DNA of 64,000 nucleotides, taken from NCBI GenBank assembly GCA_016938035.1, contig JAFGVK010000036.1, forward strand, positions 1 through 64,000. The letters are read 5' to 3'. The notes beneath the pieces are model-generated. The model was given only the letters and a program-made list of their open reading frames with translations. It was not told the DNA's origin and did no database searches. Made by a program: the position numbers and the translations under genes. The DNA comes from Deltaproteobacteria bacterium (GTDB taxonomy: Bacteria; Myxococcota_A; UBA796; GCA-2862545). This document shows, in pieces, positions 1 to 64,000 of the stretch. How positions within the stretch are numbered: position 1 is the stretch's first letter; the number at the start of each line of letters is the position of its first letter.

Positions 1-388
1 GGCTCTGGAGCGCAGGTCAGCGGGAGGGCGCACCGAGCTAGAGAAGATTCCGAATCGAGCGACAACTATGTTGACATTCATCGCCCTCTGGCTCCCCTGG
101 ATTGCCCCGCTCCGCACCCCTTGGGCTGCGGTGCATGAGTCCCACTCGATCCGATTCCATCAAAAACACGGTTACACCAACTGGATGCACGCACTGCTTA
201 CCAATTTCCCCGCTCGCCACCCCAACCGCCGCGCCAGGGGAGCCTTCTCACGCGCCCCTCGGAGACGCGGCTTTGGATCCCACAACTCCGCGCTCCTGGA
301 CGGGGTAGGCTCAGCCGGAAAGAGCCAGGGGGGGGGCACGCCTCTTAGCCCATAATCTCCCCTACGTGGTTGATTTGGTGGATCCGGC
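1..388. other. Intergenic, no supported gene
   Basis: No reading frame here has convincing codon use. The stretch from about 60 to 230 is less GC-rich than the rest of the window. It should hold the upstream signals of the small gene that begins at 389, but no convincing -35/-10 pair could be placed. Confidence 0.5.
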
Positions 389-787
389 ATGAGTGGGTGG
401 TACGACCGGGGCATCCTCGAGGTGGGGCGAGAGGCGTCGGGCTGGAACCACTACTCCTACTCTCCCGACCTGCCCGACTACGAGGTCACCCTTCCCCCTG
501 GAAGCGAGTGGAGGGGGGCCTACGCGCGCGACGGCCGCTTGCGCCTCCTGAAGACCTATGCCGGAGAGGAAATGGCCCACAACACCCTCTGGTACCCAAC
601 CGGACACATCCGCTACGGCTGGATAGCCTACCAGTACGACTGGGCCTCAGAGGAGACCTTCGGTTCCTTCACCCCAGGCTCCCGCAGATACGAGCAGAAC
701 ACCAGCTACTGCTGGATAGAGGGACCCTACGATATGGAGATCTGTGATGACCACTACTCCTCGATGGAGTGGTTCTGTCCAGAGTAG
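389..787 (+). CDS. Hypothetical aromatic-rich 132-aa protein
   Basis: I do not recognise this family. The frame opens after an in-frame TGA at 374-376, and ATG 389 is the only good start. Third codon positions are mostly G or C, so it is probably a real, complete gene. The protein is unusually rich in Trp and Tyr, with a loose W-x-Y / G-W rhythm and motifs such as LWYPTGH and GWIAYQY. It has a few Cys residues near the C-terminus and an acidic tail. There is no signal peptide or membrane segment. It stands alone, with no operon partner. The Trp/Tyr/Gly spacing slightly recalls MORN-like or other short beta-hairpin repeats, but this is a weak impression. Confidence 0.55.
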   Translation: MSGWYDRGILEVGREASGWNHYSYSPDLPDYEVTLPPGSEWRGAYARDGRLRLLKTYAGEEMAHNTLWYPTGHIRYGWIAYQYDWASEETFGSFTPGSRRYEQNTSYCWIEGPYDMEICDDHYSSMEWFCPE

Positions 788-870
788 CGCCGGCCGCGAA
801 GGGCGGGATTCGCGAGCCGGTCTGTCCTCGTCCGGAGGTCAGCGCCGCGTCGGGTAGAAGCGGACATTGA

Positions 871-898
871 ACCACAGAGACACAGAGCCCACAGAGGA
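871..898. repeat. Short CACAGAG tandem motif
   Basis: Three copies of CACAGAG occur with 8- to 9-bp spacing between 871 and 898. The motif resembles the ACAGAGACACAGAG-type intergenic repeats seen in many environmental bacterial genomes. On the minus strand just past it, a short frame reads NVRFYPTRR then stop. This could be the tail of a decayed small gene, which is inference only. The rest of the 788-1071 gap shows nothing else. Confidence 0.4.
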
Positions 899-1071
899 CG
901 GCTGCGCGTCCTGTGGACCAGACGATGGATCGCATCGGTCTTTTGCGCCTTGAAGTACTCCTCGACGCGAGGGTCAGCCCAGGGACACCTCCTCGCGGCT
1001 GGAGCAGGCCCCCCGGCGCGCGTCGCGGGGGCCCTCACCTGGGGCCCTCGGCCTGGCTCGCCCGGATCCCC

Positions 1072-4000
1072 TCACCACGTCCCCCCGAGCTGAAAGTACA
1101 ACCCCTCTGGCGACCCTGGCTTGAACCCGCCCTCGCTCCAGCCCATCGCGTAGCCGAGGCGGGCGGTGGTGGGGACCGTCCAGCCGTAGATGCCGGCGAG
1201 GTGCAGCTCGGCGCCCGAGCCGACGAGCGCGGCGCGGCCCAGGTCGTCGGCCTGGGTGAAGGCGTCGCCCGCGTCGGTGAAGGCCCGCAGTGACAGGGTG
1301 CGCAGGTAGACCGGCCAGATCCCCAGGCCCCGCTCGATGCGCCAGAGGGGCATGCGGTACTCCAGGCCGGTCAGCCAGTACATGTCGCCCATGTCGGCGG
1401 CGATCGGGTAGCCGCGCAGCATGCGGAACTCGTCCGGGGTGGCGGTCACCGCCGCGTCTCCGATGCTCCCGCCGAGCTGGTAGGTGCCGAAGGCGGAGGA
1501 GGGGCCCACGGTCAGGCCGCCCGCCGCCCGCAGGGACAGGACGTGGTTGGGCACCCAGGGGTTGACCGCGTACTCCCGCAGCTCGGCGGTGAGCTGCCCC
1601 TGGGTGAGGGGCTGGGGGGTGCCGCTCTGGTCCTCGATCGCGGTGCCCAGCCACGGGTGGATCAGCCCCCCCACGATCGACACGACGCGGCCGTCCTCCT
1701 GGGAGACGGCGTGGGCGGTGGGCCTGGTGAAGGCGTAGGCCCAGCCCCCCTGCACCGTGCCCACCTGCCCCTGGATCGGGAGGGCCTCTGTGGCCACCCC
1801 CTCTGGCAGGGCCTCCAGCGGCCCGCGCCTGGTGAGGGCGTAGCGTGCGAAGACCGTCGAGCGGTGGCTGTAGGGGTAGCTCACCGAGGCCGAGAGCTGC
1901 TCCCGCCGCTCCCAGTAGGGGCCGTCGCCCGCCACCACCGCGCCGTCCTCCCCCAGCATCGGGAGGCGCCCCACCGGCACCGCGGCGGTGGAGGCGGCGA
2001 GGCCGTAGACCGGCAGCCAGCGGTTGATCACCACCGAGGCCCAGGCGGTGCCCGCCCCCGCGTCGGTCCGCCACGAGGCTCCAGCCCGCCAGCCGTAGCG
2101 CTTCACCGCGTCGGTCGCCGAGGAGGAGACCCCCGCCACCGCGCCCCAGGGCAGGGTCCCCAGCGGGGCCTTGGAGGGCCAGGGGCTCAGCATCACCCAG
2201 GGCAGGGCGTAGCGCGGGCGGAGAGTGCGGACCGGAGAGTAGCGCCGCACCGGCAGGGTGAAGGGGTAGTCCTCCTCCGGGCCGAAGGCGTCGTCCACCT
2301 CCACCTGGATCAGGGTGTCCAGCCCCTCGCCGTAGGGGGCGGGCAGGGCCAGCGCGCGGGGGGTCCCCGGCGCAGAGAGCGCGCTGAGCGGGTCCACCGG
2401 GGCGCCTCCCGCGCGGGAGGGCTCGGCGGCGGTCGGCCAAGCCCGGGCCTCACGGGGGGCGGGGGACCGGGCCGTGAGGGGCGGCTGTCCCGGGGGCACA
2501 GGCCCCAGATCGGTCCACGCCGCCCGGTCCAGGTCGAGCACCCGGACCTCCCACCCGTGGGCGTGGTACTCCTGGTAGGCGAGGCGCTCCCCGTCGGGGT
2601 GGGGGCTGGGCATCGAGGCGCCGGTCCGCACCCGCGTCACCTGGTACTCGCGCTCGGTCCTCAGGTCGATGGCGTGGATCTGAGGGACGCCGGTGCGGGT
2701 GGAGGCGAAGTAGAGCCAGCGCCCGTCGGCCGACCAGGCGGGCGCCCACTCGCGGGCGCTGTCATGGGTGAGGCGCCGCAGGGGGGCGCCGTCCGCGGTG
2801 TAGAGCCACAGATCGCGGGCCTCGTCCTGGTGGACCGACACCGCCAGCACCGCGCCGTCGGGCGAGAAGCGCGGCTGTGAGAAGCTGGTGTGGCCCCCAG
2901 GGGCAGCCAGCACCCGCCGCTGGCGGTCCACGGTGCGCAGCTCGAGCTGGTTCTCCTGGGCGCGGTTGGTCACCACCACCATCGCGCCGCCGTCGGGCGA
3001 GAAGTCGGGATCGCTGGCCCGCTCCCCCGCGGTGAGCAGGCTCAGGCGCTCCTCCTCCAGCTCGTAGAGGAACACGTCGGACCAGGCGTTGAAGCGGTTC
3101 ACCACCTGGATGCCCGCGTAGGCCACCGCCTGGGAGTCCCCGCGCCAGGTGAAGGACCTCGCGGACAGGTGGTCGAGTAGCACCTCCGCCCCGCTCCCGT
3201 CGGCGTTCGCCAGCCAGATCGCCGGGCCGGTGTCGAGGTGGGTGCAGGACCAGATCAGCCTCTCTCCGTCGGGCGAGTAGGCGGGCGCAGCGCACGAGGC
3301 GCTGGGGTCGGAGACCCGCGCCCCCTCCGCCAGTCCCTCGGCGATGAGGGCGTCCTCTTCGGCGTGATAGCGCTCCTCCACCTCGGCGTGCCAGTCCCGG
3401 TAGAGGGCAGGCAAGGGGGCGTCGAACACCCAGCGCCCGGGGAGCAGCCAGGGCACGGACGACCCGTAGGTGTGGTTCCAGCGGGTCCACACCTGCTCGT
3501 CCGAGCGCGAGGCGATGTACGAGACCAAGTCCTCGCCGAACAGGTAGCGCAGGTTACCCGCGGGGGGGTCCGGCTGGAAGCCGTCCAGGCTCCCCAGGGG
3601 GGGGAAGGCCCCGTCGAGCACCGCCGCCCGCTTCACCATCTGGGCGGTGGGCTCCCTGCCCCTGCCGCCCTCGGTGAACCGGGTCTCGTTGCGGACCGCC
3701 TGCCCCTCCACCATCCACCCTGGCGACAGGCTGTTGGTGGAGGCCGCCCGGCCCACCACCCAGCGCGCCGCGGTCACCAGCCCCCCGTGGGTGTCCAGGT
3801 GGAGGATGTGGGTGTACTCGTGGATCGCGATGGAGGGCAGCCAGGACTGGTACAGGTCCAGGTTGGAGGTCGCGTCCGGGGCGGTGGGGTACACCACGAT
3901 CGCCCGGTAGGGCACCGCGCTGGCGTAGCCGTTGGCGAGGTCGGTGCGGTCCACCAGGGTGAGCTGGGTGCGGCCCCGCGGGGTCCAGCCCATCTCTTGG

Positions 4001-4167
4001 TGGAGCCCCCCCGCCATGCGCTCCAGCTCCAGCGACAGCTCCTCCGCGAGCTGGGCCTCGCCCTGGTGGAAGTGCACCTCGAAGTGCTCAGTCTGGAGGG
4101 TGCGCCAGCGGAGGTCCGGGTCGAAGGTGGCGCCGTGGGCGGCCAGTGCGAGGGCGAGCAGGGTCAT
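1072..4167 (-). CDS. Secreted gluzincin-like peptidase with propeller and C-terminal barrel
   Basis: This 1031-aa protein has three parts. After a short signal peptide (MTLLALALAAHGA) comes a peptidase MA-like domain with a zinc motif HEYTH at 116-120 and a likely third ligand, Glu154, in the following WMVEGQA motif. The middle (about 290-560) has repeated SPDGxx / DLWLY units typical of TolB/PD40 beta-propeller blades. The C-terminal part (about 660-1031) is rich in alternating hydrophobic and aromatic strands and ends in GGTW, as outer-membrane surface-antigen barrels do. It is probably a surface-exposed metallopeptidase; the substrate is unknown. The gene stands alone. A paralog with the same layout but without the zinc motif lies at 52459-55104. 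Confidence 0.8.
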   Translation of the reverse strand: MTLLALALAAHGATFDPDLRWRTLQTEHFEVHFHQGEAQLAEELSLELERMAGGLHQEMGWTPRGRTQLTLVDRTDLANGYASAVPYRAIVVYPTAPDATSNLDLYQSWLPSIAIHEYTHILHLDTHGGLVTAARWVVGRAASTNSLSPGWMVEGQAVRNETRFTEGGRGREPTAQMVKRAAVLDGAFPPLGSLDGFQPDPPAGNLRYLFGEDLVSYIASRSDEQVWTRWNHTYGSSVPWLLPGRWVFDAPLPALYRDWHAEVEERYHAEEDALIAEGLAEGARVSDPSASCAAPAYSPDGERLIWSCTHLDTGPAIWLANADGSGAEVLLDHLSARSFTWRGDSQAVAYAGIQVVNRFNAWSDVFLYELEEERLSLLTAGERASDPDFSPDGGAMVVVTNRAQENQLELRTVDRQRRVLAAPGGHTSFSQPRFSPDGAVLAVSVHQDEARDLWLYTADGAPLRRLTHDSAREWAPAWSADGRWLYFASTRTGVPQIHAIDLRTEREYQVTRVRTGASMPSPHPDGERLAYQEYHAHGWEVRVLDLDRAAWTDLGPVPPGQPPLTARSPAPREARAWPTAAEPSRAGGAPVDPLSALSAPGTPRALALPAPYGEGLDTLIQVEVDDAFGPEEDYPFTLPVRRYSPVRTLRPRYALPWVMLSPWPSKAPLGTLPWGAVAGVSSSATDAVKRYGWRAGASWRTDAGAGTAWASVVINRWLPVYGLAASTAAVPVGRLPMLGEDGAVVAGDGPYWERREQLSASVSYPYSHRSTVFARYALTRRGPLEALPEGVATEALPIQGQVGTVQGGWAYAFTRPTAHAVSQEDGRVVSIVGGLIHPWLGTAIEDQSGTPQPLTQGQLTAELREYAVNPWVPNHVLSLRAAGGLTVGPSSAFGTYQLGGSIGDAAVTATPDEFRMLRGYPIAADMGDMYWLTGLEYRMPLWRIERGLGIWPVYLRTLSLRAFTDAGDAFTQADDLGRAALVGSGAELHLAGIYGWTVPTTARLGYAMGWSEGGFKPGSPEGLYFQLGGTW

Positions 4168-4250
4168 GGCTCACGCTAACACGGGGGGCGGCGCCCCGCG
4201 CGGCCGGGCCGGGCGCTGCGGTGGGGGGGCACACAGGGGGGAGGAACAGG

Positions 4251-5033
4251 CTACCCGGTGACGCTGTGCAGCTTCGCCGCGAGCCCCAGGAACAGGCTGC
4301 GCCCGCTGGTGGCGTCGGAGAGGTGGCGGTGGTGGCCGTCTCGCAGACCCTCCGCTGGGGGGGAGAGCACCAGCGCGGCGCCGCTGTAGAGGCGGCGGCT
4401 CATCATCCGCTCGCAGAGGAGCTGGTAGCGCTGGGCGTAGGATGCGCCCGCAAACTCGGGTGCGACGGGGTAGTGCGGCTCGGTGGTGCGGACCGGGGCG
4501 TTGGCGTCGGGGGAGTCCTCCATGAGCATCAGCCAGCCAAGGAAGGGAGGCCGAGGGTCGCGCTGTATGTCCGGGTGCAGGGCGGGGGGGAGCCTGTCGG
4601 CGGCGAACATCGGCTCCTCGGGTGGGCCGCTGCCAAAGGCGCCGGAACGGTGTGCCACCCACAGGTCGGTCGCCGAGCCGAGGACCTCCTCCGCGCGGTT
4701 GTTGAAGTTGTTGCCAAAGGAGCCCACCTGGGACTTGAACTCCAGCACCGCGAGCAGCGCGCCGCGGTGAAGGATCAGCGCATCCCAGCTCTTTGTGGGG
4801 CGGAAATAGCCAGGCAGCACCACCTCCCGCTTGCCCGTAAACACTGCCTCACGGGGTAGCCCGCAGTGGGCTGAGACGGACACCACGAGATCCAGAAAGC
4901 CGTCCAGGTTTTTGCCGCCGACGACCTGTCCCCTGGTGCCGTCTTGGGGCGCTGAGGCGCCCTCCCTGCGGAGCCAGAACTGCTGCACCGCCAAGGAGAG
5001 GCGCGCGTCGAAGTCGGGGGGAAGTAGGGTCAC
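4251..5033 (-). CDS. Type II restriction endonuclease, XhoI/PaeR7I family
   Basis: This 260-aa protein matches the XhoI/PaeR7I restriction enzyme family, which cuts CTCGAG. Family hallmarks are visible: VGGKNLDGF (38-46), LPGYFRPTKSWD (73-84) and the very conserved EFKSQVGSFGNNFNNR (98-113). The PD-ExK catalytic set is probably Asp84, Glu98 and Lys100. A stretch around residues 133-160, between the GAF and PPFLGW motifs, looks longer than in the XhoI sequence as I remember it. The GTG start at 5033 follows an SD-like GGAG that lies in the end of the methylase gene, 4 nt away, so the two are probably translated together, methylase first. No controller-protein gene is seen. The exact recognition site is inferred from the family. 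Confidence 0.9.
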   Translation of the reverse strand: MTLLPPDFDARLSLAVQQFWLRREGASAPQDGTRGQVVGGKNLDGFLDLVVSVSAHCGLPREAVFTGKREVVLPGYFRPTKSWDALILHRGALLAVLEFKSQVGSFGNNFNNRAEEVLGSATDLWVAHRSGAFGSGPPEEPMFAADRLPPALHPDIQRDPRPPFLGWLMLMEDSPDANAPVRTTEPHYPVAPEFAGASYAQRYQLLCERMMSRRLYSGAALVLSPPAEGLRDGHHRHLSDATSGRSLFLGLAAKLHSVTG

Positions 5034-5037
5034 GGTG

Positions 5038-6825
5038 TCACTCCTTGCCGGACCGGACGCGTTTTGCTTTGGCGAAATCCACCACCCTCGTTGCCTCCTG
5101 TCCGCGCAAACCGTACAGCGCGAGCACCGGCTCGTCTAGCACTTCTGTCGCATCAGACTGGCTCACCGCGATGAGCTGCTCGCGAAGGACGGCAGGCACC
5201 CCGTCCCAGATGGGGAGCCGGATCCGCCGCAGGTACTGTGCCTGGAAGCGCAGGAACCCTCCCGACATGGCTGTGCTATAGGAGCCAACGAAGAGCATCG
5301 CGACTGAGGAGCGCAGGATGGTCTGGAGGGCCCTGAGGTCCCAGTGATCGGAGGTGATGTAGTACAGGTTGTGGTGCGGATAGTATCGGCCCTCGTCGAA
5401 GCCCACCGTGGCGGTCCCCTTGATGTCGGGGATCAGTAGCTTGGGGCGCCGCGCCAGCTCGGGGTAGACCCGATCGATGGTCTTGTACCAGCGCAGCGGG
5501 TCCTTGCGCGCTACGTGCCGGGCCGCGATACGGTCCCTGTGGCCCTCCAGGTAGGAGGCGAACCTCGGCCATGCCTCCAGCGACGCGAGCGAGCCGTCCG
5601 GTTCGTAGGGGTTGATCACCCCCATCCCGCTCCAGACCAGCTGTCCGCCCTGCAGGTCTCCGGCCATCAGCAGCGGCAGCTTGCGCTCCTCCTCCACTGG
5701 CAGCGCGTCGAGGGAACCGATGAAGACGCGATCCAGTCCGGTGGCTACGCCGATGCCTACCTTGCAGTGAGCCTCTTCCAGCGGCGGGAGCGCCTCTTCA
5801 AGCGCTCGCAGCACCGCGACCACCTCTGGTTCCTCGACCAGCCAGGGCTCCCTTCCCAGGCCGACCACCTGGACCTCGCGAATTCGGCGGTCAGAGACAG
5901 GGCCGCCGTTTCGCACCGCAGCGGACAGGCGCCGCATGGAGCTTGGGGAGACCTCCGGGTGGCAGGCCCAGCGGGTGGTGTTTTTGGATCCTCGCTCCTT
6001 CCTTCGCAGAATGGTGATCGCGGGGTAGGCCATCACCTCCGAGTAGAAGGGGTTGGACTTCTCCATGTCGATGAAGGCCACCAGCTGGTAGTCCGCCGAA
6101 ACCTTGCCCCTTAGCGGGCCGCCATATCGGTTCTTCATCCAGCGGTTCGCGGCGATGAAGCCCAGCGTTCCCGTGGCAGCCAGCAGATCCAGGCAGCGCT
6201 CGAAGAAGGGCACATAGAGATCGGCGCGGTCGTAGAGGGTGGCGTAGCGCCGCCGATACTCGGACAGCAGCACTGCGGGGATGCGCTCCTGTCGCACATA
6301 GGGCGGGTTGCCCACGACAAAGTCGAAGGTCGCGGCGATGTCCGTGAGCAGGAAGTCCGCCTGCAGGGTCCAGCCGCGGGCGAGCCGCTGCGCCGCCGTT
6401 CGCTCCATCCCCCAAGCGACCAAGCGCACGACGAGGCGGTCGATGGCGGTGCTGAGGCTGTCGGCGTGGATCTCCACTCCGAACAGGCTGTTGGCCAACT
6501 CACCCGCGGCGGAGGCTGGCGTGCCGCCGCGTCGCTGGTAGCTGTCGAGGAGCCGATCGAGCGCGGGGAGCAGGAACTCGCCCTCACCCATGGAGGGCTC
6601 CAGGAGCCGCAGCGCCCTGAGATCGTGGGCGGGGTCGTAGCCCACCATGTCCAGAATGGCGTCCACCACCTCCAGCCGGGTGAACACCGCGCCGCGATTT
6701 GTGACGCTCTGGGTGGCTGCCTGTTGCACAGCCACGGTGAGCTCAGACGCAGTCACTGCGGGGAACACCGACATCTGGCGTCGCTCGCTCAAGAGTGGTT
6801 CTCCGTGGGGGGATGTTCCTGTCAT
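5038..6825 (-). CDS. Type II N6-adenine DNA methyltransferase, partner of XhoI-like enzyme
   Basis: This 595-aa protein has the gamma-class adenine methyltransferase layout: an AdoMet-binding motif I-like LLEPSMGEGEFL (74-85), the catalytic NPPY at 173-176, and a long C-terminal region that probably holds target recognition. Its size and order match the methylases paired with XhoI-type nucleases, so it should methylate the adenine in CTCGAG and protect the host DNA. It is the upstream gene of a two-gene unit, which places protection before cleavage. ATG 6825 lacks an obvious SD; a second Met at residue 18 is an alternative start. The 292-bp dispersed element at 6958-7244 ends about 130 bp upstream, which fits an accessory insertion. 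Confidence 0.92.
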   Translation of the reverse strand: MTGTSPHGEPLLSERRQMSVFPAVTASELTVAVQQAATQSVTNRGAVFTRLEVVDAILDMVGYDPAHDLRALRLLEPSMGEGEFLLPALDRLLDSYQRRGGTPASAAGELANSLFGVEIHADSLSTAIDRLVVRLVAWGMERTAAQRLARGWTLQADFLLTDIAATFDFVVGNPPYVRQERIPAVLLSEYRRRYATLYDRADLYVPFFERCLDLLAATGTLGFIAANRWMKNRYGGPLRGKVSADYQLVAFIDMEKSNPFYSEVMAYPAITILRRKERGSKNTTRWACHPEVSPSSMRRLSAAVRNGGPVSDRRIREVQVVGLGREPWLVEEPEVVAVLRALEEALPPLEEAHCKVGIGVATGLDRVFIGSLDALPVEEERKLPLLMAGDLQGGQLVWSGMGVINPYEPDGSLASLEAWPRFASYLEGHRDRIAARHVARKDPLRWYKTIDRVYPELARRPKLLIPDIKGTATVGFDEGRYYPHHNLYYITSDHWDLRALQTILRSSVAMLFVGSYSTAMSGGFLRFQAQYLRRIRLPIWDGVPAVLREQLIAVSQSDATEVLDEPVLALYGLRGQEATRVVDFAKAKRVRSGKE

Positions 6826-7476
6826 AGCACGGTGAGAGGGCTCGTCGCCGCGTGGTGGCAGCCAGGCGAGGCGCGAGCCGGTCCAGGTACTTGCCGAGGC
6901 CCTCGGCGTGGAGGCTGAGGTGCGCTACGTGCCGAGGGGGCGGCGGCTGCCAGCCCCGGTCAGGAGGTCCGGCCCATGCGGCCGTCTCCTGCCTAGGATA
7001 GTCGTTGAGTCAATCGGTGGATCCTCCGCTATGGACGACATCGCGATCATCGTGACCGATCGGCTCGGGCTCAACAGGACCTCGCAGCCCCGCCACGGCC
7101 GTAGCGCGTCGGCCGGGGGCTAACACGAACGAACCAGCCTTGTCGGCGCATGCCACGCTCTCCGCGCCGGGCGCTGGGTCATGGCGAGCCTCGGACAAGC
7201 GGGGGAGCCCACGAATTTGTGGCCTCGGACGGAATTTCCTGTCGCTGCAACGCGAGAGGAACCGCTGCGTGCAACCCGACCCGCGCGACCGCGTCGACGC
7301 GCTCGTCCCAGCTCCCGCCCCTGCCTGACGTGGTGCCGACGATCTCCTGTCCAAGGGCGAGACGATGCCGCAGCGCGTCGCGCGCCTCCCTCCCGCCCTG
7401 GCGAGGCCCGATCGCGGACCAGCATCGACGCGCCCTGTGTGGCGGTCGGCTGGAACGCGACCTCAGCCCGCGTCGA
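6826..7476. other. Intergenic region with dispersed element
   Basis: There is no supported gene here. The middle part (6958-7244) is a copy of the 292-bp dispersed element described separately. The flanks (6826-6957 and 7245-7476) show nothing recognisable. Confidence 0.6.
6958..7244 (+). repeat. Dispersed 292-bp element, copy 1 (uninterrupted)
   Basis: This is one of three copies; the others are at 33928-34366 and, inverted, at 60063-60354. Shared blocks include a 23-bp stretch (7160-7182) identical to the complement of 60125-60147. The ends are imperfect inverted repeats: CAGGAGGTCCGGCC on the left and, read inward from the right, ACAGGAAATTCCGTCC. The site GATCATCGTGACCGATC at about 7053-7069 is intact here. 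The copy at 34 kb is split at this same site by a smaller element. No frame is preserved among the copies, so the element is probably non-coding. No target duplication is evident for this copy. Confidence 0.75.
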
Positions 7477-8916
7477 CTAGCGCGCCAGCCCCTCGAGCCA
7501 GCTCGCCAGGGTGCGCACCATCTGCCCGGTGGCGCCGGCCACGTAGGGCCCGGTGGGGCTGTCGGCGAAGGCGGGCCCCGCGATGTCCAGGTGAGCCCAC
7601 TCCACCTCCTGGCTCACGAAGTGCTGGAGGAACAGGGCGGCGGTGGTGGCGCCCGCGTCCCTGCCGCCGACGTTCTTGATCTGGCCCCAGGTGCCCTTGA
7701 TCATGCGGCTGTAGCCCTTGTGGAGCGGCATCCGCCACAGGCCCTCGCCGTTGACCTCCGCCGCGTCGTCGAGCGCCGAGGCCAGCTCGTCGCTGCTGGT
7801 GAACAGGCCGGTGAAGTCCCCGCCCAGGGCCACCACGCAGGCCCCGGTGAGGGTCGCGGCGTCGACGACGTGGGTGACGCCCTCCACCTTGCAGGCCTGG
7901 ATCAGGGCGTCCGCCAACACCAGCCGGCCCTCGGCGTCGGTGTTGTGGATCTCCACCGTCACCCCGTTGGGGTAGCGGAGGATGTCGCCGAGCTTGTAGG
8001 CCTCGCCGGCGGTCATGTTCTCCACCGCGGGCACCCAGGTGTCCACCGCGACCTGGAGCCCCTGCCTCGCGGCGGCGAGGGTGGCGCCGAGCACCGTGGC
8101 CGCGCCGCCCATGTCGCACTTCATCGTCAGCATCGAGGCGGAGGGTTTGAGCGACAGGCCGCCCGCGTCAAAGGTGACGCCCTTGCCCACCAGGGCCACA
8201 TGCGCCTTGGGGGTGGCGGGGCGGTACGACACCCGGATCATCCTGCCGGGCCTGGCGGAGCCCGCGCCCACCGCGAGGATGCCCACGCAGTCCTCGGCGC
8301 GGCACCGGTCCAGGTCCCACACCTCGACCGTCACCCCCTCCACGCCCGCGAAGGTCTCTACCGCGCTGCTGGCCAGGGTCTCGGGATAGAGGTCCGCCGC
8401 GGGCAGGTTCACCCAGTCGCGGGCCGCACGCTGCCCCTCGGCCCGCGCGAGCGCGGCGCTCAGATCGGTCCCATCCGCCCCCACCAGGGTGAGCTGCTCC
8501 AGGGCGGGGGTGCGCTGGTCCTCGGGCCTGTAGGCCTCCCAGGCGTAGTTGCCCACCGCCAGCCGCTCCAGGGCCTGGGCGAAGGGCGCCTCCGGGCCCA
8601 GGTCGAGCACCAGGGTGGCGGCGCGGAGTTTGCGCGCCTCTAGCCCGGCGAGCCCGGCGGCGTCGGCCTTCTCGGCGGCGCTCCCCGCCCCGATCCCCAG
8701 CAGCAGCAGGTGGGAGGCGGGAAGGCGCCCCAGGGTGGGGAGCAGCAGGGACTGCCCCGCCTTGCCCTCGAACTTGCGCTGCTCGGCCAGGGGGCGGAGG
8801 TGCCCGTCGAAGCGCGCGTCCAGGGCGTCGAGGCCCGACAGGTCGGTGCCGAGGGCCACGGCGAGGAGATCGGTCGCCAGCTCGGTGGCGGCGTCGGCAG
8901 AGGTGAGCAGCTTCAA
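7477..8916 (-). CDS. pepA: Leucyl aminopeptidase PepA (M17 family)
   Basis: This 479-aa protein is a cytosolic M17 leucine aminopeptidase, which removes N-terminal residues from peptides using two metal ions. The metal and active-site residues are all present: Lys245 and Asp250 in VGKGVTFDAGG, Asp268 in CDMGGA, and Asp327/Glu329 in the family signature NTDAEGRLVLADAL. The length is normal for the family. The start is TTG 8916, preceded by AAGGAGAG at good spacing. Its start lies 16 nt after the end of the pseudokinase gene on the same strand, so the two may be co-transcribed. Confidence 0.96.
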   Translation of the reverse strand: MKLLTSADAATELATDLLAVALGTDLSGLDALDARFDGHLRPLAEQRKFEGKAGQSLLLPTLGRLPASHLLLLGIGAGSAAEKADAAGLAGLEARKLRAATLVLDLGPEAPFAQALERLAVGNYAWEAYRPEDQRTPALEQLTLVGADGTDLSAALARAEGQRAARDWVNLPAADLYPETLASSAVETFAGVEGVTVEVWDLDRCRAEDCVGILAVGAGSARPGRMIRVSYRPATPKAHVALVGKGVTFDAGGLSLKPSASMLTMKCDMGGAATVLGATLAAARQGLQVAVDTWVPAVENMTAGEAYKLGDILRYPNGVTVEIHNTDAEGRLVLADALIQACKVEGVTHVVDAATLTGACVVALGGDFTGLFTSSDELASALDDAAEVNGEGLWRMPLHKGYSRMIKGTWGQIKNVGGRDAGATTAALFLQHFVSQEVEWAHLDIAGPAFADSPTGPYVAGATGQMVRTLASWLEGLAR

Positions 8917-8932
8917 AGAGCTCTCCTTGGGG

Positions 8933-11044
8933 CTAGGCGCAGCCCCTGGTGAGGAGGATGAGGAAGATGGCGAACAGGAACATCACCGCCACCGCGCCCC
9001 CCGCGAGCAGCATCGGGTCCTGCCCGATCAGCGCTTGGAGCCGGTCCACCACCGGGCGGAGCGCCTCGGGGACCCTGGAGGGGGGCCCGTCCATCAGCTC
9101 GTCCAGGGGCTGCAGATCGTCGCCCAGCCGATCGGAGAACAGCGAGCGATCGCCGCCCAGGGCGGGGGCGGACAGGGCCTCCGGCTCTGGTAGGTCCTCC
9201 CACTGACCCGGGCCGGACCAGTCGGCCCCGTGGTCTGAGGGGTGGGTGGGGGGCTCGTCGAAGCCAGGGCCGGGCACCGGGCTGCCGAGCACCGTGGAGC
9301 CGGGGGCGAGGGTGGGCCGGCTGGGGGGAGGCGGAACCGAGAGGGTGATCCGGACCTCGCCCGGGTGGGTGGGGACGCCGCTGCCCATCCCGTCCGAGGG
9401 CGCCATCGGCGAGGGGTCCGACCACGCGTCGGGCTCGTCGTCCTCGTCAGAGTACGAGGGATCAGGGGCGAGGGAGGGCTTGGGGAACGGGATCACCGCC
9501 TGACCCGTGGGGGGCGTCGCGGCGCGCGCGGGGCTCCGCCCCGAGGTGGTGGGCGCGACGGGTGCGGGGAAACCGGAGGAGGAGTCGGGGTCTCGCGCCT
9601 CGAAGCCGGTGGGCTTGGGGAAGGGGATGACCGACGGCGGGTCCATCGCCGGGGTCGGCGGCGCCGCGCCCCAGGTGGGCGACTGCGGGGTAGAGGGCTC
9701 GTCGAAGTCCACGATGGACGCGGGCTCGCGCGGGTCGGTGGCCATGCGCGCGAAGGGGTTCTCCACCAGCTCCCCCGGGCGGCTGCGGGGCTCCGGCTCG
9801 CGCATCACCTGGCGGGCGTCGGCGGCGAGTCGCGAGAAGTCCAGCGCCTTGGGCTCCGGCTCGTGGGTAGGGGGCACGTAGCCGGGGGGAGGGCGCACCT
9901 CGAAGCTGGCCTGGGAGGTCTTCACCTCGCCCGGGGTGCCGTGGACCCCAAAGGCGGTCTCCAGGTCGTAGCGGCCAGGGGGGACGTCTGGCAGCTCGAT
10001 GTCGAAGCGGAGCCTGCCGGTGGGGTGGGGCTTGACGGAGAACTTGGCCTGCTCCAGCGACACGCGCTCGCCGGAGTCCAGGTCGACCAGCCGCAGGCCC
10101 ACCATCAGGTCCTCGTGGTTCACCGTCCCGATGGTGGTGTTCACCGAGACCGACAGCTTGACGGGGCCTGGCCCGCGGAACACGCCGTCAGGCGCCTCAG
10201 AGGGGTAGAGCACCCTGCCCACGTCGCTCACCACCGGTCGGAGCAGCGCGTACAGTTCCACCAGCCGGGGGTGCAGGTCCTTGGTGTGGCCGAAGCGGTA
10301 GGGGGGGGAGGGCTCAGCCTGCTCCGACAGGCCGCGCCGGAGCACAGCGCCCCACTTCTCGGCGACCCTCACCACGAAGCGGGGGTTGGCCCCCTCGCCC
10401 TTGAGGCGGGCGACGAGCTGATCCTTGAGGGCTGCCAGCTCCAGCTTGTCCATCGGGCCCGGCGCCGAGCCGGGGCGCACCGCCACCATCAGCGCCCCGC
10501 ACAGGGCCCAGGGGTCCGCCGCGAGGCCGGGGCCGGGGATCGAGGGGTGCCAGCCGCCCCGCAGGCGCTCGGGGCGCGAGGCCGCGGAGGGGGTGAGGGG
10601 GTCGGTGAGGATCACGGTGCCGTCGGCCTCTGCGAACAGGTTCCCCGGGTGGAGGTTGCCGTGGTGCAGCCCCTTCACCAGCAGCCCCGCCGCGTCGCGG
10701 ATCACCTGAAGCAACTCGGTGAGGCGCCTCCCCTCCTGGAGGGCCTGGGCGAGTGAGGTGCTGTACCTTGGGATAATCCAGGAATGCCCGTCCACCGTGG
10801 CGATGAGCGGCGGGAGCCAGGGGGTGTCCCCCGCGACCAGGAGCTGGAGCTGCTCGGCCCGCACCTTGGAGACCCAGGCGCGCTCCTCGGTGTCGGCGAA
10901 GTCGTCGGGTGGGGCCTTGAGCACCGCCTCCCGGTCGAGGTTGTCCCGCACCAGCCAGGTCCTCCCCCAGGCGCCCTGCCCGAGGAATTTCCCGACCGTC
11001 CAAGCGGTGCCGGTGGAGTCGGTAAGTTTCAAGCCGGTGTGCAT
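8933..11044 (-). CDS. Tail-anchored pseudokinase-like protein
   Basis: This 703-aa protein has a Hanks-type kinase fold over residues 15-290. It keeps a glycine-rich loop (GQGAWGRTW, 22-30) and a VAIK-type Lys43. The catalytic loop reads HGNLHPGN (128-135) instead of HRDLKPxN, and the DFG position reads TDP (about 147-149). With the catalytic and metal-binding Asp residues missing, it is probably inactive and may act as a scaffold or binding module. A long Pro-rich, acidic linker (about 390-670) follows. A single C-terminal membrane segment (about 676-700) ends in TRGCA, so the whole protein should face the cytoplasm. Just upstream of pepA; divergent from the GH3 gene. Confidence 0.75.
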   Translation of the reverse strand: MHTGLKLTDSTGTAWTVGKFLGQGAWGRTWLVRDNLDREAVLKAPPDDFADTEERAWVSKVRAEQLQLLVAGDTPWLPPLIATVDGHSWIIPRYSTSLAQALQEGRRLTELLQVIRDAAGLLVKGLHHGNLHPGNLFAEADGTVILTDPLTPSAASRPERLRGGWHPSIPGPGLAADPWALCGALMVAVRPGSAPGPMDKLELAALKDQLVARLKGEGANPRFVVRVAEKWGAVLRRGLSEQAEPSPPYRFGHTKDLHPRLVELYALLRPVVSDVGRVLYPSEAPDGVFRGPGPVKLSVSVNTTIGTVNHEDLMVGLRLVDLDSGERVSLEQAKFSVKPHPTGRLRFDIELPDVPPGRYDLETAFGVHGTPGEVKTSQASFEVRPPPGYVPPTHEPEPKALDFSRLAADARQVMREPEPRSRPGELVENPFARMATDPREPASIVDFDEPSTPQSPTWGAAPPTPAMDPPSVIPFPKPTGFEARDPDSSSGFPAPVAPTTSGRSPARAATPPTGQAVIPFPKPSLAPDPSYSDEDDEPDAWSDPSPMAPSDGMGSGVPTHPGEVRITLSVPPPPSRPTLAPGSTVLGSPVPGPGFDEPPTHPSDHGADWSGPGQWEDLPEPEALSAPALGGDRSLFSDRLGDDLQPLDELMDGPPSRVPEALRPVVDRLQALIGQDPMLLAGGAVAVMFLFAIFLILLTRGCA

Positions 11045-11325
11045 GCCCTGGAGCCCCCCTCCCGTCGCGACCGGGAGTGCTGTCGCCTGAACCTGTCGGC
11101 GGCGGGAGATGCGCGTTGAGGGGCCAAGTGCGCGCCATCGGGCCGGTCCGGCGTCGAGGCCATGCTCCTGTCGTCCTCACCCGCGCACCGCCGCAAACCG
11201 AGACAGCGTCAGCCGGTGCGAAGCAGGCTATACCGCGAGGGAACCCGCGTCAACGCGGCGTCGCGACGGAGGGGGGGGACACCACACCGGCGGCGCCCTG
11301 TCGCGCGCTCCCCGCAGGAGAGCCC

Positions 11326-12966
11326 ATGTCTTGGAGCCAGCTACAGTCCCTCTCGTCCATGCCCCCGGGGTGGGAGCTGCCCCTGCTCGACGAGCGGGGA
11401 CCTGGGGCGTACCGCCTGCTCCGGGGAGGGCAGGGGGCCAGGGTGAGGGCCCTGCTTGACGCGGCGCTCCGCCCGGAGCAGGCGCAGATCAAGGCGCTGG
11501 CGCGGGTGCTCGACGCGGCCCGTGGCACCGAGCTGGGCGCCCGATACCGCTTGGATCGGGTGAGGACCCTCCGGGCGTTTCGGGCGGCGGTGCCGGTGCG
11601 CCTGTCGGCCGAGCACCAGGCGGACCTGGACCGGGTGGCGGCGGGGGAGCAGGGGGTGCTCACCCGGCACAAGGTCCGCGCCCTGGTGAAGACCTCCGGT
11701 ACCACCGGCGCCCCCAAGCTGCTCCCGGTGACCGCCCCCTGGGCGGGGCTGGTGGCGGACGCGCAGGCCCTGTGGGTGCTGGGCATGGTGCGGGAGCAGG
11801 GGGCGCTCGCCACGGGCAAGGTGCTGACCACCGTGGGGCGGGCGGTGGAGGGACACAGCGCGGGGGGCCTGCCCTACGGGTCGAACACCGGCAGGATGCA
11901 GGGGGCCCAGCCCTGGTGGGTGCGCCTCCGGTACGCCGTCCCCGCCGAGGTCTTCGAGCTAGAGGACCCCGAGCTGCGCCACTACGTCTTCCTGCGCCTC
12001 GCCCTCGCGGCGGACGTGCGCTCTTGGACCACCGCCAACCCGTCCACCCTGCTGGCGATGGCCAGGGTCGCGGAGCGGTGGAACGAGGCGCTGCGCGCCG
12101 ATCTGTCCGACGGCACCCTGTCCCACGGCCCCGCCGCCGGGCGTGACCTGCGCAGATTCCGCTGGCGCCTGGGGCGCAAGCGGGCGCTGCCAGAGGGCTT
12201 CAGGCTGGGCGAGGCGTGGAATCTGGCGGCGGTGAACTGCTGGAAGGGGGGCGCCGCCCCGTATTTCCTGCGGATGCTCCCCCAAGCGCTGGGGGCGGAA
12301 CCCGTGGTGCGAGAGGCGGGCATCTCCGCCTCTGAGGGCTATTTCGGCATCCCGCTCCACAGCTCCTGGGCGGGGGGGGTGGCCTGGACCGGCGGGCACC
12401 TGCTGGAGTTTCTCCCCTTGGACGGGGGAGAGGCGCGGTGGGCGCACGAGGTGGAGGTGGGGAGCGAGTACCGGCTGGTGTTCTCCACCACCGCGGGCCT
12501 GTACCGCTACGATATCCAGGACGTGGTCAAGGTGGTCGGCTGGTACGGGCGCGCCCCGCTGCTGGTCTTCAGCCGCAAGGATCGGGACGTGCTCTCGGTG
12601 ACCGGCGAGAAGCTCACCGCGGCGCAGGTGCTGGAGGCGGTGGGGCAGGTGCTCCGGCCCGCTCCCGTCGGCGCCGCGCTGGGGGTCAGGATGGCTGAGC
12701 GGCCGGTGTACCGCTTCGTGATCGAGGGCAGCCCGCGCGAGGGGGTGGCCGCGGCGCTGGACGGGGCCCTCCAGCGGCTCAACGGGGAGTACGCCTCCAA
12801 GCGACGCACCGATCGCCTCGCCCCGCCCGAGGTGCGGTGGGTGGCAGAGGGCACCTTCGCCCGGCATCGCGCGATGGCGCACGCCAGGGGGGTGGCGCTG
12901 GGGCAGTATAAGGACCCGGTGCTCCTCCATGGAGCGGACCTGGACGACCTGGAGGCGCTCGGATGA
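11326..12966 (+). CDS. GH3-family acyl-adenylate/amidase-type enzyme
   Basis: This 546-aa protein belongs to the GH3 (auxin-responsive promoter) family of ANL-type adenylating enzymes, which activate a carboxylate with ATP and often join it to an amino acid. Visible signatures are the ATP loop KTSGTTGAPK (122-131), the SASEGYFGIP motif near residue 330, and YRYDIQDVVKVVGW with the conserved acidic residue. ATG 11326 is chosen because AGGAG sits 5 nt upstream; the open frame before it has no coding character. The stop overlaps the next gene (ATGA), so it is translationally coupled to a glycosyltransferase. The substrate is unknown; plant hormones are unlikely here, and a lipid or secondary-metabolite acid is a guess. 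Confidence 0.85.
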   Translation: MSWSQLQSLSSMPPGWELPLLDERGPGAYRLLRGGQGARVRALLDAALRPEQAQIKALARVLDAARGTELGARYRLDRVRTLRAFRAAVPVRLSAEHQADLDRVAAGEQGVLTRHKVRALVKTSGTTGAPKLLPVTAPWAGLVADAQALWVLGMVREQGALATGKVLTTVGRAVEGHSAGGLPYGSNTGRMQGAQPWWVRLRYAVPAEVFELEDPELRHYVFLRLALAADVRSWTTANPSTLLAMARVAERWNEALRADLSDGTLSHGPAAGRDLRRFRWRLGRKRALPEGFRLGEAWNLAAVNCWKGGAAPYFLRMLPQALGAEPVVREAGISASEGYFGIPLHSSWAGGVAWTGGHLLEFLPLDGGEARWAHEVEVGSEYRLVFSTTAGLYRYDIQDVVKVVGWYGRAPLLVFSRKDRDVLSVTGEKLTAAQVLEAVGQVLRPAPVGAALGVRMAERPVYRFVIEGSPREGVAAALDGALQRLNGEYASKRRTDRLAPPEVRWVAEGTFARHRAMAHARGVALGQYKDPVLLHGADLDDLEALG

Positions 12967-14108
12967 CGGTGTTCCTGGCGATCTGGATGGGGCTGGTGGC
13001 CCTGCTCTGGGGGGCGATCCTCCTCCGCGCCAGGCGCGAGGTGGGGGACAACCCCTTCCGGGTGGGAGTGGACGGCCCCGCCTGCGCCCCGGAGCTGCGG
13101 GTGTCGGTGGTCGTACCGGCCCGCAACGAGGTGCGCAACATCGAGGGGGTCGTCCGATCGGTGCTGGCGCAGGACCACCAGGAGCTGGAGCTGGTGGTGC
13201 TCGACGCCGGCTCCACCGACGGCACGCTGGAGGTGCTCCGCGCGATCCGCGACCCGCGCCTCGTGGTGGTGGAGGGGGGCGGCGAGCCGCTGCCGGAGGG
13301 CTGGCTGGGGAAGCCCTGGGCCTGTCAGCGTGCGGCGCAGCGGGCGACCGGCGACTGGCTGCTCTTCGTGGACGCCGACGTGCGCCTCGCCCCCGAGGCG
13401 GTGTCGCGGGCGGTGGCCTACGCGCAGCGGGCGGAGCTGGGGCTGATGTCGGGGCTGGGCACGGTGGTGAATTTCACCCTCGCCGAGCGGGTGCTCCAGC
13501 CGGCGGTCACCGGGCTGATCATCGCCGGCAACGACCTGCGCGAGGTGAACGACCCCTCCCGTCGCGACAAGGCCCTCGCCAACGGGCAGTTCATGCTGTT
13601 CTCCCGCGAGGGCTACCTGGCGCTGGGGGGGCACGAGGCGGTGCGCGCCAACGTGCTCGACGACGTGGGCATGGCTCTGGCCGCCAAGGCGGCGGGGGTG
13701 CCCTTCCACCTGGTGTTCATGCGGGAGCTGTTCTCGGTGCGGATGTACGAGAGCGGCGCCGAGGTCTGGGCGGGGTGGCGGAAGAACCTCTTCGCGGGGG
13801 TGGGGCGGAGCTGGCCTCGCCTGCTGGCGGTGGAGCTGGGCCTGTTGGCCTTCGTGGTGGGCCCCTACGCGGTGCTGCTCTCGGGGCTGGTGGAGCCCCT
13901 GTGGGGCGCCCTCGCCCTGCCGGCGGTGCTCCTGATCCAGGGCACCAGGTGGGTGCTGGACGGGGTGTTCCACCTCAACCGCTGGACCGGCCTGTGGAGT
14001 CACGCCGTGGGCTACGCCCTGGTGATGGTGCTGATGGTTGACTCGGCGGTCAGCAGCGTCACCGGCACCGCCAAGTGGAAGGGGCGGGCCCTCCCCAAGG
14101 GCTCCTGA
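12963..14108 (+). CDS. Membrane-bound family 2 glycosyltransferase
   Basis: This 381-aa protein has an N-terminal membrane segment (1-22) and a GT-A glycosyltransferase domain: VSVVVPARNE (48-56), LDAGSTDGT, and DAD (137-139) as the metal/sugar-nucleotide motif. There are about three membrane segments in the C-terminal 100 residues. The layout resembles CrtQ/HpnB-type enzymes that act on lipid acceptors at the inner membrane. It overlaps the GH3 gene by 4 nt, which suggests a common pathway, perhaps a glycosylated and acylated or amidated lipid. The acceptor cannot be told from the sequence. Confidence 0.85.
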   Translation: MTVFLAIWMGLVALLWGAILLRARREVGDNPFRVGVDGPACAPELRVSVVVPARNEVRNIEGVVRSVLAQDHQELELVVLDAGSTDGTLEVLRAIRDPRLVVVEGGGEPLPEGWLGKPWACQRAAQRATGDWLLFVDADVRLAPEAVSRAVAYAQRAELGLMSGLGTVVNFTLAERVLQPAVTGLIIAGNDLREVNDPSRRDKALANGQFMLFSREGYLALGGHEAVRANVLDDVGMALAAKAAGVPFHLVFMRELFSVRMYESGAEVWAGWRKNLFAGVGRSWPRLLAVELGLLAFVVGPYAVLLSGLVEPLWGALALPAVLLIQGTRWVLDGVFHLNRWTGLWSHAVGYALVMVLMVDSAVSSVTGTAKWKGRALPKGS

Positions 14109-14119
14109 GCGCCCTCTGG

Positions 14120-14134
14120 GCGGGCCGCGCCCGC
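14120..14134. terminator. Hairpin between convergent genes
   Basis: A perfect stem GCGGGC / GCCCGC with a 3-nt loop lies in the 53-nt gap between the glycosyltransferase stop and the convergent gene ending at 14162. It has no T-tract, so its role as a terminator is tentative. Confidence 0.4.
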
Positions 14135-14161
14135 TGCTACCCCCCTGGGGTGGCCCTCTCC

Positions 14162-15148
14162 CTAGAGGATCGAGAACAGCGCGTGCATTCCCACGTCCTC
14201 TAGGACCTGCTCCCACAGCAGCTCGCCCGCCTCCAGGTCATAGGCCGCGACCCGGGTCTTGTTGACGGACTTGGTCTTGGCGACGCCGGTGACGTACTTG
14301 ACCCAGGCGACGTTCTGCTGGATCTTGGTGGGGCGCACCCTGGTGAAGCCCACCAGGGCCACCCGCCGGTCGAGCAGCTTGAGCCCTCGGCACCAGCCCA
14401 GCGACACGCCCTTCTGTCCTGAGATCAGGTTCAGGTCGTACACGTCCTTCACCCTGCCCGCGGCGTGGTCGCTCACCACCACCCTGCCGTCGACGGTGGT
14501 GAAGAACACCTCGTCGTCCCGCACCACCCCGTCGTGGGGGCTCTGCACGTCCACGGGGATGCGGCGGCTCAGGTCGGTGAGGCACACCGCGTCGCGCTGC
14601 GCGAAGCGGGTCGCCCACATCTCGCCCTGGAGCTCGAAGGCGAAGTTGGGGTGGGCGTGGTGGGGCTTGGTGGTGAGCACCTTGCGGTAGTCCACCTCCC
14701 GCGAGAAGCGCGCCCAGGTGTCCTGGCCCAGGACGTTGTGCTCGGAGACCACCTCGCCGGCCTCGGTCACCTCCACCACGGTGTCCAGGCCGGTGCTCAC
14801 CACCACCAGGTTCCCATTGCCGCGCACCATGACGTGGTGCACGTCGTTGAACATCGGCAGCGAGACGTAGCCCACCCGCGCCATGTCGGACAGGCGGTAC
14901 ACCAGCACCTCGGTCTGAGTGCAGACGTACAGCTTGCCATCGTGGATCTGTCCAGACTTGAACAGGATCCCAGGGGTCTCGTCCCAGGCGCAGGCCTCTG
15001 GAGGAGAGACGTAGCGGGTGAGCAGCTCGACGGTCCCGGTGGCGGGCGACACCCGCGCGACGCGGCCCTCCCCATAGCGGTTCCACTCGTGCCCCTGCGG
15101 CGTGTGCCGCTCCTGGCCGCCGGTGACGATAAAATCGGGGATGTCCAC
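14162..15148 (-). CDS. Predicted beta-propeller protein, function unknown
   Basis: This 328-aa protein is not assigned to a known function. It has repeated blade-like strands (for example KLYVCTQTEVLVYRL, NLVVVSTGLDTVVEV, EVFFTTVDGRVVVSD) and conserved His motifs such as NDVHHVM and KPHHAHPNF. Together these fit a six- or seven-bladed propeller of the type found in sugar- or sulfate-related proteins. There is no signal peptide, so it is probably cytoplasmic. The start is GTG 15148 with GGAG 5 nt upstream. It ends 53 nt from the convergent glycosyltransferase and lies 100 nt downstream of yebC. Confidence 0.6.
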   Translation of the reverse strand: MDIPDFIVTGGQERHTPQGHEWNRYGEGRVARVSPATGTVELLTRYVSPPEACAWDETPGILFKSGQIHDGKLYVCTQTEVLVYRLSDMARVGYVSLPMFNDVHHVMVRGNGNLVVVSTGLDTVVEVTEAGEVVSEHNVLGQDTWARFSREVDYRKVLTTKPHHAHPNFAFELQGEMWATRFAQRDAVCLTDLSRRIPVDVQSPHDGVVRDDEVFFTTVDGRVVVSDHAAGRVKDVYDLNLISGQKGVSLGWCRGLKLLDRRVALVGFTRVRPTKIQQNVAWVKYVTGVAKTKSVNKTRVAAYDLEAGELLWEQVLEDVGMHALFSIL

Positions 15149-15215
15149 GTGTGCTCCGGGCCTGAGGTGTCCCCTCCGCTAACCGGAAAGCCCGGCGCGG
15201 GGAGGGCCGAGGTCG

Positions 15216-15231
15216 CTCCCTCGCGAGGGAG
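15216..15231. terminator. Palindrome after yebC
   Basis: CTCCCTCGCGAGGGAG is a perfect 16-bp palindrome 17 nt downstream of the yebC stop. It could end yebC transcription, but no T-tract follows on the minus strand. Confidence 0.35.
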
Positions 15232-15247
15232 GTGGCGGCGTCCGTAC

Positions 15248-15970
15248 CTAGGCGAGGTTGTGGAACACCGCCTGCACGTCGTCGTCCTGCTCCAGGGCGT
15301 CCACCAGCTTGAGCACCGCCTCCGCCTGGTCCTCTGGCAGCTCGATCAGGTCCCCGGCGATGTACTCAGAGCCGGAGGACTGGGGCTCGATGCCCTTCTC
15401 TTCCAGCGCCGCCTGCAGGGTGCCGAAGTTGGGGAAGGCGCAGCGGAGGACGAGCTGGGTGTTGCCGTCGTCGTCGGTGCCCTCGCCCATCTCCTCCAGG
15501 CCGTGGTCGATCATCTCCAGCTCGAGCTCGTCGGCGTCGATGCCCTCGGGGTCGAGGCGGAAGAAGCCCATGCGCTCAAAGAGGTAGGAGACCGAGCCCG
15601 CGGTGCCCATGTTGCCGTTGCCCTTCTTGAAGGCGTGGCGGACGTTGGCGACGGTGCGGGTGGTGTTGTCGGTGGCGGTCTCGACGAGGATCGCGATGCC
15701 GTGCGGCCCGTAGCCCTCGTAGTTGACGATGTGGTAGTCGTCCTGCCCTTCGCCAGCGGCGCGCCGGATGGCTGCCTCCACCTTGTCCTTGGGCATGTTC
15801 ACCGCCCGGGCGTTCTGCAGGACGCGGCGCAGCGCGGGGTTGTGGTCGGCGTTCGGCCCGCCAGCCCGCACCGCGATCACGATCTCCTTCCCCACTCGGG
15901 TGAAGGCCTTCGCCATCCGGTCCCAGCGCTTGAACATCGTGGCTTTTCGAGTCTCAAAGATGCGGCCCAT
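15248..15970 (-). CDS. yebC: YebC/PmpR-family protein
   Basis: This 240-aa protein is a YebC/TACO1-family member. Visible signatures are the basic N-terminus with [11 protein letters not shown], then [26 protein letters not shown], and the [14 protein letters not shown] segment. Family members were described as DNA-binding regulators, and some assist translation of proline-rich stretches. The start is ATG 15970, preceded by GGAGGACCCCG. The first residues read [13 protein letters not shown] rather than the usual MAGHSKW, which is typical of one YebC subgroup. The 409 nt upstream carry no gene. Confidence 0.93.
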
Positions 15971-16379
15971 CGGGGTCCTCCATGCGTTTGCAGCCGAATA
16001 CCCCGCGCGCGCGGTAATGGCGAGCCCCGGCGAGGCGCGGTCTCGCTGCGTCCGCCGATCTGGGGGCTGTCGCCTCGCGGTGCCGTGCCCGCCGGTCGTG
16101 GGCCGCCCTCCCTGGGGGGACCGGCTGGGGACGGGGCCGCTGCGCGTGGCTGCGCTCGGCGAGGCGCAGCGAGCGTTGACGCGCGCGCATACATTCTGGA
16201 GGATTCGACGAGCAAGCTCATCGGATGATTCCAGTGGAAGGATGAAGCGCTTCCTGTGAGGCTGTCCGGCTGATGGACCAGCGCCCGCGCGCACCACCGG
16301 GGCGGGATCAGGACGCGGTAGGTCGCGGGGAGCCGCGCAGCCGCGAAAGCTTCCAGCGGCCGCCTGCCCCGCTCGCGCC
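15971..16379. other. Intergenic, upstream of yebC
   Basis: There is no supported gene. At 16196-16236 an imperfect inverted repeat (CTGGA...CGACGAGC / GCTCATCG...TCCAG) sits in a locally AT-richer patch. It could be a structured leader or operator for yebC, whose start is about 230 nt downstream, but this is weak. Confidence 0.4.
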
Positions 16380-17507
16380 CTACCCCAGGTGCTTCCTGTA
16401 CACCCGATAGGTGCGCCACACCCGCATCCCCGCCCGCTCTGCCACCGCCCGCATCGGGGCGTTCCGCTCGTCGACGATCGAGGCGTCGACGCGCTCGTAG
16501 CCCGCCCGCTGCATCCCCTCCACGATCGCGAGCACCATCTTCGCGTGCAGTCCTCGCCCCCTCCACGCCTGCTTGACACCGATGAACTTGAAGCCCGCGG
16601 TGCGCTCGGCGCGCATCGCCGCCAGGGCGCGGGCCCAGCCAAAGGGGAGGAACCTGCCGCGGAGCGCGGCCTGGGCCCCGTTGATCTCGGGGATGCACAT
16701 CGCGAAGGCCACGGGCTCCGCGCCGACGTGGGCGATCTGGAGCAGCTCGGTGCTCATAATGGGGAGGAAGGTGTAGCCCAGGGTCCGCCAGGTCGCCAAG
16801 GGCATAGGGGAGACGTCGGGGACGGTCTGGAAGGCGTCGTTGAGCACCTCGTGGGCGCCCCGGATGTCCTGATCGATCGAGGTCCACCTGGCGCGTCGGA
16901 CGGTGACACCGGGCACATCACAGGCCTCGGCCAGCTCCTTCAGGTGCCGGGGTGGGGGCGCTGGTCCGTCGGGGCCCACCAGCGACGACTCGTAGGCGTA
17001 GTGGTCGTGGTGGCGCTTGAAGCCCGCCCGCTCCAGGAAGGCCTGGTAGTAGGGGCGGTGGGTGCCCTGGAGCATCGGGGGGCGCCGGTCGAAGCCGTCG
17101 ACCGACAGGCCGATGTACTCCACTCTGGTCAGGTCCCTCGGGCCCTGTAGCTCGGTGGCGCCCCACGCGATGGCCTGGGCCTCCGCGGCCTCAACCAGCG
17201 CTCGCGCCACCTCCTCGTCCTCGATCACCTCGAAGAAGCCGAAGAAGACCACCCCCGGCTCGCGCGCCAGGTCGCCGAGGTCCCGCAGCACCGAGATGCT
17301 CCCCACCGGCGCTCCGTCCCGCTCGGCCAGGAACAGGACCAGCTCCGCGGTCTGGAAGAAGGGGTTGCTGGGGGCCAGCCGCCGCCGCTCCAGCAGCTCG
17401 ATCTTGGGGACATGCACGGGGTCACCGCGGTAGATCCGGCGCTCCAACTCGAGGAGCGCTGACAGGTCGGCGGAGGGGGTCGCCCTTCGGACAATCAGCG
17501 TGCTCAT
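16380..17507 (-). CDS. GNAT-fold N-acetyltransferase-like protein
   Basis: This 375-aa protein has GNAT character at both ends. The N-terminal part has [23 protein letters not shown] and [13 protein letters not shown]. The C-terminal part carries an acetyl-CoA-loop-like motif [15 protein letters not shown] (about 315-329) and the typical [13 protein letters not shown] strand. It is larger than a single GNAT domain, so it may be a tandem. Its ATG overlaps the transporter stop (ATGA) and GGAGG lies 7 nt upstream inside that gene, so the two are coupled. The substrate is unknown; the partner transporter suggests a sugar or a related small molecule. Confidence 0.75.
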
Positions 17508-18910
17508 CGCGATGCCTCCCTGCGGTACTTGAGGGCCACCTGCAGCTCTCTGTGCTTGGCTCTGGTGAGGGGGAAGAGCAGCGCGGCGACGATCGCCCCC
17601 ACCAGCAGCACCGCCCCCGCGGGCCCTGTGAGCAGCCGGATCGCCAGCAGGGGCAGCGCCGGCTGCGGCGAGGAGACCGCGTCTGCAGCGGGCTGGACGT
17701 AGCCCACCCACCCCAGCACCTGCAGGGCCACGAAGACTGAGACCGCCCCCGACAGCTTCCGGACAAGGTTCTTGGTGCCGTAGTAGACCGCCTCAGAGCG
17801 GGCGCCGGTCTTCCACTCCTCCCAGTCCACCACGTCGGGGATCATCGCGTCGGGCAGCACGTGCGCCGCGGCGATCCCCACCCCGGCGACCGCGGACAGG
17901 GACAGGGCATAGCCCACCTCGCCGGGGCCGATGGTGAACATCGCGAGCTGCATCAGCGCCCAGATCCCCGCCCCCAGGGCGTACGAGAGCCGCTTGCCCA
18001 GGGGGCGGGACAGCCAGACCCACAGGGGGATCGCGGCCAGCGACGAGACGATGATCACCCCGAGCATCGCCGAGGCCATCGCCAGGGGGAAGCCCAGCAG
18101 CCCGGTCTTGGCCCCCAGCTCGCCGCCAGCGAGCTGGTAGGTGACGAAGAAGGGCATCATCAGCCCCACCAGGTCGAAGGAGATCCAGTTGAGCATGTTC
18201 AGCGCGGTCAGGTAGCGGAAGGGCACGTTGGCCCACGCCGCCCGCAGGCTCTGGAGCAGCGGCGGGGTGATGAGAGGCTCGGAGTGGGCGTCCTCGTGGA
18301 CGAAGATCCCGATCGCCAGGATGGGAAACACCGCGAGCACGCCGAACAGCGCAGCCACCGCGACGTAGCCCTGCTGAGCGGTGAAGCCCGCCCCCTGCAT
18401 CGCCTCCACCAGCCCCGGCGCGACCACCGCCACCGCGAGCGAGGCGAGCTGGTTGAAGAACATCCGCCACGAGGTGATCGAGGTGCGCTCGTCGTAGTCG
18501 GGGGTGAGCTCGGGGGTCATGGCGTAGAAGGGGATCGACACCAGGCTCTGGATCAGGTCTGAGACCATGTAGGCGCCGGTCACGTAGAGGGCCAGCGCCC
18601 ACTGGCTCTCCCAGGGGGGGGCCCACCACAGCACGGCGTACATCAGCCCGAACGGCACCGCGAACAGGATCAGGAAGGGCCTGCGGCGGCCCATGCTGGT
18701 CCTGGTGCGATCGGAGATCGACCCCACCAGCGGGTCGTTGAGCGCGTCCCACAGCACACCCGCCAGCACCGCGAAGGAGGCGAGGCGGGGCTCCAGCCCC
18801 ACGACGTCGGTGAGGACGATCGCGAAGAAGATCTGCCGCAGGGTGTTGAAGCTGGAGATCGACCAGTCGCCGGTGCCGTAGAGGACCTTGGTGTGGAGGG
18901 GCAGGCTCAT
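17504..18910 (-). CDS. GPH-type (MelB-like) cation:sugar symporter family transporter
   Basis: This 468-aa polytopic inner-membrane protein has about 12 hydrophobic segments. The loop between helices 2 and 3 reads NDPLVGSISDRTRTSMGRRR, the signature of the glycoside-pentoside-hexuronide symporter family within the MFS clan. A sugar or glycoside substrate is expected, but the exact one cannot be told. ATG 18910 is chosen because the MSLPLHTKVLYGTGD start matches the family; upstream codons in the same frame look non-coding. It overlaps the following acetyltransferase gene by 4 nt. Confidence 0.85.
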   Translation of the reverse strand: MSLPLHTKVLYGTGDWSISSFNTLRQIFFAIVLTDVVGLEPRLASFAVLAGVLWDALNDPLVGSISDRTRTSMGRRRPFLILFAVPFGLMYAVLWWAPPWESQWALALYVTGAYMVSDLIQSLVSIPFYAMTPELTPDYDERTSITSWRMFFNQLASLAVAVVAPGLVEAMQGAGFTAQQGYVAVAALFGVLAVFPILAIGIFVHEDAHSEPLITPPLLQSLRAAWANVPFRYLTALNMLNWISFDLVGLMMPFFVTYQLAGGELGAKTGLLGFPLAMASAMLGVIIVSSLAAIPLWVWLSRPLGKRLSYALGAGIWALMQLAMFTIGPGEVGYALSLSAVAGVGIAAAHVLPDAMIPDVVDWEEWKTGARSEAVYYGTKNLVRKLSGAVSVFVALQVLGWVGYVQPAADAVSSPQPALPLLAIRLLTGPAGAVLLVGAIVAALLFPLTRAKHRELQVALKYRREASR

Positions 18911-19139
18911 CGGGCGGTCCCGTGGCGCGCCCGCGCTCCCCGTCTGGCGGAGGCGCCGCAGCGAGGGGACCGAGCGCAAGCCCGGCGTTGCATGTTGACT
19001 CGCCTCCTCGGTATGGCGTCCTCCCGCGGCCCTGAGAAGCGTCCAGCCGCCTCCCTCCGGGCACACTCTGGCCCAGGCGCCCTCCACGCGTCAAGTGGCG
19101 ATCTGCGCGTCGCCAGAGGGAGAGGGCGTGCGGTGGTCG

Positions 19140-20897
19140 CTAGGGCGCGATCTTGCAGGTCTGGAAGCCGGCGATGCAGTGGAGGGTGACCCGCTGCCCC
19201 GCCTCGACCTGCACCACCATCCCGTCGATCGCGCGCACCGGATAGCCGGGAAAGCGCGCAGCGACGGTGTAGCTGCCGGGCTGCACCGCGCCTGGCTCGA
19301 AATAGGTGCCCTGGCGGACCAGCCACACCGCCTCGGCCTGACCGGTCGCCGCAAACAGGCCAGCGGTCTGGTCTGGGGGCGTTGAGGCGGGGGGGGCTGC
19401 GACCGCCGTGGGGGGGGAGGACGCGCCCACCAGGACAGGCCGCGGGGGCTCCGGTGGGGCGGTCTCCCCCTCGCCGGGCGCCACCACCGGCGCTGTGGGC
19501 GCTGGCCTGTGGCCCTCGGCGGGACGCGCAGGGGCCCCTGCGGGGGGCTCGCTGGGTGTCCCTCCGAGCTGTGGCTCTAGCAGCCTGATCAGCGGGGCCT
19601 CCGCAGGGGGGGACGGTGAGGACTCCGCGGCGGGCTTCGGCGCGGGCTGCTGGGGGGCAGGTCGCTCGCGGGCGGGTTGCTCTGGCGGTCGCGCCTCGCG
19701 CACCACCGGCAAGGCGATGAGCAGCGCGCCCCCTAGGGCCAGCGCCGCGCCTAGGGCCAGCGCCGCCCCGCTCCACAGTCCACGGCGGTGCTGGGCGGGG
19801 AGGGCGTCCGCGGTGGAGGCGGTGAGCAGCTCGGGGAAGATCACCTCCGAGGTGGTGCCGTCCAGCTCGTCGTAGAGGGAGCGCTCGTAGACCTCCTGGT
19901 CCATCGCCATGGTCTCCAGCGAGCGCTGGTTCTCCTCTGGCGGGAACAGGTCCTCCACCATGGTCTCCACCGACCGGGTGGGCTCAGGCACCTGGGTCAC
20001 GTCGCCGTTCCAGAGCTGGAGCAGCACCTCGCAGCTCGGGGCCCTGCGGTCAAGATCGACGGTGATCGCCGCCAGGATGGCCCGCCAGATCCGGTCTGGT
20101 AGCTCTGGGCGGACCGCGCGGGGGTCGGTGAACTCCCCGCTTCGCACCATCGAGAACAGGGTGACGAAGTCCTTGTGATCGAAGGGGAGCCGGTTGGTGG
20201 CGAGCTGGTAGAGCATCACCCCCAGGGCCCAGATGTCCGTGCGCTGGTCCACGTCGCGCGAGCCGCGGGTCTGCTCGGGGGACATATAGGCCGGGCTGCC
20301 CAAGATCGCGCCGGTGCGCGTCTGGGTGATGCTGTCGTCCTCGTCGAGCACCTTGACCAGGCCGAAGTCCGCGATCTTCGGGACGAGCTCGTCGTCGAAC
20401 TGCTGGAGGAGGATGTTGGCTGGCTTGAGGTCACGGTGGATGTGACCCGCCCTGTGCGCCGCTCGGACCCCGCGGATAATCGCGCGCGCCAGGCTGTCGA
20501 GGGTCTGGATGTCGAGCGGGTGGTGGGCGCGCAGGTACTCCTGCAGGTTTGGCCCCTCGACGTACTCCATCACCAGCCCAGGCTGCCCCTCGAATTCCAC
20601 CACGTCGGTGACTGAGACGATGTTGGGGTGGTGGAGGCGGGCCTGGGTCTGCCCCTCTTGCAGCATCCGGCGCCTGGTGCCTCGCGAGCTGTTGTCGAGG
20701 AGCTTGAGGGCGTAGATCGCGTTGAGCTGGACGTGGCGCACCTTGTAGACCGTCGCCATGGCGCCAGCGCCGAGCTGCTCTAGCACCTCGTACTTGTCGA
20801 CAATCTGGTGCTTCTCCAGCCCCATCAGCCTGGCCTCGTGCGGAGGGCTGGATGCGCCTCCCACGGGGGGACTATCGGAGCCGGGGTTGCCTGTCAT
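19140..20897 (-). CDS. Transmembrane Ser/Thr protein kinase
   Basis: This 585-aa protein is an intact Hanks-type kinase: glycine loop LGAGAMATVY (42-51), Lys65, HRDLKPAN (154-161) with catalytic Asp156, DFG (177-179) and the activation-segment motif SPAYMSPEQ. A single membrane segment lies near 370-392. It is followed by a Pro-rich periplasmic stretch and a PEGA-like end domain (about 510-585). The gene is last in a four-gene unit: its ATG directly follows the TGA of the FGE-domain lipoprotein gene. It probably senses envelope conditions and may work with the lipoproteins made from the same transcript. Confidence 0.93.
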   Translation of the reverse strand: MTGNPGSDSPPVGGASSPPHEARLMGLEKHQIVDKYEVLEQLGAGAMATVYKVRHVQLNAIYALKLLDNSSRGTRRRMLQEGQTQARLHHPNIVSVTDVVEFEGQPGLVMEYVEGPNLQEYLRAHHPLDIQTLDSLARAIIRGVRAAHRAGHIHRDLKPANILLQQFDDELVPKIADFGLVKVLDEDDSITQTRTGAILGSPAYMSPEQTRGSRDVDQRTDIWALGVMLYQLATNRLPFDHKDFVTLFSMVRSGEFTDPRAVRPELPDRIWRAILAAITVDLDRRAPSCEVLLQLWNGDVTQVPEPTRSVETMVEDLFPPEENQRSLETMAMDQEVYERSLYDELDGTTSEVIFPELLTASTADALPAQHRRGLWSGAALALGAALALGGALLIALPVVREARPPEQPARERPAPQQPAPKPAAESSPSPPAEAPLIRLLEPQLGGTPSEPPAGAPARPAEGHRPAPTAPVVAPGEGETAPPEPPRPVLVGASSPPTAVAAPPASTPPDQTAGLFAATGQAEAVWLVRQGTYFEPGAVQPGSYTVAARFPGYPVRAIDGMVVQVEAGQRVTLHCIAGFQTCKIAP

Positions 20898-22166
20898 TCA
20901 CGGCGCGGTGCGGACCAGGCGGAAGCCGATCCAGTTGAGGGGGTTGGTGCTCGCGTAGTCCGCCGCGTCGCCGTGATCGGCCCAGAAGCTGTCGTCGGGC
21001 GGAAGCGCGCTGCGGACGGTGACGTGGCAGGTGTCTGGGGAGGCGTGCCCAGAGCCCCCCCTGAGGCCCCGGTCTGTGGCGTCGGGAGGGTCGATCGGGT
21101 CGACGAGGAGGGGATCGGTGACTGGGTCCGCGCCGTAGAACTGATCCAGGTCCCAGACCCACTCCCAGACGTTGCCGGTCATGTCGTACAGGCCCGCGGC
21201 GTTGGGGGCCTTGACCCCCGCGGGGTGGACCACGTCCCCCGAATTCTCGAAGGTCCACCCCACCAGGGCGGGGTTGGTGGAGCCGGCGTAGCGGTCGAGG
21301 CTGTCACCCCGCGCCGCGTGCTCCCACTCCGCCTCGGTGGGGAGCCGCCAGCCCTCGCAGGTGTACGGGTCGTCCCCCTCCAGGCAGCGCGCCAGCCCGA
21401 GCTGGTCGTTGAGGGCGTTGGCCACGTCCAGCGCCTCGCGCCAGCCCACCCTGGTGGCGGGGCAGCTTCCGCCGCACTCGGGGGAGACCCAGGCGCGGTC
21501 GGGGTACACGTCCTGCCACTGCTTGCGGGTGAATTCCGTGGCCATCATGAGGTACGGCCTGGTGAGCGTCACCTCGTGCAGCGGGGCCTCGTTGGCGAAA
21601 CTCCAGCGCTCCGCCGCGCCCATGGTGAAGGTGTCCGGCTCGATGCGGGCGATGTTGCAGGTGATGGCGGCGAGGTTGGCGCTCACGGTGGTGGGCTGGA
21701 TGGCCCGCTCCCGGTCGTCGGGGTCTCCCTGAGCGATGGAGAACGAGTCGCCGTCCAGGTCCGCGAATTCGTCGGCGCCGCGCAGGCAGTCGTTCATCTG
21801 CCCGTCGCACAGCTCCTCGGCGCCTGGGTACACCGACGGCTGGGTGTCGTCGCAGTCGCCCGGCAGCACCGGGTCCTCGCGCGAGGGGTCCGGGGCGCAG
21901 GGGGCCACCTCGCAGTAGCCGTCGCCGTCGTCGTCGCCCAAGATGGTGCCGTTGTCCTGCCGCCCGTCGCAGTCGTCGTCGCGCTGGTTCGGCAGCTCGG
22001 TCGCCCCAGGGTGCACCTCCGCGTCCTGGTCGTCACAGTCCACCGAGGCGGCGAAGCCGTCGTGGTCCTGATCGAGGAGCAGCAGCGCCTCCTCCCAGGC
22101 TGCCTCCTTCTCGGCGATCTCCTCGTCGGTGATGAGCAGGCAGGCGGCCAGGTGCAGGAGCAGCAT
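20898..22166 (-). CDS. Lipoprotein with MopE-like repeats and FGE/sulfatase-modifying domain
   Basis: This 422-aa protein starts with a lipoprotein signal (LHLAAC lipobox, Cys10). Residues about 35-150 hold two to three MopE-like Ca-binding repeats (DQDHDGF, DCDDQDAEVHPGA, DDDGDGY). The C-terminal 260 residues are an FGE-sulfatase domain (formylglycine-generating enzyme type): GWREALDVANALN, RLPTEAEWEHAARG, MTGNVWEW and a terminal IGFRLVR. Many bacterial members of this family are not true sulfatase activators, and kinase-linked ones are common in myxobacteria. The start overlaps the previous stop (TGATG), with GGGGGAG upstream, and the stop touches the kinase start. Confidence 0.88.
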   Translation of the reverse strand: MLLLHLAACLLITDEEIAEKEAAWEEALLLLDQDHDGFAASVDCDDQDAEVHPGATELPNQRDDDCDGRQDNGTILGDDDGDGYCEVAPCAPDPSREDPVLPGDCDDTQPSVYPGAEELCDGQMNDCLRGADEFADLDGDSFSIAQGDPDDRERAIQPTTVSANLAAITCNIARIEPDTFTMGAAERWSFANEAPLHEVTLTRPYLMMATEFTRKQWQDVYPDRAWVSPECGGSCPATRVGWREALDVANALNDQLGLARCLEGDDPYTCEGWRLPTEAEWEHAARGDSLDRYAGSTNPALVGWTFENSGDVVHPAGVKAPNAAGLYDMTGNVWEWVWDLDQFYGADPVTDPLLVDPIDPPDATDRGLRGGSGHASPDTCHVTVRSALPPDDSFWADHGDAADYASTNPLNWIGFRLVRTAP

Positions 22167-22960
22167 CACCACTCCCCCTGGACGCGCGCCGCGACGCCCA
22201 GGCCCAGGGCCGCCGCCCCCAGGCCTGCGCCGCCCACTCCCAGGGCGTGGTTCAGCCCTACCAGGCCCTTGACGTCGGGCCAGTCGGTGGACTCGGCGTT
22301 GAAGACCGCCCGGGTCACGGCGGCCCCCGCGAGCGAGGTGAGCGAGAGCGCCGCGGCCCCCACCGCGGCCCTGGTGAGGGGGCGCGGACCCGTGGCCTGG
22401 CCGGGGAGCGGCGCCGCGCTGGGGTAGGCGGGGAAGGGCTGACCGGGCATGCGCAGGGCGGTGAGCAGCACCTGATCGCCTTCCCGCTGCTGGAGCAGGA
22501 AGGGGAGCAGGGCGGGGGCGTCCTCTGCGTAGATCCCGTCCACCCACAGGGCGCCGGTGAGCGGCGGCGGGAGGGGCGTGCGGAGGGGGGGGCTCGCGGG
22601 CCTGGCCCGGTCCCAGGCCGACAGGATCGGCCCCCCCTGGATGGGCCCCAGCGGCATCCCTGGTGCCAGGGCCTGCGCCGCGGCGAACCAGCTGGTGGCG
22701 TCCTGCTCGCGGCCGTTCACGAAGGCATACACCCCCTCTACCCGGTGGATGTCCGCCGCTACGGTGGGGCTGATCGGCTGCGCCTGGCAGGGCACCGCCT
22801 GCTGGAGCAGCACCACCGCCCGCTCCAGCCCCCCGATGTCCAGGGCCGAGATGGCTAAATCCGAGGCCTCCACGGCCTGCTCCAGGGCGCTCGCGACGCG
22901 CAGGGCGTCGGGGCAGGAGGCGGCCTGGGCGCCGAGCGCCAGCGCGAGGGACAGGATCAC
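22166..22960 (-). CDS. Secreted or membrane-attached protein, unknown function
   Basis: This 264-aa protein is of unknown function. It has a signal peptide (ILSLALALGAQAAS), a helical region with TPR-like spacing (about 30-110), a Pro-rich segment, and two Ala/Gly-rich hydrophobic stretches near the C-terminus (about 195-215 and 232-258) that may be membrane segments. GTG 22960 is chosen: GGGAG lies 6 nt upstream and translation from it begins directly with the signal peptide. It follows the CARDB lipoprotein by 16 nt and overlaps the FGE-lipoprotein start by 1 nt. Confidence 0.7.
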   Translation of the reverse strand: MILSLALALGAQAASCPDALRVASALEQAVEASDLAISALDIGGLERAVVLLQQAVPCQAQPISPTVAADIHRVEGVYAFVNGREQDATSWFAAAQALAPGMPLGPIQGGPILSAWDRARPASPPLRTPLPPPLTGALWVDGIYAEDAPALLPFLLQQREGDQVLLTALRMPGQPFPAYPSAAPLPGQATGPRPLTRAAVGAAALSLTSLAGAAVTRAVFNAESTDWPDVKGLVGLNHALGVGGAGLGAAALGLGVAARVQGEW

Positions 22961-22976
22961 GTCAGGCTCCCGGGGG

Positions 22977-24359
22977 CTAGTCGGACCAGGTGTAGCAGTC
23001 GAAGTTATCGCTGAGGTCCTCGTCGACCGAGCCGCTGATCGCGACGAAGCCACAGGAGGTCCAGGTCTCGGAGTAGGGCGCCCCCATGTAGTCGAAGACC
23101 CACCCGTAGGTCTCTCCGGGCGCGAGGCTCACGATGCTCTCGCTCATCTCAGCGTCCTCGGCCCGCAGGTCGCTCACCAGGGTCACCCCCGGCTGGTCGC
23201 GCTCGAAGTAGAGGGTGAGGTCGCTGGCGGTCGCGGGGCCGTTGTTGGTCAGGGTGATGTAGACCCCGGACTCGGTCCCCCACGACATCGCGGAGTCGAA
23301 GAAGACCGTCAGGTTGGTGACAGGGTCCGGCTCCAGGGTCACGCTCACCGGACCGCCCTGGTTGTTGCTGCGGTCGGCGTCGGCCAGCTCCTGGTCCAGG
23401 TCCAGCGCCACCCTGCCGCTCAGGGTTACCGGGCGCTCCCCGGCCCAGGCCAGGTCGAGGGCCACCGTCACCTGCTGGCCGGGGCCCATCCCCGGCACGG
23501 TGAGGTGGGCGTCTCCCACGCCGGCGGTGGGGGCGTCGGTCAGGTCCTGGAACAGGTCCAGGTCGAAGGGCGCGGCGGGGCCGCCCAGGTTCTCCACCAC
23601 CACCTCGTAGTGGACCACGCCGCCGCGCTCGGGGGTGGCGGTGAACGAGGCCACCGACAGGTCCGGTGGCGGCAGCTCCCCCACCGAGCCCTTGACCGAG
23701 AAGGTGGCGCTGGCGCTCCCGTCCGCGCCGCAGTCCGCGCTGATCTGCACCTCGCCCACCGCGAGGGCGTGGACCACTCCCGGCGCGCCGACCTGTGCGA
23801 GCTCGGGATCGGAGCTGCTCCAGCTGCACGAGGTGGCCAGGTCGCCGCTGGTGCCGTCCGAGAGCGCGGCGAGCGCCGCGAAGATCACGTCACCGTCGAT
23901 CACCGCGGAGGTGGTGGAGGGCGTGAGGCTCAGGCCGGTGACCGTGGTGCCCGCGCCCAGCACCCGCGCCTGGCTCAGGGTGGTCTCGCCCTGGTAGCTG
24001 GCGGCTAGCGCTACCACGCCGTCCTCGACGCCTGTGAGCACCCCGGCGCCGCTCAGCACCCCCGCGCTCCCGGCCAGGAGCTGCCAGCTCAGGCCGGTGC
24101 TCAGCGAGGTGGTGGTGGCGTCGGACCAGACGGCGCGGGCGCGGAGCTGCGTGGTCTCCCCCTGCCGGACCAGGGCCGCGAAGGGGTGGACCACCACGCC
24201 CTGCAGGGTGGGTGGGGGGGGCTCTGTGCCGGTGTCGTCCGTGTCGCTGGTGTCGACAGGAACGCTGGTGTCCACGGGATCGCTGGTGTCTTGGGGCTCG
24301 GGCTTTTCGCCACAGGCGATCAGCAGGAGGGGGGTCAGGGACAGGAGCAGGCTTCGCAT
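22977..24359 (-). CDS. Lipoprotein with Ig-like (Big_2) and CARDB domains
   Basis: This 460-aa surface lipoprotein has the lipobox LLIAC followed by an Asp/Thr-rich tether (DTSDPVDTSVPVDTSD). Two Big_2-type Ig-like domains follow (about 50-130 and 135-215). The C-terminal half has one or two CARDB-like domains with the hallmark VENLGGPAAP and a second TNNGPATASDL. It is probably an adhesin or scaffold on the cell surface. It is first in a four-gene minus-strand unit. ATG 24359 is preferred over the GTG two codons upstream because GAGG lies 5-6 nt before it. Confidence 0.82.
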   Translation of the reverse strand: MRSLLLSLTPLLLIACGEKPEPQDTSDPVDTSVPVDTSDTDDTGTEPPPPTLQGVVVHPFAALVRQGETTQLRARAVWSDATTTSLSTGLSWQLLAGSAGVLSGAGVLTGVEDGVVALAASYQGETTLSQARVLGAGTTVTGLSLTPSTTSAVIDGDVIFAALAALSDGTSGDLATSCSWSSSDPELAQVGAPGVVHALAVGEVQISADCGADGSASATFSVKGSVGELPPPDLSVASFTATPERGGVVHYEVVVENLGGPAAPFDLDLFQDLTDAPTAGVGDAHLTVPGMGPGQQVTVALDLAWAGERPVTLSGRVALDLDQELADADRSNNQGGPVSVTLEPDPVTNLTVFFDSAMSWGTESGVYITLTNNGPATASDLTLYFERDQPGVTLVSDLRAEDAEMSESIVSLAPGETYGWVFDYMGAPYSETWTSCGFVAISGSVDEDLSDNFDCYTWSD

Positions 24360-24594
24360 GGGCACCTCGGTCAGAGGGGGATCATAGCGCGTTTTCCCGC
24401 GCGCACCTAGCGCTGGAGGTGGCCTGGGCGGGGATCGGGTGACCCGGCAGCGCGCGCGGGCGCGCCCGCGGGCTGGGTGGGGCGCGCCAGCACGCGGAGA
24501 AGGGGGCCTGAGCAGGGTCCTCTGCGGGCGGTGCCGGGGCCCACGTCTCCGGGGCCGGAGCTCTGAAGTGGGTGGGGCGAGGCGTCAAGGATGT

Positions 24595-24606
24595 TTGACT
24601 TGTCAA
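24595..24606. promoter_or_regulatory. Inverted repeat TTGAC-TT-GTCAA
   Basis: A perfect 5-bp inverted repeat with a 2-nt spacer, in an AT-richer patch about 240 nt upstream of the CARDB lipoprotein start. It also contains TTGACA on the minus strand. No matching -10 was found, so an operator is as likely as a -35 element. Confidence 0.3.
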
Positions 24607-24728
24607 GAGGAGTGCTGGAGCGATGCCCGAGGGTTTGGGAGAGAGCGCGGCTCGCCGGGTGAATTCTGTCGTGCTGCGGTGCGCTTGTGCACAGGGTTAT
24701 CCCTAGGCGAGGTGTCGTTGAAAACCAA

Positions 24729-24743
24729 CCTTCAATCTGAAGG
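24729..24743. promoter_or_regulatory. Small hairpin CCTTCA-ATC-TGAAGG
   Basis: A perfect 6-bp stem with a 3-nt loop in the AT-rich patch. It is about 105 nt past the stop of the ABC ATPase gene (minus strand), so it could end that transcript or serve as a binding site. There is no T-tract. Confidence 0.3.
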
Positions 24744-24848
24744 ATATGTTCTTTGTGAAAAGTTGTGGGGTCGGCTGTCCCCAGCGAAGAGGAGGCGTGG
24801 AGGGGATCCTCTCCGCGCCAGCTCGGTGGGCGCGGAGAGGCTCACTCG

Positions 24849-25550
24849 CTAGACGCCGGAGGCCTTGACCTCGTCCGAGGCGACGGCTCCGTCCACCATC
24901 CCCACCAGCCGCCGGGCGTACTTCATCACCCGCGGGTCGTGGGTGGAGAAGACGAAGGTCACCCCCCGCTCCTCGTTGAGCTGCTGCATGATGGTGAGCA
25001 GCCGCTCAGCGGTCTCGGAGTCGACGTTCGCGGTGGGCTCGTCCGCGAGGATCACTGCGGGGTTGGACGCGATGGCGCGGGCGATGGCCACCCGCTGCTG
25101 CTGCCCGCCGGACATCTCGTTGGGCCGCCGGTGCTCCATCCCCTCCAGCCCCACATCCTTGAGGATCTGCATCACCCGCTCCCGGCGCTCCCTGGCCGGC
25201 ACCCCCTGGAGGGCCACCACCGCCTCGGCGTTCTCGTAGGCGGTGAAGACAGGAATCAGGTTGTACGCCTGAAAGACGAAGCCGATGCGGTCGCGCCGCA
25301 GGCGGGACAGCTCCCTGCGCGACAGGTCGCCGAGGGGCCGGCCCTCCAGGCGCACCACCCCGGAGGTCGGCGTGTCCAGGGCGCCCACCAGGTTGAGGGC
25401 GGTGGTCTTCCCGGAGCCCGATGGCCCCCAGATCGCCACGAACTCACCCTGGTTCACCTGGAGGTTCAGCCCTCGCAGGGCGTGGGTCTCCATCGCCCCC
25501 TTCCGGTACACCTTGGTCACGTTCACAAATTCGACGGTGGGACTGGTCAT
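24849..25550 (-). CDS. ABC transporter ATP-binding protein, LolD/MacB type
   Basis: This 233-aa protein is the ATPase of the export cassette. It has Walker A GPSGSGKTT (42-50), a Q-loop in FVFQAYNLIP, signature MSGGQQQRVAIARA (146-159), Walker B VILADEP (166-172) and the H-loop in FSTHDPR. Family members (LolD, MacB ATPase) power mechanotransmission across the periplasm rather than ordinary substrate passage. It is last in a five-gene unit, 16 nt after the second permease gene. Confidence 0.95.
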   Translation of the reverse strand: MTSPTVEFVNVTKVYRKGAMETHALRGLNLQVNQGEFVAIWGPSGSGKTTALNLVGALDTPTSGVVRLEGRPLGDLSRRELSRLRRDRIGFVFQAYNLIPVFTAYENAEAVVALQGVPARERRERVMQILKDVGLEGMEHRRPNEMSGGQQQRVAIARAIASNPAVILADEPTANVDSETAERLLTIMQQLNEERGVTFVFSTHDPRVMKYARRLVGMVDGAVASDEVKASGV

Positions 25551-25566
25551 GGTGTGATGCCTTGGT

Positions 25567-26817
25567 CTAGACGAGGTTGATGGATTCCACGGGGCTCACC
25601 CTGCCGGCCTTCCACGCGGGATAGATGCCCGCCAGGACGGTGGCCAAGACCACGGCGAGCGCGATGATCAGGGCGTTCTCGGGGTAGATGCCGATGCGGA
25701 GGATGGTGTCGAAGCCCACCCCGCCCACCTCCACAGTGCCCGACTCGGAGTAGGCCGCCGACATGTCGATGCCGTGGGTGTAGAGGTAGTAGTAGGGCCA
25801 GGCGGTGATCAGGGCCGCGCCCACCAGACCCAGCAGGGCGAGCAGCCCGCTCTCGGCCATGACCAGGGCGAAGAGCTGCCGCGGCGAGTAGCCTATCGCC
25901 ATCATGATCCCGAACTCCCTGGTGCGCTCCATCACCGACATGAACAGGGTGTTGAAGATGCCCGCGGCCACCAGCACCCCGATGATCAGCTCCATCGCCC
26001 GGCCTCCGCCGACCTTCATCGCGATGAAGGCGCGGATCTCTGGCTGGATCTGGTCCCAGGTGAGCACCGCCACCCCCTCCCCGAGCTGCTGGCGCAGGGT
26101 GCGGGCGGTCCTGAGCGCGTCGCGCCCGTCGCCGATGAACACCGCGACCTGCGTGCTCTCGGTGGGCTCGTAGCCCACCACCCTGCGGACGGTTCCGAGG
26201 GGGAGCAGGCACAGGGCCCCGTCCAGGCTAGGGGCGCCGGTGGTGACGATCCCCGAGAGGCGCTCCATGTCGGTGACGATGTTGCCGGTGCGGTCGGTCA
26301 TGGTGAAGACCACCTTGTCGCCCAGCTCCGCGCCCAGGTTGCGGGCGAGGATCGACCCGAGCACGATCCCCTTCTCGTCCGGGGTCTGAAACAGGCTGCC
26401 GGCGGTGAGATCATCGGCAAACTCGAAGGTGTCGGCGTCCTCCTGGGTGGGATCGTAGGCGATGAAGAGGGCGCCGAAGCTGTCGCTGGCGGTCGCGACC
26501 ATCGCCTGGCCGCTCACCCGGTCCACCGCGCGCACCACGCCCTCATCCCCCTCGGCGGCGCTCCGCTTGGCGTCGGTCTGCTTTACGGTGCGGGTGAGGG
26601 TGGGGGTGTCGAGGTACTCCTGGTGCTGGATGGTGACGTGTCCCGCCCCAAGGCGCGCGGCGCTGTCGATGAAATCGGCGAAGGAGCGGTCCTGCATCGC
26701 GGTCATGATCACCGCGAGGAAGCCCCCGAAGGCGATCGAGACCAGGGTCAGCAGGGTGCGGCGGCGCTGGCGCCAGAGGTTCCGCCAGGCGAGGCTGATG
26801 AGCTTGAGCGCGTTCAT
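25567..26817 (-). CDS. ABC permease, FtsX/LolE type
   Basis: This 416-aa inner-membrane permease has one N-terminal membrane helix (about 20-42), a large periplasmic domain, and three C-terminal helices. It has the FtsX-family motif ERTREFGIMMAIGYSPRQLF (about 290-309), which couples to the ATPase. It probably forms a heterodimer with the permease encoded just upstream (9-nt gap). Such pairs release lipoproteins or lipids from the inner membrane. The start ATG 26817 follows AGGGGA. Confidence 0.9.
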   Translation of the reverse strand: MNALKLISLAWRNLWRQRRRTLLTLVSIAFGGFLAVIMTAMQDRSFADFIDSAARLGAGHVTIQHQEYLDTPTLTRTVKQTDAKRSAAEGDEGVVRAVDRVSGQAMVATASDSFGALFIAYDPTQEDADTFEFADDLTAGSLFQTPDEKGIVLGSILARNLGAELGDKVVFTMTDRTGNIVTDMERLSGIVTTGAPSLDGALCLLPLGTVRRVVGYEPTESTQVAVFIGDGRDALRTARTLRQQLGEGVAVLTWDQIQPEIRAFIAMKVGGGRAMELIIGVLVAAGIFNTLFMSVMERTREFGIMMAIGYSPRQLFALVMAESGLLALLGLVGAALITAWPYYYLYTHGIDMSAAYSESGTVEVGGVGFDTILRIGIYPENALIIALAVVLATVLAGIYPAWKAGRVSPVESINLV

Positions 26818-26826
26818 GGCGTCCCC

Positions 26827-28041
26827 CTACTGGTGGTGCATGGCTTCGACGGGCCGGATCCAGGCCGCCTTGAGGCCGGGATAGAGCACCGCGAAGAACA
26901 CGATGACAAAGAGCATGATGATCGGGAGCTGCACGGTCTCGAGGGTGTAGTAGCCTCGCCAGATGGCGGGCATGGTCATCCCCACCATCGACATGCCGGC
27001 CAGGCTCCCCACGTTCAGGCCGTGGGCCTGCAGGTACCACATCGGGCCTGCGGAGAGGATCAGCCCCGCCACCAGGGCGACGGTGGCCTGGAAGAGCCCC
27101 TCCAGCATCATCATCGACAGCACCTGCAGCGGGGTGTAGCCGATCGCCTTGAGCACCCCGAACTCGCGGATGCGCTCGAAGACCGCCATCAGCATCGCGT
27201 TGAGGATCAGGATAGCGACGGCGAAGTAGACGATCAGGTACACCACCACCATCGCCGCCTGGACCCCCTCGAGCATCTGGGCCAGCATGGGGTTGAGCTC
27301 CGCCCAGGTCATCACCTGCTGGTCGGGGACCAAGGCCCGCACCTGGTCCGCGGCGGCGTTCAGCTCCAGCGCCTCGGGGCGCTGGAGGATGATCTTGTGG
27401 GCGCCCGCTGGGAGCACCATCAGCTCGCGGAAGGTGGCCTCCGGCATCAGGATCGCGGAGCGGTCCATCCCCGACGCTACCGACATCAGGATCCCCCGCA
27501 CGGTGAACAGCTCATTGGCGGTGGCCCCGTCGGAGGACTGGGACAGCACCACCACCTCGGATCCTAGCTTGAGCGAGAGGGTCCGCGCGAGGCCGCGCCC
27601 TACCACCACCCCGCGGGGATCGGCGTCATCGAGCCACTGCCCCTCCGCGAGGGCGGTGTTGAGCCTCAAGACGGTGGGGTCCCTCACCGGGTCCAGACCG
27701 AACAGTCCCACCCCCGCTGACTGCTCGCCCGACGCCGCGAGTCCCCCCGCCATCAGGCGGGGGGTGGCCGCGAAGCCCGCGTCCTCCAGGCGCTTCACCA
27801 GCGCGTCGGCCGCAGGCACCGTGGCGTAGAGCGAGGGGCGATCGAGGTAGTCCGGGGCCATGATCTGAATATCCCCCGAGTCCATCTCGGTGATGTCGTC
27901 CTCCATGTCGAGGAACATCCCTGTGATCAGCCCGGAATAGAGCAGCTCCACCACCAGGGCGAGGGTCATCGCCACGATGGTCACCGAGGAGCGGCGGTAA
28001 TTCCTCCACACGTTGCGCCAGGCCATCTTGATGATGTTCAC
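26827..28041 (-). CDS. ABC permease, FtsX/LolC-E type
   Basis: This 404-aa permease has the same plan as its downstream partner: an N-terminal helix, a periplasmic domain (about 45-260), three C-terminal helices, and the coupling motif FERIREFGVLKAIGYTPLQVL. The two are clear relatives and probably form a heterodimer. The GTG start at 28041 has AGGAG 8 nt upstream. It lies between the outer-membrane barrel gene and the second permease gene. Confidence 0.9.
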   Translation of the reverse strand: MNIIKMAWRNVWRNYRRSSVTIVAMTLALVVELLYSGLITGMFLDMEDDITEMDSGDIQIMAPDYLDRPSLYATVPAADALVKRLEDAGFAATPRLMAGGLAASGEQSAGVGLFGLDPVRDPTVLRLNTALAEGQWLDDADPRGVVVGRGLARTLSLKLGSEVVVLSQSSDGATANELFTVRGILMSVASGMDRSAILMPEATFRELMVLPAGAHKIILQRPEALELNAAADQVRALVPDQQVMTWAELNPMLAQMLEGVQAAMVVVYLIVYFAVAILILNAMLMAVFERIREFGVLKAIGYTPLQVLSMMMLEGLFQATVALVAGLILSAGPMWYLQAHGLNVGSLAGMSMVGMTMPAIWRGYYTLETVQLPIIMLFVIVFFAVLYPGLKAAWIRPVEAMHHQ

Positions 28042-28068
28042 GGTACAGTCTCCTGGTTGCGGATCCGC

Positions 28069-29424
28069 TTAGAAGTAGGTGCGGAGCTGAAGGTAGAGCG
28101 CAGAGGGGTAGAGACCGAATTCCGAGCGCACCGAGGTGGCGAGCGCCTCGTCGGAGGGCGGGATCAGGCTGGGGGCTCCGGTGGAGGGATCCAGCGCCAA
28201 CGACAGGGGCACCTCCTCGGGGCGCTGGCCCAGGCCCAGGTAGGCCCCGGCGCCCACGGTGGCGTTGTCCGCGACCGACCACGAGAGGCCGGCGACGCCC
28301 AGCCCAGAGGGGTCCTCCACGTTGGCCACCAGCGCCGCGTTGGCTGCCACCAGCGGGGTGATCTCCTGCGCCACAGAGAGCGCCGCGTAGCTGCGGCCGA
28401 GCTGCCACAGCTCCCCCCTGGCCAGCCGCTCGCTGTGGGCGTTGTCGAGGTAGTGGGAGGGCCCAGCTCCGCCAAGGGTCTGCACATAGCCCTCGGCCAT
28501 CAGGGTCGTGGTGCCGGTCGGGCGCCAGTCGGCCCCGGCGACCGCCCGGACGAACGGGTCCTCGTCGGTGGGGAGGGTGAGGGTGAGCTCACCGTGGAGG
28601 CCCACCGGCCCCACTGAGGACATGGTGCCCAGCCCCAGCACCGGCTCTCCGTGCACCGCCCCCGCGAAGCCGATCACGTCCGTCACCCCCACCGTGCCCT
28701 GTGCGGTCGCGGCCAGCACGAGGTCGTCGAGGGGCGCGCCCCCCTCGCTCCGCTCCGGCCCCACCAGGGGCGCGTCGCCCGCGTAGGCCACCGCTACGGT
28801 GATCTTGGAGCTGACGCCCGCGTAGGCGTCCACCCGCAGCGAGTCCACGCCCGGCTTGTACTCCGTGTCGATGGTGGCGGGGTGGAAGGGGTTGACCAGG
28901 TCCATGGGGGTGAAGAACATCCCGGTGCCGAACGAGATCGGCTGTCTGCCCACGCTCAGGTCGACGCGGTGGAGCGCCGCGCTCAGGGTGAGGCGGTCCA
29001 TCCGCCCCAGCGCCGTCATCCCCCCGCCGGTGTCGGGCCTCCAGCTCAGGGGCAGCGCCTCGGGGGCCGACAGCCCCGCCCCGGTGCTCATCCCGGGCAG
29101 GCCGCTGTCGGGGACCGCGGTGCCGCTGGTGAGGGCCCCGTGGGCCTCCAGTCGCAGGGCGCGCCAGCGCGCGTCGAGCTTGAGGCGGGCGCTGGCGCTC
29201 CCCATCGCCATCGGATCGGACGACAACCCCAAGGCCTGCAGGGCCTCGTCCTCGGTGAGCCCCATCGCGTCGATCAGGGGCGCGGCGTCGTCTGACAGGG
29301 TGAGCCACTGGGAGGGGAAGCTCGTCACGTAGAAGCTCTTGAGGTCCCCGTGGAGGGTGGCGCTCACCGGCGCCGCGACCGCCTGGGTGGTGGCGAGCAG
29401 CGCGATCGCGACCAGGGCGCGCAT
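28069..29424 (-). CDS. Outer-membrane beta-barrel protein of export cassette
   Basis: This 451-aa protein has a signal peptide (MRALVAIALLATTQAVAA), amphipathic strands throughout and a C-terminal aromatic ending (LQLRTYF), as expected for an outer-membrane barrel. It has motifs such as RQPISFGTGMFFTPMDLVNPF, which resemble large porin-like barrels encoded beside LolA-like proteins. It probably supplies the outer-membrane end of the cassette. It follows the LolA-like gene by 6 nt and precedes the first permease by 27 nt. Confidence 0.8.
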   Translation of the reverse strand: MRALVAIALLATTQAVAAPVSATLHGDLKSFYVTSFPSQWLTLSDDAAPLIDAMGLTEDEALQALGLSSDPMAMGSASARLKLDARWRALRLEAHGALTSGTAVPDSGLPGMSTGAGLSAPEALPLSWRPDTGGGMTALGRMDRLTLSAALHRVDLSVGRQPISFGTGMFFTPMDLVNPFHPATIDTEYKPGVDSLRVDAYAGVSSKITVAVAYAGDAPLVGPERSEGGAPLDDLVLAATAQGTVGVTDVIGFAGAVHGEPVLGLGTMSSVGPVGLHGELTLTLPTDEDPFVRAVAGADWRPTGTTTLMAEGYVQTLGGAGPSHYLDNAHSERLARGELWQLGRSYAALSVAQEITPLVAANAALVANVEDPSGLGVAGLSWSVADNATVGAGAYLGLGQRPEEVPLSLALDPSTGAPSLIPPSDEALATSVRSEFGLYPSALYLQLRTYF

Positions 29425-29430
29425 CGTCCG

Positions 29431-30198
29431 CTACCTCAGGCCCTGGAGGGTGAAGGTGCTCGCCGGGATCTCGGTGTGGAAGTCCAGCGAGATGTAGGTC
29501 ACCTTGGTGAACTCCTCCGGGCTGTCCGCTGGCACTAGGGTCATCACCGCGGGGGCCATGCGGCCGTCGAAGTCCCGGTAGTCCGAGAAGGACATGGTGC
29601 GCACCGGCGCCATCTCCTCGTCGAGGTACACGATCTCCACCGGCATGCGGTCGGGGCGCACCTTGGCGATGATCTGGCCCCACACCACCGGGGTCTCGGG
29701 CTTGGGGGTGAGGGAAATCACGTACACCCCCTCGGGGGTGTCGGCGGGGCGCCCGGTCAACGCTGCGACGAAGTCCTCGGAGAGGCGATTTTCCTTCACC
29801 AGATCGTCGTTGGAGAAGTGGGAGCCCATCCAGTTGCCGCCCATCATCCCGGCGGGGACCTTGATGGTGCGGTCCACCTTGGGGAGGTAGTTCCACATGT
29901 TGTCGTCCACCTTGAGGGTGGCGATGCCCGCGTCCTTGGCCGGCTCTAGGATGCGGATCAGGGTGCGCTCCGTCCCCTGGGACCACGACTGCATCCTCAT
30001 GGTGCGCTCGTAGCGGTTGGTCTTGACGTGCATCTCGATGACCGCCACGCTCGACTCCCCGCGGGTCACGTCGTCCGTGGACTGGAGCAGCTCCTCGATG
30101 CTCGGCTCCGCGGTTGGCGGGGTCTGGGCCCCGGCGGGGGCGCTCGCGAGAGGGGCGGCGAGGAGCAGGGCGAGCAGCGCGGCGCGGGGACGGAACAT
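29431..30198 (-). CDS. Periplasmic LolA-like outer-membrane lipoprotein-sorting protein
   Basis: This 255-aa protein has a signal peptide (to about residue 24) and the LolA-like fold of the family annotated as outer-membrane lipoprotein-sorting protein. Visible are RYERTMRMQSW, the WNYLPKVDRTIKVPAGMMGGNWMGS region, and FSDYRDFDGRMAP. It should carry a lipid or lipoprotein across the periplasm between the permeases and the barrel. It is first in the five-gene unit; ATG 30198 has GGAG 6 nt upstream. A 17-bp palindrome 36 nt before the start probably binds the divergent TetR protein. Confidence 0.88.
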   Translation of the reverse strand: MFRPRAALLALLLAAPLASAPAGAQTPPTAEPSIEELLQSTDDVTRGESSVAVIEMHVKTNRYERTMRMQSWSQGTERTLIRILEPAKDAGIATLKVDDNMWNYLPKVDRTIKVPAGMMGGNWMGSHFSNDDLVKENRLSEDFVAALTGRPADTPEGVYVISLTPKPETPVVWGQIIAKVRPDRMPVEIVYLDEEMAPVRTMSFSDYRDFDGRMAPAVMTLVPADSPEEFTKVTYISLDFHTEIPASTFTLQGLR

Positions 30199-30233
30199 CG
30201 GGCACTCCGTGGTCTGTACGCTCTGCCTAGCAT

Positions 30234-30250
30234 ACCGACCGACGGTCGGT
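30234..30250. promoter_or_regulatory. TetR operator, perfect palindrome
   Basis: ACCGACCG-A-CGGTCGGT is a perfect inverted repeat with 8-bp arms and a 1-nt centre, 36 nt upstream of the LolA-like gene. A related site lies at 30355-30371. Its size and position fit a TetR-family operator controlling the export cassette. Confidence 0.7.
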
Positions 30251-30354
30251 CAAGGGCGCCAGGCGCGCAGCGCGAGATTCTCTCCGCCAAGTGGAACGCC
30301 CGCGATGCGGTGATGAAGGCGGCATTTCCCTCCTGGCCACTGTGTGCTATTCTA

Positions 30355-30371
30355 TGTGACTGACGGTCGGT
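30355..30371. promoter_or_regulatory. Second TetR operator near tetR promoter
   Basis: TGTGACTGACGGTCGGT matches the site at 30234-30250 in 13 of 17 positions, with one good half site (CGGTCGGT). It lies 27 nt before the tetR ATG and just after a TATTCT that could be a -10 box, so it would allow self-repression. Confidence 0.65.
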
Positions 30372-30397
30372 CTGTCGCTGGGCCCACTGGGAGACGC

Positions 30398-31087
30398 ATG
30401 GCTAGGGTTGTGAAGGGAGCAGAGGCGCGCCGCGCTGAGATCCTGCAGGTCGCGCAGGGCCTGTTCATGGAGCGGGGCTACGCCGGCACCTCCATCCAGG
30501 AGATCATTGAGGCGGTGGGGATTGCAAAGGGAACATTCTACCATCACTTTCGGTCCAAGTCTGAGCTGCTCGACGCGCTGTCCAAGGAGCTCACGGCGCA
30601 CGGGATGCTGCTGGCGCTCCCGATCGTCGAGGATCCCTCCCTTCCCGCCGTGGAGAAGCTCAACCAGCTCTTCTTCCAGATCGGGGCGTGGAAGACCACG
30701 CAGCGGGAGCTGCTGGTGCAGATGCTCACCGCCATCCGCCAGCCAGAGAACGTGCTGCTGCGCCAGCGGATGGAGTCGGAGAGCGTGAGCCTCTTCGTGC
30801 CGCTGGTGGCCCAGATCATCGAGCAGGGGGTGAAGGAGGGGGTCTTCTCGGTGTTCAGCGTTGAGCAGGCGGCGCACATCCTGTTCGCGATCAGCCTGGC
30901 CACCAGCAACGCCCTGGGAGACCTGGTGCTGGCCGAGGAGCAGGGGGGCGCGCTGGAGCGGGCGGAGTGCATGGTGCGCGCCAACCACCAGGCAGTGGCC
31001 CGCATCCTGGGTGCCGAGGAGGGGACCGTCCGCCTGATGGACGAGGCGGTGGTGAGACCCTGGTTCTCTAGCGAGCCCTGCGGCTAG
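30398..31087 (+). CDS. TetR-family transcriptional regulator
   Basis: This 229-aa protein has an N-terminal helix-turn-helix (about 13-58) with the classic motifs RRAEILQVAQGLFMERGY, IIEAVGIAKGTFYHHF and KSELLDAL. A C-terminal ligand-binding domain follows. It is divergent from the export cassette, and two copies of its probable operator lie between the two start sites. It probably represses both the cassette and itself until a lipid-like or toxic ligand binds. ATG 30398 has GGGAG upstream; an open frame before it overlaps the operator and is not used. Confidence 0.93.
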   Translation: MARVVKGAEARRAEILQVAQGLFMERGYAGTSIQEIIEAVGIAKGTFYHHFRSKSELLDALSKELTAHGMLLALPIVEDPSLPAVEKLNQLFFQIGAWKTTQRELLVQMLTAIRQPENVLLRQRMESESVSLFVPLVAQIIEQGVKEGVFSVFSVEQAAHILFAISLATSNALGDLVLAEEQGGALERAECMVRANHQAVARILGAEEGTVRLMDEAVVRPWFSSEPCG

Positions 31088-31490
31088 CGGGGCGAAGGCC
31101 TCGGAGGCAGGCTCGGGCGCGGTGGACGCGGAGCGGTGGAGCCTGGGGTCCTTGGGGGAGCCCTGTCGATGATCTGCACGTCAGCGCGCAGCTCGTGGTG
31201 GGCCGTGGCGGAAAACCTCGCCGTCCTGCGGCGGCACAGCGGGCGGCTACGCATGGCGCGGGATCCCCGCTCCTCCAAGGGAGGCGTACGCGGTGTTCGC
31301 TGGCCGCCCGTCCTCCACCCTGTCCGCCGGAGGGGCGGTGCGAGGCGTCGACGACATGGGGCGCTTCATGCGGCTGACCCTGTCCGCCGGAGGGGCGGAG
31401 CGAGGGCCTAGCTGGTTCAGCCTGCTGTGACACGTGCCGCAGCGAGATGGCGTCCACCTGTCCGGTCGGCGGAGCGAGGGCCTGGTTGGT
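31088..31490. other. Intergenic with direct repeats
   Basis: There is no supported gene. The right half (31317-31505) is built from two different direct repeats, listed separately. The second of these runs into the 3' end of the reductase gene. Confidence 0.6.
31317..31398. repeat. Pair of 22-bp direct repeats
   Basis: The same 22 bp (ACCCTGTCCGCCGGAGGGGCGG is split here only by position: 31317-31338 and 31377-31398) occurs twice, 60 bp apart. The first 20 bases are ACCCTGTCCGCCGGAGGGGC. The function is unknown. Confidence 0.75.
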
Positions 31491-31505
31491 TCAGCCTGCT
31501 GTGAC
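31397..31505. repeat. Pair of 35-bp direct repeats touching a gene end
   Basis: A 35-bp unit at 31397-31431 recurs at 31471-31505 with 2 mismatches. Both begin GGAGCGAGGGCCT and end CAGCCTGCTGTGAC. The second copy includes the last codons and stop of the reductase gene (stop at 31491-31493), so the first copy looks like a partial duplication of that gene end. Confidence 0.8.
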
Positions 31506-32033
31506 GGGGCGCGCGTCGGCCCTCAGCCAGCGCCCCTGGAGCAGCCCGTCTGCGCGGGTGCGGAGCCCCGCCAGGCGCCAGGTGGAGGGGGGCAGGCCCT
31601 CAGCGAACAGGGGCACGCCCGCCCCGAGCACCTCCGGGACCAAGGTGAGCACCAGCTCGTCGAGCACCCCCTCGCGCAGGGCGTCGCGGACGGTCTCGCC
31701 CCCGTCCACGTAGACGGTCTGTGCGCCCTCCTCGGCGAGCGCGCTCAGGATCGCCGCGATCGATCCTGAGACCGGCCGCTCCCCGTGGGGGGAGGGGAGG
31801 GGGCGGCTGGTGCGCACCCGCAGCGGCAGCGCGCCGTAGGGCCACGGCTCGAACCGGTGGATCGCGTCCCAGGTGCGGCGGCCCATCACCAGGGCGTCCG
31901 CCCGCTGGAGCACCGCAGAGAAGCCCATGTCATCGAGTGGATCGACGTAACGCTCCAGGAAGGACAGGTCCTCGTCCGGGCCGGTGAGGCGCCCGTCGAG
32001 GGAGATCGCGGCGAAAGCTAGGGCGTGGATCAC
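31491..32033 (-). CDS. Dihydrofolate reductase/RibD C-terminal-type reductase
   Basis: This 180-aa cytosolic protein has the DHFR-like fold of the RibD C-terminal family, which uses NADPH. Visible are AAISLDGRLTGPDED (8-22), the LVMGRRTWDAI motif (about 48-58), VYVDGGETVRDAL (about 107-119) and LVLTLVPEVLGAGVPLF. Proteins of this size and context are usually uncharacterised YyaP/YwjB-like reductases rather than true folate enzymes. GTG 32033 has AGGAG 5 nt upstream. The last codons lie inside a duplicated 35-bp sequence. Confidence 0.88.
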   Translation of the reverse strand: MIHALAFAAISLDGRLTGPDEDLSFLERYVDPLDDMGFSAVLQRADALVMGRRTWDAIHRFEPWPYGALPLRVRTSRPLPSPHGERPVSGSIAAILSALAEEGAQTVYVDGGETVRDALREGVLDELVLTLVPEVLGAGVPLFAEGLPPSTWRLAGLRTRADGLLQGRWLRADARPVTAG

Positions 32034-32210
32034 TGGAGCTCCTGGGGGGCAGGGCGTCCCCGAGGTTAGAGAGAGGGATCACGCCCGCGGGCCTGTCCGC
32101 GGCAGACGCTGTGCCCCTTGTCGCCGGGATCGTAGATCATTTGTTCCGCTCGGTTGGCCGCAATCCCTGTGAGTCGTGCTACCGTCGGGAGACCTTTGGG
32201 GGGTGAGCCG

Positions 32211-33872
32211 ATGCAGACAGGGCTCAAGTCATCGACCTACCGCGCGCAGATCAGCCGCACCTTTGACGTGGAGGCCTGCCTGGGCCGGGGTGGATTTGGC
32301 GAGGTCTACCTGGCCAGGATGACCAGCCCCGGGGGCCTCTCGACCAGGGTGGCGCTCAAGGTGCTTCACGCCGGGCTAGACCACGGCCTGCAGGCGGTGC
32401 AGCGCCTCCGCGACGAGGGCAGGGTGCTGGCCTCGCTGGAGCACCCCGTCATACTCCAGGTGCGCGATGTCTGCGTTCTGGACGGGAAGATCGCGCTGGT
32501 CACCGAGTACGTGGAGGGGGAGGACCTCTCCACTGTGTTCCGGGCGGAGGGCGCTATCGGTCCCAGGGCGCTGGTACAGGTGGTGGCGCAGGTGGCCGCG
32601 GCGCTGGGGGAGGCGGCGGCTGCCCGCGGCCCCGGCGGAGAGCCGCTCCGGCTGGTCCACCGAGACATCAAGCCCTCCAACATCCGCCTGGGGCAGCACG
32701 GGCAGGTGAAGCTGCTGGACTTTGGCATCGCCCGCTCCGACGAGATGGAGCGTGAGGCGCGCACCGCCACCCACATGGTGATCGGGACCATGGGGTACAT
32801 GGCCCCTGAGCGCTTCCTGGACGGGAGGCCCCACCCTGCGAGCGACGTGTTCGCGCTAGGGGTGTGCTTGTGGGAGGGGCTGGCTGGCAGATCGCCGCTC
32901 AAGGCCATGGGTGCGCAGGCCTTCACCGGGCTCGCCTACTCTCCAGAGCGCTACGGCGCCTGGCTCCAGCCCGCCCTCGCGGCGCTCGGCAGGACCTGGG
33001 ACCGAGAGCTGGTCGCCGTGATCGGCGAGTGTCTGCGCTATGAGCCTGAGGACAGGCCCTCAGCGGATGAGCTCGCCCGCAGGCTGGAGCTGCTGGGCGA
33101 CGAGCTAGCGGGGCCGACCCTCGCGGCCTGGGCGCGAGCGCGGAGCTGGTCCGGCCCCCCCACAGAGGACGGTCCCTGGGTCGGGCTCTCGTTCACCGAG
33201 GGCACGCTGAGCCTCGGTGCCTCCGCGCCCGCGACACGGGGCCGCGGGCTGCTGCGCTGGGGACTGGCCCTCCTCACGGTGGGGGGGCTGGGCGGGGTGA
33301 TCGGGGTCCTCGCGGTGGGAGTCCTAGGGACCGCCGCGGTGGGGGGAGCCCTCTACGCGGGGGATCTGGCGCCCGCGCGGGCGCCCGCGATCGTTCCCGC
33401 GCCGGTGCCCGCGCCTCGTGGGCAGGCTGCCCCCCCTGTGGAGCTCCCGGTGTCGGGCGTGGCCTCTGCGGAGCCCGCTGGCTCGGCCTCTGCCCTCCTG
33501 CCTGCTGCCTCCCCCGGAGCCGAGCGGGCGGGCGATCGCGAGGGCAGCGGTGCCCCGACGGGCGAGGCCTTGTCCGGTTCGGCGCCCGACGTCCACCAGG
33601 AACAGGACCCTCACCAGGCGCGGGTCCCGTCGCAGGACCGGGGTAGCGCACAGTCCGGGCGGATGAGCCGCTTTTCGGTCGCCGGCCCTGTCCCCGCCCG
33701 CCTCCAGCGGGGGGAGGGCCGATGGGAACAGGGGCTGGTCCCGCCCGGCGTGTACCAGATCCTCGCTGACTTCGGGAGCGGCGAGCAGCTCGCGGGTGAG
33801 ATCCGCTGCGAGCCTGCCAGTCCCTGCGCGGTGCGCTGCAACCCGCTGCTGATGGGGTGCGGGGCCCCCTAG
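32211..33872 (+). CDS. Transmembrane Ser/Thr protein kinase
   Basis: This 553-aa protein has an intact kinase domain: LGRGGFGEVYLA (24-35), Lys50, HRDIKPSN (150-157) with Asp152, DFG (170-172), and GTMGYMAPE. A Gly/Ala-rich membrane segment lies near 345-375. It is followed by a long Pro/Ala-rich extracytoplasmic linker and a small C-terminal domain with three Cys residues, which may bind a periplasmic signal. ATG 32211 follows GGGTGAG. It appears monocistronic; the 292-bp element begins 55 nt after the stop. Confidence 0.93.
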   Translation: MQTGLKSSTYRAQISRTFDVEACLGRGGFGEVYLARMTSPGGLSTRVALKVLHAGLDHGLQAVQRLRDEGRVLASLEHPVILQVRDVCVLDGKIALVTEYVEGEDLSTVFRAEGAIGPRALVQVVAQVAAALGEAAAARGPGGEPLRLVHRDIKPSNIRLGQHGQVKLLDFGIARSDEMEREARTATHMVIGTMGYMAPERFLDGRPHPASDVFALGVCLWEGLAGRSPLKAMGAQAFTGLAYSPERYGAWLQPALAALGRTWDRELVAVIGECLRYEPEDRPSADELARRLELLGDELAGPTLAAWARARSWSGPPTEDGPWVGLSFTEGTLSLGASAPATRGRGLLRWGLALLTVGGLGGVIGVLAVGVLGTAAVGGALYAGDLAPARAPAIVPAPVPAPRGQAAPPVELPVSGVASAEPAGSASALLPAASPGAERAGDREGSGAPTGEALSGSAPDVHQEQDPHQARVPSQDRGSAQSGRMSRFSVAGPVPARLQRGEGRWEQGLVPPGVYQILADFGSGEQLAGEIRCEPASPCAVRCNPLLMGCGAP

Positions 33873-33927
33873 CGGCGCGCAGGGCGCTCGACGCGCCTCC
33901 CGCCGCTTCCAGACATGCGGCACCGCC

Positions 33928-34366
33928 TGACAGGAGATCCGGCCCATGCGCCCGTCCCCTGCTCACGATAGCCGTCGAATCGTACGGCGAGTCCTGTACG
34001 ATGAACAAAGCCACAATCATGAGCCACTCGTACGAACCCCCTCTGCGAGTGGCAAGGCCGCCGACGCCACGGAAGAACGCCGATGTTCGTCGCAACGCGC
34101 TACGGACGAACCAGCGTTTTGGGAGAGGCAACGCAGCGGTGGGGCTTTCTACGAGGGGCTCAATCATCGTGAGCGATCGGCTCGGGGCCAGCAGCCCCTT
34201 GCAGCCAGCGCCACGCCCGTAGACCGTCGCGGCGTGGTGCTAGTACGAACGAACCGTCGTTATCGACGCATGCCTCGCTCTTCCCACCGGGCGCTGGGGC
34301 ATGCCGAGCCTCGGGCAAGCGGGTGGTTCCACGACATGATTTGCTCGGACCGGATCTCCTGCCTGA
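33928..34366 (+). repeat. Dispersed 292-bp element, copy 2 (split by a 143-bp insertion)
   Basis: This copy has good terminal inverted repeats: TGACAGGAGATCCGGCCC on the left and, reading inward from the right, CAGGCAGGAGATCCGGTCC. After removing the inserted 143-bp element and one copy of its 4-bp duplication, its length is 292 bp, the same as the copy at 60063-60354. Alignment to copies 1 and 3 shows that the insertion broke the conserved sequence ATCATCGTGA. No target duplication of the 292-bp element itself is clear at this site. Confidence 0.8.
34020..34162 (+). mobile_element. 143-bp MITE-like element, copy A
   Basis: The element begins TGAGCCACTCGTA and ends TACGAGGGGCTCA, an imperfect terminal inverted repeat of about 13 bp. 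It is flanked by a 4-bp direct repeat ATCA (34016-34019 and 34163-34166). The two other copies of the surrounding 292-bp element have the uninterrupted sequence ATCATCGTG at this place, which proves the ends and the duplication. It is about 90 percent identical to the copy at 60460-60603. It is too short for a transposase, so movement must depend on an enzyme encoded elsewhere. Confidence 0.9.
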
Positions 34367-34947
34367 TGAGCGCGTGGCCGTCCCCTGCTGACAGGCTGTG
34401 GAGGGCTGGACGCTGGCCCTTGAGGCAGCTGGCCAGATCCGTCGTTCGAGGGGCCTCCTCGAAGGGGACCACCCGCCCACGGATCGAGCGGCCTAGCGGT
34501 AGGTGGACGGCGAGCGCGCCGATCGAGCGGACACCAGCCCATGCACAACCGACTCCCACCGACGAGGCGCCGCGGGCTCGGGCCAGCGCGACCCGTCTTG
34601 AAGCGTATGGCCATAGGACGGCGCCTCAGCGTGGCGCTGGCGCAGGCGAGCCCCGGCGTGCCGTGGTGTGAGCGCGCTGCCCCTCGCGGTGGAGGTGAAC
34701 CGGTGCGCCGCCGGGGAAAGGCAGAGGGCTCGGGCGGTCCCGGAGCGATCCTGTCCCCTCTGCGTCGCCACAGGCGAGGGCTCGCCGGGGCGGCGTCACG
34801 CAGGCCCGCCGCGCCACGGAGGCCCCTAGCCCTTCCACCGGCGCCGGGCCGAAGAGCTGGTGCTGCCCGCCTTCCTTGCGGGGAGGGCGCCTCCAACGGC
34901 CCCTCCCCGCGCGACCCGAGGCCACGGGTCTTGGCCGGAGCGCCTCC

Positions 34948-36867
34948 CTAGGGGAGGTCGGCCTCGTAGATCTCCCCGGCCTCGATCGGGAGCGCGAGGG
35001 GCGCCTCGTCCGGCTCGGCGAGCGGCTCTTCCTCTACCGCGCCGTCGCCCCACCCGGAGCCTGGCTCCCAGCCGCCCTCGGGCTGCCAGCCCTGCACGTC
35101 CGCCGCGAGGTACTCCTCGGTGCGCACCCAGTAGCCAGCGACCCAGGTGTTGCCGTCGAACCAGCCGGGGATCCAGGTGTAGCCCGGCTCGTCCTGGAGC
35201 GGGGCCCAGTAGCCCGCGTGGAAGATGCCGTCCTCGTCGTACCAGGACGAGGCCCAGGTGTAGCCCCTGCGGAACTCTGGCCGCCAGAAGCCCTGGACCC
35301 AGGTCTCGCCGTCCCAGAAACCGGGCTCCCAGGTGTAGCCCGCGGGCCCCGCGAAGGTGGGCATCCAGTAGCCGCGGACAAAGGTGCCGTCAGAGGCGTA
35401 GTAGCCCTCCACCCAGCGCCAGTCGCCCTGCTCGCGTCGCTCCGGGCGGTAGAAGCCCTCCACGTAGACGTCGCGCTGCCAGTAGCCGGGGACGTACACA
35501 TAGCGCACTCCGCGCACCACGGGGGCGCGCCGCTGGGGCTGCCAGTAGCCGGGGTGCCAGTAGCCGTAGTCCCAGTAGCCGGGGACCCACTGCCACCCGT
35601 AGCGGGATGGTGGGGCCCACCAGTCGACCCAGGCGTAGACCGAGAAGTCAAACCACACCACGCTGGAGGTGGCGTAGCTGTAGCGGTAGTAGGGGTGGAC
35701 GTACCAGCGGGTGTAGTAGGGGCGGTAGTAGTAGTAGCTCGGCGGCCGGTAGTGGGCGGATGAGTAGTAGTGGACGTGGCGGGGGTCCGGGTGGCCGTAG
35801 CGCCGGTCGTGGGACTGGTAGGGGCGCCGGTGCCCCGCGTCGTAGCGGTTGTGATCGCTGGAGCGCTCGTCGTAGGCGCGGCGGTGGGACTCTGGCCTCC
35901 CGCCGTGCTGCTCCGGGCGCTGGTGTGAGGCAGAGCGCGCGCCGCCCTGGTCAGGGCGGGAGTGCCCGTCGTAGCTCCTGTCGCCCTGTGTGGTGACGGA
36001 GCGCTGGGCGTCGCCGCCCATGGCGCCGGAGGCGCGGGAGGGGGCCGCTCCTGGCGCAGGGGCGGCGCCGCTGGCAGAGGTCCTGCCGCTGCGGCTGTCG
36101 TCTCGGCCCGGTGCGGCGTCGAAGGTCCTCCTCTCGTAGGCGCGCCCCTGATCGGCGGCGGGCGCGGCGTCGAAGGTCCTCGCCTCGTAGGTGCGGCCCT
36201 GTTCGGCGGCGGGTGCGGCGTCGTAGGTCCTGCCGGTGCGGGTGTCTTCACGGCCCGGCGCGGCGTCGAAGGTCCTTCCCTCGTAGGTGCGGCCCTGTTC
36301 GGCGGCGGGCGCGGCGTCGAAGGTCCTTCCCTCGTAGGTGCGGCCCTGGTCGAGGGTGTTCCGCTGCTCAAGCTGCTGCCGCCCCTGCTGGTAGCCATCG
36401 GGCGAGAAGCCGGGATCGGGGGGCATGCGGTTGGATGGGAAATACCCGTCTGTCTGTTGGCGGTCGGGGCTCTGGGGCAGGCCGCGCTCCGGGCCCGCGC
36501 CATAGGGCTGCGCAGGCCGCGGGGCTGGTCCGCGCGCGGCGCTGCTGGGCGGTGGCAGGGGGCTGGGGCTGGTGGTCCCCCTGCTGCCGCTCGAAGCGCT
36601 GCTGCGGGACCCGGACGAGCTCTTGGACCCGGACGAGCTCTTGGAGCCCGACGATCCCCTGGAGCTCCTGGATGCGCTCGACGTGTCGGAGCTTCCGCGT
36701 GAGCTGGAGGAGCTGCTGGAGTCGGAGGATCCGCCGCCGCGAGAGCCGTGGGCGTTCGCGCTGGTGTCGCGGGTTGGCGCCTCCCCCCCCGCGGTGAGAT
36801 CAGCGGCGCTGATGGGGCCGGTGACCATCAGGGCCAGGAGAACAGTGAGTGAACGCAGACCGCGCAT
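34948..36867 (-). CDS. Secreted W/Y-rich repeat protein, function unknown
   Basis: This 639-aa protein has a signal peptide (to about residue 21) and then a Ser/Gly/Arg low-complexity region (about 38-100). Next come about five tandem units of the type QGRTYEGRTFDAAPAAE (about 170-260), then a His/Arg/Tyr-rich stretch with HYYSSAHYRP and YYYYRPYYTRWYVHPYYR. The C-terminal 250 residues have many GYWxP / W.xPG(Y/F)W motifs, as in YXWGXW/WXXGXW-repeat secreted proteins. This part may form a repetitive beta structure at the cell surface. GGAGG lies 5 nt before ATG 36867. The family function is unknown. Confidence 0.75.
   Translation of the reverse strand: MRGLRSLTVLLALMVTGPISAADLTAGGEAPTRDTSANAHGSRGGGSSDSSSSSSSRGSSDTSSASRSSRGSSGSKSSSGSKSSSGSRSSASSGSRGTTSPSPLPPPSSAARGPAPRPAQPYGAGPERGLPQSPDRQQTDGYFPSNRMPPDPGFSPDGYQQGRQQLEQRNTLDQGRTYEGRTFDAAPAAEQGRTYEGRTFDAAPGREDTRTGRTYDAAPAAEQGRTYEARTFDAAPAADQGRAYERRTFDAAPGRDDSRSGRTSASGAAPAPGAAPSRASGAMGGDAQRSVTTQGDRSYDGHSRPDQGGARSASHQRPEQHGGRPESHRRAYDERSSDHNRYDAGHRRPYQSHDRRYGHPDPRHVHYYSSAHYRPPSYYYYRPYYTRWYVHPYYRYSYATSSVVWFDFSVYAWVDWWAPPSRYGWQWVPGYWDYGYWHPGYWQPQRRAPVVRGVRYVYVPGYWQRDVYVEGFYRPERREQGDWRWVEGYYASDGTFVRGYWMPTFAGPAGYTWEPGFWDGETWVQGFWRPEFRRGYTWASSWYDEDGIFHAGYWAPLQDEPGYTWIPGWFDGNTWVAGYWVRTEEYLAADVQGWQPEGGWEPGSGWGDGAVEEEPLAEPDEAPLALPIEAGEIYEADLP
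36111..36355 (-). repeat. Tandem coding repeat in W/Y-rich protein gene
   Basis: About five imperfect units encoding the QGRTYEGRTFDAAP-type repeat. They are in frame within the gene at 34948-36867 and differ mainly by short in-frame changes, so copy number may vary between strains. Confidence 0.7.
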
Positions 36868-37011
36868 AGAGCCTCCTCAGGTGCCGAGTGGACGCAGGCG
36901 GGTGGAGATTATTCAACCTCAGCGCGATCGCGCGCGCCCCACAACACCCTTAGCCCGCTCCGACAGGTGACAGGGTGGGATTCTTCCGCTAGCCTCCGCC
37001 CGGAGGTGTCT

Positions 37012-38070
37012 GTGGACCGTCTCCTGATGGTGGATCTGGCCGCTCGGCACGAGCAGGCCTCGTCGCGGGTGGAAGCGCTGGTGCTGGAGGTGCTCCGGGG
37101 CGGTGGATACGTCGGCGGGGCGCTGGTGGCCGAGGTGGAGGCGGTCGCCGCCCGCAGGTTCGGGCGGGCCGGGGCGGTCGGGGTGGCCAGCGGCACCGAC
37201 GCCCTGATGCTCGGCCTGCAGGCGCTGGGGCTGCGGCCGGGCGACGAGGTGATCCTCCCCGCGCTGAGCTTCTTCGCGACCGCGGGGGCGGTGGCCGCTT
37301 TGGGCTTGGTCCCGGTGATCGCCGACGTGAGGGAGGACGGGCTGCTCGACCCGGACGCGGCTCGCCGCGCGTGGACTCCCCGCACCAGGGCGGTGATCCC
37401 GGTGCACCTGTTCGGGAGCGCCGCGCCGGACCCTGGGCTGGGGGTCCCGGTGCTCGATGACGCGGCTCAGGCGGTGGGCGCTGGGGTCAGGTGCGCCTAC
37501 GGCGCGCTGAGCGCCACCTCGGTCTACCCCACCAAGACCTGGGGGGCGGCGGGGGATGGCGGCTTCGTGCTGGGGGACGACCCAGCGCTGCTGGCCAGGG
37601 TGCGCGCGCTGGGCAACCACGGATATTTGGACGGGCAGCATCGCCAGGTCAGCGGGTGGGTGGGGCGGAACGCGCGTCTGGACCCGATCCAGGCGGCGGT
37701 GCTGCTGGGGCAGGAGCCTGAGCTGGATCAGCGCATCGCCAGGCGGCAGGCCATCGCGCGCCGCTACGACCGGGAGCTGCCCCGGTCGGTGAGGCCCCTG
37801 TCTCGCGACCCCGACAGCCCGGTCCACCAGTACGCGGTGCTGGTGGAGGATCGGGCGCTGGTGCAGGCCCGGCTCTCCACCCTGGGAGTGGAGACCAGGG
37901 CCTACTACGCGCGTCCGCTCCACCAGGAGCCCGCCGTCGCTCAGGGCGCGGAGGCGCCAGTGGCCGAGCACCTCGCCGCCAGGCTCCTCGCGCTCCCGGT
38001 GCGCGCCTCCCTCAGTGACGCCGAGGTGGACCGGGTGCTCGACGCGCTGCGGCAGGCGGTGCGCGGGTGA
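37012..38070 (+). CDS. DegT/DnrJ/EryC1/StrS-family sugar aminotransferase
   Basis: This 352-aa protein is a PLP-dependent aminotransferase of the DegT family, which makes amino-sugar nucleotides for surface glycans or natural products. Lys175 in SVYPTKTWGAAGDGG should bind PLP, and Asp150 in VLDDAAQAVGA contacts its ring. GTG 37012 is chosen because GGAGG lies 5 nt upstream; ATG 37027 is an alternative. It overlaps the prepilin peptidase start by 4 nt (GTGA). No other sugar-nucleotide gene is close by. Confidence 0.9.
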   Translation: MDRLLMVDLAARHEQASSRVEALVLEVLRGGGYVGGALVAEVEAVAARRFGRAGAVGVASGTDALMLGLQALGLRPGDEVILPALSFFATAGAVAALGLVPVIADVREDGLLDPDAARRAWTPRTRAVIPVHLFGSAAPDPGLGVPVLDDAAQAVGAGVRCAYGALSATSVYPTKTWGAAGDGGFVLGDDPALLARVRALGNHGYLDGQHRQVSGWVGRNARLDPIQAAVLLGQEPELDQRIARRQAIARRYDRELPRSVRPLSRDPDSPVHQYAVLVEDRALVQARLSTLGVETRAYYARPLHQEPAVAQGAEAPVAEHLAARLLALPVRASLSDAEVDRVLDALRQAVRG

Positions 38071-38933
38071 GCGGCGAAGCGGTGTGGTGGGTGTTCGCAG
38101 CCTTCTCGCTGGTGTGGGGCCTGGTGATAGGCAGCTTCCTGAACGTGGTGATCCTGCGCATGCCGGAGGACCGCTCCTTGATCCCCGGGAGCGCTTGTCC
38201 CTCGTGCCGTACCCCGGTGGCACCGTACGACAACGTGCCGGTGCTGTCGTGGCTGGCGCTGCGCGGGCGCTGCCGGCACTGTGGCGCGCCGATCTCGCCG
38301 CAGTACCCCCTGATCGAGGCGCTGACCGGCTCGCTGGCCTTCCTCGCCTTCGTCCGCTTCGTCCCGTCGGTGTTCGAGATCGATCCCGCACACGGTGCCG
38401 CGTGGCTGGTCTACAGCTCCTTCCTGTCCATCCTGGTGGTGGTCAGCTATGTGGACCTCCGCCACCACATCATCCTGGACGAGACCTCGATCTATGCGGT
38501 GATACCGGCCATCTTGGGGGTAGCGGGCATGAACGCCCTGGGGTACACCGGCTGGCTGGACCTGGGGTGGCGCGAGTCGGTGCTGGGGGCCCTGCTCGGC
38601 GGAGGGGCGATGGCTGCGGTCTATTTCGCGGTGCGTTTCGTGCTCCGCACCGAGGGGCTGGGGTGGGGAGACGTGAAGCTGATGGCGATGATGGGCGCCT
38701 TCCTGGGGCCGATCCCCGGCCTGTTCCTGGCGGTGCTGATGGGCTCGGTGCTGGGCTCGGTGGTGGGCCTGCTCAAGATGGTGCTCACCGGGCAGCGGGG
38801 GATGCTCCCGATGGGACCCCCGCTGGCGGTGGGGGCGGCCCTCTACGTGCTGTACGGGGACCTGATCCGCGCCAGGGTCTTCCCGGGCATCGGCGCCTGG
38901 GAGGAGCTGATGATCTGGCTGCTGTCGGGGTGA
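38067..38933 (+). CDS. pilD: Prepilin peptidase (A24 family)
   Basis: This 288-aa polytopic inner-membrane enzyme cleaves the leader of type IV pilins and pseudopilins and methylates the new N-terminus. The cytoplasmic zinc motifs CPSC (44-47) and CRHC (69-72) are both present. The catalytic Asp residues are Asp130 (VSYVDLRH) and Asp202 (GWGDVKL, the GxGD motif). The start is GTG, overlapping the aminotransferase stop. It converges on the FG-GAP lipoprotein gene with only 4 nt between the two stop codons. Confidence 0.95.
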   Translation: MSGEAVWWVFAAFSLVWGLVIGSFLNVVILRMPEDRSLIPGSACPSCRTPVAPYDNVPVLSWLALRGRCRHCGAPISPQYPLIEALTGSLAFLAFVRFVPSVFEIDPAHGAAWLVYSSFLSILVVVSYVDLRHHIILDETSIYAVIPAILGVAGMNALGYTGWLDLGWRESVLGALLGGGAMAAVYFAVRFVLRTEGLGWGDVKLMAMMGAFLGPIPGLFLAVLMGSVLGSVVGLLKMVLTGQRGMLPMGPPLAVGAALYVLYGDLIRARVFPGIGAWEELMIWLLSG

Positions 38934-38937
38934 TCGC

Positions 38938-41184
38938 TCAGTAGAGCGGGTTCTCTACGACAAAGAGGGCCCCCTGATCCTCGGCGAAGCCCGCGTCGCC
39001 CAGCACCAGGTCCAGGTCTCCGTCCTCATCGAGATCCCGCGCTACCAGGGGGGTGCCCCTGCCGAGCACTCTGCCGTCGCGCACCCCGTCCCCGTTCTGA
39101 TCGCCCGCGCCCACCACAGAGAGCAGGGCCAGGTCGTCCACGGTCACAGCGCCCGACAGGTCGCCGCCCAGCAGCACCACAGCGAGGCCGCTGGTGCGCC
39201 CCCCGTCCTCTCCTACCGCCAGCAGCAGCTCGGGCACCCCGTCTCCGCTCCAGTCGCCGATCGGGAGTATGGCGGTGATCGCCTCCACCTTGACCCCGGA
39301 GATCACCGCGGCGGCGTCGCGCTCCAGGTCGAGGCGCCCGTCGCGCAGGTAGTGGCCCCCGTGCAGGTAGAACAAGGTGTCGTCCGAGGAGCGTCCGACC
39401 AGCAGCTCTGGGATGCCGTCGCCGGTCCAGTCGGGGAGGGCCGCGACCCGCATCCCGACGTTCTCCTCCCGCTGGGTCCCCTGTGCGATGAGGGTCCCAG
39501 ACCCGTTCATGGAGGCCTCGCGCTGGGAGTACCGGGTCGCACTCCCCCAGAGGATCCAAGCGGAGCCCACGTCGAGCGTGTCGGTGTCCGCGTAGGGGTC
39601 ACCTACCAGCACGTCGTCGAGGCCGTCCCCGTCGAGATCGGCGCCCGCCGCCCCGAGGGTGGAGAGGGACTCGCTGCCCCCGGTCTCGCCGAGGGAGGTC
39701 TGGCCGCAGTACCGGGCGGTGGGGCCACCGCAGGCGAACATCCAGGTGGCGTCAGCGTCCTCCCACTCCAGCTCGCCGCTCCCGCCGCCGTACTGGAGGG
39801 CGAGGAAGTTGTAGGGGTCATCCTGGTGGTAGCCCCAGCTCAGCAGATCGCCCAGCCCGTCTCCGTCCAGGTCAAGCGCCGCGCCTAGCGAGGCCCCGAG
39901 CTGGAAGTCCTCCTGCCCGCGGAGGGTGAGGATGGCGCTGTCATAGGTGGCCGTGCCCAGGGTGGGGCCGGAGAACACGTAGATCGTCCCCCGATCGGTG
40001 TCTGCCTGCCAGGCAGCGACCGCCAGGTCGTCCAGCCCATCCCCGTCGAAGTCGCCCAGGTTGGACAGGGCGTGCCCGAATTCGTCTCCCGTGTCGTCCC
40101 CGGCTACCGCGTGGCTCGCGACGCGGTCGACGCGGTCGTTGTCGACCCACGAGCGGTTGTCGAGCAGGTAGACCCTCCCGGTCTTGTTGCTCTCCTCTGG
40201 GGAACCGACCACCAGGTCCGCCAGGCCGTTTCCGTCGAAGTCACCCACCGCGAGCGCGAAGCCGGCGGCCCCGTTGGAGGCGGTGCTCCCCGTCATCATC
40301 ACCGGGGCGGAGTCGGCGGTGGCGCCAAGATCCACCGCGCCGTCACAGTTGTCGTCCTGGCCGTTGAGCAGCTCCAGCGCCTCGGGGTTGGTGCCCGGGT
40401 CGAGATCGTCGCAGTCCTTTCCCCCGAAGGCCGCAGCGAGCCAGGTGTCACCGTCCTGATCGAAGTCGTGCATCCCGTCGCAGTTGGAGTCCACCCCGTC
40501 GTACCAGGTGTCCACCGCACCGGGGTGGATGGTGGGGTCTACGTCCTGGCAGTCGCCGCCGCCGAGGGAGACAGAAGCCTGGTGGACCACTGAGTCGTAC
40601 CCGTCGCGGTCTTGGTCCCAGTCCGAGAGACCGTCGCAGTTCTGGTCGATGTCGTCATACCAGACCTCCTCGGCGCCGGGGTACACGTCCGCCCTGGTGT
40701 CGTCGCAGTCCGTGCCGCCGGCCTCCTGTGAGGCGTACCCGTCGTGATCGGCGTCTGCGTCCACCCTGACCGACAGGGGACAGAGCACCTCGGACTGCTC
40801 GGCCCCCTGCAGGGAGATGCGCATCTCGGAGCTCCAGGCCCCGTAGGTGGTGGGCTGAGCGCGCACTGAGAAGCTGAAGATCTCGCCGGTGGAGACGGAG
40901 CCCATGCCCGCGCCGCTCACCTGGAAGGGGCTCTCTACCTGGATCCCCGTGATCTGGAGAGGGCTCCCTCCGGTGTTGACCGCCTGGAAGGTGAAGGTGG
41001 TGACCTCGCCCCGCTCCACATAGCCGAAGTCGTGCCCGCAGGGGTCGAGGAGCATGTCGCCGAGCGCTGCCTGCTCCCCTGTGTCGTCAGGGTCTGTGCA
41101 GTCCGCGCAGTCAACAGGCGAGGTACAGCCGACCAGCAGGCTGGAGAGGGCCATGAGCAGGGGATGGAGCCGGACAGGGGACAC
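38938..41184 (-). CDS. FG-GAP/integrin-alpha-type lipoprotein with MopE-like repeats
   Basis: This 748-aa lipoprotein has the lipobox LLVGC. An Ig-like domain (about 40-130) comes first and has the NTGGSPLQITGI motif of choice-of-anchor or ASPM-like folds. Three or four MopE-like repeats follow (about 135-270; for example DCDDTRADVYPGAEE, DSNCDG). The rest is a seven-bladed FG-GAP propeller with calcium loops such as DFDGNGLADLVVG, DFDGDGLDDL and DLDGDGLDDVLVG. GTG 41184 is chosen because GGAGG lies 5 nt upstream and the signal peptide begins there. It is probably exposed on the cell surface and stabilised by Ca2+. Confidence 0.85.
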   Translation of the reverse strand: MSPVRLHPLLMALSSLLVGCTSPVDCADCTDPDDTGEQAALGDMLLDPCGHDFGYVERGEVTTFTFQAVNTGGSPLQITGIQVESPFQVSGAGMGSVSTGEIFSFSVRAQPTTYGAWSSEMRISLQGAEQSEVLCPLSVRVDADADHDGYASQEAGGTDCDDTRADVYPGAEEVWYDDIDQNCDGLSDWDQDRDGYDSVVHQASVSLGGGDCQDVDPTIHPGAVDTWYDGVDSNCDGMHDFDQDGDTWLAAAFGGKDCDDLDPGTNPEALELLNGQDDNCDGAVDLGATADSAPVMMTGSTASNGAAGFALAVGDFDGNGLADLVVGSPEESNKTGRVYLLDNRSWVDNDRVDRVASHAVAGDDTGDEFGHALSNLGDFDGDGLDDLAVAAWQADTDRGTIYVFSGPTLGTATYDSAILTLRGQEDFQLGASLGAALDLDGDGLGDLLSWGYHQDDPYNFLALQYGGGSGELEWEDADATWMFACGGPTARYCGQTSLGETGGSESLSTLGAAGADLDGDGLDDVLVGDPYADTDTLDVGSAWILWGSATRYSQREASMNGSGTLIAQGTQREENVGMRVAALPDWTGDGIPELLVGRSSDDTLFYLHGGHYLRDGRLDLERDAAAVISGVKVEAITAILPIGDWSGDGVPELLLAVGEDGGRTSGLAVVLLGGDLSGAVTVDDLALLSVVGAGDQNGDGVRDGRVLGRGTPLVARDLDEDGDLDLVLGDAGFAEDQGALFVVENPLY

Positions 41185-41494
41185 GCGACCTCCGACGAGG
41201 GGAGACAGACCTCGCGGGGGATTGTACCCGGTCTGTCCCCGTCGAGGGCGCTTGATCTGGTGCCGCGTCCCGCGCTGGCAGAGCGACGAGAGGGCGCCTC
41301 GGGGATGGGTACAGCATGTTTTCGGAAGAACCGGCACGTTCGTTGGCCTCTGGCCTTCCGTGGGTTGTTGGCGCGTGGCGAGAACCCTTGGCCAGCGGCT
41401 ACCGTTTCTAGGGTGTGAAGGGATCTCTGGCGCAGCGTGAGCCAAGGTGAGACGAGCGGCAGCCGCCGGGCCCGCGGGGCGGTGAGTCGCCGCG
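41185..41494. other. Intergenic, no clear signals
   Basis: There is no supported gene between bpt and the FG-GAP lipoprotein gene. An AT-richer stretch at about 41300-41420 should include the lipoprotein promoter, but no -35/-10 pair stands out. Confidence 0.5.
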
Positions 41495-42211
41495 CTACCG
41501 TTGCGGGTGACGCGTCCACACCTCACCCTGAAGCAGCTCGTACGGGCGAAAGCTGGTCTTGTAGCGCATGTGGTCGTTCCCCTCGACATACAGGCCCAGG
41601 TAGTAGTGGGTCCTGCCGGTGCGCGCGCAGAGATCGATCTCGTGCAGGGCCGAGAGGGTGCCCAGCGACAGGTGAGACAGCGCCGGGTCCGGGTCGAAGT
41701 AGAAGTAGACCGAGCTCGCTGAGCGTGCGCCCAGGTCCAAGATGCTCACCCCCACCAGTCTGCTGCCGACGCGGTACTGGAGCTCCACGGTGTCCGTGCA
41801 GGTCTGGATCAGCCACGAGACATAGCCCACGGGGGAGAAGGCCTGCTCGTTCTGCGAGAGCCCCCGCTCCACCTTGTGGCGGTTGAAGAGCGCGAGCTTC
41901 TCTGGCGACCAGCTAGGAGACGCTCCCTCCACCGCGCCGCCGACCTGCTGCCACCTGCGCAGCACCCGGCGCTGAGACTTGGAGGGCTGGAAGCCCTCTA
42001 CCGGGACCCTGATCCCCATGCAGGCCTGGCACGAGGGGCACTGTGGCCGGTAGAGCGAGGAGCCGACCCTGCGCTCGGACCGCGCGAACCTGGCGTCCGC
42101 CTCCGGGGGGCCCAGGCGGTCGAGCTGCCGGTACATCGGCATGCGGGCGAGGCGATCGGGGAGGTAGGGGCACGACTGCAGGCCGTCGTGGATGAGCTTC
42201 TCTCGGGCCAC
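41495..42211 (-). CDS. bpt: Aspartate/glutamate leucyl-tRNA-protein transferase (Bpt)
   Basis: This 238-aa cytosolic enzyme belongs to the bacterial ATE family. It moves leucine from tRNA to N-terminal Asp or Glu and so marks proteins for ClpAP. Visible are the N-terminal Cys cluster (SCPYLPDRLARMP, then CPSCQAC), the FNRHKVERGL-type central segment, and the YFYFDPDPAL and YYLGLYVEGNDHMRYK motifs. The length is normal. GTG 42211 has GGAG 5 nt upstream. Confidence 0.93.
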   Translation of the reverse strand: MAREKLIHDGLQSCPYLPDRLARMPMYRQLDRLGPPEADARFARSERRVGSSLYRPQCPSCQACMGIRVPVEGFQPSKSQRRVLRRWQQVGGAVEGASPSWSPEKLALFNRHKVERGLSQNEQAFSPVGYVSWLIQTCTDTVELQYRVGSRLVGVSILDLGARSASSVYFYFDPDPALSHLSLGTLSALHEIDLCARTGRTHYYLGLYVEGNDHMRYKTSFRPYELLQGEVWTRHPQR

Positions 42212-42358
42212 CGGCGCTCCGTGGCGTTCCTTGGTGGGGTGAGGGGGGGAGCCCCCTCTGCCCCGGGGAGGATCGCATCGCCGCGATCCGTGAAAGAGAG
42301 GGCGGCGTCCCCCGACCTGCGGAGGGCGCCGCCCGACCCGTTCATACGGGGTTGCGCG

Positions 42359-43261
42359 CTACGACGGCTTCTTGGGGGGAGCCTTGGTGGAGCGCCCGCG
42401 GGACTCGGGCGAGGAGAGGTGGAACTCGGTGCGGCGGTTCTTCACCCTACCCTGCTCGGTCGAGTTACCGGCCACCGGGTACTTGTAGGCGTAGCCCTCG
42501 GAGAAGTAGACCCTGTTGGAGACCTGCGCGCCCAGGGCGTCCGCGACCGTCTTGGCGCGGGCCTGCGAGAGGGCGATGTTGTGGGCCCAGGAGCCCATGG
42601 TACAGGTGTGACCCTCCACCCACACGGTGGTGATCTCCGGGTGGTTGACGAGGGTCTGGCCGACGTCGTGGACGATCTTGCTCCCCTCGGGGGTGAGGTC
42701 TGCCTTGTCGTACTCGAACTGGACCGGGGGGGTCTTGATCTGATCGTCGTCGGGGTCGACCACGATGTTGGGGGGATCCTCTGGGGGCGCGGGGGGCTCG
42801 GGCGGAGGCTTGGGGGCGTCCGGCTTGCCGTTGATGTAGATGCCCTCGTGGGCGATCTCGAGGGTCTCAACCGCGAGCCCGGAGCTGTCCGCGTTCATCG
42901 CTGGGCCTTCCCAAGAGACCGGCCAGGCGTTGACAAAATAGAACGTGCGGAGGACCACGCCGTCGTTGCCATACATGATGATGGCGCCAGAGGTGGTGGG
43001 GCGCTCGCTGAACTTGTCCTGCAGCCACCTGTCGCGCCACTCGAGGAGGGTGGTGCTGACGCTGGTGCCGTACTTCAGGACGATGTTGTCCCAAGTGCTG
43101 CGGCCCGGCAGGCGGTGCACCTGACCGTTGAGGCCGCCTTCCTTGATCTCGTAGACCGCAGCGGTCGTCTTCAGACCGCTGCACTCCAGGAAGTGACCCA
43201 CCTCTACGCCGTTGAGCTGGAGCGCGAAATAATAGCTGCCCCAAGGATCTAGATTGGCCAT
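42359..43261 (-). CDS. Phage/eCIS-type tail-tube protein fused to OmpA-like domain
   Basis: This 300-aa protein combines two parts rarely seen together. Residues 1-145 match the T4 gp19-like tail-tube family: FLECSGLKTTAAVYEIKEGG, LPGRSTWDNIVLK, NAWPVSW and VETLEIAHEGI. Residues 146-178 are a Pro/Asp-rich linker. Residues 179-282 are an OmpA-like peptidoglycan-binding domain (FEYDKADLTPEG, VEGHTC, NIALSQARAKTV, NRRTEF); GHTC replaces the usual GHTD. There is no signal peptide. GAGG lies 7 nt before ATG 43261. No sheath, baseplate, spike or ATPase gene is near. It might be an orphan tube of an injection system, or an adapted wall-binding assembly. Confidence 0.88.
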   Translation of the reverse strand: MANLDPWGSYYFALQLNGVEVGHFLECSGLKTTAAVYEIKEGGLNGQVHRLPGRSTWDNIVLKYGTSVSTTLLEWRDRWLQDKFSERPTTSGAIIMYGNDGVVLRTFYFVNAWPVSWEGPAMNADSSGLAVETLEIAHEGIYINGKPDAPKPPPEPPAPPEDPPNIVVDPDDDQIKTPPVQFEYDKADLTPEGSKIVHDVGQTLVNHPEITTVWVEGHTCTMGSWAHNIALSQARAKTVADALGAQVSNRVYFSEGYAYKYPVAGNSTEQGRVKNRRTEFHLSSPESRGRSTKAPPKKPS

Positions 43262-43751
43262 GAAAATACCTCACGAGGAGCAATGATATTTGAGTCAGAA
43301 CAAGCCGGCTGGGACTCGACTCATCATAGCAGCTATCCTCGGTGAGGGGAAAGGGGGACTGTCGACCTCAGTCACCATGGGGCTATCGGACGGTTGAGGT
43401 GGTGGCGCGGTGGGGGTGGTGAGCGCTGTGCGGAGGGGGCCTGGATGAGGTCGGCATGGTGGGCTCACCCGACGATTCGGCGCAGGAAGGCGCTGTCAGC
43501 GCGGATCCTCGCCGCTGAGTGGGGCCCCGCGCTCCTGCGCGCGGTGGTGGAGGGCCCGGCGAGGAGCGCTGCCCCTGGCGCTCGGCGGCTGTGCGCGGCC
43601 CGTCGGTGTGTGGATGGCGAAGGGGCGGCGAACCGCGCCCCCGAGCCGGACGGACAGACCTGGCCTCTGGGGGATGCTCCGGATCGGGTGGATCGCGGCG
43701 CGCCTTGGGCTCCCAAGGGGGGGCGTTCTGGAGAATGATCTGGCGAACAAA
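43262..43751. other. Intergenic, upstream of tail-tube-OmpA gene
   Basis: There is no supported gene. The first 80 nt upstream of the fusion gene (about 43262-43340) are AT-richer than the surroundings and contain GAGTC...GACTC inverted pieces. This is the probable promoter region of the fusion gene. The rest shows nothing. Confidence 0.5.
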
Positions 43752-44384
43752 TCACGGCGCGCACGGGCTGGCTGGAGGGTCATCCGCGAGGCGCGCGGCC
43801 TCTCCGGTGGGCTCGAGGAGCTGGATCCCCGCGGTGCGGAGATCCTCTCGCGCCGCCCCGCAGGACGCGCCAAGCTGGTCCTGGACTAGGTAGAGCGCGT
43901 CCTCGTTCAGGCCCCCCTCCACCAGGACAGAGGCCGCGGTGAGCGGGATCCAGGTCGCCTCTGGGTGGGCTCCGCTGAGGCTCAGCAGCGGCCCTGCGAG
44001 CTCCCAGGGGTCGCGCGCCGGGAGGCCCTCGCGGGTGAGCAGGGCGGTGGCACCCCTCCGGTTGACGCCCGCCTCTCCCGTCGCGGTGAGCTCTGCCACC
44101 CGACACTGGCTCCCCGCGTCGGTGCAGAGGGGGATCGACAGCCCGGCGACGATCCTCTGCCCCCGCACCTCCCCGAGGGCCACCCCCTCCGCGGCCACCG
44201 CACCGCTGCCCATGACCCGCACCTCGCGATCGGGAAAGATGAGCCGTATGGCCGCGGGGGCGTCCGGGTTGAGGTGCTCCCCGGGGGGGGCGACGAGGGT
44301 GAGATCAGCCCGCGGACCGCGCCAACTCAGCGTGACCTCAGGGGGTGGAGCGGCGAGGACCAGAGCGGAGCACAGGAGCAACAA
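43752..44384 (-). CDS. Secreted protein of unknown function
   Basis: This 210-aa protein has a short signal peptide (LLLCSALVLAAP) and then a beta-rich domain (about 15-115) with RADLTLVAPPGEHLNPDAP and IPLCTDAGSQCRVAELTATG. A helical C-terminal part carries Cys174 and Cys208. The first domain weakly recalls DsbD alpha-type immunoglobulin folds, but the Cys pair spacing does not settle this. TTG 44384 is chosen because GGAGG lies 5 nt upstream. It is divergent from the PpiC gene, with about 117 nt between starts. Confidence 0.6.
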   Translation of the reverse strand: MLLLCSALVLAAPPPEVTLSWRGPRADLTLVAPPGEHLNPDAPAAIRLIFPDREVRVMGSGAVAAEGVALGEVRGQRIVAGLSIPLCTDAGSQCRVAELTATGEAGVNRRGATALLTREGLPARDPWELAGPLLSLSGAHPEATWIPLTAASVLVEGGLNEDALYLVQDQLGASCGAAREDLRTAGIQLLEPTGEAARLADDPPASPCAP

Positions 44385-44501
44385 GGCGACCTCCAGCGGG
44401 ACTCAGGACTAGCCTGCCAAACATATCAAGACGAGCCTTCGCCTTGTTTCCTGGGGACACATGCGATAACCGCGGACCTTTCAATACCCATGGAGGCTCC
44501 C

Positions 44502-45377
44502 TTGCGTCTTATCCTTCCCCTGATGCTGCTCGTCGCCTGTGTCCAGCCCCCCGCCGCCACGGTGACGGTGCCCGGCGCCTACACCTTTGGCGGCGACGCG
44601 GTCGCGACCGTCAACGGCACGGCGATCCACCAGGGCATGGTGGACGCGGTGACCCGCCGCATCCCGGCAGATCGGCTCGAGATGATGAAGGCCCACGGGC
44701 AACTCGACGACCTGGTGGACAACCTGGTGACCGGCGAGCTCCTCTACGACGAGGCGATCAAGCTGGAGCTGTACAAGACCCCCGAGGTGCAGGAGGCGCT
44801 CGCCATGTCCGCCCGCGAGGTGCTCGCGAGCGCGCTGATCGACAAGGTCACCAAGGACGGCGTCAACGACGAGGCCCTCCAGAAGATGTACGAGGAGCGC
44901 GCGGTCCAGTTCCAGAAGCCGATGGTCCACGCGCGCCACATCCTGGTCGCGGACGAGGCGCAGGCCAACGACCTGATCGCTCAGATCAAGGGCGGCGGGA
45001 GCTTCGAGGCGCTCGCCACCGCCAACTCCACCGACAAGGGCAGCGCCGCCAAGGGCGGGGACCTGGGCTGGTTTGAGAAGGCGCGTATGGTGCCAAGCTT
45101 CGCAGAGGCTGCCTTCGCCGCGAACAAGGGCGACGTGGTCGGCCCCGTCCAGAGCCAGTACGGCTACCACATCATCGAGGTGCTCGACAAGCGCGAGGTG
45201 ACCCCGCTCGAGGAGGTCCGCCCCACGCTGGAGAAGGGCCTGCAGCAGAAGGTGGTAGAGGATTACATCGAGCAGATCAAGGCTTCCGCCACCATCAGCA
45301 TGGCCAACGCCAAGCCCGCCGCCCCGACGGACGTCCTGGACGAGCTCACTCCCCCCGCCCCCCCCGCCGCTCACTAG
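44502..45377 (+). CDS. PpiC-type peptidyl-prolyl isomerase lipoprotein
   Basis: This 291-aa protein is a parvulin-type foldase. It has a lipoprotein signal with lipobox LLVAC, a SurA/PrsA-like helical chaperone region (about 30-125), and a PpiC domain (about 128-225) with HARHILV, GGDLGWF and YGYHIIEVLDKR. It should help fold envelope proteins in the periplasm. TTG 44502 is preferred because GGAGG sits 5 nt before it. The ATG at 44490 overlaps that SD and has none of its own, but remains possible. A hairpin lies 24 nt past the stop. Confidence 0.9.
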   Translation: MRLILPLMLLVACVQPPAATVTVPGAYTFGGDAVATVNGTAIHQGMVDAVTRRIPADRLEMMKAHGQLDDLVDNLVTGELLYDEAIKLELYKTPEVQEALAMSAREVLASALIDKVTKDGVNDEALQKMYEERAVQFQKPMVHARHILVADEAQANDLIAQIKGGGSFEALATANSTDKGSAAKGGDLGWFEKARMVPSFAEAAFAANKGDVVGPVQSQYGYHIIEVLDKREVTPLEEVRPTLEKGLQQKVVEDYIEQIKASATISMANAKPAAPTDVLDELTPPAPPAAH

Positions 45378-45677
45378 AGCGCGCGCCGCGGTAGACGTGC
45401 AGGGGGCCGCGGGCCCCCTCGCTGCTGAGGGCGCTGCCTGGGTGTGATCCATGCCCGGGCTACAGCGAGCGGGGTGGGGCCGCCGTTTCGGGGCTCCAGG
45501 TCCTGGAGCTGGTCGCCGTCGCGCGCTTCGACAGGCGGCGGGGCCCCTCGCCCCTGAACGGCGCCCACGGCCTCACCTTCCGAGGGCGTTGTCGGTAGTG
45601 AGAGGGAGGAGCGGGCTGCGCCTCCCCGCCTCTCAGCTCCCGCGGGGGGCGTACGCTGCGGGTCCCCTTCGCCGGGC
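45378..45677. other. Intergenic between convergent genes
   Basis: There is no supported gene in the 300 nt between the PpiC foldase and the esterase, which converge. A strong hairpin is at 45401-45419 and is listed separately; nothing else is seen. Confidence 0.5.
45401..45419 (+). terminator. Hairpin after PpiC foldase gene
   Basis: A perfect stem AGGGGGCC / GGCCCCCT with a 3-nt loop, 24 nt downstream of the stop. No T-tract follows, so termination efficiency is uncertain. Confidence 0.5.
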
Positions 45678-46910
45678 TCAGCGGAGCGAGAGGAAGATCT
45701 CCAGCGGCCGGTCCACCCTGGCCGCCCACTCGGCCTCGTTGTGCTCGGCCTGGGGCTGCCACCAGTGGAAGAGGTCCTGCTCCCAGGTGTAGCCCTGATC
45801 CGCCATGGCGTCGACGAACTGCCTGCTCTCGCAGTAGTTGTCGGCGCCGTTGGGATCATCCTCAAAGAAGCCGTCGCCGTCGGGATCGGTGCAGCCGTCG
45901 CCCCCGTCGTCGCCGCCCGAGTCGACGTAGAGCACCGTCTCTCGAACCCCCGCCGCCAGGTAGAGCTCCTGAACCGTGGGGTTGTCCAGACCAAAGCGCC
46001 CCCAGCCCAAGGTGCCTGACAGGCTCCCCGCGAAGTCATAGGCGCCGGGGTAGAGATCGGCGATCGAGAGGGAGATCAGCCCTCCCAGCGACGAGCCCAT
46101 CACCCCCGTGGGGCCCTCGGTAGGGTACTGCTCCTCGATGAAGGGCCGCAGCTCCTCCTGCACGAAGGCGGCGTACTCGTCTCCCAGACCGCCGTAGAGC
46201 GCCTCCAGCTGGTCCTCGGCGTGGACGTACTCGTCCATACGGGCCTCGGTGTTGTCAATGCCCACCACCAGGACCTCGCCGGACGCCTCCTCCAGCGCCT
46301 CCTGCATCCTCCAGCCGCCCCAGAAGGCGCCGGGATCGAAGAGGTTCTGCCCGTCGTGCATGTAGAGCACCGGCCAGGGGCCCTCCCCCGCGGGGACGTA
46401 GACCCGCACGCTGCGCGGCCCGAGCCCCGCGCCCCGCATCGCCGGCCACAGCTCCAGGTGGGGGAGGGCGGTGGGGGCGCGCACGTAGCTCATCCTCCCG
46501 TTGTCGTCCCAGGTGTAGGAGCGAGACCAGGGGTCCGCGCTCCACGCGTCGTCGCGGACGAATTTGTACCCCACACCCGCGGGCTCGGCGATCTCCACCT
46601 CCAGCCACGAGAAGCCCTCTCCGTGCTCCATGGGGGCGGGGGCCCAGCCGTTGAAGTCCCCCGCGACGGACCAGTCACCGCCACCTTCTGCGATGAAGAA
46701 CATCGTCCCTCGGTCGGTGAGCAGGGGCCAGCCCTCGGCCCACGCCAGCTCCTGCAGGGTGCTCGCCAGCTCCCTGTCCCCGGCGATCAGCGCGTCTACC
46801 GCCCCCGTGGCCGTCTCTGTGATCTCGTCGGGAATTCCGGTGTCATCGGCGACGGGACCTGTGTCGGTGGCGGGGTTGCAGGCCAGCAGCAGTGAGAGCG
46901 CGGTTATCAT
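45678..46910 (-). CDS. Secreted esterase lipoprotein (esterase D/Fes-like)
   Basis: This 410-aa lipoprotein has the lipobox SLLLAC followed by an Asp/Thr-rich tether. Residues about 70-160 form a CBM48-like domain (VAGDFNGWAP, YKFVRDD). The alpha/beta-hydrolase part has VLYMHDGQNLFD and the nucleophile motif GSSLGG, an Asp in VLYVDSGGD and a His in AEHNEAEW. This is the layout of enterochelin-esterase-like hydrolases. An insertion with CTDPDGDGFFEDDPNGADNYC looks like a calcium-binding loop. GGAGG lies 5 nt before ATG 46910. The substrate is unknown. Confidence 0.85.
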   Translation of the reverse strand: MITALSLLLACNPATDTGPVADDTGIPDEITETATGAVDALIAGDRELASTLQELAWAEGWPLLTDRGTMFFIAEGGGDWSVAGDFNGWAPAPMEHGEGFSWLEVEIAEPAGVGYKFVRDDAWSADPWSRSYTWDDNGRMSYVRAPTALPHLELWPAMRGAGLGPRSVRVYVPAGEGPWPVLYMHDGQNLFDPGAFWGGWRMQEALEEASGEVLVVGIDNTEARMDEYVHAEDQLEALYGGLGDEYAAFVQEELRPFIEEQYPTEGPTGVMGSSLGGLISLSIADLYPGAYDFAGSLSGTLGWGRFGLDNPTVQELYLAAGVRETVLYVDSGGDDGGDGCTDPDGDGFFEDDPNGADNYCESRQFVDAMADQGYTWEQDLFHWWQPQAEHNEAEWAARVDRPLEIFLSLR

Positions 46911-47079
46911 AGAGACCTCCCTGGAGGGGCCTAACCCATCCGCCAAGCGGTGGGATCTCCCGAGGGGATAGCGCCACTGGCTTGCCAGCAGCCGCGCGCT
47001 CCATTAGACGGGCGGGGATGTCTCGTGCTCCCTATAGCTCGGGATCACACAGTTCATCTCATCTCCCCTGGAGGAAGTC

Positions 47080-47268
47080 ATGGCCAAGAAGAAGGCGCTC
47101 GCTCGCCAGGTCGTGATCCTGGAATGCACCGAGCAGCGGGACACCGCGACTCCTGGTGTGTCCCGCTACGTCACCACCAAGAACCGCAAGAACACTCCGA
47201 AGCGCATGGAGCTTCGGAAGTACAACCCCTATCTTCGCCGCTACACGCTTCACCGCGAGATCAAGTAG
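47080..47268 (+). CDS. rpmG: 50S ribosomal protein L33
   Basis: This 62-aa protein is bL33 of the large ribosomal subunit. It has ILECTEQ near the N-terminus, then [21 protein letters not shown] and the usual C-terminal HREIK. Both CxxC zinc pairs are missing, so it is the zinc-independent (C-) type. GGAGG lies 7 nt upstream of ATG 47080. It is followed 91 nt later by rpsD. Confidence 0.95.
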
Positions 47269-47359
47269 CAGTTGAAGTAGGACCGGCGCGCGGCCCACGA
47301 GTGCTGCTCATGAAACCCCCGCCCGCCGTCAACACCGCACCGAATAGCAGGAGCCTAAC

Positions 47360-47977
47360 ATGGCGCGATATCGCGGACCCCGGCTGAAGAAATGCCGGTA
47401 TGTGGGTACGGTGCTTCCCGGTCTTACGACCGCTGGAACGCTCGATCGTCCCTTCCCCCCCGGGCAGCACGGCGCAAACCGCCGCGCGAAGCCCTCTGAC
47501 TACAAGGTTCGCCTGATCGAGAAGCAGAAGGCACGCTTCCACTTCGGCATCCTTGAGAAGCAGTTTGTGCGCTACGTGGCGAAGGCGTCGCAGATGAAGG
47601 GGCCCTCGGGCGCCAATCTGCTGTTCCTCCTCCAGTCGCGCCTGGACAACATCGTGTTCCGCATGGGCCTCGCGCGCACCATCACCCAGGCGCGCCAGCT
47701 GGTGGTCCACGGGCACATCGTCGTCGACGGCCACAGGGTCGACAGGCCCTCCTTCCACGTGAAGGCCGGCTCCTCGATCGGGGTCAAGGAGCGCTCGCGC
47801 ACCAAGCCCTTCGTCACCGAGATGCTCGAGCAGAACATGAGCATGGTCCGCCCCTCCTGGATCGAGTTCGATCCCGCGAAGGTCACCGGCAAGCTGATCA
47901 CCGCTCCCGAGCGCAACGATCTCCCGTTCGAGCTCCGCGAGGCGGCGATCATCGAGTTCTACAGCCAGAAGCTGTAG
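47360..47977 (+). CDS. rpsD: 30S ribosomal protein S4
   Basis: This 205-aa protein is uS4, which starts 30S assembly by binding 16S rRNA. Visible are MARYRGP at the start, PPGQHG (about 33-38), the [15 protein letters not shown] segment and the S4 RNA-binding domain [13 protein letters not shown]...[15 protein letters not shown]. It is encoded with rpmG and not in the usual rpsM-rpsK-rpsD-rpoA cluster. AGGAG lies 6 nt before ATG 47360. S4 is often autoregulatory, but no leader structure was identified. Confidence 0.97.
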
Positions 47978-48000
47978 GTTCGCTGCGCTTCGTCTGACGG

Positions 48001-48024
48001 GGGCGTCTCCTGCGGGAGGCGCCC
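48001..48024 (+). terminator. Hairpin after rpsD
   Basis: A stem GGGCGTCTCC / GGAGGCGCCC (10 bp with one G-U pair) with a short loop, 24 nt downstream of the rpsD stop. The T-rich tail is weak (TCGCTGTGTC). Confidence 0.6.
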
Positions 48025-48231
48025 TCGCTGTGTCTGGGCCCGGTAACGAACCAGCCGCCGGCCCGCCTCACAGGACGAACTTGTTCCATTCAAAGGAACC
48101 ATCGGATGACGTTGCCGGTCGCACCCTCCCGAGGGTAGACGGGCACCGCGTCGCTAGGCAGCTCGGGGTGTGGCCACCGTTCCCTGCGGAGGAAACGCGC
48201 TCTTGTGCGCGACCTGGGCCCTGTCCGGCGC

Positions 48232-48555
48232 TCAGCGCTCCCAGGGCGCTGTGGACCACTCCAGGGACGCCCAGCTCTCGCAGTCGGCCTGGTCCGAGGT
48301 GAGCAGCTCAGTGCGCTCCCTGCAGGTGGCGTCCACCGCCCCGCGGCGCTGCAGGACACCGCTCTGGAGCGCCTCCGCCTCTAGCAGCCGCAGCTCCCAG
48401 GACCAGGTCGCGCAGCGCTCGATGAAGTCGGCGCGATCGTCGAAGCCGCCCTCCTCCCAGGTCCCGCAGCGCGCCAGCAGCGACTCGCCCGCCTCGCAGG
48501 TCGCGTCGCAGGGATCGGGGGTGCCGCAGGACAGCAGCAGGGCGAGGATCAGCAT
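48232..48555 (-). CDS. Small Cys-rich lipoprotein
   Basis: This 107-aa protein is of unknown function. It has a lipoprotein signal (ILALLLSC) and then six further Cys residues in a mostly helical 85-residue domain (DPCDATCEAGESLLARC, then IERCATW, DATCRER and ADCESW). Their spacing suggests three disulfides. ATG 48555 overlaps the stop of the propeller lipoprotein gene by 1 nt. It is last in the TonB-receptor unit and may be an outer-membrane accessory protein. Confidence 0.75.
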   Translation of the reverse strand: MLILALLLSCGTPDPCDATCEAGESLLARCGTWEEGGFDDRADFIERCATWSWELRLLEAEALQSGVLQRRGAVDATCRERTELLTSDQADCESWASLEWSTAPWER

Positions 48556-49619
48556 CAGAAGAAGTCCACTGAGAAGGGCGCGAGCGTCGTCGTGACGCGG
48601 TCGACGAGGGCGCACGACGACAGGCTGTAGATCCGAAGCTCAGGCGCCGCCCCGTCGAGCCCCCAGCCCACCGTCAGCCATGCCTCCCCGGTGGGGCTCA
48701 TCCGGACCTCGGAGAGGAGCTGCTGCGTCTCGGCAGCCACCGCGCCGGAGCCGGTGTTGAGGTCGACGCACCACACCCTCGCGGTGTTGAGGTCGGCGGA
48801 GGAGAGGGTCGTGACCAGGGCTAGGCGGGTGTCGGCGGCGACGCCGGTGATCTCCTCCCCCTCGGGAGGGCTCCACAGGGGCTCGGGCTCCTCGTCCACC
48901 GCGAACAGCCCGCCGGGGAGCCCCTGGTAGGGGCGAGCGCTGGCGAGCACCCCGGTGGGACCGCCCTCCCAGACCGAGGTGTTCCCGCCCAGCGGCCAGG
49001 CGCGCCCCTGCGCTCCGCTCGCGCAGTCGATCTCCACCACGTACCCACCCCGATCGCTCCAGCCGTCCTCCCGGTCCAGCCGGTTTAGGCCCACGAACAG
49101 GGTCCCGTCGCGCTCAGCGAGGGTCGACGCCTCTGGCCCTACCCCGTCCCCGTCCGAGAACGCGCGCAGGTCCACCTGTCCCCTGAGCTGCCCGGTGTCG
49201 GGGTGATACCACGGCAGGTAGGGGCGCCCATAGAGCGTGAGGAAGAGCTCTCCGCCGCACACTCGCGCGTCCTGTGGGTTGGTCGAGCGGTCCTCGTCGT
49301 CCCCCACCGCGAACTCCAGCGCGGGGCGGCTGAAGGTGCCCGGCGCGTAGATCCGGACCGTGTCGTAGCCGAAGCGGTTGAGCTGGAGCACCCGCCCGTC
49401 GTCGACCCGCACCACGGGATCGCCCGAGGTCGCGGTGAGGTTCTGGTAGAGCGCTCTGTCGCTGAGGCTGGCGGCGCTCAGGCTCCCCACCGAGTAGTCC
49501 ATCGACACCCCGGTGAAGATCGCGAAGCCCTCGGTCCAGCCCCCCCAGTCGGAGGTGTCCTCCGGGTGGCCGGCGGTGCAGGCGCTGAGGAGCAGCAGGG
49601 TGAGCAGGTCAGCGCGCAT
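48555..49619 (-). CDS. Propeller-like lipoprotein of TonB-receptor unit
   Basis: This 354-aa lipoprotein has the lipobox LLLSAC and an HPEDTSDW tether. The rest has seven or so beta-blade-like segments (for example GELFLTLYGRPYLPWY, GTLFVGLNRLDR, GEAWLTVGWGLDG) with little else to assign it. It overlaps the TonB-receptor gene by 11 nt. A receptor plus surface propeller lipoprotein is a common pairing for binding a large ligand at the outer membrane. The ligand is unknown. Confidence 0.8.
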   Translation of the reverse strand: MRADLLTLLLLSACTAGHPEDTSDWGGWTEGFAIFTGVSMDYSVGSLSAASLSDRALYQNLTATSGDPVVRVDDGRVLQLNRFGYDTVRIYAPGTFSRPALEFAVGDDEDRSTNPQDARVCGGELFLTLYGRPYLPWYHPDTGQLRGQVDLRAFSDGDGVGPEASTLAERDGTLFVGLNRLDREDGWSDRGGYVVEIDCASGAQGRAWPLGGNTSVWEGGPTGVLASARPYQGLPGGLFAVDEEPEPLWSPPEGEEITGVAADTRLALVTTLSSADLNTARVWCVDLNTGSGAVAAETQQLLSEVRMSPTGEAWLTVGWGLDGAAPELRIYSLSSCALVDRVTTTLAPFSVDFF

Positions 49620-51624
49620 CGGTTCCTTGCCAGCGGAGGGTGATCATCGCGGTCCGCCCAGGGAGAGGATAGCCGGCGAAGTCGGTGATCGCCGCCACTC
49701 TGCTCCCCATCGCGGGCTGGAGCGGGTCGCGATCGATGACCTCGACGATGTGGTTGGCGAGGTTGAGCACCGACAGCTCGACGCTGGGCCAGCCGGGCGC
49801 GGGGGTAGCGCGCACGAAGGCCCCGTGCAGCGACCTGGGCGCGGAGAGGTACCAGTTGGTGGCGTCCCAGTAGTTCCCCCGGGTCAGGCTCCAGGTGTGG
49901 CCGATCCGGCCCTGCTTCCCCCACGCCAGGGAGGTGGACTGCCACAGCTCCATCCCCGGCAGGCGCGGGAGCCGCTTCCCATACACCCCTGGATCGGGCG
50001 ACAGGTTGGTGGAGTCTGTGAGGGTCAGGGCGGTGCGCGAGTCGAGGCGGTCCCACAGGGACAAGGTGAGCCCGCTCTCGACGCCTCGCACCCGGGTCAG
50101 CCCGAAGTTGACCGGGATCGACGTGCGCTGCGCGTTTTGGATGTAGACGATCAGGTCCTGGGTGTGGTTCAAGAAGCCGGTCAGCTCCCAGGCGCCCTCC
50201 CCGAGCGGCGCCCGCCGGAATTCCACCCTCAGCCCCACGTCCGCGGTCTGTGCCCGCTCTGGCAGCAGGTCCGGGTTGCCTACGGTCACCCCTCTGTCAC
50301 CGAATAATTCGGAGAAGTCCGGCGGGCGGAGGCTGCGGCTGAGGTTGGCCTTGAGCACCCAGTCGGGGTTGAGCTGCAGCAGCATCCCGGCCCGCGGGTT
50401 GAGGCTGAGCAGGGTGGACCCCGCCACCCCCGTGTCGAGGTACTGGTTGTCCAGGTAGTTCAGCTGCGCTACCGGGCTGATTCGCACCCTGTCCCCCCAC
50501 AGCCACAGGTCGGCGCCCGCCGAGGCGCTCACAGAGGCCCTGATCTTTGGGGGGCCGACCGCGTCGGCGCGCAGGTCGGCCTCGCGGTAGCGGTCCTGGC
50601 GGGAGGTGAGGGTGAGGGAGGGGATGACCCCCGGCCACGGCGCGCCCCGCACTGAGGCCAGCACACCGGTCCTGCTGGTCAGACCTCTGGTCTTGTCGGG
50701 GCCCTCGCCCAGCTCGCCGAGGGGATCCGCGTAGATCTCGCCCCGGTCGGTCCGCCACAGCCGCCCCTCCGCCCGCCACACGCCCAGCCTGCCCTCCGCC
50801 TGGAGCACCGAGAGGTGCCGGCTGGTGTCCATGTGCGTTGAGCTGGTGGGGTGGGTGGCGGTTCCGGGCAGGCCCTCCTCGCGGCGCAGGTAGGCCTCCA
50901 TCCAGGTCACGCGCGCCGGCCCGTCACCCAGGCGCAGGCGCGCGTGGGCGGAGGCCTGGGTCTTGTCATTGTTCTCGCGCTGCCGCACCCTGTCGTCCAT
51001 CAGGTTCCACAGGGTGGCGCTGTCCGAGAAGTAGTCGAAGCCCCCGCCGGTGTGGAACAGCTCCGCCACCAGCGTGCCCGACAGGGGACGGCCGAGGAGC
51101 TCCGTCTGCCCCCCGTTGGTGGCGTGCATCCGGTGCGTTCCCCACGATCCCGACGACGCCATCGCCGTCATCGGCAGCTCGTCGGCGCTGACCAGGTTCA
51201 CCACCCCCCCGATGGGGGAGGCGTCCATCGCCGGCGGGGCCGTGCCGCGCCAGACCTCCACCCGCTTGAAGGCGAACAGCGGCAACTCGGCCAGGTTGAC
51301 CGTGTCCGCGCCGTCGGGGTTGAGCGGGATCCCGTCCAGGTACACCTGCACCTGCCGCAGGGTGGAGCCGCGGATCGACACCGCCGACCACCCTCCCAGG
51401 CCACCCAGCGACACCACCTGGGTACCGGGGATGCTCTCCAGCACCTGAGCCACGTCGGAGCTGGCGGCCAGCGCCGGGCCCACCTCGACGATGGTGAGCG
51501 AGGCGGACGTCCGCTGAGGGTCCACGTCGGGGACCCTGTCGTCCGTTACGACTACGGTCGCGCCCTCGTCATCGTCGTCTTGTGCGAGGGCGCTCCAAGC
51601 GATCAGGGCGAGCAGGGAGATCAG
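49609..51624 (-). CDS. TonB-dependent outer-membrane receptor
   Basis: This 671-aa receptor imports ligands through the outer membrane with energy from TonB. The plug domain (about 35-155) has VLESIPGTQVVSLGG, SIRGSTLRQVQVYLDGIPLN and MDASPIGGVVNLV; the rest is a 22-strand barrel type. Downstream Met-like starts (such as GTG 51525) would remove the signal peptide. The in-frame sequence from CTG 51624 (LISLLALIAWSALAQ) is a good signal peptide, and GGAGG lies 7 nt upstream. This CTG overlaps the previous stop as CTGA. The VVVTDDRVPDVD stretch that follows could be the TonB box. Confidence 0.9.
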   Translation of the reverse strand: MISLLALIAWSALAQDDDDEGATVVVTDDRVPDVDPQRTSASLTIVEVGPALAASSDVAQVLESIPGTQVVSLGGLGGWSAVSIRGSTLRQVQVYLDGIPLNPDGADTVNLAELPLFAFKRVEVWRGTAPPAMDASPIGGVVNLVSADELPMTAMASSGSWGTHRMHATNGGQTELLGRPLSGTLVAELFHTGGGFDYFSDSATLWNLMDDRVRQRENNDKTQASAHARLRLGDGPARVTWMEAYLRREEGLPGTATHPTSSTHMDTSRHLSVLQAEGRLGVWRAEGRLWRTDRGEIYADPLGELGEGPDKTRGLTSRTGVLASVRGAPWPGVIPSLTLTSRQDRYREADLRADAVGPPKIRASVSASAGADLWLWGDRVRISPVAQLNYLDNQYLDTGVAGSTLLSLNPRAGMLLQLNPDWVLKANLSRSLRPPDFSELFGDRGVTVGNPDLLPERAQTADVGLRVEFRRAPLGEGAWELTGFLNHTQDLIVYIQNAQRTSIPVNFGLTRVRGVESGLTLSLWDRLDSRTALTLTDSTNLSPDPGVYGKRLPRLPGMELWQSTSLAWGKQGRIGHTWSLTRGNYWDATNWYLSAPRSLHGAFVRATPAPGWPSVELSVLNLANHIVEVIDRDPLQPAMGSRVAAITDFAGYPLPGRTAMITLRWQGTDAR

Positions 51625-52295
51625 AGCAGCTCCTCCAGCCGCTCCACCACCTCGGTGATCTCGTGGAGCGCCTCCTGATAGTCGTCCGCCACGTCGAGCA
51701 GCTCCTGCTCCCCATCGTCGAGGGGAGGGGCCTTGCGGATCGCCTCCAGGGCCTGCAGCGCGGCCTTCAGCGCCTCGGGGGGCAGGGGCGCGCCATCGAG
51801 GGTCTGCGCCAGGTCCTCGCTCGCCCCCTGCAGCACCGCTTGGATGGCGTCCCGCTCCTCGGTGATCGGCGCACCGTCCTCAGCCGCGTCGAGGAGGAAG
51901 AGCGCGATCACCCCCTGGTTGGCCGCCTGCACCCAGACAGACAGGTACCAGCCGAGCAGGTAGGCGGCGTGGTGGGCGTCCTCTGAGAGCGCGCCGTAGT
52001 AGGTGCTAGACACCGCCTCGGTCCACGCCTCGTAGTCCTGGTAGGTCTCTGGTGCCGAGGGGGCAGGCAGCGCGGCCTCCTCCATCGCGGCCTGCACCCG
52101 CTTGAGCTGCCAGCGGGTAGACGCGCCCTGCTGAGAGAGGGCCAGAAGCTGCTCCTGGCACAGGGCCTTCAACGCCTCGTCACCGCCGTCGGCGATGCGG
52201 AGGATCATGTCAGCGGTCTCGAAGTAGGTGCCGACCAAATTGAGGCCGTAGCCCACGTGGAAGGCGTTGAGAGGGGTCGGCAACCTGGCCTCCAT
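51621..52295 (-). CDS. Helical protein of unknown function, first gene of TonB-receptor unit
   Basis: This 224-aa protein is not recognised. It is mostly alpha-helical and has no signal peptide or membrane helix. Motifs include FHVGYGLNLVGTYFETADMILR near the N-terminus, AYLLGWYLSVWVQAANQGVIALFL in the middle, and an acidic, coiled C-terminal end (EVVERLEELL). The start is uncertain: ATG 52295 is used because the upstream 160 nt contain a palindrome and look like a divergent promoter. ATG 52403 in the same frame is the alternative. It overlaps the receptor gene by 4 nt. Confidence 0.65.
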   Translation of the reverse strand: MEARLPTPLNAFHVGYGLNLVGTYFETADMILRIADGGDEALKALCQEQLLALSQQGASTRWQLKRVQAAMEEAALPAPSAPETYQDYEAWTEAVSSTYYGALSEDAHHAAYLLGWYLSVWVQAANQGVIALFLLDAAEDGAPITEERDAIQAVLQGASEDLAQTLDGAPLPPEALKAALQALEAIRKAPPLDDGEQELLDVADDYQEALHEITEVVERLEELL

Positions 52296-52359
52296 GGCGG
52301 CGAGGGGACGTGGCGCTCGAGCGGTCGCGGGTGCGGGGCTCGCGCCGTTGTGGCATTGA

Positions 52360-52374
52360 ACCGCGTTCCGCGGT
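52360..52374. promoter_or_regulatory. Palindrome in divergent promoter region
   Basis: ACCGCG-TTC-CGCGGT is a perfect 6-bp inverted repeat with a 3-nt centre. It lies between the divergent gene at 52459 and the TonB-receptor unit starting at 52295. It could be an operator for one or both, but no regulator gene is adjacent. Confidence 0.4.
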
Positions 52375-52458
52375 CGCAGGGCAAGATGGCGCGTGTAAAT
52401 CATGTAGAGTATTGCGCCGGGCGGTCATCCCCTCGGCCCTCACGCAAGGAGTCCTCAC

Positions 52459-55104
52459 GTGCTCTGGTTCGTTCTCGCGCTCACCGCCCAGGCTGGCGGA
52501 TGGCACACCCTGGAGACCGCGCACACCTCCATCCACTGGGCCGATGGCGACGCGCACAGCGCCGGACAGGCGGCGCGCGCGGCCGAGATCGCCTGGGCGG
52601 AGCTCTACGGAGAGCAGGAGGGATCGCTTGAGCTGGTGCTCTCGCCAGCGCGTCCCCCGCTCCGCGAGGGCGTGCTGTGGGTCCCTACCGACGGTCGCCC
52701 CATCGATCGGGCGGTCTTTCAGGCGGTCGCCGGCGCGGTGCCCGTGGAGCGGAGCTTGATCCACGTCGGGGTGCTGCTCACCGCTGAGGAGCTGCACGCC
52801 CGGGGCGACGCGGGGCACACGGGGTTGGTGGTGGATCTGAACCCTGCGGTGCGCCCCTGGTCCTGGTGGGGGCCAGCCTACGGTCGGCTGGCCGCCCACC
52901 GGGCGGGGCTCGCCCCGTGGACCGCCGAGGAGCGGTGGGCCCAGTGCGCGGCGCGCGAGCCGGCGGACCTCGCCACCCCGGAGGTGGGGGCGGGCTTCCT
53001 CGCCTGGGTGAGCGATGTGTACGGTGAGGACGGTCTCACCGCGCTGGGCGCCCTCGCGGAGGCGGGGGGCTCCCAGGCGAGGGGGACCAGGGAGGTGTTC
53101 TCCTTGTCGCTGGACGTGGCGATGGCCCGCTGGCGCGCGGGCCTTGATTGCCCCACCCCGTCGGGGGTCGCGCTGGGGGAGGGGATCCTGGCGCTGGCGG
53201 ATGGGCCCCTGCTCGCGCGGGACGACGGGGCGCGGGTGCACCTCTCGCTGGACGGCGCCTCGCTAGGGCGGCCGGTGGCGGGGCGCCTCCTCGATGTGGA
53301 CGACGATCGCGTGCTGATCGCGCGGGACGGCCTGCTCCTGGGGCAGGTAGAGGACGGGGTCCTGCGCTGGGAGCGGAGGGGCGCTGACGCGAGGCTCGCC
53401 GCGCTGGGAGGCCAAGAGATCGCCCTGGTGACCGGCCCCGCGACCCTGTCCCTGCTGGGGGACGACGGCCAGGCGCTGGCCTCCTTCCCCGAGGGGGCGC
53501 GGATCCTCGGCCTGGACTGGCTGGACACCAACAGGCTGGTGGTGTCCCTGGAGCGCCGCGCGCAGGTGGACCTGTGGACCCTCGACGTGGGCACCGGCGC
53601 CTGGACCCGGCTCACCGACTCCGCCGCGCGGGAGCTGAGCCCGAGGGTGGATCCCGAGGGCAAGCTCCTCTTCTCGTCCGATGAGGACGGGCAGATCGTC
53701 GTCAGGCGCCTCGATCTGGCCACCGGCGAGGGCTGGGTGCTGCCCGGCCTCTCTTCCACCGTGGTCGGCCCGGCGACCGGCGGGGTGCTGGTCGCCTCGC
53801 CGGAGGGTGGGCTCTACCGCGCGCTGGCGCCCCAGCGGATCCAGGCCCTCCCCGGCCTGTGCGGCGTCGACGTCTCTTGTGAGGACGCGGACAGCGCGAT
53901 CACCTGGAAGGCGGTGGATCTGGGCGCCGACAGCCGCTCCACCAGGTATCGCCCCCTCCGCCGCTGGCGGTGGAGCGGCGCGCCCGTCGGCCTGCTCGGC
54001 GCCACGGGGGCGGGGATCGGCGCTGAGATCGGCGCTGAGGACCCGCTCCTCAGCAGGACCTTCCGCGCCACGGGGCTGCTCGGTCGCTACGGCCACCTGG
54101 GGGCGGGGCTCCAGTGGGGGGCGGTGGGCCTGGAGGCCTCTCGCACCACCCACAGCCTGCGCTGGACCCAGCTCCACCTGACCGACACCGATCCGTTCGC
54201 GATCGAGGCCGGTGACACGACGCTCTCGTCCCTGTGGGAGGACCGCCACACCCTCACCCTGGGGACAGGGCCGGTGCGGCTGGTGGGCGGGGTGGAGGCG
54301 GTGGGGCTCAGGGCAGAGACCGCGGTACCGCTGGCCCGCGCGGCGCTGGGCGACCTGGTGCTGGAGCGTCACGGGGACACCTGCGCGCTGCACCTGGAGC
54401 TAGGGGCGCGGCAGGTGTTGGAGCGTCCCCTGGCTAGGGGTGAGGCAGACGTGTTGCAGGACGCCGGTCCGCTGGTGCCCAGGGCGCTGGGGCGCTGGGA
54501 GGCGAGGGTGCCCACCAGCCCGATAGAGCACCTGGAGCTGGGGCTATACGGGGGCTGGATCGGGGGCGATCTCCCCCCCGCGCTCCAGCTCAGGATGGGC
54601 GACAGGCCGGGGGTGGGGCCCCTGGCGGACCACGCCCCGATGTACGGCTACGCCTCGGGCGCGGTGTCTGGGAAGGTCCTCGCCGTGGCCCGCGCGGGCT
54701 GGGCGGTGGGCCTGGGCGGGTCCGCTGACTACGAGGTCGTGCTCCAGGCGGGGCTGGGGCAGGTCTGGGGCGGGCCGGCGGGCTTCCTTGGAGAGGCGCT
54801 GGACCCTGCCACCCCCTTCGCGGACCCGCCGCCGCTCCAGGCGGAGCTGGGGGACGACGCCCTGTTTCTCACCGAGGCGGGGCTGGAGCTGAGGGCCTCT
54901 CCGGTCGCGTGGGGACAGGCGCTGCCGGTCTTCCTGCGGGTGACGCGCCCTGGGCAGACCGTGGTCTCCTACCGTGACGTGACGGGTGAGGAGCAGGGGC
55001 TGGACCCGCTGTACTTCTCGCTCTCGCCCGACGGGGAGGGCTACGCGGCGCTGGTACAGGAGCCAGCCTGGCGCTGGGCGGTGGGGGTCGGGCGCCGCTG
55101 GTAG
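52459..55104 (+). CDS. Propeller-barrel surface protein, paralog of 1072-4167 with lost peptidase site
   Basis: This 881-aa protein has the same plan as the 1031-aa protein at 1072-4167. A signal peptide and the start GGWHTLETAHTSIHW match that protein's LRWRTLQTEHFEVHF. A degenerate peptidase-like region (about 25-240), a propeller (about 250-480; SPRVDPEGKLLFSSDEDG) and a C-terminal barrel ending in GVGRRW follow. No HExxH is present in the first domain, so it should lack protease activity. GTG 52459 has AGGAG 7 nt upstream. It is divergent from the TonB-receptor unit. Confidence 0.75.
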   Translation: MLWFVLALTAQAGGWHTLETAHTSIHWADGDAHSAGQAARAAEIAWAELYGEQEGSLELVLSPARPPLREGVLWVPTDGRPIDRAVFQAVAGAVPVERSLIHVGVLLTAEELHARGDAGHTGLVVDLNPAVRPWSWWGPAYGRLAAHRAGLAPWTAEERWAQCAAREPADLATPEVGAGFLAWVSDVYGEDGLTALGALAEAGGSQARGTREVFSLSLDVAMARWRAGLDCPTPSGVALGEGILALADGPLLARDDGARVHLSLDGASLGRPVAGRLLDVDDDRVLIARDGLLLGQVEDGVLRWERRGADARLAALGGQEIALVTGPATLSLLGDDGQALASFPEGARILGLDWLDTNRLVVSLERRAQVDLWTLDVGTGAWTRLTDSAARELSPRVDPEGKLLFSSDEDGQIVVRRLDLATGEGWVLPGLSSTVVGPATGGVLVASPEGGLYRALAPQRIQALPGLCGVDVSCEDADSAITWKAVDLGADSRSTRYRPLRRWRWSGAPVGLLGATGAGIGAEIGAEDPLLSRTFRATGLLGRYGHLGAGLQWGAVGLEASRTTHSLRWTQLHLTDTDPFAIEAGDTTLSSLWEDRHTLTLGTGPVRLVGGVEAVGLRAETAVPLARAALGDLVLERHGDTCALHLELGARQVLERPLARGEADVLQDAGPLVPRALGRWEARVPTSPIEHLELGLYGGWIGGDLPPALQLRMGDRPGVGPLADHAPMYGYASGAVSGKVLAVARAGWAVGLGGSADYEVVLQAGLGQVWGGPAGFLGEALDPATPFADPPPLQAELGDDALFLTEAGLELRASPVAWGQALPVFLRVTRPGQTVVSYRDVTGEEQGLDPLYFSLSPDGEGYAALVQEPAWRWAVGVGRRW

Positions 55105-55399
55105 GGCCAGGGGGGCGCTGGCCGCGTCGCGCGCGCCCACCCCGCCACCTCGGGTGGTGTTGGCTCGGGTGCTGTGGTCTTTGTAGGTCGGTATGACCCG
55201 GGGGGCGCTGGCTGCACGCCCCCCAGCTCGCCGTCGAGGTGCTCGCTGTCCGCGCGCCCCTGATCCCCTCGACCCGGCGCTGGTCTCACTGGGCCGGGTT
55301 CGCAGGGATCGCCCAGGCCGGTGGAGCGGCGCCCGGCGCGCTCTGCAGGGGACGCGTGGCCGGCGTTCCGATAGACTGAGCGCTCCCGGAGGTGTCGCC

Positions 55400-58390
<2,991 letters not shown>

Positions 58391-58448
58391 GGCGGGGGCT
58401 TGTGGCCAGGAGCGTGCTAGGTGTAACGTCTCGCCCAGAGGTGGACAG

Positions 58449-59936
58449 GTGCTGAGTCCCGGACAACGCGTCGATCGATACGAGGTGGAGGCACTCATCG
58501 GCCAGGGCGGGCTGGCAGAGGTGTACCGGGTCCGCCATGTGGACCTGGGGAGCCTGCACGCCCTCAAGCTGCTGGTGTGGAAGCGCCAGAGCCTCGCCAA
58601 CCGCTTCGTGCTGGAGGGGCGCATCCAGGCACAGCTCCGCCACCCCAACGTGGTGACGGTCACCGATCTGATCCGCCACGACGGTCAGTTCGGGCTGCTG
58701 ATGGAGTACGTCGATCACCTCACCCTCGAGCAGTACCTCGCGCAGCGGGGCTCGCTCCCCCTCGACGAGGCGCTGGAGCTCATGGCGCCCATCCTCGCGG
58801 GGGTGGTGGCGGCGCACGACGTGGGGGTGCTGCACCGGGACCTCAAGCCCTCCAACATCCTCCTCGCCAAGGTGCCGCGCGGCCTGATCCCCAAGGTGAC
58901 GGACTTCGGCATCGCCAAGGTCATCCGCGATGACCTCCAGTCCTCCGGGACCGACGCGGGGGTGGCGATGGGGACCCCTGGCTACCTCGCTCCGGAGCAG
59001 GTGGTGGACTCCGCCGACGCGGACGCGCGCGCCGACGTGTTCGCGATGGGGGTCATCCTCTACGAGCTGCTGACGGGGCGGCGCGCCTTCGCTGATGAGA
59101 CCGGCGAGGTCGTGGTGCGGTCTACCCTGTTGCAGGAGCCACGCTCGCTGGCGGAGGTGCTCACCTCGTGCCCTGCTGGGATCGCCGCCGCGGTGGCCAA
59201 GGCGATGGCGCGGGATCGCGAGGAGCGCTTCGAGGACCTGCGCGCCTTTGCGCGCACCCTGTACGCCGACTACCCCGACCTGCTCGCGCAAGTAGAGGGG
59301 CAGCAGACCACCACCGCCCTCGCGCTAGACGCGGAGGTCCCGACCCTTGAGCCCGATCAGCTCCAGGCGGCGGAGGAGGTCCGCGGGCGCGCTGGGCTGG
59401 ACGACACCTTCGGCGAGCACCTGGAGGAGGTCGACCTCGACGACGAGGTGGAGGTCGCGCTGGTCAGCCTCCCCGAGGGCCAGGAGATGGACCCGTCCAA
59501 GGTGCTGCCCTACGCCATCGGCGGCGCGGTGCTGGTGGTGGCGGTCGCGCTGGTTGGGGTGTTCATGGGCTGGGGGGGCCTGACCACCCCCGAGTCGCTG
59601 GTGTTTGGGCACGCCGACGCGACGGTGGAGCCGATCGTCGAGCCGGTGATCGCGGCGCCGCAGCAGGTGGGGCGGCACACCTGGCGCGGGCAGCTCGGCG
59701 AGGAGCCGCTAGAGATCCGCCTGTCGGTTGGGGCCGCAGATCCCGAGGCCCTCATCTCGCTGCAGCGGGACGGGGAGATGGAGATCCACCGGGCCGCGGG
59801 GACCTGGGAGGGCGACAGGCTCACCCTGGAGGAGCCGGGCGGTATCCAGCTGGAGGGCACCCGCACCGGCCGCAGGGTGGAGGGCACCGCGGCGATAGGG
59901 GATGAGACCCCTGCTTGGTGGGCTGAGGTCGAGTAG
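58449..59936 (+). CDS. Transmembrane Ser/Thr protein kinase
   Basis: This 495-aa protein has an intact kinase domain: IGQGGLAEVYRV (17-28), Lys40, HRDLKPSN (129-136) with Asp131, DFG (152-154), and GTPGYLAPEQ. An acidic juxtamembrane part (about 310-365) and one membrane segment (about 366-390) follow. A C-terminal beta-rich periplasmic domain of about 90 residues has GQLGEEPLEIRLSV and EGTRTGRRVEGT. GTG 58449 has AGAGG upstream. It lies 58 nt after the MopE-like lipoprotein gene and may be cotranscribed with it. Confidence 0.93.
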   Translation: MLSPGQRVDRYEVEALIGQGGLAEVYRVRHVDLGSLHALKLLVWKRQSLANRFVLEGRIQAQLRHPNVVTVTDLIRHDGQFGLLMEYVDHLTLEQYLAQRGSLPLDEALELMAPILAGVVAAHDVGVLHRDLKPSNILLAKVPRGLIPKVTDFGIAKVIRDDLQSSGTDAGVAMGTPGYLAPEQVVDSADADARADVFAMGVILYELLTGRRAFADETGEVVVRSTLLQEPRSLAEVLTSCPAGIAAAVAKAMARDREERFEDLRAFARTLYADYPDLLAQVEGQQTTTALALDAEVPTLEPDQLQAAEEVRGRAGLDDTFGEHLEEVDLDDEVEVALVSLPEGQEMDPSKVLPYAIGGAVLVVAVALVGVFMGWGGLTTPESLVFGHADATVEPIVEPVIAAPQQVGRHTWRGQLGEEPLEIRLSVGAADPEALISLQRDGEMEIHRAAGTWEGDRLTLEEPGGIQLEGTRTGRRVEGTAAIGDETPAWWAEVE

Positions 59937-60062
59937 GCGCGCTGGCCTCGCGGCGCGCGCGCCTCCCCGCCCGTGCTGTGAACAGGGCGCCGCGCCTGGC
60001 GCGTGGAGGCAGGTTGTCCTGGGGTGTCCTACCCCCTCCAGCCCAACAGGAGCGGGTCGCGC

Positions 60063-60354
60063 TGACAGGAGTTCCGGTCCGAGGCCACAACGTCGTGGAA
60101 CCACCCGCTTGGCCGAGGGCCGGAATGACCCAGCGCCCGGCGCGGAGGGCGAGGTGCGCGCCGATACCGGTGGTTTCGTTCCTGATAGCCCCCAGCCGGG
60201 GCGCTCCACGGGCGTGGCGGAGGCGGCGAAGGGCCGCTGAGCCCGCGCGATCGGCCACGATGATCACGACGTCCTCCGTAGCGCGGATCGTCCTTGCGAA
60301 GCGGCGGCTATCGTGAGCGGGGGGGCGGACGCATGGGCCGGAGGTACTGGCTGA
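60063..60354 (-). repeat. Dispersed 292-bp element, copy 3 (inverted)
   Basis: This copy is inverted with respect to the other two. One end reads TGACAGGAGTTCCGGTCC (from 60063); the other, read inward, gives TCAGCCAGTACCTCCGGCCC. A 5-bp direct repeat CGCGC (60058-60062 and 60355-60359) flanks it exactly and may be the target duplication. The conserved site for the 143-bp element is intact here (complement of about 60255-60272). The length matches copy 2 after removal of its insertion. Confidence 0.78.
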
Positions 60355-60459
60355 CGCGCCCCCCGCGGGCTCCGTCGGTCGGCCTTGACCTGGGAGCCTG
60401 CGCCCTCCCTGGTCGCCGCCGAGGCGCCCGCCGCACGGGCGCCACCGAGCCGCTCAACC

Positions 60460-60603
60460 TTGAGCCACTCGCAAGAACCCCCTTTGCGCGTGGCAAGGCC
60501 GCCGACGCTACGGGAGAACGCCGATTTTCGTCGCAACGGGCTACGGACGAACCATCGTTTTGGGAGAGGCAGCGCAGCGGTGGGACTTATTACGAGGGGC
60601 TCA
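60460..60603 (+). mobile_element. 144-bp MITE-like element, copy B
   Basis: This is the second copy of the 143-bp element, with one extra C in an internal C-run and about 15 base differences. Its ends are TGAGCCACTCG and CGAGGGGCTCA. A perfect 4-bp direct repeat ACCT flanks it (60456-60459 and 60604-60607). It lies 105 nt from the 292-bp element copy, but outside it, so the two families move independently. Confidence 0.9.
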
Positions 60604-60721
60604 ACCTTGCGCTGGGATCCTAGCGCGGCGCCGGGTCTCGGAGGACCGAGTGCGCTGGAGCATGGGGCCCATCGGGCGAACGCCAAGGGCGAGCTCGCCC
60701 GATAGGCCCCTGGTCGCCGCG

Positions 60722-61522
60722 CTAGCGCGAGCTCCACCCGTCGTGGTTGTAGCACTGGACCGGGGCGCCCTCGGTGATGCCCAGGGTGATCTGCGGGGCG
60801 TAGCCGGTGTCGAGGCGGCCTCTGGCATAGGGCTCGTCCTCCATGAACTCGCGGATCTCCACCGTGTGGACCCCCGGGGAGACCCAGGCCATGCCCTCGT
60901 CCTCGTTGCGCAGCTCGAGCACCACCTTGCCGTCGACCACCACGTCGGCCCACTCCCCGTCGGTGGAGCGGATCACCAGTTGCACCCGGTCGGGCAGGGG
61001 AGGGGGCGGGGCAGCGGGCGGCGCGTGGGGTGGTGGGGGCGCCTGGCTGTAGACCACCTGGGGCTGGGGTGCCATCCCCGGGTTCACCGCCACGTTCATC
61101 CCTGGCATGACCCCTGGCATGACGCCCACGGTCATGGTGACGCTCTCGTAGCCGTCGCCCGCCTGGACCTGCATCCCGTTGGGCCCCATCACCATCGAGG
61201 CTCCGGCGCCTCCGGCACTCACGCCCACGTGGGCTGACATCGGGGTGGACTCGTAGCACTGGAAGGCCTGGTTCATCCACCGGCAGCGCACCCACATGTC
61301 GCCGGGAATATCGACCGGGCCGCTCCAGAGGGGGGAGCCGTTCAGCCCGCTGACGGTCACCAGCTGTCGCCCGGCGAGGCCCTGGGCGAGGGCGGTGGCG
61401 CCGTCCGCTCCGTAGGGCTGCTGGACCCCGTTCAGCGAGAACAGCACCGGGGCGTGCGCGGTGAATTCCATCGCGCCCGCGTGGGCGGGCTGGGCGAGGG
61501 CGGCGAGCAGGGCGAACAGCAT
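60722..61522 (-). CDS. Secreted Pro/Met-rich protein of unknown function
   Basis: This 266-aa protein is not recognised. It has a signal peptide (MLFALLAALAQPAHA), a beta-rich first domain (about 17-95), a Gly/Met-rich stretch (VGVMPGVMPGMNVAVNPGM), a Pro-rich linker, and a last domain (about 180-266) with RVQLVIRSTDGEWADVVVDGKVV, resembling a PEGA-like beta fold. GGAG lies 6 nt before ATG 61522. It follows the WD40 protein gene by 29 nt on the same strand, so they probably form one unit. Confidence 0.75.
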   Translation of the reverse strand: MLFALLAALAQPAHAGAMEFTAHAPVLFSLNGVQQPYGADGATALAQGLAGRQLVTVSGLNGSPLWSGPVDIPGDMWVRCRWMNQAFQCYESTPMSAHVGVSAGGAGASMVMGPNGMQVQAGDGYESVTMTVGVMPGVMPGMNVAVNPGMAPQPQVVYSQAPPPPHAPPAAPPPPLPDRVQLVIRSTDGEWADVVVDGKVVLELRNEDEGMAWVSPGVHTVEIREFMEDEPYARGRLDTGYAPQITLGITEGAPVQCYNHDGWSSR

Positions 61523-61551
61523 GAGGCACTCCGGGTTGGGTGAGACAACAC

Positions 61552-64000
61552 CTATCGGGGGGGATCGTTCCCGCTGCTTCGCGATGGAGGCACCCCCGCC
61601 CCACACCCTACCGCATCGCGGAAGGTGTCATAGGGGGCGATGAAGGGCCAGAGGGGCAGGGCGCTCCCGTCCCCCGCGGCGGTGCCCGCAATCAGCGCCT
61701 GCGCTCCAAAGCTCAGGTGGACCGGCTCACCCTGGAGCTTGTCCCGCGCGAGGGGCAGCGCCTCGTCGGGGTCCCACAGCTCCACCCACCCCGAGTGGAG
61801 GGCCACCCCAATCATGCCCCCCTCCCGGCGGGCGATCAGCTTGACCGGGTGGCGATCGGGGGCGGTCGCCAGGAGGGCGCCGCCCTGGGGTCCGAGGAGC
61901 TCGATGTGGCCGTCTTCGAAGCCGAGGGTCCACCCTCCCGCCGAGGGCACGCCGGTGGTGCTCTCGGGCGGCCGCGCGAGGGTCGCCCGGACCTCCCCTG
62001 CGGGGCCGAACAGGGTGAGGGCCTCTGCGGACACCGCCACCACCCCCTCGTCGGCGGCCTGCAGGTGCTCCACCCCCGCAGCGACCTGCGCCAGCCTGTC
62101 GGTCAGCAGGTAGAGCTCGCCGCGCTCGGTGCGGACAGCGCACCAGCCGTCCGCGGCCACCACCTGCTGTGTGCCCGTCAGCGCCCCGCTCGCCGCGAGG
62201 TGGTGGTCCCCTCCCGCGCGGCGCTCCACCGCGTCCGGCCCGACCTGGACGCACCAGGTGTCCCCACGGAGGTCCCCGCGCCACCCGCCCTCCAGCACCT
62301 CGGGCGGCCAGGAGGCGTCGGGGGGGCTCACCCCCAGGTGGGTCAGGTGGACCCCCTCGCCCTGCCCCAGCGAGCGCCAGGCGGGCCTGAGCGAGGGCAG
62401 CTCCCAGCGCATCAGGTTGCCGTGCTTGTTGCCGGTGAAGAGCGTGCTCCCATCCCCGTTGAGCTGCGCGTGGGTCAGGTCCTCGTCCCGGAGGGTGGCG
62501 CGCCAGGGGCCCTCCAGGTCCATCACCTCCACCCCAGCGCTGCTGAGCCAGGCCAGGCGCGCGCCGTCCTCGCTCAGGTCTGCGTCGCCGAGGGAGCTGG
62601 CGCCCTCCACCCGCTGGAGCTCGTCCCCGCTGCGCGTGTCCCACACCCTCACCGTGCGGTCGTAGGAGCAGGAGACTAGGCGGTCGCGCTCCCAGTCGAG
62701 GTGGGTCACCGCGTCGGTGTGGCCTGTCAGCTCACGCCACTGGCCGGAGCCATCCTCGGACAGGGCCAGCAGGCCCATGTGGCCGCCTACCGCGATCTCC
62801 GCCCCGTCGTCCGACACCGCCACGTCGAAGAGCTCCGAGGAGAACGGCTCCTTGGGGTAGGCGCGGGGGTCATCGGCGGGGGCCCCGTCGCGATCGCGCA
62901 GGTCCCAGGTCCTCAGGTTTCCCGACCACAGGCCCTGGTAGAGCCGCCCCTTGTGTCTCGGGCTCCACGCGGCGCCCATCCCGGTGTCCTTCTCGGGCAG
63001 GATCGTCAGCTCCCTGCGCGAGCGGGGGTCCCAGATCAGGGTCTCGCTCTGACACGAGACGGAGAGCGCCTCCCCATCGGGGCTGATCGCGAGCCCGTAG
63101 GGCCTGTCCTGGGCGCGCACCGCGCTCCAGCGCGCGATCCCGGTGGCGGTGTCGGTGGCGATCACCCTCCGGTCGGGGCTGGAGGTGAAGAGCACCGTGC
63201 CGTCCGGCGACAGCTCGCTCAGATCGACGTAGTCCTCGTGTCCCCGCGTGTCGGGGGGGGCGCGCGAGGTGTCCACCAGCACGATGTGGTTCTCGCTCAT
63301 CAAGAAGAGCTGGGCGTCCCAGGTCGCGAGGCGCTGCGGGGGCTCGTGCACCAGCGGGAGGGACCACAGGCGTGACCCACCCAGCAGGTCCCACAGGTGG
63401 AGCGTTCCCCCCTGATCCACCACCGCCAGCCGGTCCTCCCCCACCGCGGCACCCACCCCGAGGAGCTCGCCGTAGCCGGGCAAGACGCGCGGGTTCTCGA
63501 GCGTCACCGCCCCCTCCTCTGCCCGGCCCAGGTCCCAGACCTTCAGGTCATGGGCGCCCGCGATCAGCCGCCCCCCGCTGAGGGTGAGGAGCAGCTCACC
63601 CCCCTGGGGCTCGAAGGAGCCCACCGTCCGCGCCTCCCCGCCGGCAAGGGGGATCGCGACCACCTCGCCGGTCTCGTAGCTGGCGGCGAACAGCCACTCC
63701 CCCGCTTCGTCCACCACCACCCTGCTGAAGTGGTGGCCCAGGCGTCGGGTCTGGACCTCGTCTCCCCGCTGTAGGAGCAGCTCCCCGTAGCCCAGGTCGT
63801 CGGTGCGGAAGCTGAGCAGGGTCCCGTCCGGGAGGAACCGGGTGTAGAGGTGCCAGTAGGTGCCGGGAGGGGCGGTGGGCCCTCTTCGAGGCGGCGCGGC
63901 GAGATCGGTGAGGTCCCAGAACCAGTAGGCCCCCTCCTCGTCGATCACCCCCAGGGCGCCGCTGTCGTCGCTCACCGCCACCGCTACGAGGTCCAGCTCG
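61552..64000 (-). CDS. WD40-repeat protein, 5' end outside window
   Basis: At least 815 aa are visible; the frame stays open to the window edge, so the N-terminus is missing. The part seen consists of two or more beta-propellers with WD40-type blades, for example LTGHTDAVTHLDWERDRLVSC followed by SYDRTVRVWDTRSGDEL, and LWDLLGGSRLW. In related organisms such long WD40 arrays often follow an N-terminal Ser/Thr kinase or TIR/protease domain, which may lie beyond 64000. It is upstream of the small secreted protein gene. Confidence 0.85.
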   Translation of the reverse strand, partial: ELDLVAVAVSDDSGALGVIDEEGAYWFWDLTDLAAPPRRGPTAPPGTYWHLYTRFLPDGTLLSFRTDDLGYGELLLQRGDEVQTRRLGHHFSRVVVDEAGEWLFAASYETGEVVAIPLAGGEARTVGSFEPQGGELLLTLSGGRLIAGAHDLKVWDLGRAEEGAVTLENPRVLPGYGELLGVGAAVGEDRLAVVDQGGTLHLWDLLGGSRLWSLPLVHEPPQRLATWDAQLFLMSENHIVLVDTSRAPPDTRGHEDYVDLSELSPDGTVLFTSSPDRRVIATDTATGIARWSAVRAQDRPYGLAISPDGEALSVSCQSETLIWDPRSRRELTILPEKDTGMGAAWSPRHKGRLYQGLWSGNLRTWDLRDRDGAPADDPRAYPKEPFSSELFDVAVSDDGAEIAVGGHMGLLALSEDGSGQWRELTGHTDAVTHLDWERDRLVSCSYDRTVRVWDTRSGDELQRVEGASSLGDADLSEDGARLAWLSSAGVEVMDLEGPWRATLRDEDLTHAQLNGDGSTLFTGNKHGNLMRWELPSLRPAWRSLGQGEGVHLTHLGVSPPDASWPPEVLEGGWRGDLRGDTWCVQVGPDAVERRAGGDHHLAASGALTGTQQVVAADGWCAVRTERGELYLLTDRLAQVAAGVEHLQAADEGVVAVSAEALTLFGPAGEVRATLARPPESTTGVPSAGGWTLGFEDGHIELLGPQGGALLATAPDRHPVKLIARREGGMIGVALHSGWVELWDPDEALPLARDKLQGEPVHLSFGAQALIAGTAAGDGSALPLWPFIAPYDTFRDAVGCGAGVPPSRSSGNDPPR

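Follow-up and report, generated by a model that had tools for sequence, protein, structure and literature searches.

The 64-kb window analysed in the present study, that is, the whole stretch of DNA, holds two copies of a 143-bp element that resembles a miniature inverted-repeat transposable element (MITE) and has no transposase gene of its own. It also holds copies of a longer repeat of ~285 bp, one of which is split by the first MITE copy and is hereafter called the host repeat. The features are as follows.

6961-7241, + strand: uninterrupted copy of the host repeat, representing an empty site (by alignment to the joined flanks of MITE copy 1)
33931-34361, + strand: host repeat of ~285 bp with ends CAGGAGATCCGG...CCGGATCTCCTG, split by MITE copy 1 (flanks joined and aligned)
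34016-34019, no strand: left target duplication of MITE copy 1, ATCA (AATCAT with the terminal T counted)
34020-34162, + strand: MITE copy 1 (L001), 143 bp (from the sequence and from DNA and profile searches of the genome)
34163-34166, no strand: right target duplication of MITE copy 1, ATCA
60066-60342, - strand: uninterrupted copy of the host repeat, representing an empty site and lying 118 bp away from MITE copy 2 (by alignment to the joined flanks)
60457-60460, no strand: left target duplication of MITE copy 2, ACCT (or AACCTT)
60461-60603, + strand: MITE copy 2 (L011), 143 bp (from the sequence and from DNA and profile searches of the genome)
60604-60607, no strand: right target duplication of MITE copy 2, ACCT

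The two window copies are identical at 130 of 143 bases, and their 13 differences are spread 4/4/5 across the three codon positions, in agreement with the original prediction, made from the sequence of this DNA, that the element is not a conserved gene. That prediction had placed copy 1 correctly at 34020-34162 and had let copy 2 begin at 60460, where the correct start is 60461; the perfect flanking repeats that it described, ATCA and ACCT, are present at copies 1 and 2 respectively. Both copies lie downstream of ORFs with a protein kinase domain (32154-33872 and 58041-59936), a proximity that is probably a coincidence.

When the flanks of copy 1 were joined, they aligned through the junction to 6961-7241 on the + strand (75% over 288 columns) and to 60342-60066 on the - strand (75% over 280 columns). 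At the junction itself the empty copies read GATCATCGTG and the filled site reads AATCAT...AATCATCG, so that the earlier claim of a larger element split by the 34-kb copy, with two uninterrupted copies elsewhere in the window, is borne out. A second filled and empty pair was found outside the window, with the MITE inserted at ATCATTCC in locus L032 and the same sequence uninterrupted in L035. The host repeat has inverted ends of its own (CAGGAG.TCCGG...CCGGA.CTCCTG) and recurs in many of the loci retrieved, with ~67-89% identity; it is possibly another, older MITE family. In two loci (L006 and L081) the MITE is inserted at the same site of the host repeat in opposite orientations, with flanks 95% alike on both sides, and similar flanks around copies of opposite orientation, these two included, suggest that target sites were reused.

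The source genome is a draft assembly, 89% complete, whose 246 contigs total 5,193,187 bases. A DNA search of it returned at least 41 good matches (40 of 95 candidates scored), to which a pattern search added further copies, and 68 distinct copies were gathered after removal of duplicates. A sequence profile was then built from the 52 copies whose ends were intact and whose aligned length was exactly 143 bp. At E<=0.001 this profile gave 78 matches in the genome, the weakest at 1e-19, which is 10 more than the 68 copies analysed; further copies, for which the original prediction had proposed a genome-wide search, are thus plentiful. Pairwise identity in the 41-copy set was 80-98% (median 88%). 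The closest pair of 143-bp copies in the wider set was 97.9% identical, and no identical pair was present among the 143-bp copies compared. Outside the source genome, the same profile found no match in 185 other genomes ranging from the same family to the same phylum, a DNA search with the MITE found none in 140 other genomes, and the exact MITE pattern found none in the wider genome contig collection, from which records near the window were possibly excluded.

The copies differ from each other largely by substitution, with 745 substitutions against 14 internal gaps in 62 of the 68 copies (L046, L035, L057, L071, L084 and L089 were dropped from the count as ragged). By one BLAST method the ratio of substitutions to gaps was 91:1 for the MITE versus 37:1 for the 285-bp host repeat. 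Selection for a constant MITE length was suspected on these grounds and is not claimed, because the contrast with the host repeat is only ~2.5-fold and rests on small gap counts.

Analysis of the flanks covered the 66 copies for which both flanks were available. An exact duplication of 4 bp was present in 26 of them and one of 5 bp in six (32/66 together); one copy had 3 bp, and none had 2 bp or 6 bp and more. Random pairing of left and right flanks gave a mean of 1.08 and a maximum of six 4-bp matches in 2000 trials, compared with the 26 observed. Flanking 4-bp repeats are thus a recurrent property of the family, as the original prediction had required. The other 34 of the 66 copies lack an exact 4-5 bp duplication, which we tentatively read as a sign of their age. 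A tandem pair of MITEs in L074:278-568 (contig C188) was also observed, in which a single AGGT between the two elements serves as the flanking repeat of both.

Among the 32 copies with an exact duplication, 28 have an A immediately outside it on the left side and 30 have a T immediately outside it on the right side. This gives a target of the form A-N4/5-T, so that the flanking repeats can equally be written as 6-7 bp around GAGCC...GGCTC. L039, in which G replaces T on both sides, favours the 6-bp reading, and L037, L074, L077 and L079 favour a 4-5 bp duplication with a preferred target. Because both readings fit, the ends of the element are uncertain by one base. In the window, the 4-bp repeats of the original prediction fit both copies, and so does a 6-bp reading (AATCAT/AACCTT) around GAGCC...GGCTC; the ends TGAGCC...GGCTCA are present as it described, and calling them exact was slightly too strong. 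In the consensus, the terminal inverted repeats are TGAGCCACTCGTA and TGAGCCCCTCGTA, matching at 12 of 13 positions.

A scan of the source genome for the MITE ends picked out a 694-bp element (G000:C1:4959-5652) that is bounded on either side by TGAGCCCCTCGTA ends. It encodes the N-terminal 50 amino acids of a transposase, these 50 codons being followed directly by a truncated MITE, and is probably a decayed copy of an IS1182-like parent. Its left end recurs at four more places in the genome (C191, C190, C80 and C146), and at C191 the IS element carrying it is cut off at the contig edge. The long ORF of the C80 element matched no Pfam family, and its NCBIfam match was at chance level only.

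With the 50-residue fragment as query, relatives were found in 5 of 185 other genomes. The longest well-matching one was a 603-residue transposase encoded in a 2,023-bp IS on contig DYKK01000230.1 of an Anaeromyxobacter metagenome assembly, which belongs to the same phylum as the source genome, most probably the Myxococcota. The two ends of this IS differ, and they correspond one to one with the two ends of the 143-bp MITE. The IS 3' end gave a 44-column alignment to the MITE left end with a score of 51 (best of 2000 shuffles, 29), and the IS 5' end aligned to the MITE right end with a score of 36 (best shuffle, 26), whereas the cross-matches to the opposite MITE ends were weaker at 30 (versus 51) and 26 (versus 36). 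These specific end-to-end matches indicate that the MITE combines the two ends of an IS of this kind, oriented opposite to the transposase gene, and they are the strongest single evidence for an IS1182-like parent.

The 603-residue protein matched the IS1182 model NF033551 at 1.4e-54 with 185.8 bits, below the curated NCBIfam cut-off of 270, so that the family name IS1182 rests on best match. The transposase domains PF13751, PF05598 and PF01609 were all found in it above their cut-offs. In the genome contig collection, a TGAG-type end (<=2 mismatches) lay 73-130 bp before the transposase match in 4 of 7 loci. L127 and L128, one from a MAG of the Myxococcota and the other from a MAG of the Phycisphaerae, carry the IS1182-like IS with the same first 45 bases and different flanks, perhaps through transfer or mis-binning. 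The IS1182-like nature of the parent goes beyond what the original prediction could give. Of the full-length transposon with the same ends that it proposed to look for, the source genome yielded a relic and the Anaeromyxobacter assembly a full relative, both without the target duplication that was to accompany it: none was visible around the 2,023-bp IS in DYKK01000230.1 or around the 694-bp relic.

Used as a query against the source genome, the full relative transposase matched four fragmentary places (C1, C191, C32 and C139:68560-68982), the last lying within a decayed transposase remnant (C139:68560-69027) on the same contig as the window and outside it. The full relative protein thus revealed no intact transposase in the draft genome, and PF13751 gave no match there. 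Since the assembly is a draft that breaks at such repeats, an intact copy of the parent may be missing from it.

Copies, inverted ends, duplications, two filled and empty pairs, IS-end matches and transposase remnants were all observed directly, and on this basis the 143-bp element is very probably a non-autonomous, gene-less MITE in which the two ends of an IS1182-like IS enclose a short filler. The label MITE-like in the original prediction is supported by the copies, the duplications and the ends of the parent IS. As judged from the sequence, the MITE would have been mobilized in trans by an IS1182-like transposase: the enzyme supplied by the parent IS would bind ends of the type TGAGCC(A/C)CTCGTA... 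and move the 143-bp segment into A-N4/5-T targets, and the 4-5 bp duplication would arise when the host repaired the staggered cut.

A reading that we regard as unlikely is that the MITE was last mobilized by another transposon with similar ends (TGAGCCTCCCGTA...), one that is still active and lies at broken contig ends in this assembly. Contig edges do carry ends of this second type (TGAGCC(C/T)CCCGTA-type; L096, C203:1-203; L097, C245:1-101; L098, C246:5980-6080), and their 95-96% similarity over 74 bp is what a multi-copy element with recent activity would show if it had been lost in assembly. In addition, a 368-bp hybrid at L035:1006-1373 pairs a MITE end with a TGAGCCTCCCGTA end within a perfect ACGT duplication, and one enzyme can therefore use both end types. 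However, the second-type element is known from its ends alone, its interior not having been recovered, and the MITE ends match the ends of the IS1182-like IS over longer stretches.

It is far less likely that the repeat is kept for an RNA or DNA structure, such as a regulatory RNA, an attenuator or a terminator, and merely looks like a MITE. The MITE consensus folds better than shuffled sequences on both strands (z of -3.2 and -4.6), but an Rfam scan of two loci gave no match up to E=1. Furthermore, covariation at the fold pairs in 52 copies was 0.084 compared with 0.085 for shuffled columns (349 of 500 shuffles as high), and the 22 pairs found by RNAalifold had a covariation term of -0.03. 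With no covariation beyond that of the shuffles, the inverted ends account for the fold, and an RNA function of the MITE was rejected on the lack of an Rfam match and the shuffle-level covariation. A palindromic repeat of the REP/BIME type moved by an IS200/IS605-like (Y1) transposase would also give many palindromic copies limited to one genome among those searched, but is highly improbable, as the MITE has target duplications together with true terminal inverted repeats of the kind seen in a DDE-type IS; IS200/IS605 elements are not known to make either.

Taking the 143-bp element as an IS1182-derived MITE, the family is probably old and now largely immobile, which we infer from the broken state of all transposase pieces found and from the divergence between copies. 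A MITE lies within 100 bp at three of the five places with the IS left end (C1, C146 and C190), and at C32 a MITE is 8 bp away from a C-terminal fragment of the transposase. The MITE might have multiplied to ~80 copies in one lineage, repeatedly hit other repeats as well as sites in or next to its parent IS, and thereby contributed to the destruction of its transposase supply, a scenario that we put forward as a rather doubtful possibility.

The family offers a clear case from the Myxococcota of a high-copy MITE with the type of parent identified, an A-N4/5-T target, and filled and empty pairs within one genome. It is useful for annotation, as assemblies break at such elements and annotators can take them for regulatory RNAs or genes, and for tracing the survival of a MITE family after the loss of its transposase. 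The papers listed on miniature inverted-repeat transposable elements and myxobacteria apparently describe no myxobacterial MITE of the IS1182-derived type.

The closest descriptions come from other hosts. MITEPye1 of Paracoccus yeei is described as a 159-bp element with no ORF, 18-bp IS1182-like terminal inverted repeats, 4-bp direct repeats and a long predicted stem-loop, present in 1-3 copies per chromosome at 96-100% identity (PMC11578231). As far as that description goes, the present MITE is likewise short and ORF-less with IS1182-like ends, 4-bp repeats and a predicted stem-loop, but differs in its ends, its host and its abundance and divergence (78 matches, and 80-98% pairwise identity in the 41-copy set, compared with 1-3 copies per chromosome). 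The ISMac2 MITEs of the archaeon Methanosarcina acetivorans, listed at 160 and 169 bp with 14 and 7 copies and assigned to an IS1182-family IS, the first with a direct repeat of 4 bp (PMC3852290), resemble the present MITE, as described, in size, in the probable type of parent and, for the first, in the 4-bp repeats. ISPse1 of Paracoccus seriniphilus is reported as an autonomous IS1182 member of 1653 bp with 16/16 inverted repeats and 4-bp direct repeats (PMC3281130); the 4-bp duplication is common to it and to 26 of the 66 MITE copies, whereas ISPse1 is a full-length IS with a transposase and the 143-bp MITE has none. The 143-bp MITE is a new family of its own, and IS1182-derived MITEs as a kind are already published in MITEPye1 and the ISMac2 MITEs.

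Follow-up and report, generated by a model that had tools for sequence, protein, structure and literature searches.

A predicted CIS5-type tube protein with an OmpA-like domain, kept as a stand-alone gene in one family of Myxococcota

What role could be played by a single protein that joins a tube domain of contractile injection systems (CIS) to an OmpA-like domain, when its gene lies in a window of 64 kb (the whole stretch of DNA analysed, 64,000 nucleotides) where tblastn of CIS proteins matched only this one gene? The absence of other CIS genes from the window had been claimed in a sequence-only reading, which also placed the gene at 42359-43261. These coordinates were right, and reading of the ORFs assigned the gene, of 300 codons, to the minus strand, the plus strand having only an overlapping shadow ORF at this place. 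The features of the locus are the following:

42359..43261, minus strand: gene of the fused protein, predicted CIS5-type tube domain + proline-rich linker + OmpA-like domain (300 aa; orthologues in 7 other genomes)
43269..43274, minus strand: ribosome-binding site GTGAGG ahead of the ATG (direct reading)
42839..43237, minus strand: gp19/CIS5-type tube domain, residues 9-141 (PF06841, tree, fold matches)
42728..42829, minus strand: flexible proline- and acid-rich linker, residues ~145-178 (sequence DAPKPPPEPPAPPEDPPNIVVDPDDD; pLDDT <50 at 150-164)
42434..42718, minus strand: OmpA-like domain, residues 182-276 (PF00691; matches to OmpA, YiaD and OprF domains)
42602..42604, minus strand: codon of Cys220 at the place of the diaminopimelate (DAP)-binding Asp, GHTC for GHTD (alignment, motif survey)
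42300..42334, minus strand: strong hairpin directly past the stop codon (RNA fold -36.9 kcal/mol, z -2.98)

The start codon of the fused gene is secure, since an in-frame stop nine bases 5' of the ATG overlaps the GAGG of the ribosome-binding site. The hairpin after the stop codon, which is perhaps a terminator, suggests a single-gene transcript. On the opposite strand, an antisense shadow ORF of 458 aa (window 41876-43252, plus strand) spans nearly the whole fused gene, and antisense frames of a similar kind were found at all eight orthologous loci; high GC content and codon bias are probably responsible for them. A simple gene finder favoured the shadow ORF, which was overruled by the homology of the minus-strand frame. 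The N-terminus of the fused protein, MANLDPWGSYYFALQLNG, was read directly and shows neither a signal peptide, as the sequence-only reading had stated, nor a lipobox. With no export signal, the OmpA-like domain would therefore meet the cell wall only upon tube firing or cell breakage.

Both proposed domains scored above their Pfam cut-offs in this one protein. PF06841 (Phage_T4_gp19) matched residues 9-141 (E 8.5e-30, 103.7 bits against a cut-off of 28.2), with NCBIfam TIGR02241 also above its cut-off, and PF00691 (OmpA) matched residues 182-276 (E 3.3e-13, 50.2 bits against a cut-off of 27.2). AlphaFold2, with an input of 37 sequences, predicted both domains confidently and residues 150-164 of the linker as disordered; as pTM was low (0.44), the relative placement of the two domains is not fixed by the model. 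In Foldseek searches against the PDB the first half matched CIS tube-initiator and tube proteins best (7aeb_Y, 6j0n_n, 9gtp_a and 7b5h_AM), in line with the eCIS-type tube fold suggested earlier, and 6j0n_n (Pvc5), 9gtp_a and 7b5h_AM among them come from CIS baseplate structures. For the second half the best matches were OmpA-like domains (6jfw, 5wtp, 5u1h), and the matches included domains of OmpA, OprF, YiaD and PA0833, the type VI secretion system wall anchors 4b62 and 5m38, and the DAP- or peptide-bound structures 3td4/3td5. PHROG family 7897, of unknown function, matched residues 141-279 (window 42425-42841, minus strand) with an E of 3.9e-22, more strongly than the Pfam OmpA model did, and phages such as Cellulophaga phage phi17:2 also carry OmpA-like proteins.

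A profile search for the two-domain architecture across genomes, which the sequence-only reading had proposed, found eight genomes (that of the window and seven others), from five genera of one Myxococcota family, in which a single frame encodes both domains. The fusion was not found by profile search in 50 other genomes of the class nor in about 300 further genomes of the phylum; in the phylum search the best six candidates per genome were scored, and all eight fusions were still recovered. A pattern scan of 85,000 species genomes, keyed on two short motifs so that remote cases could escape it, gave no further fusion. Within the family, the fusion is carried by only 8 of the 21 genomes, several of which are incomplete, and the fused gene is therefore dispensable. 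The two halves were compared between the orthologues of G010 and G020 by the Nei-Gojobori method, which gave dN/dS values of about 0.20 for the tube half and about 0.52 for the OmpA half; the latter evolves faster, and both halves are, as judged from this pair, under purifying selection.

An assembly or frame error that joined two genes had been named beforehand as what would overturn the finding, and the source genome, that of an uncultured, myxobacteria-like bacterium, does come from a fragmented assembly (246 contigs, 89% complete). However, the same uninterrupted frame, with the same domain order and type of linker and mostly with the GHTC motif, recurs in eight separate assemblies. Because all eight have the fusion as one open frame, a sequencing-error or assembly fusion was excluded, and the probability that we attach to such an artefact is close to nil. 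No phage or plasmid record covering both domains was found, and among viral contigs the scan met just a single, distant match to the tube; an origin from a phage or plasmid was rejected for these reasons.

The surroundings of the gene are shared between relatives. The window, G010 and G012 have as common neighbours of the fused gene a tRNA-protein transferase (ATE), a prepilin peptidase and a YXWGXW protein, a neighbourhood that spans three genera, and from which we conclude that the fused gene was inherited in place. As these genes include nothing CIS-like, a conserved CIS partner gene beside the fusion was rejected. In the stretches of 5-20 kb read around each of the eight fusions there was no CIS gene, such as a sheath or baseplate gene that would locate the fusion in a CIS cluster, so that joint expression with a CIS cannot be taken as given. 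The neighbours in G008/G018 and G010 (GYF_2, DUF4253, methyltransferase) offered no functional clue. An OmpA gene adjoins a tube gene in G012 and G019, an adjacency that we take as chance because the arrangement differs between the two and is absent in G009.

A search for eCIS genes elsewhere in the source genome, also proposed in the sequence-only reading, located them on three other contigs:

Contig C178: two main tube proteins, a zinc-ribbon protein, sheath 2 and, at the contig end, a CIS5-type protein
Contig C169: sheath 1, a Pvc16_N cap protein, an eCIS-core protein and an AAA ATPase
Contig C166: hub, gp25, baseplate J and Tail_P2_I proteins

The possibility of a genome without a CIS was thus rejected. 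In relatives the same CIS genes stand together in one cluster. A CIS7 gene was not seen in the source genome and may have fallen into the gap that separates C178 from C166. The fused protein had been suggested to be an orphan part of a distant eCIS; the rest of a CIS is indeed encoded elsewhere, but in the same genome, and the orphan reading is only partly right. Nearly all members of the family have such a CIS, so the co-occurrence of fusion and CIS is uninformative. Six of the eight fusion genomes have a separate CIS5 within the CIS cluster. The main tube gene of G002, G008 and G012 (contigs C88, C13 and C4) lies on a different contig from the CIS cluster, which indicates that the CIS is split in several family members.

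To which kind of tube protein the fused tube domain belongs could be judged from the proteins of these clusters. It is 51% identical to the cluster CIS5 encoded beside sheath 2 on C178, and 37% to the two main tubes. When 68 tube domains were placed in a quick tree, the main tubes came out as a separate group with 100% SH-aLRT, and the fused proteins were placed with the cluster CIS5 proteins, inside the CIS5 clade of their family. The same clade takes in two stand-alone copies that lack a fusion (G009, G019) and a protein of G006 that joins tube and hub. This tube-hub fusion (L059, contig C337, 1124-2929, plus strand) combines a CIS5-clade tube domain with a Phage_GPD hub domain in one frame of 602 aa (PF06841 + PF05954) and lies in a CIS cluster, directly behind a second, separate hub gene, which places the CIS5-like clade at the hub-tube junction. 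The eight fused proteins did not form one clade in the quick tree; since holding them together was not rejected (p-AU 0.727, with a better likelihood), one origin is possible, with the OmpA half lost in one genus. The fused and the other CIS5-type domains agree in conservation at 47 of the 146 positions of the tube domain, with the EGGxN loop and the WPVxWEGP motif among them, and the ring geometry has therefore probably been kept. The NCBIfam CIS5 equivalog cut-off of 260 bits was reached neither by the fused protein (72.9) nor by the cluster CIS5 of the same genome (63.6).

Judged by these sequence comparisons, the tube half is a duplicated tube initiator of CIS5 type and not a main tube. 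The earlier picture, in which every tube subunit bears an OmpA domain, is then probably wrong, the initiator type making one ring of six subunits likelier. Such an arrangement is also unlikely because, in a type VI system, a large addition to an Hcp cargo stops sheath assembly (PMC8262886).

The OmpA half has the fold and the family score of an OmpA-like domain. Its Cys220 and Arg235 were matched to Asp271 and Arg286 of Acinetobacter baumannii OmpA by the motif spacing GHTx...LSxxRA, which we take to be that of the A. baumannii protein as well. Asp271 and Arg286 bind diaminopimelate (PMC7573547). In the alignment the Arg of this binding pair is conserved in all eight fused proteins, whereas at the position of the Asp there is Cys in six, Ser in one and Asp in only one, the G012 orthologue, which retains GHTD. 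The same position holds Asp in nine and Ser in three of 12 other OmpA domains surveyed, so that among the domains compared Cys was seen only in fused proteins. With the DAP-binding Asp mostly replaced, peptidoglycan binding by the OmpA half is not to be assumed; of the 'wall-binding' OmpA domain announced in the sequence-only reading the fold was recovered, but the binding is unproven.

Each part of the protein has counterparts in known systems. Its tube domain has the fold, the clade and the motifs of the CIS5 proteins of eCIS (Alg5, Pvc5, Afp5, Anabaena Cis5); unlike these, it is followed by a C-terminal OmpA-like domain, and the gene lies away from the CIS cluster and is a second copy in most fusion genomes. 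CIS7/Alg7 also consists of a tube-initiator barrel with a C-terminal domain of wall-binding type, in Alg7 a tube-type barrel with a LysM domain, and it is the LysM domain that contacts the baseplate wedges in the particle (PMC8894135), but CIS7 belongs to another tube family (PF19266 CIS_tube in this order), has LysM in place of OmpA and is encoded in the cluster. Specialised Hcp proteins of type VI secretion (Hcp-ET) carry C-terminal extensions and occur beside ordinary tube proteins (PMC8262886), as does the fused protein, in which residues 145-300 form an extension of more than 60 residues. In contrast to Hcp-ET, it gave no TssD match in Pfam at E up to 1, it is of initiator and not of main-tube type, and its extension gave only OmpA-type matches and none to a toxin. 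With the type VI wall anchors TssL and TagL (4b62, 5m38) it shares an OmpA-like fold tied to an injection machine; these are membrane proteins with a periplasmic domain, whereas the fused protein has no membrane segment or export signal and has lost the Asp. For related uncultured Myxococcota, namely MAGs of the class UBA796, the main-text eCIS passages of one paper describe eCIS clusters of the same kind and report a gp19 gene as highly expressed, and these passages mention no OmpA fusion (PMC11937823). To judge from the names of its relatives, the source genome probably belongs to UBA796 as well.

We lean slightly towards the fused protein being a specialised initiator ring or a cargo-bearing subunit of the genome's own CIS. 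Computation established its two domains, its paralogy to CIS5, the CIS in the genome and the conservation in eight genomes. A duplicated CIS5-type subunit with an OmpA-like domain on a flexible proline-rich linker would be made in the cytoplasm and then built into the CIS particle, where it would form a specialised ring, or part of a ring, between the hub/spike and the main tube, replacing or accompanying the ordinary CIS5. The OmpA-like domains might then be housed in the region of the baseplate, as is the case for the LysM domain of CIS7, or travel with the fired tube and reach the envelope, like the C-terminally extended Hcp proteins of type VI. It is the assembly into the particle, the position at the hub-tube junction, the delivery on firing and the contact partner of the OmpA-like domain that we infer here.

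Two rival proposals are versions of this explanation that differ in the role given to the OmpA-like domain. Just as type VI systems have their anchor in the OmpA-type domain of TssL/TagL, the fused ring could dock at the wall, its OmpA-like domains binding peptidoglycan so that the particle is fixed or steered at the wall of either the producing or the target cell. The confidently predicted OmpA fold, the matches to type VI wall anchors and to ligand-bound structures, the Arg kept throughout and the GHTD of the G012 orthologue all agree with such docking. We nonetheless hold it doubtful, as the binding Asp that most other OmpA domains keep is replaced in seven of the eight fused proteins, and the wall would be reached only through firing or lysis; that the first tube ring, with up to six OmpA-like domains, holds the particle or the fired tube at the cell wall is in our estimate unlikely. 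If the domain no longer binds the wall and works instead as a module for protein-protein contacts, the fused protein would be a baseplate part, as the wedge-contacting LysM domain of Alg7 suggests (PMC8894135) and as would fit both the Cys confined to fused proteins in our survey and the faster evolution of the OmpA half. We hold this as doubtful as wall docking, for the OmpA-like domain is otherwise well kept and the ordinary CIS5 also present in six of the eight genomes implies that a baseplate can do without the fused form. The structural, delivering and wall-holding roles are not separable by sequence.

A ring that acts independently of a CIS, whether as a free hexamer or as a scaffold in the cytoplasm, would suit a stand-alone gene with its own ribosome-binding site and possible terminator, set in a neighbourhood without CIS genes that is common to three genera. 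Against this, the protein retains the CIS5 motifs, its sister of the same clade in G006 is fused to a hub inside a CIS cluster, and no OmpA-like domain with a partner in the cytoplasm is known to us, so that we regard a role of this kind as quite unlikely. The sequence-only reading had also raised an exapted tube; nothing that we found points to an independent exaptation.

Neither half of the protein is unfamiliar, nor is the idea of extending a tube protein, known from C-terminally extended tube proteins in type VI systems and from the tube-initiator barrel with a wall-type domain in CIS7. The joining of a CIS5-type initiator to an OmpA-like domain in a second, stand-alone gene that is kept in a family did not turn up in the databases and papers searched. 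These gave neither a CIS5-type protein with an added envelope-type domain nor any described protein with a gp19-tube and OmpA layout, of which the sequence-only reading had likewise known none. If the fused protein enters the particle, it would be a natural example of a CIS gaining a function through one changed ring and would help to understand how uncultured Myxococcota bring their eCIS into contact with the envelope. Designs that attach domains at the hub-tube junction may also find a natural template in this protein. Were wall-holding true, it would amount to a wall-docked contractile injection that needs no membrane complex, a mode intermediate between the free particles of eCIS and the membrane anchoring of type VI systems.

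Two further observations concern the tube genes of the clusters. In the source genome two nearly identical main tube genes lie in tandem (L005, contig C178, 3374-4401, minus strand), where relatives usually have one copy. The cluster CIS5 frames of several relatives (L106, L101, L099 and L113, near 9600-10420) have long N-terminal Gly-rich repeats of the GGGRxxxQPSI type before the tube domain.
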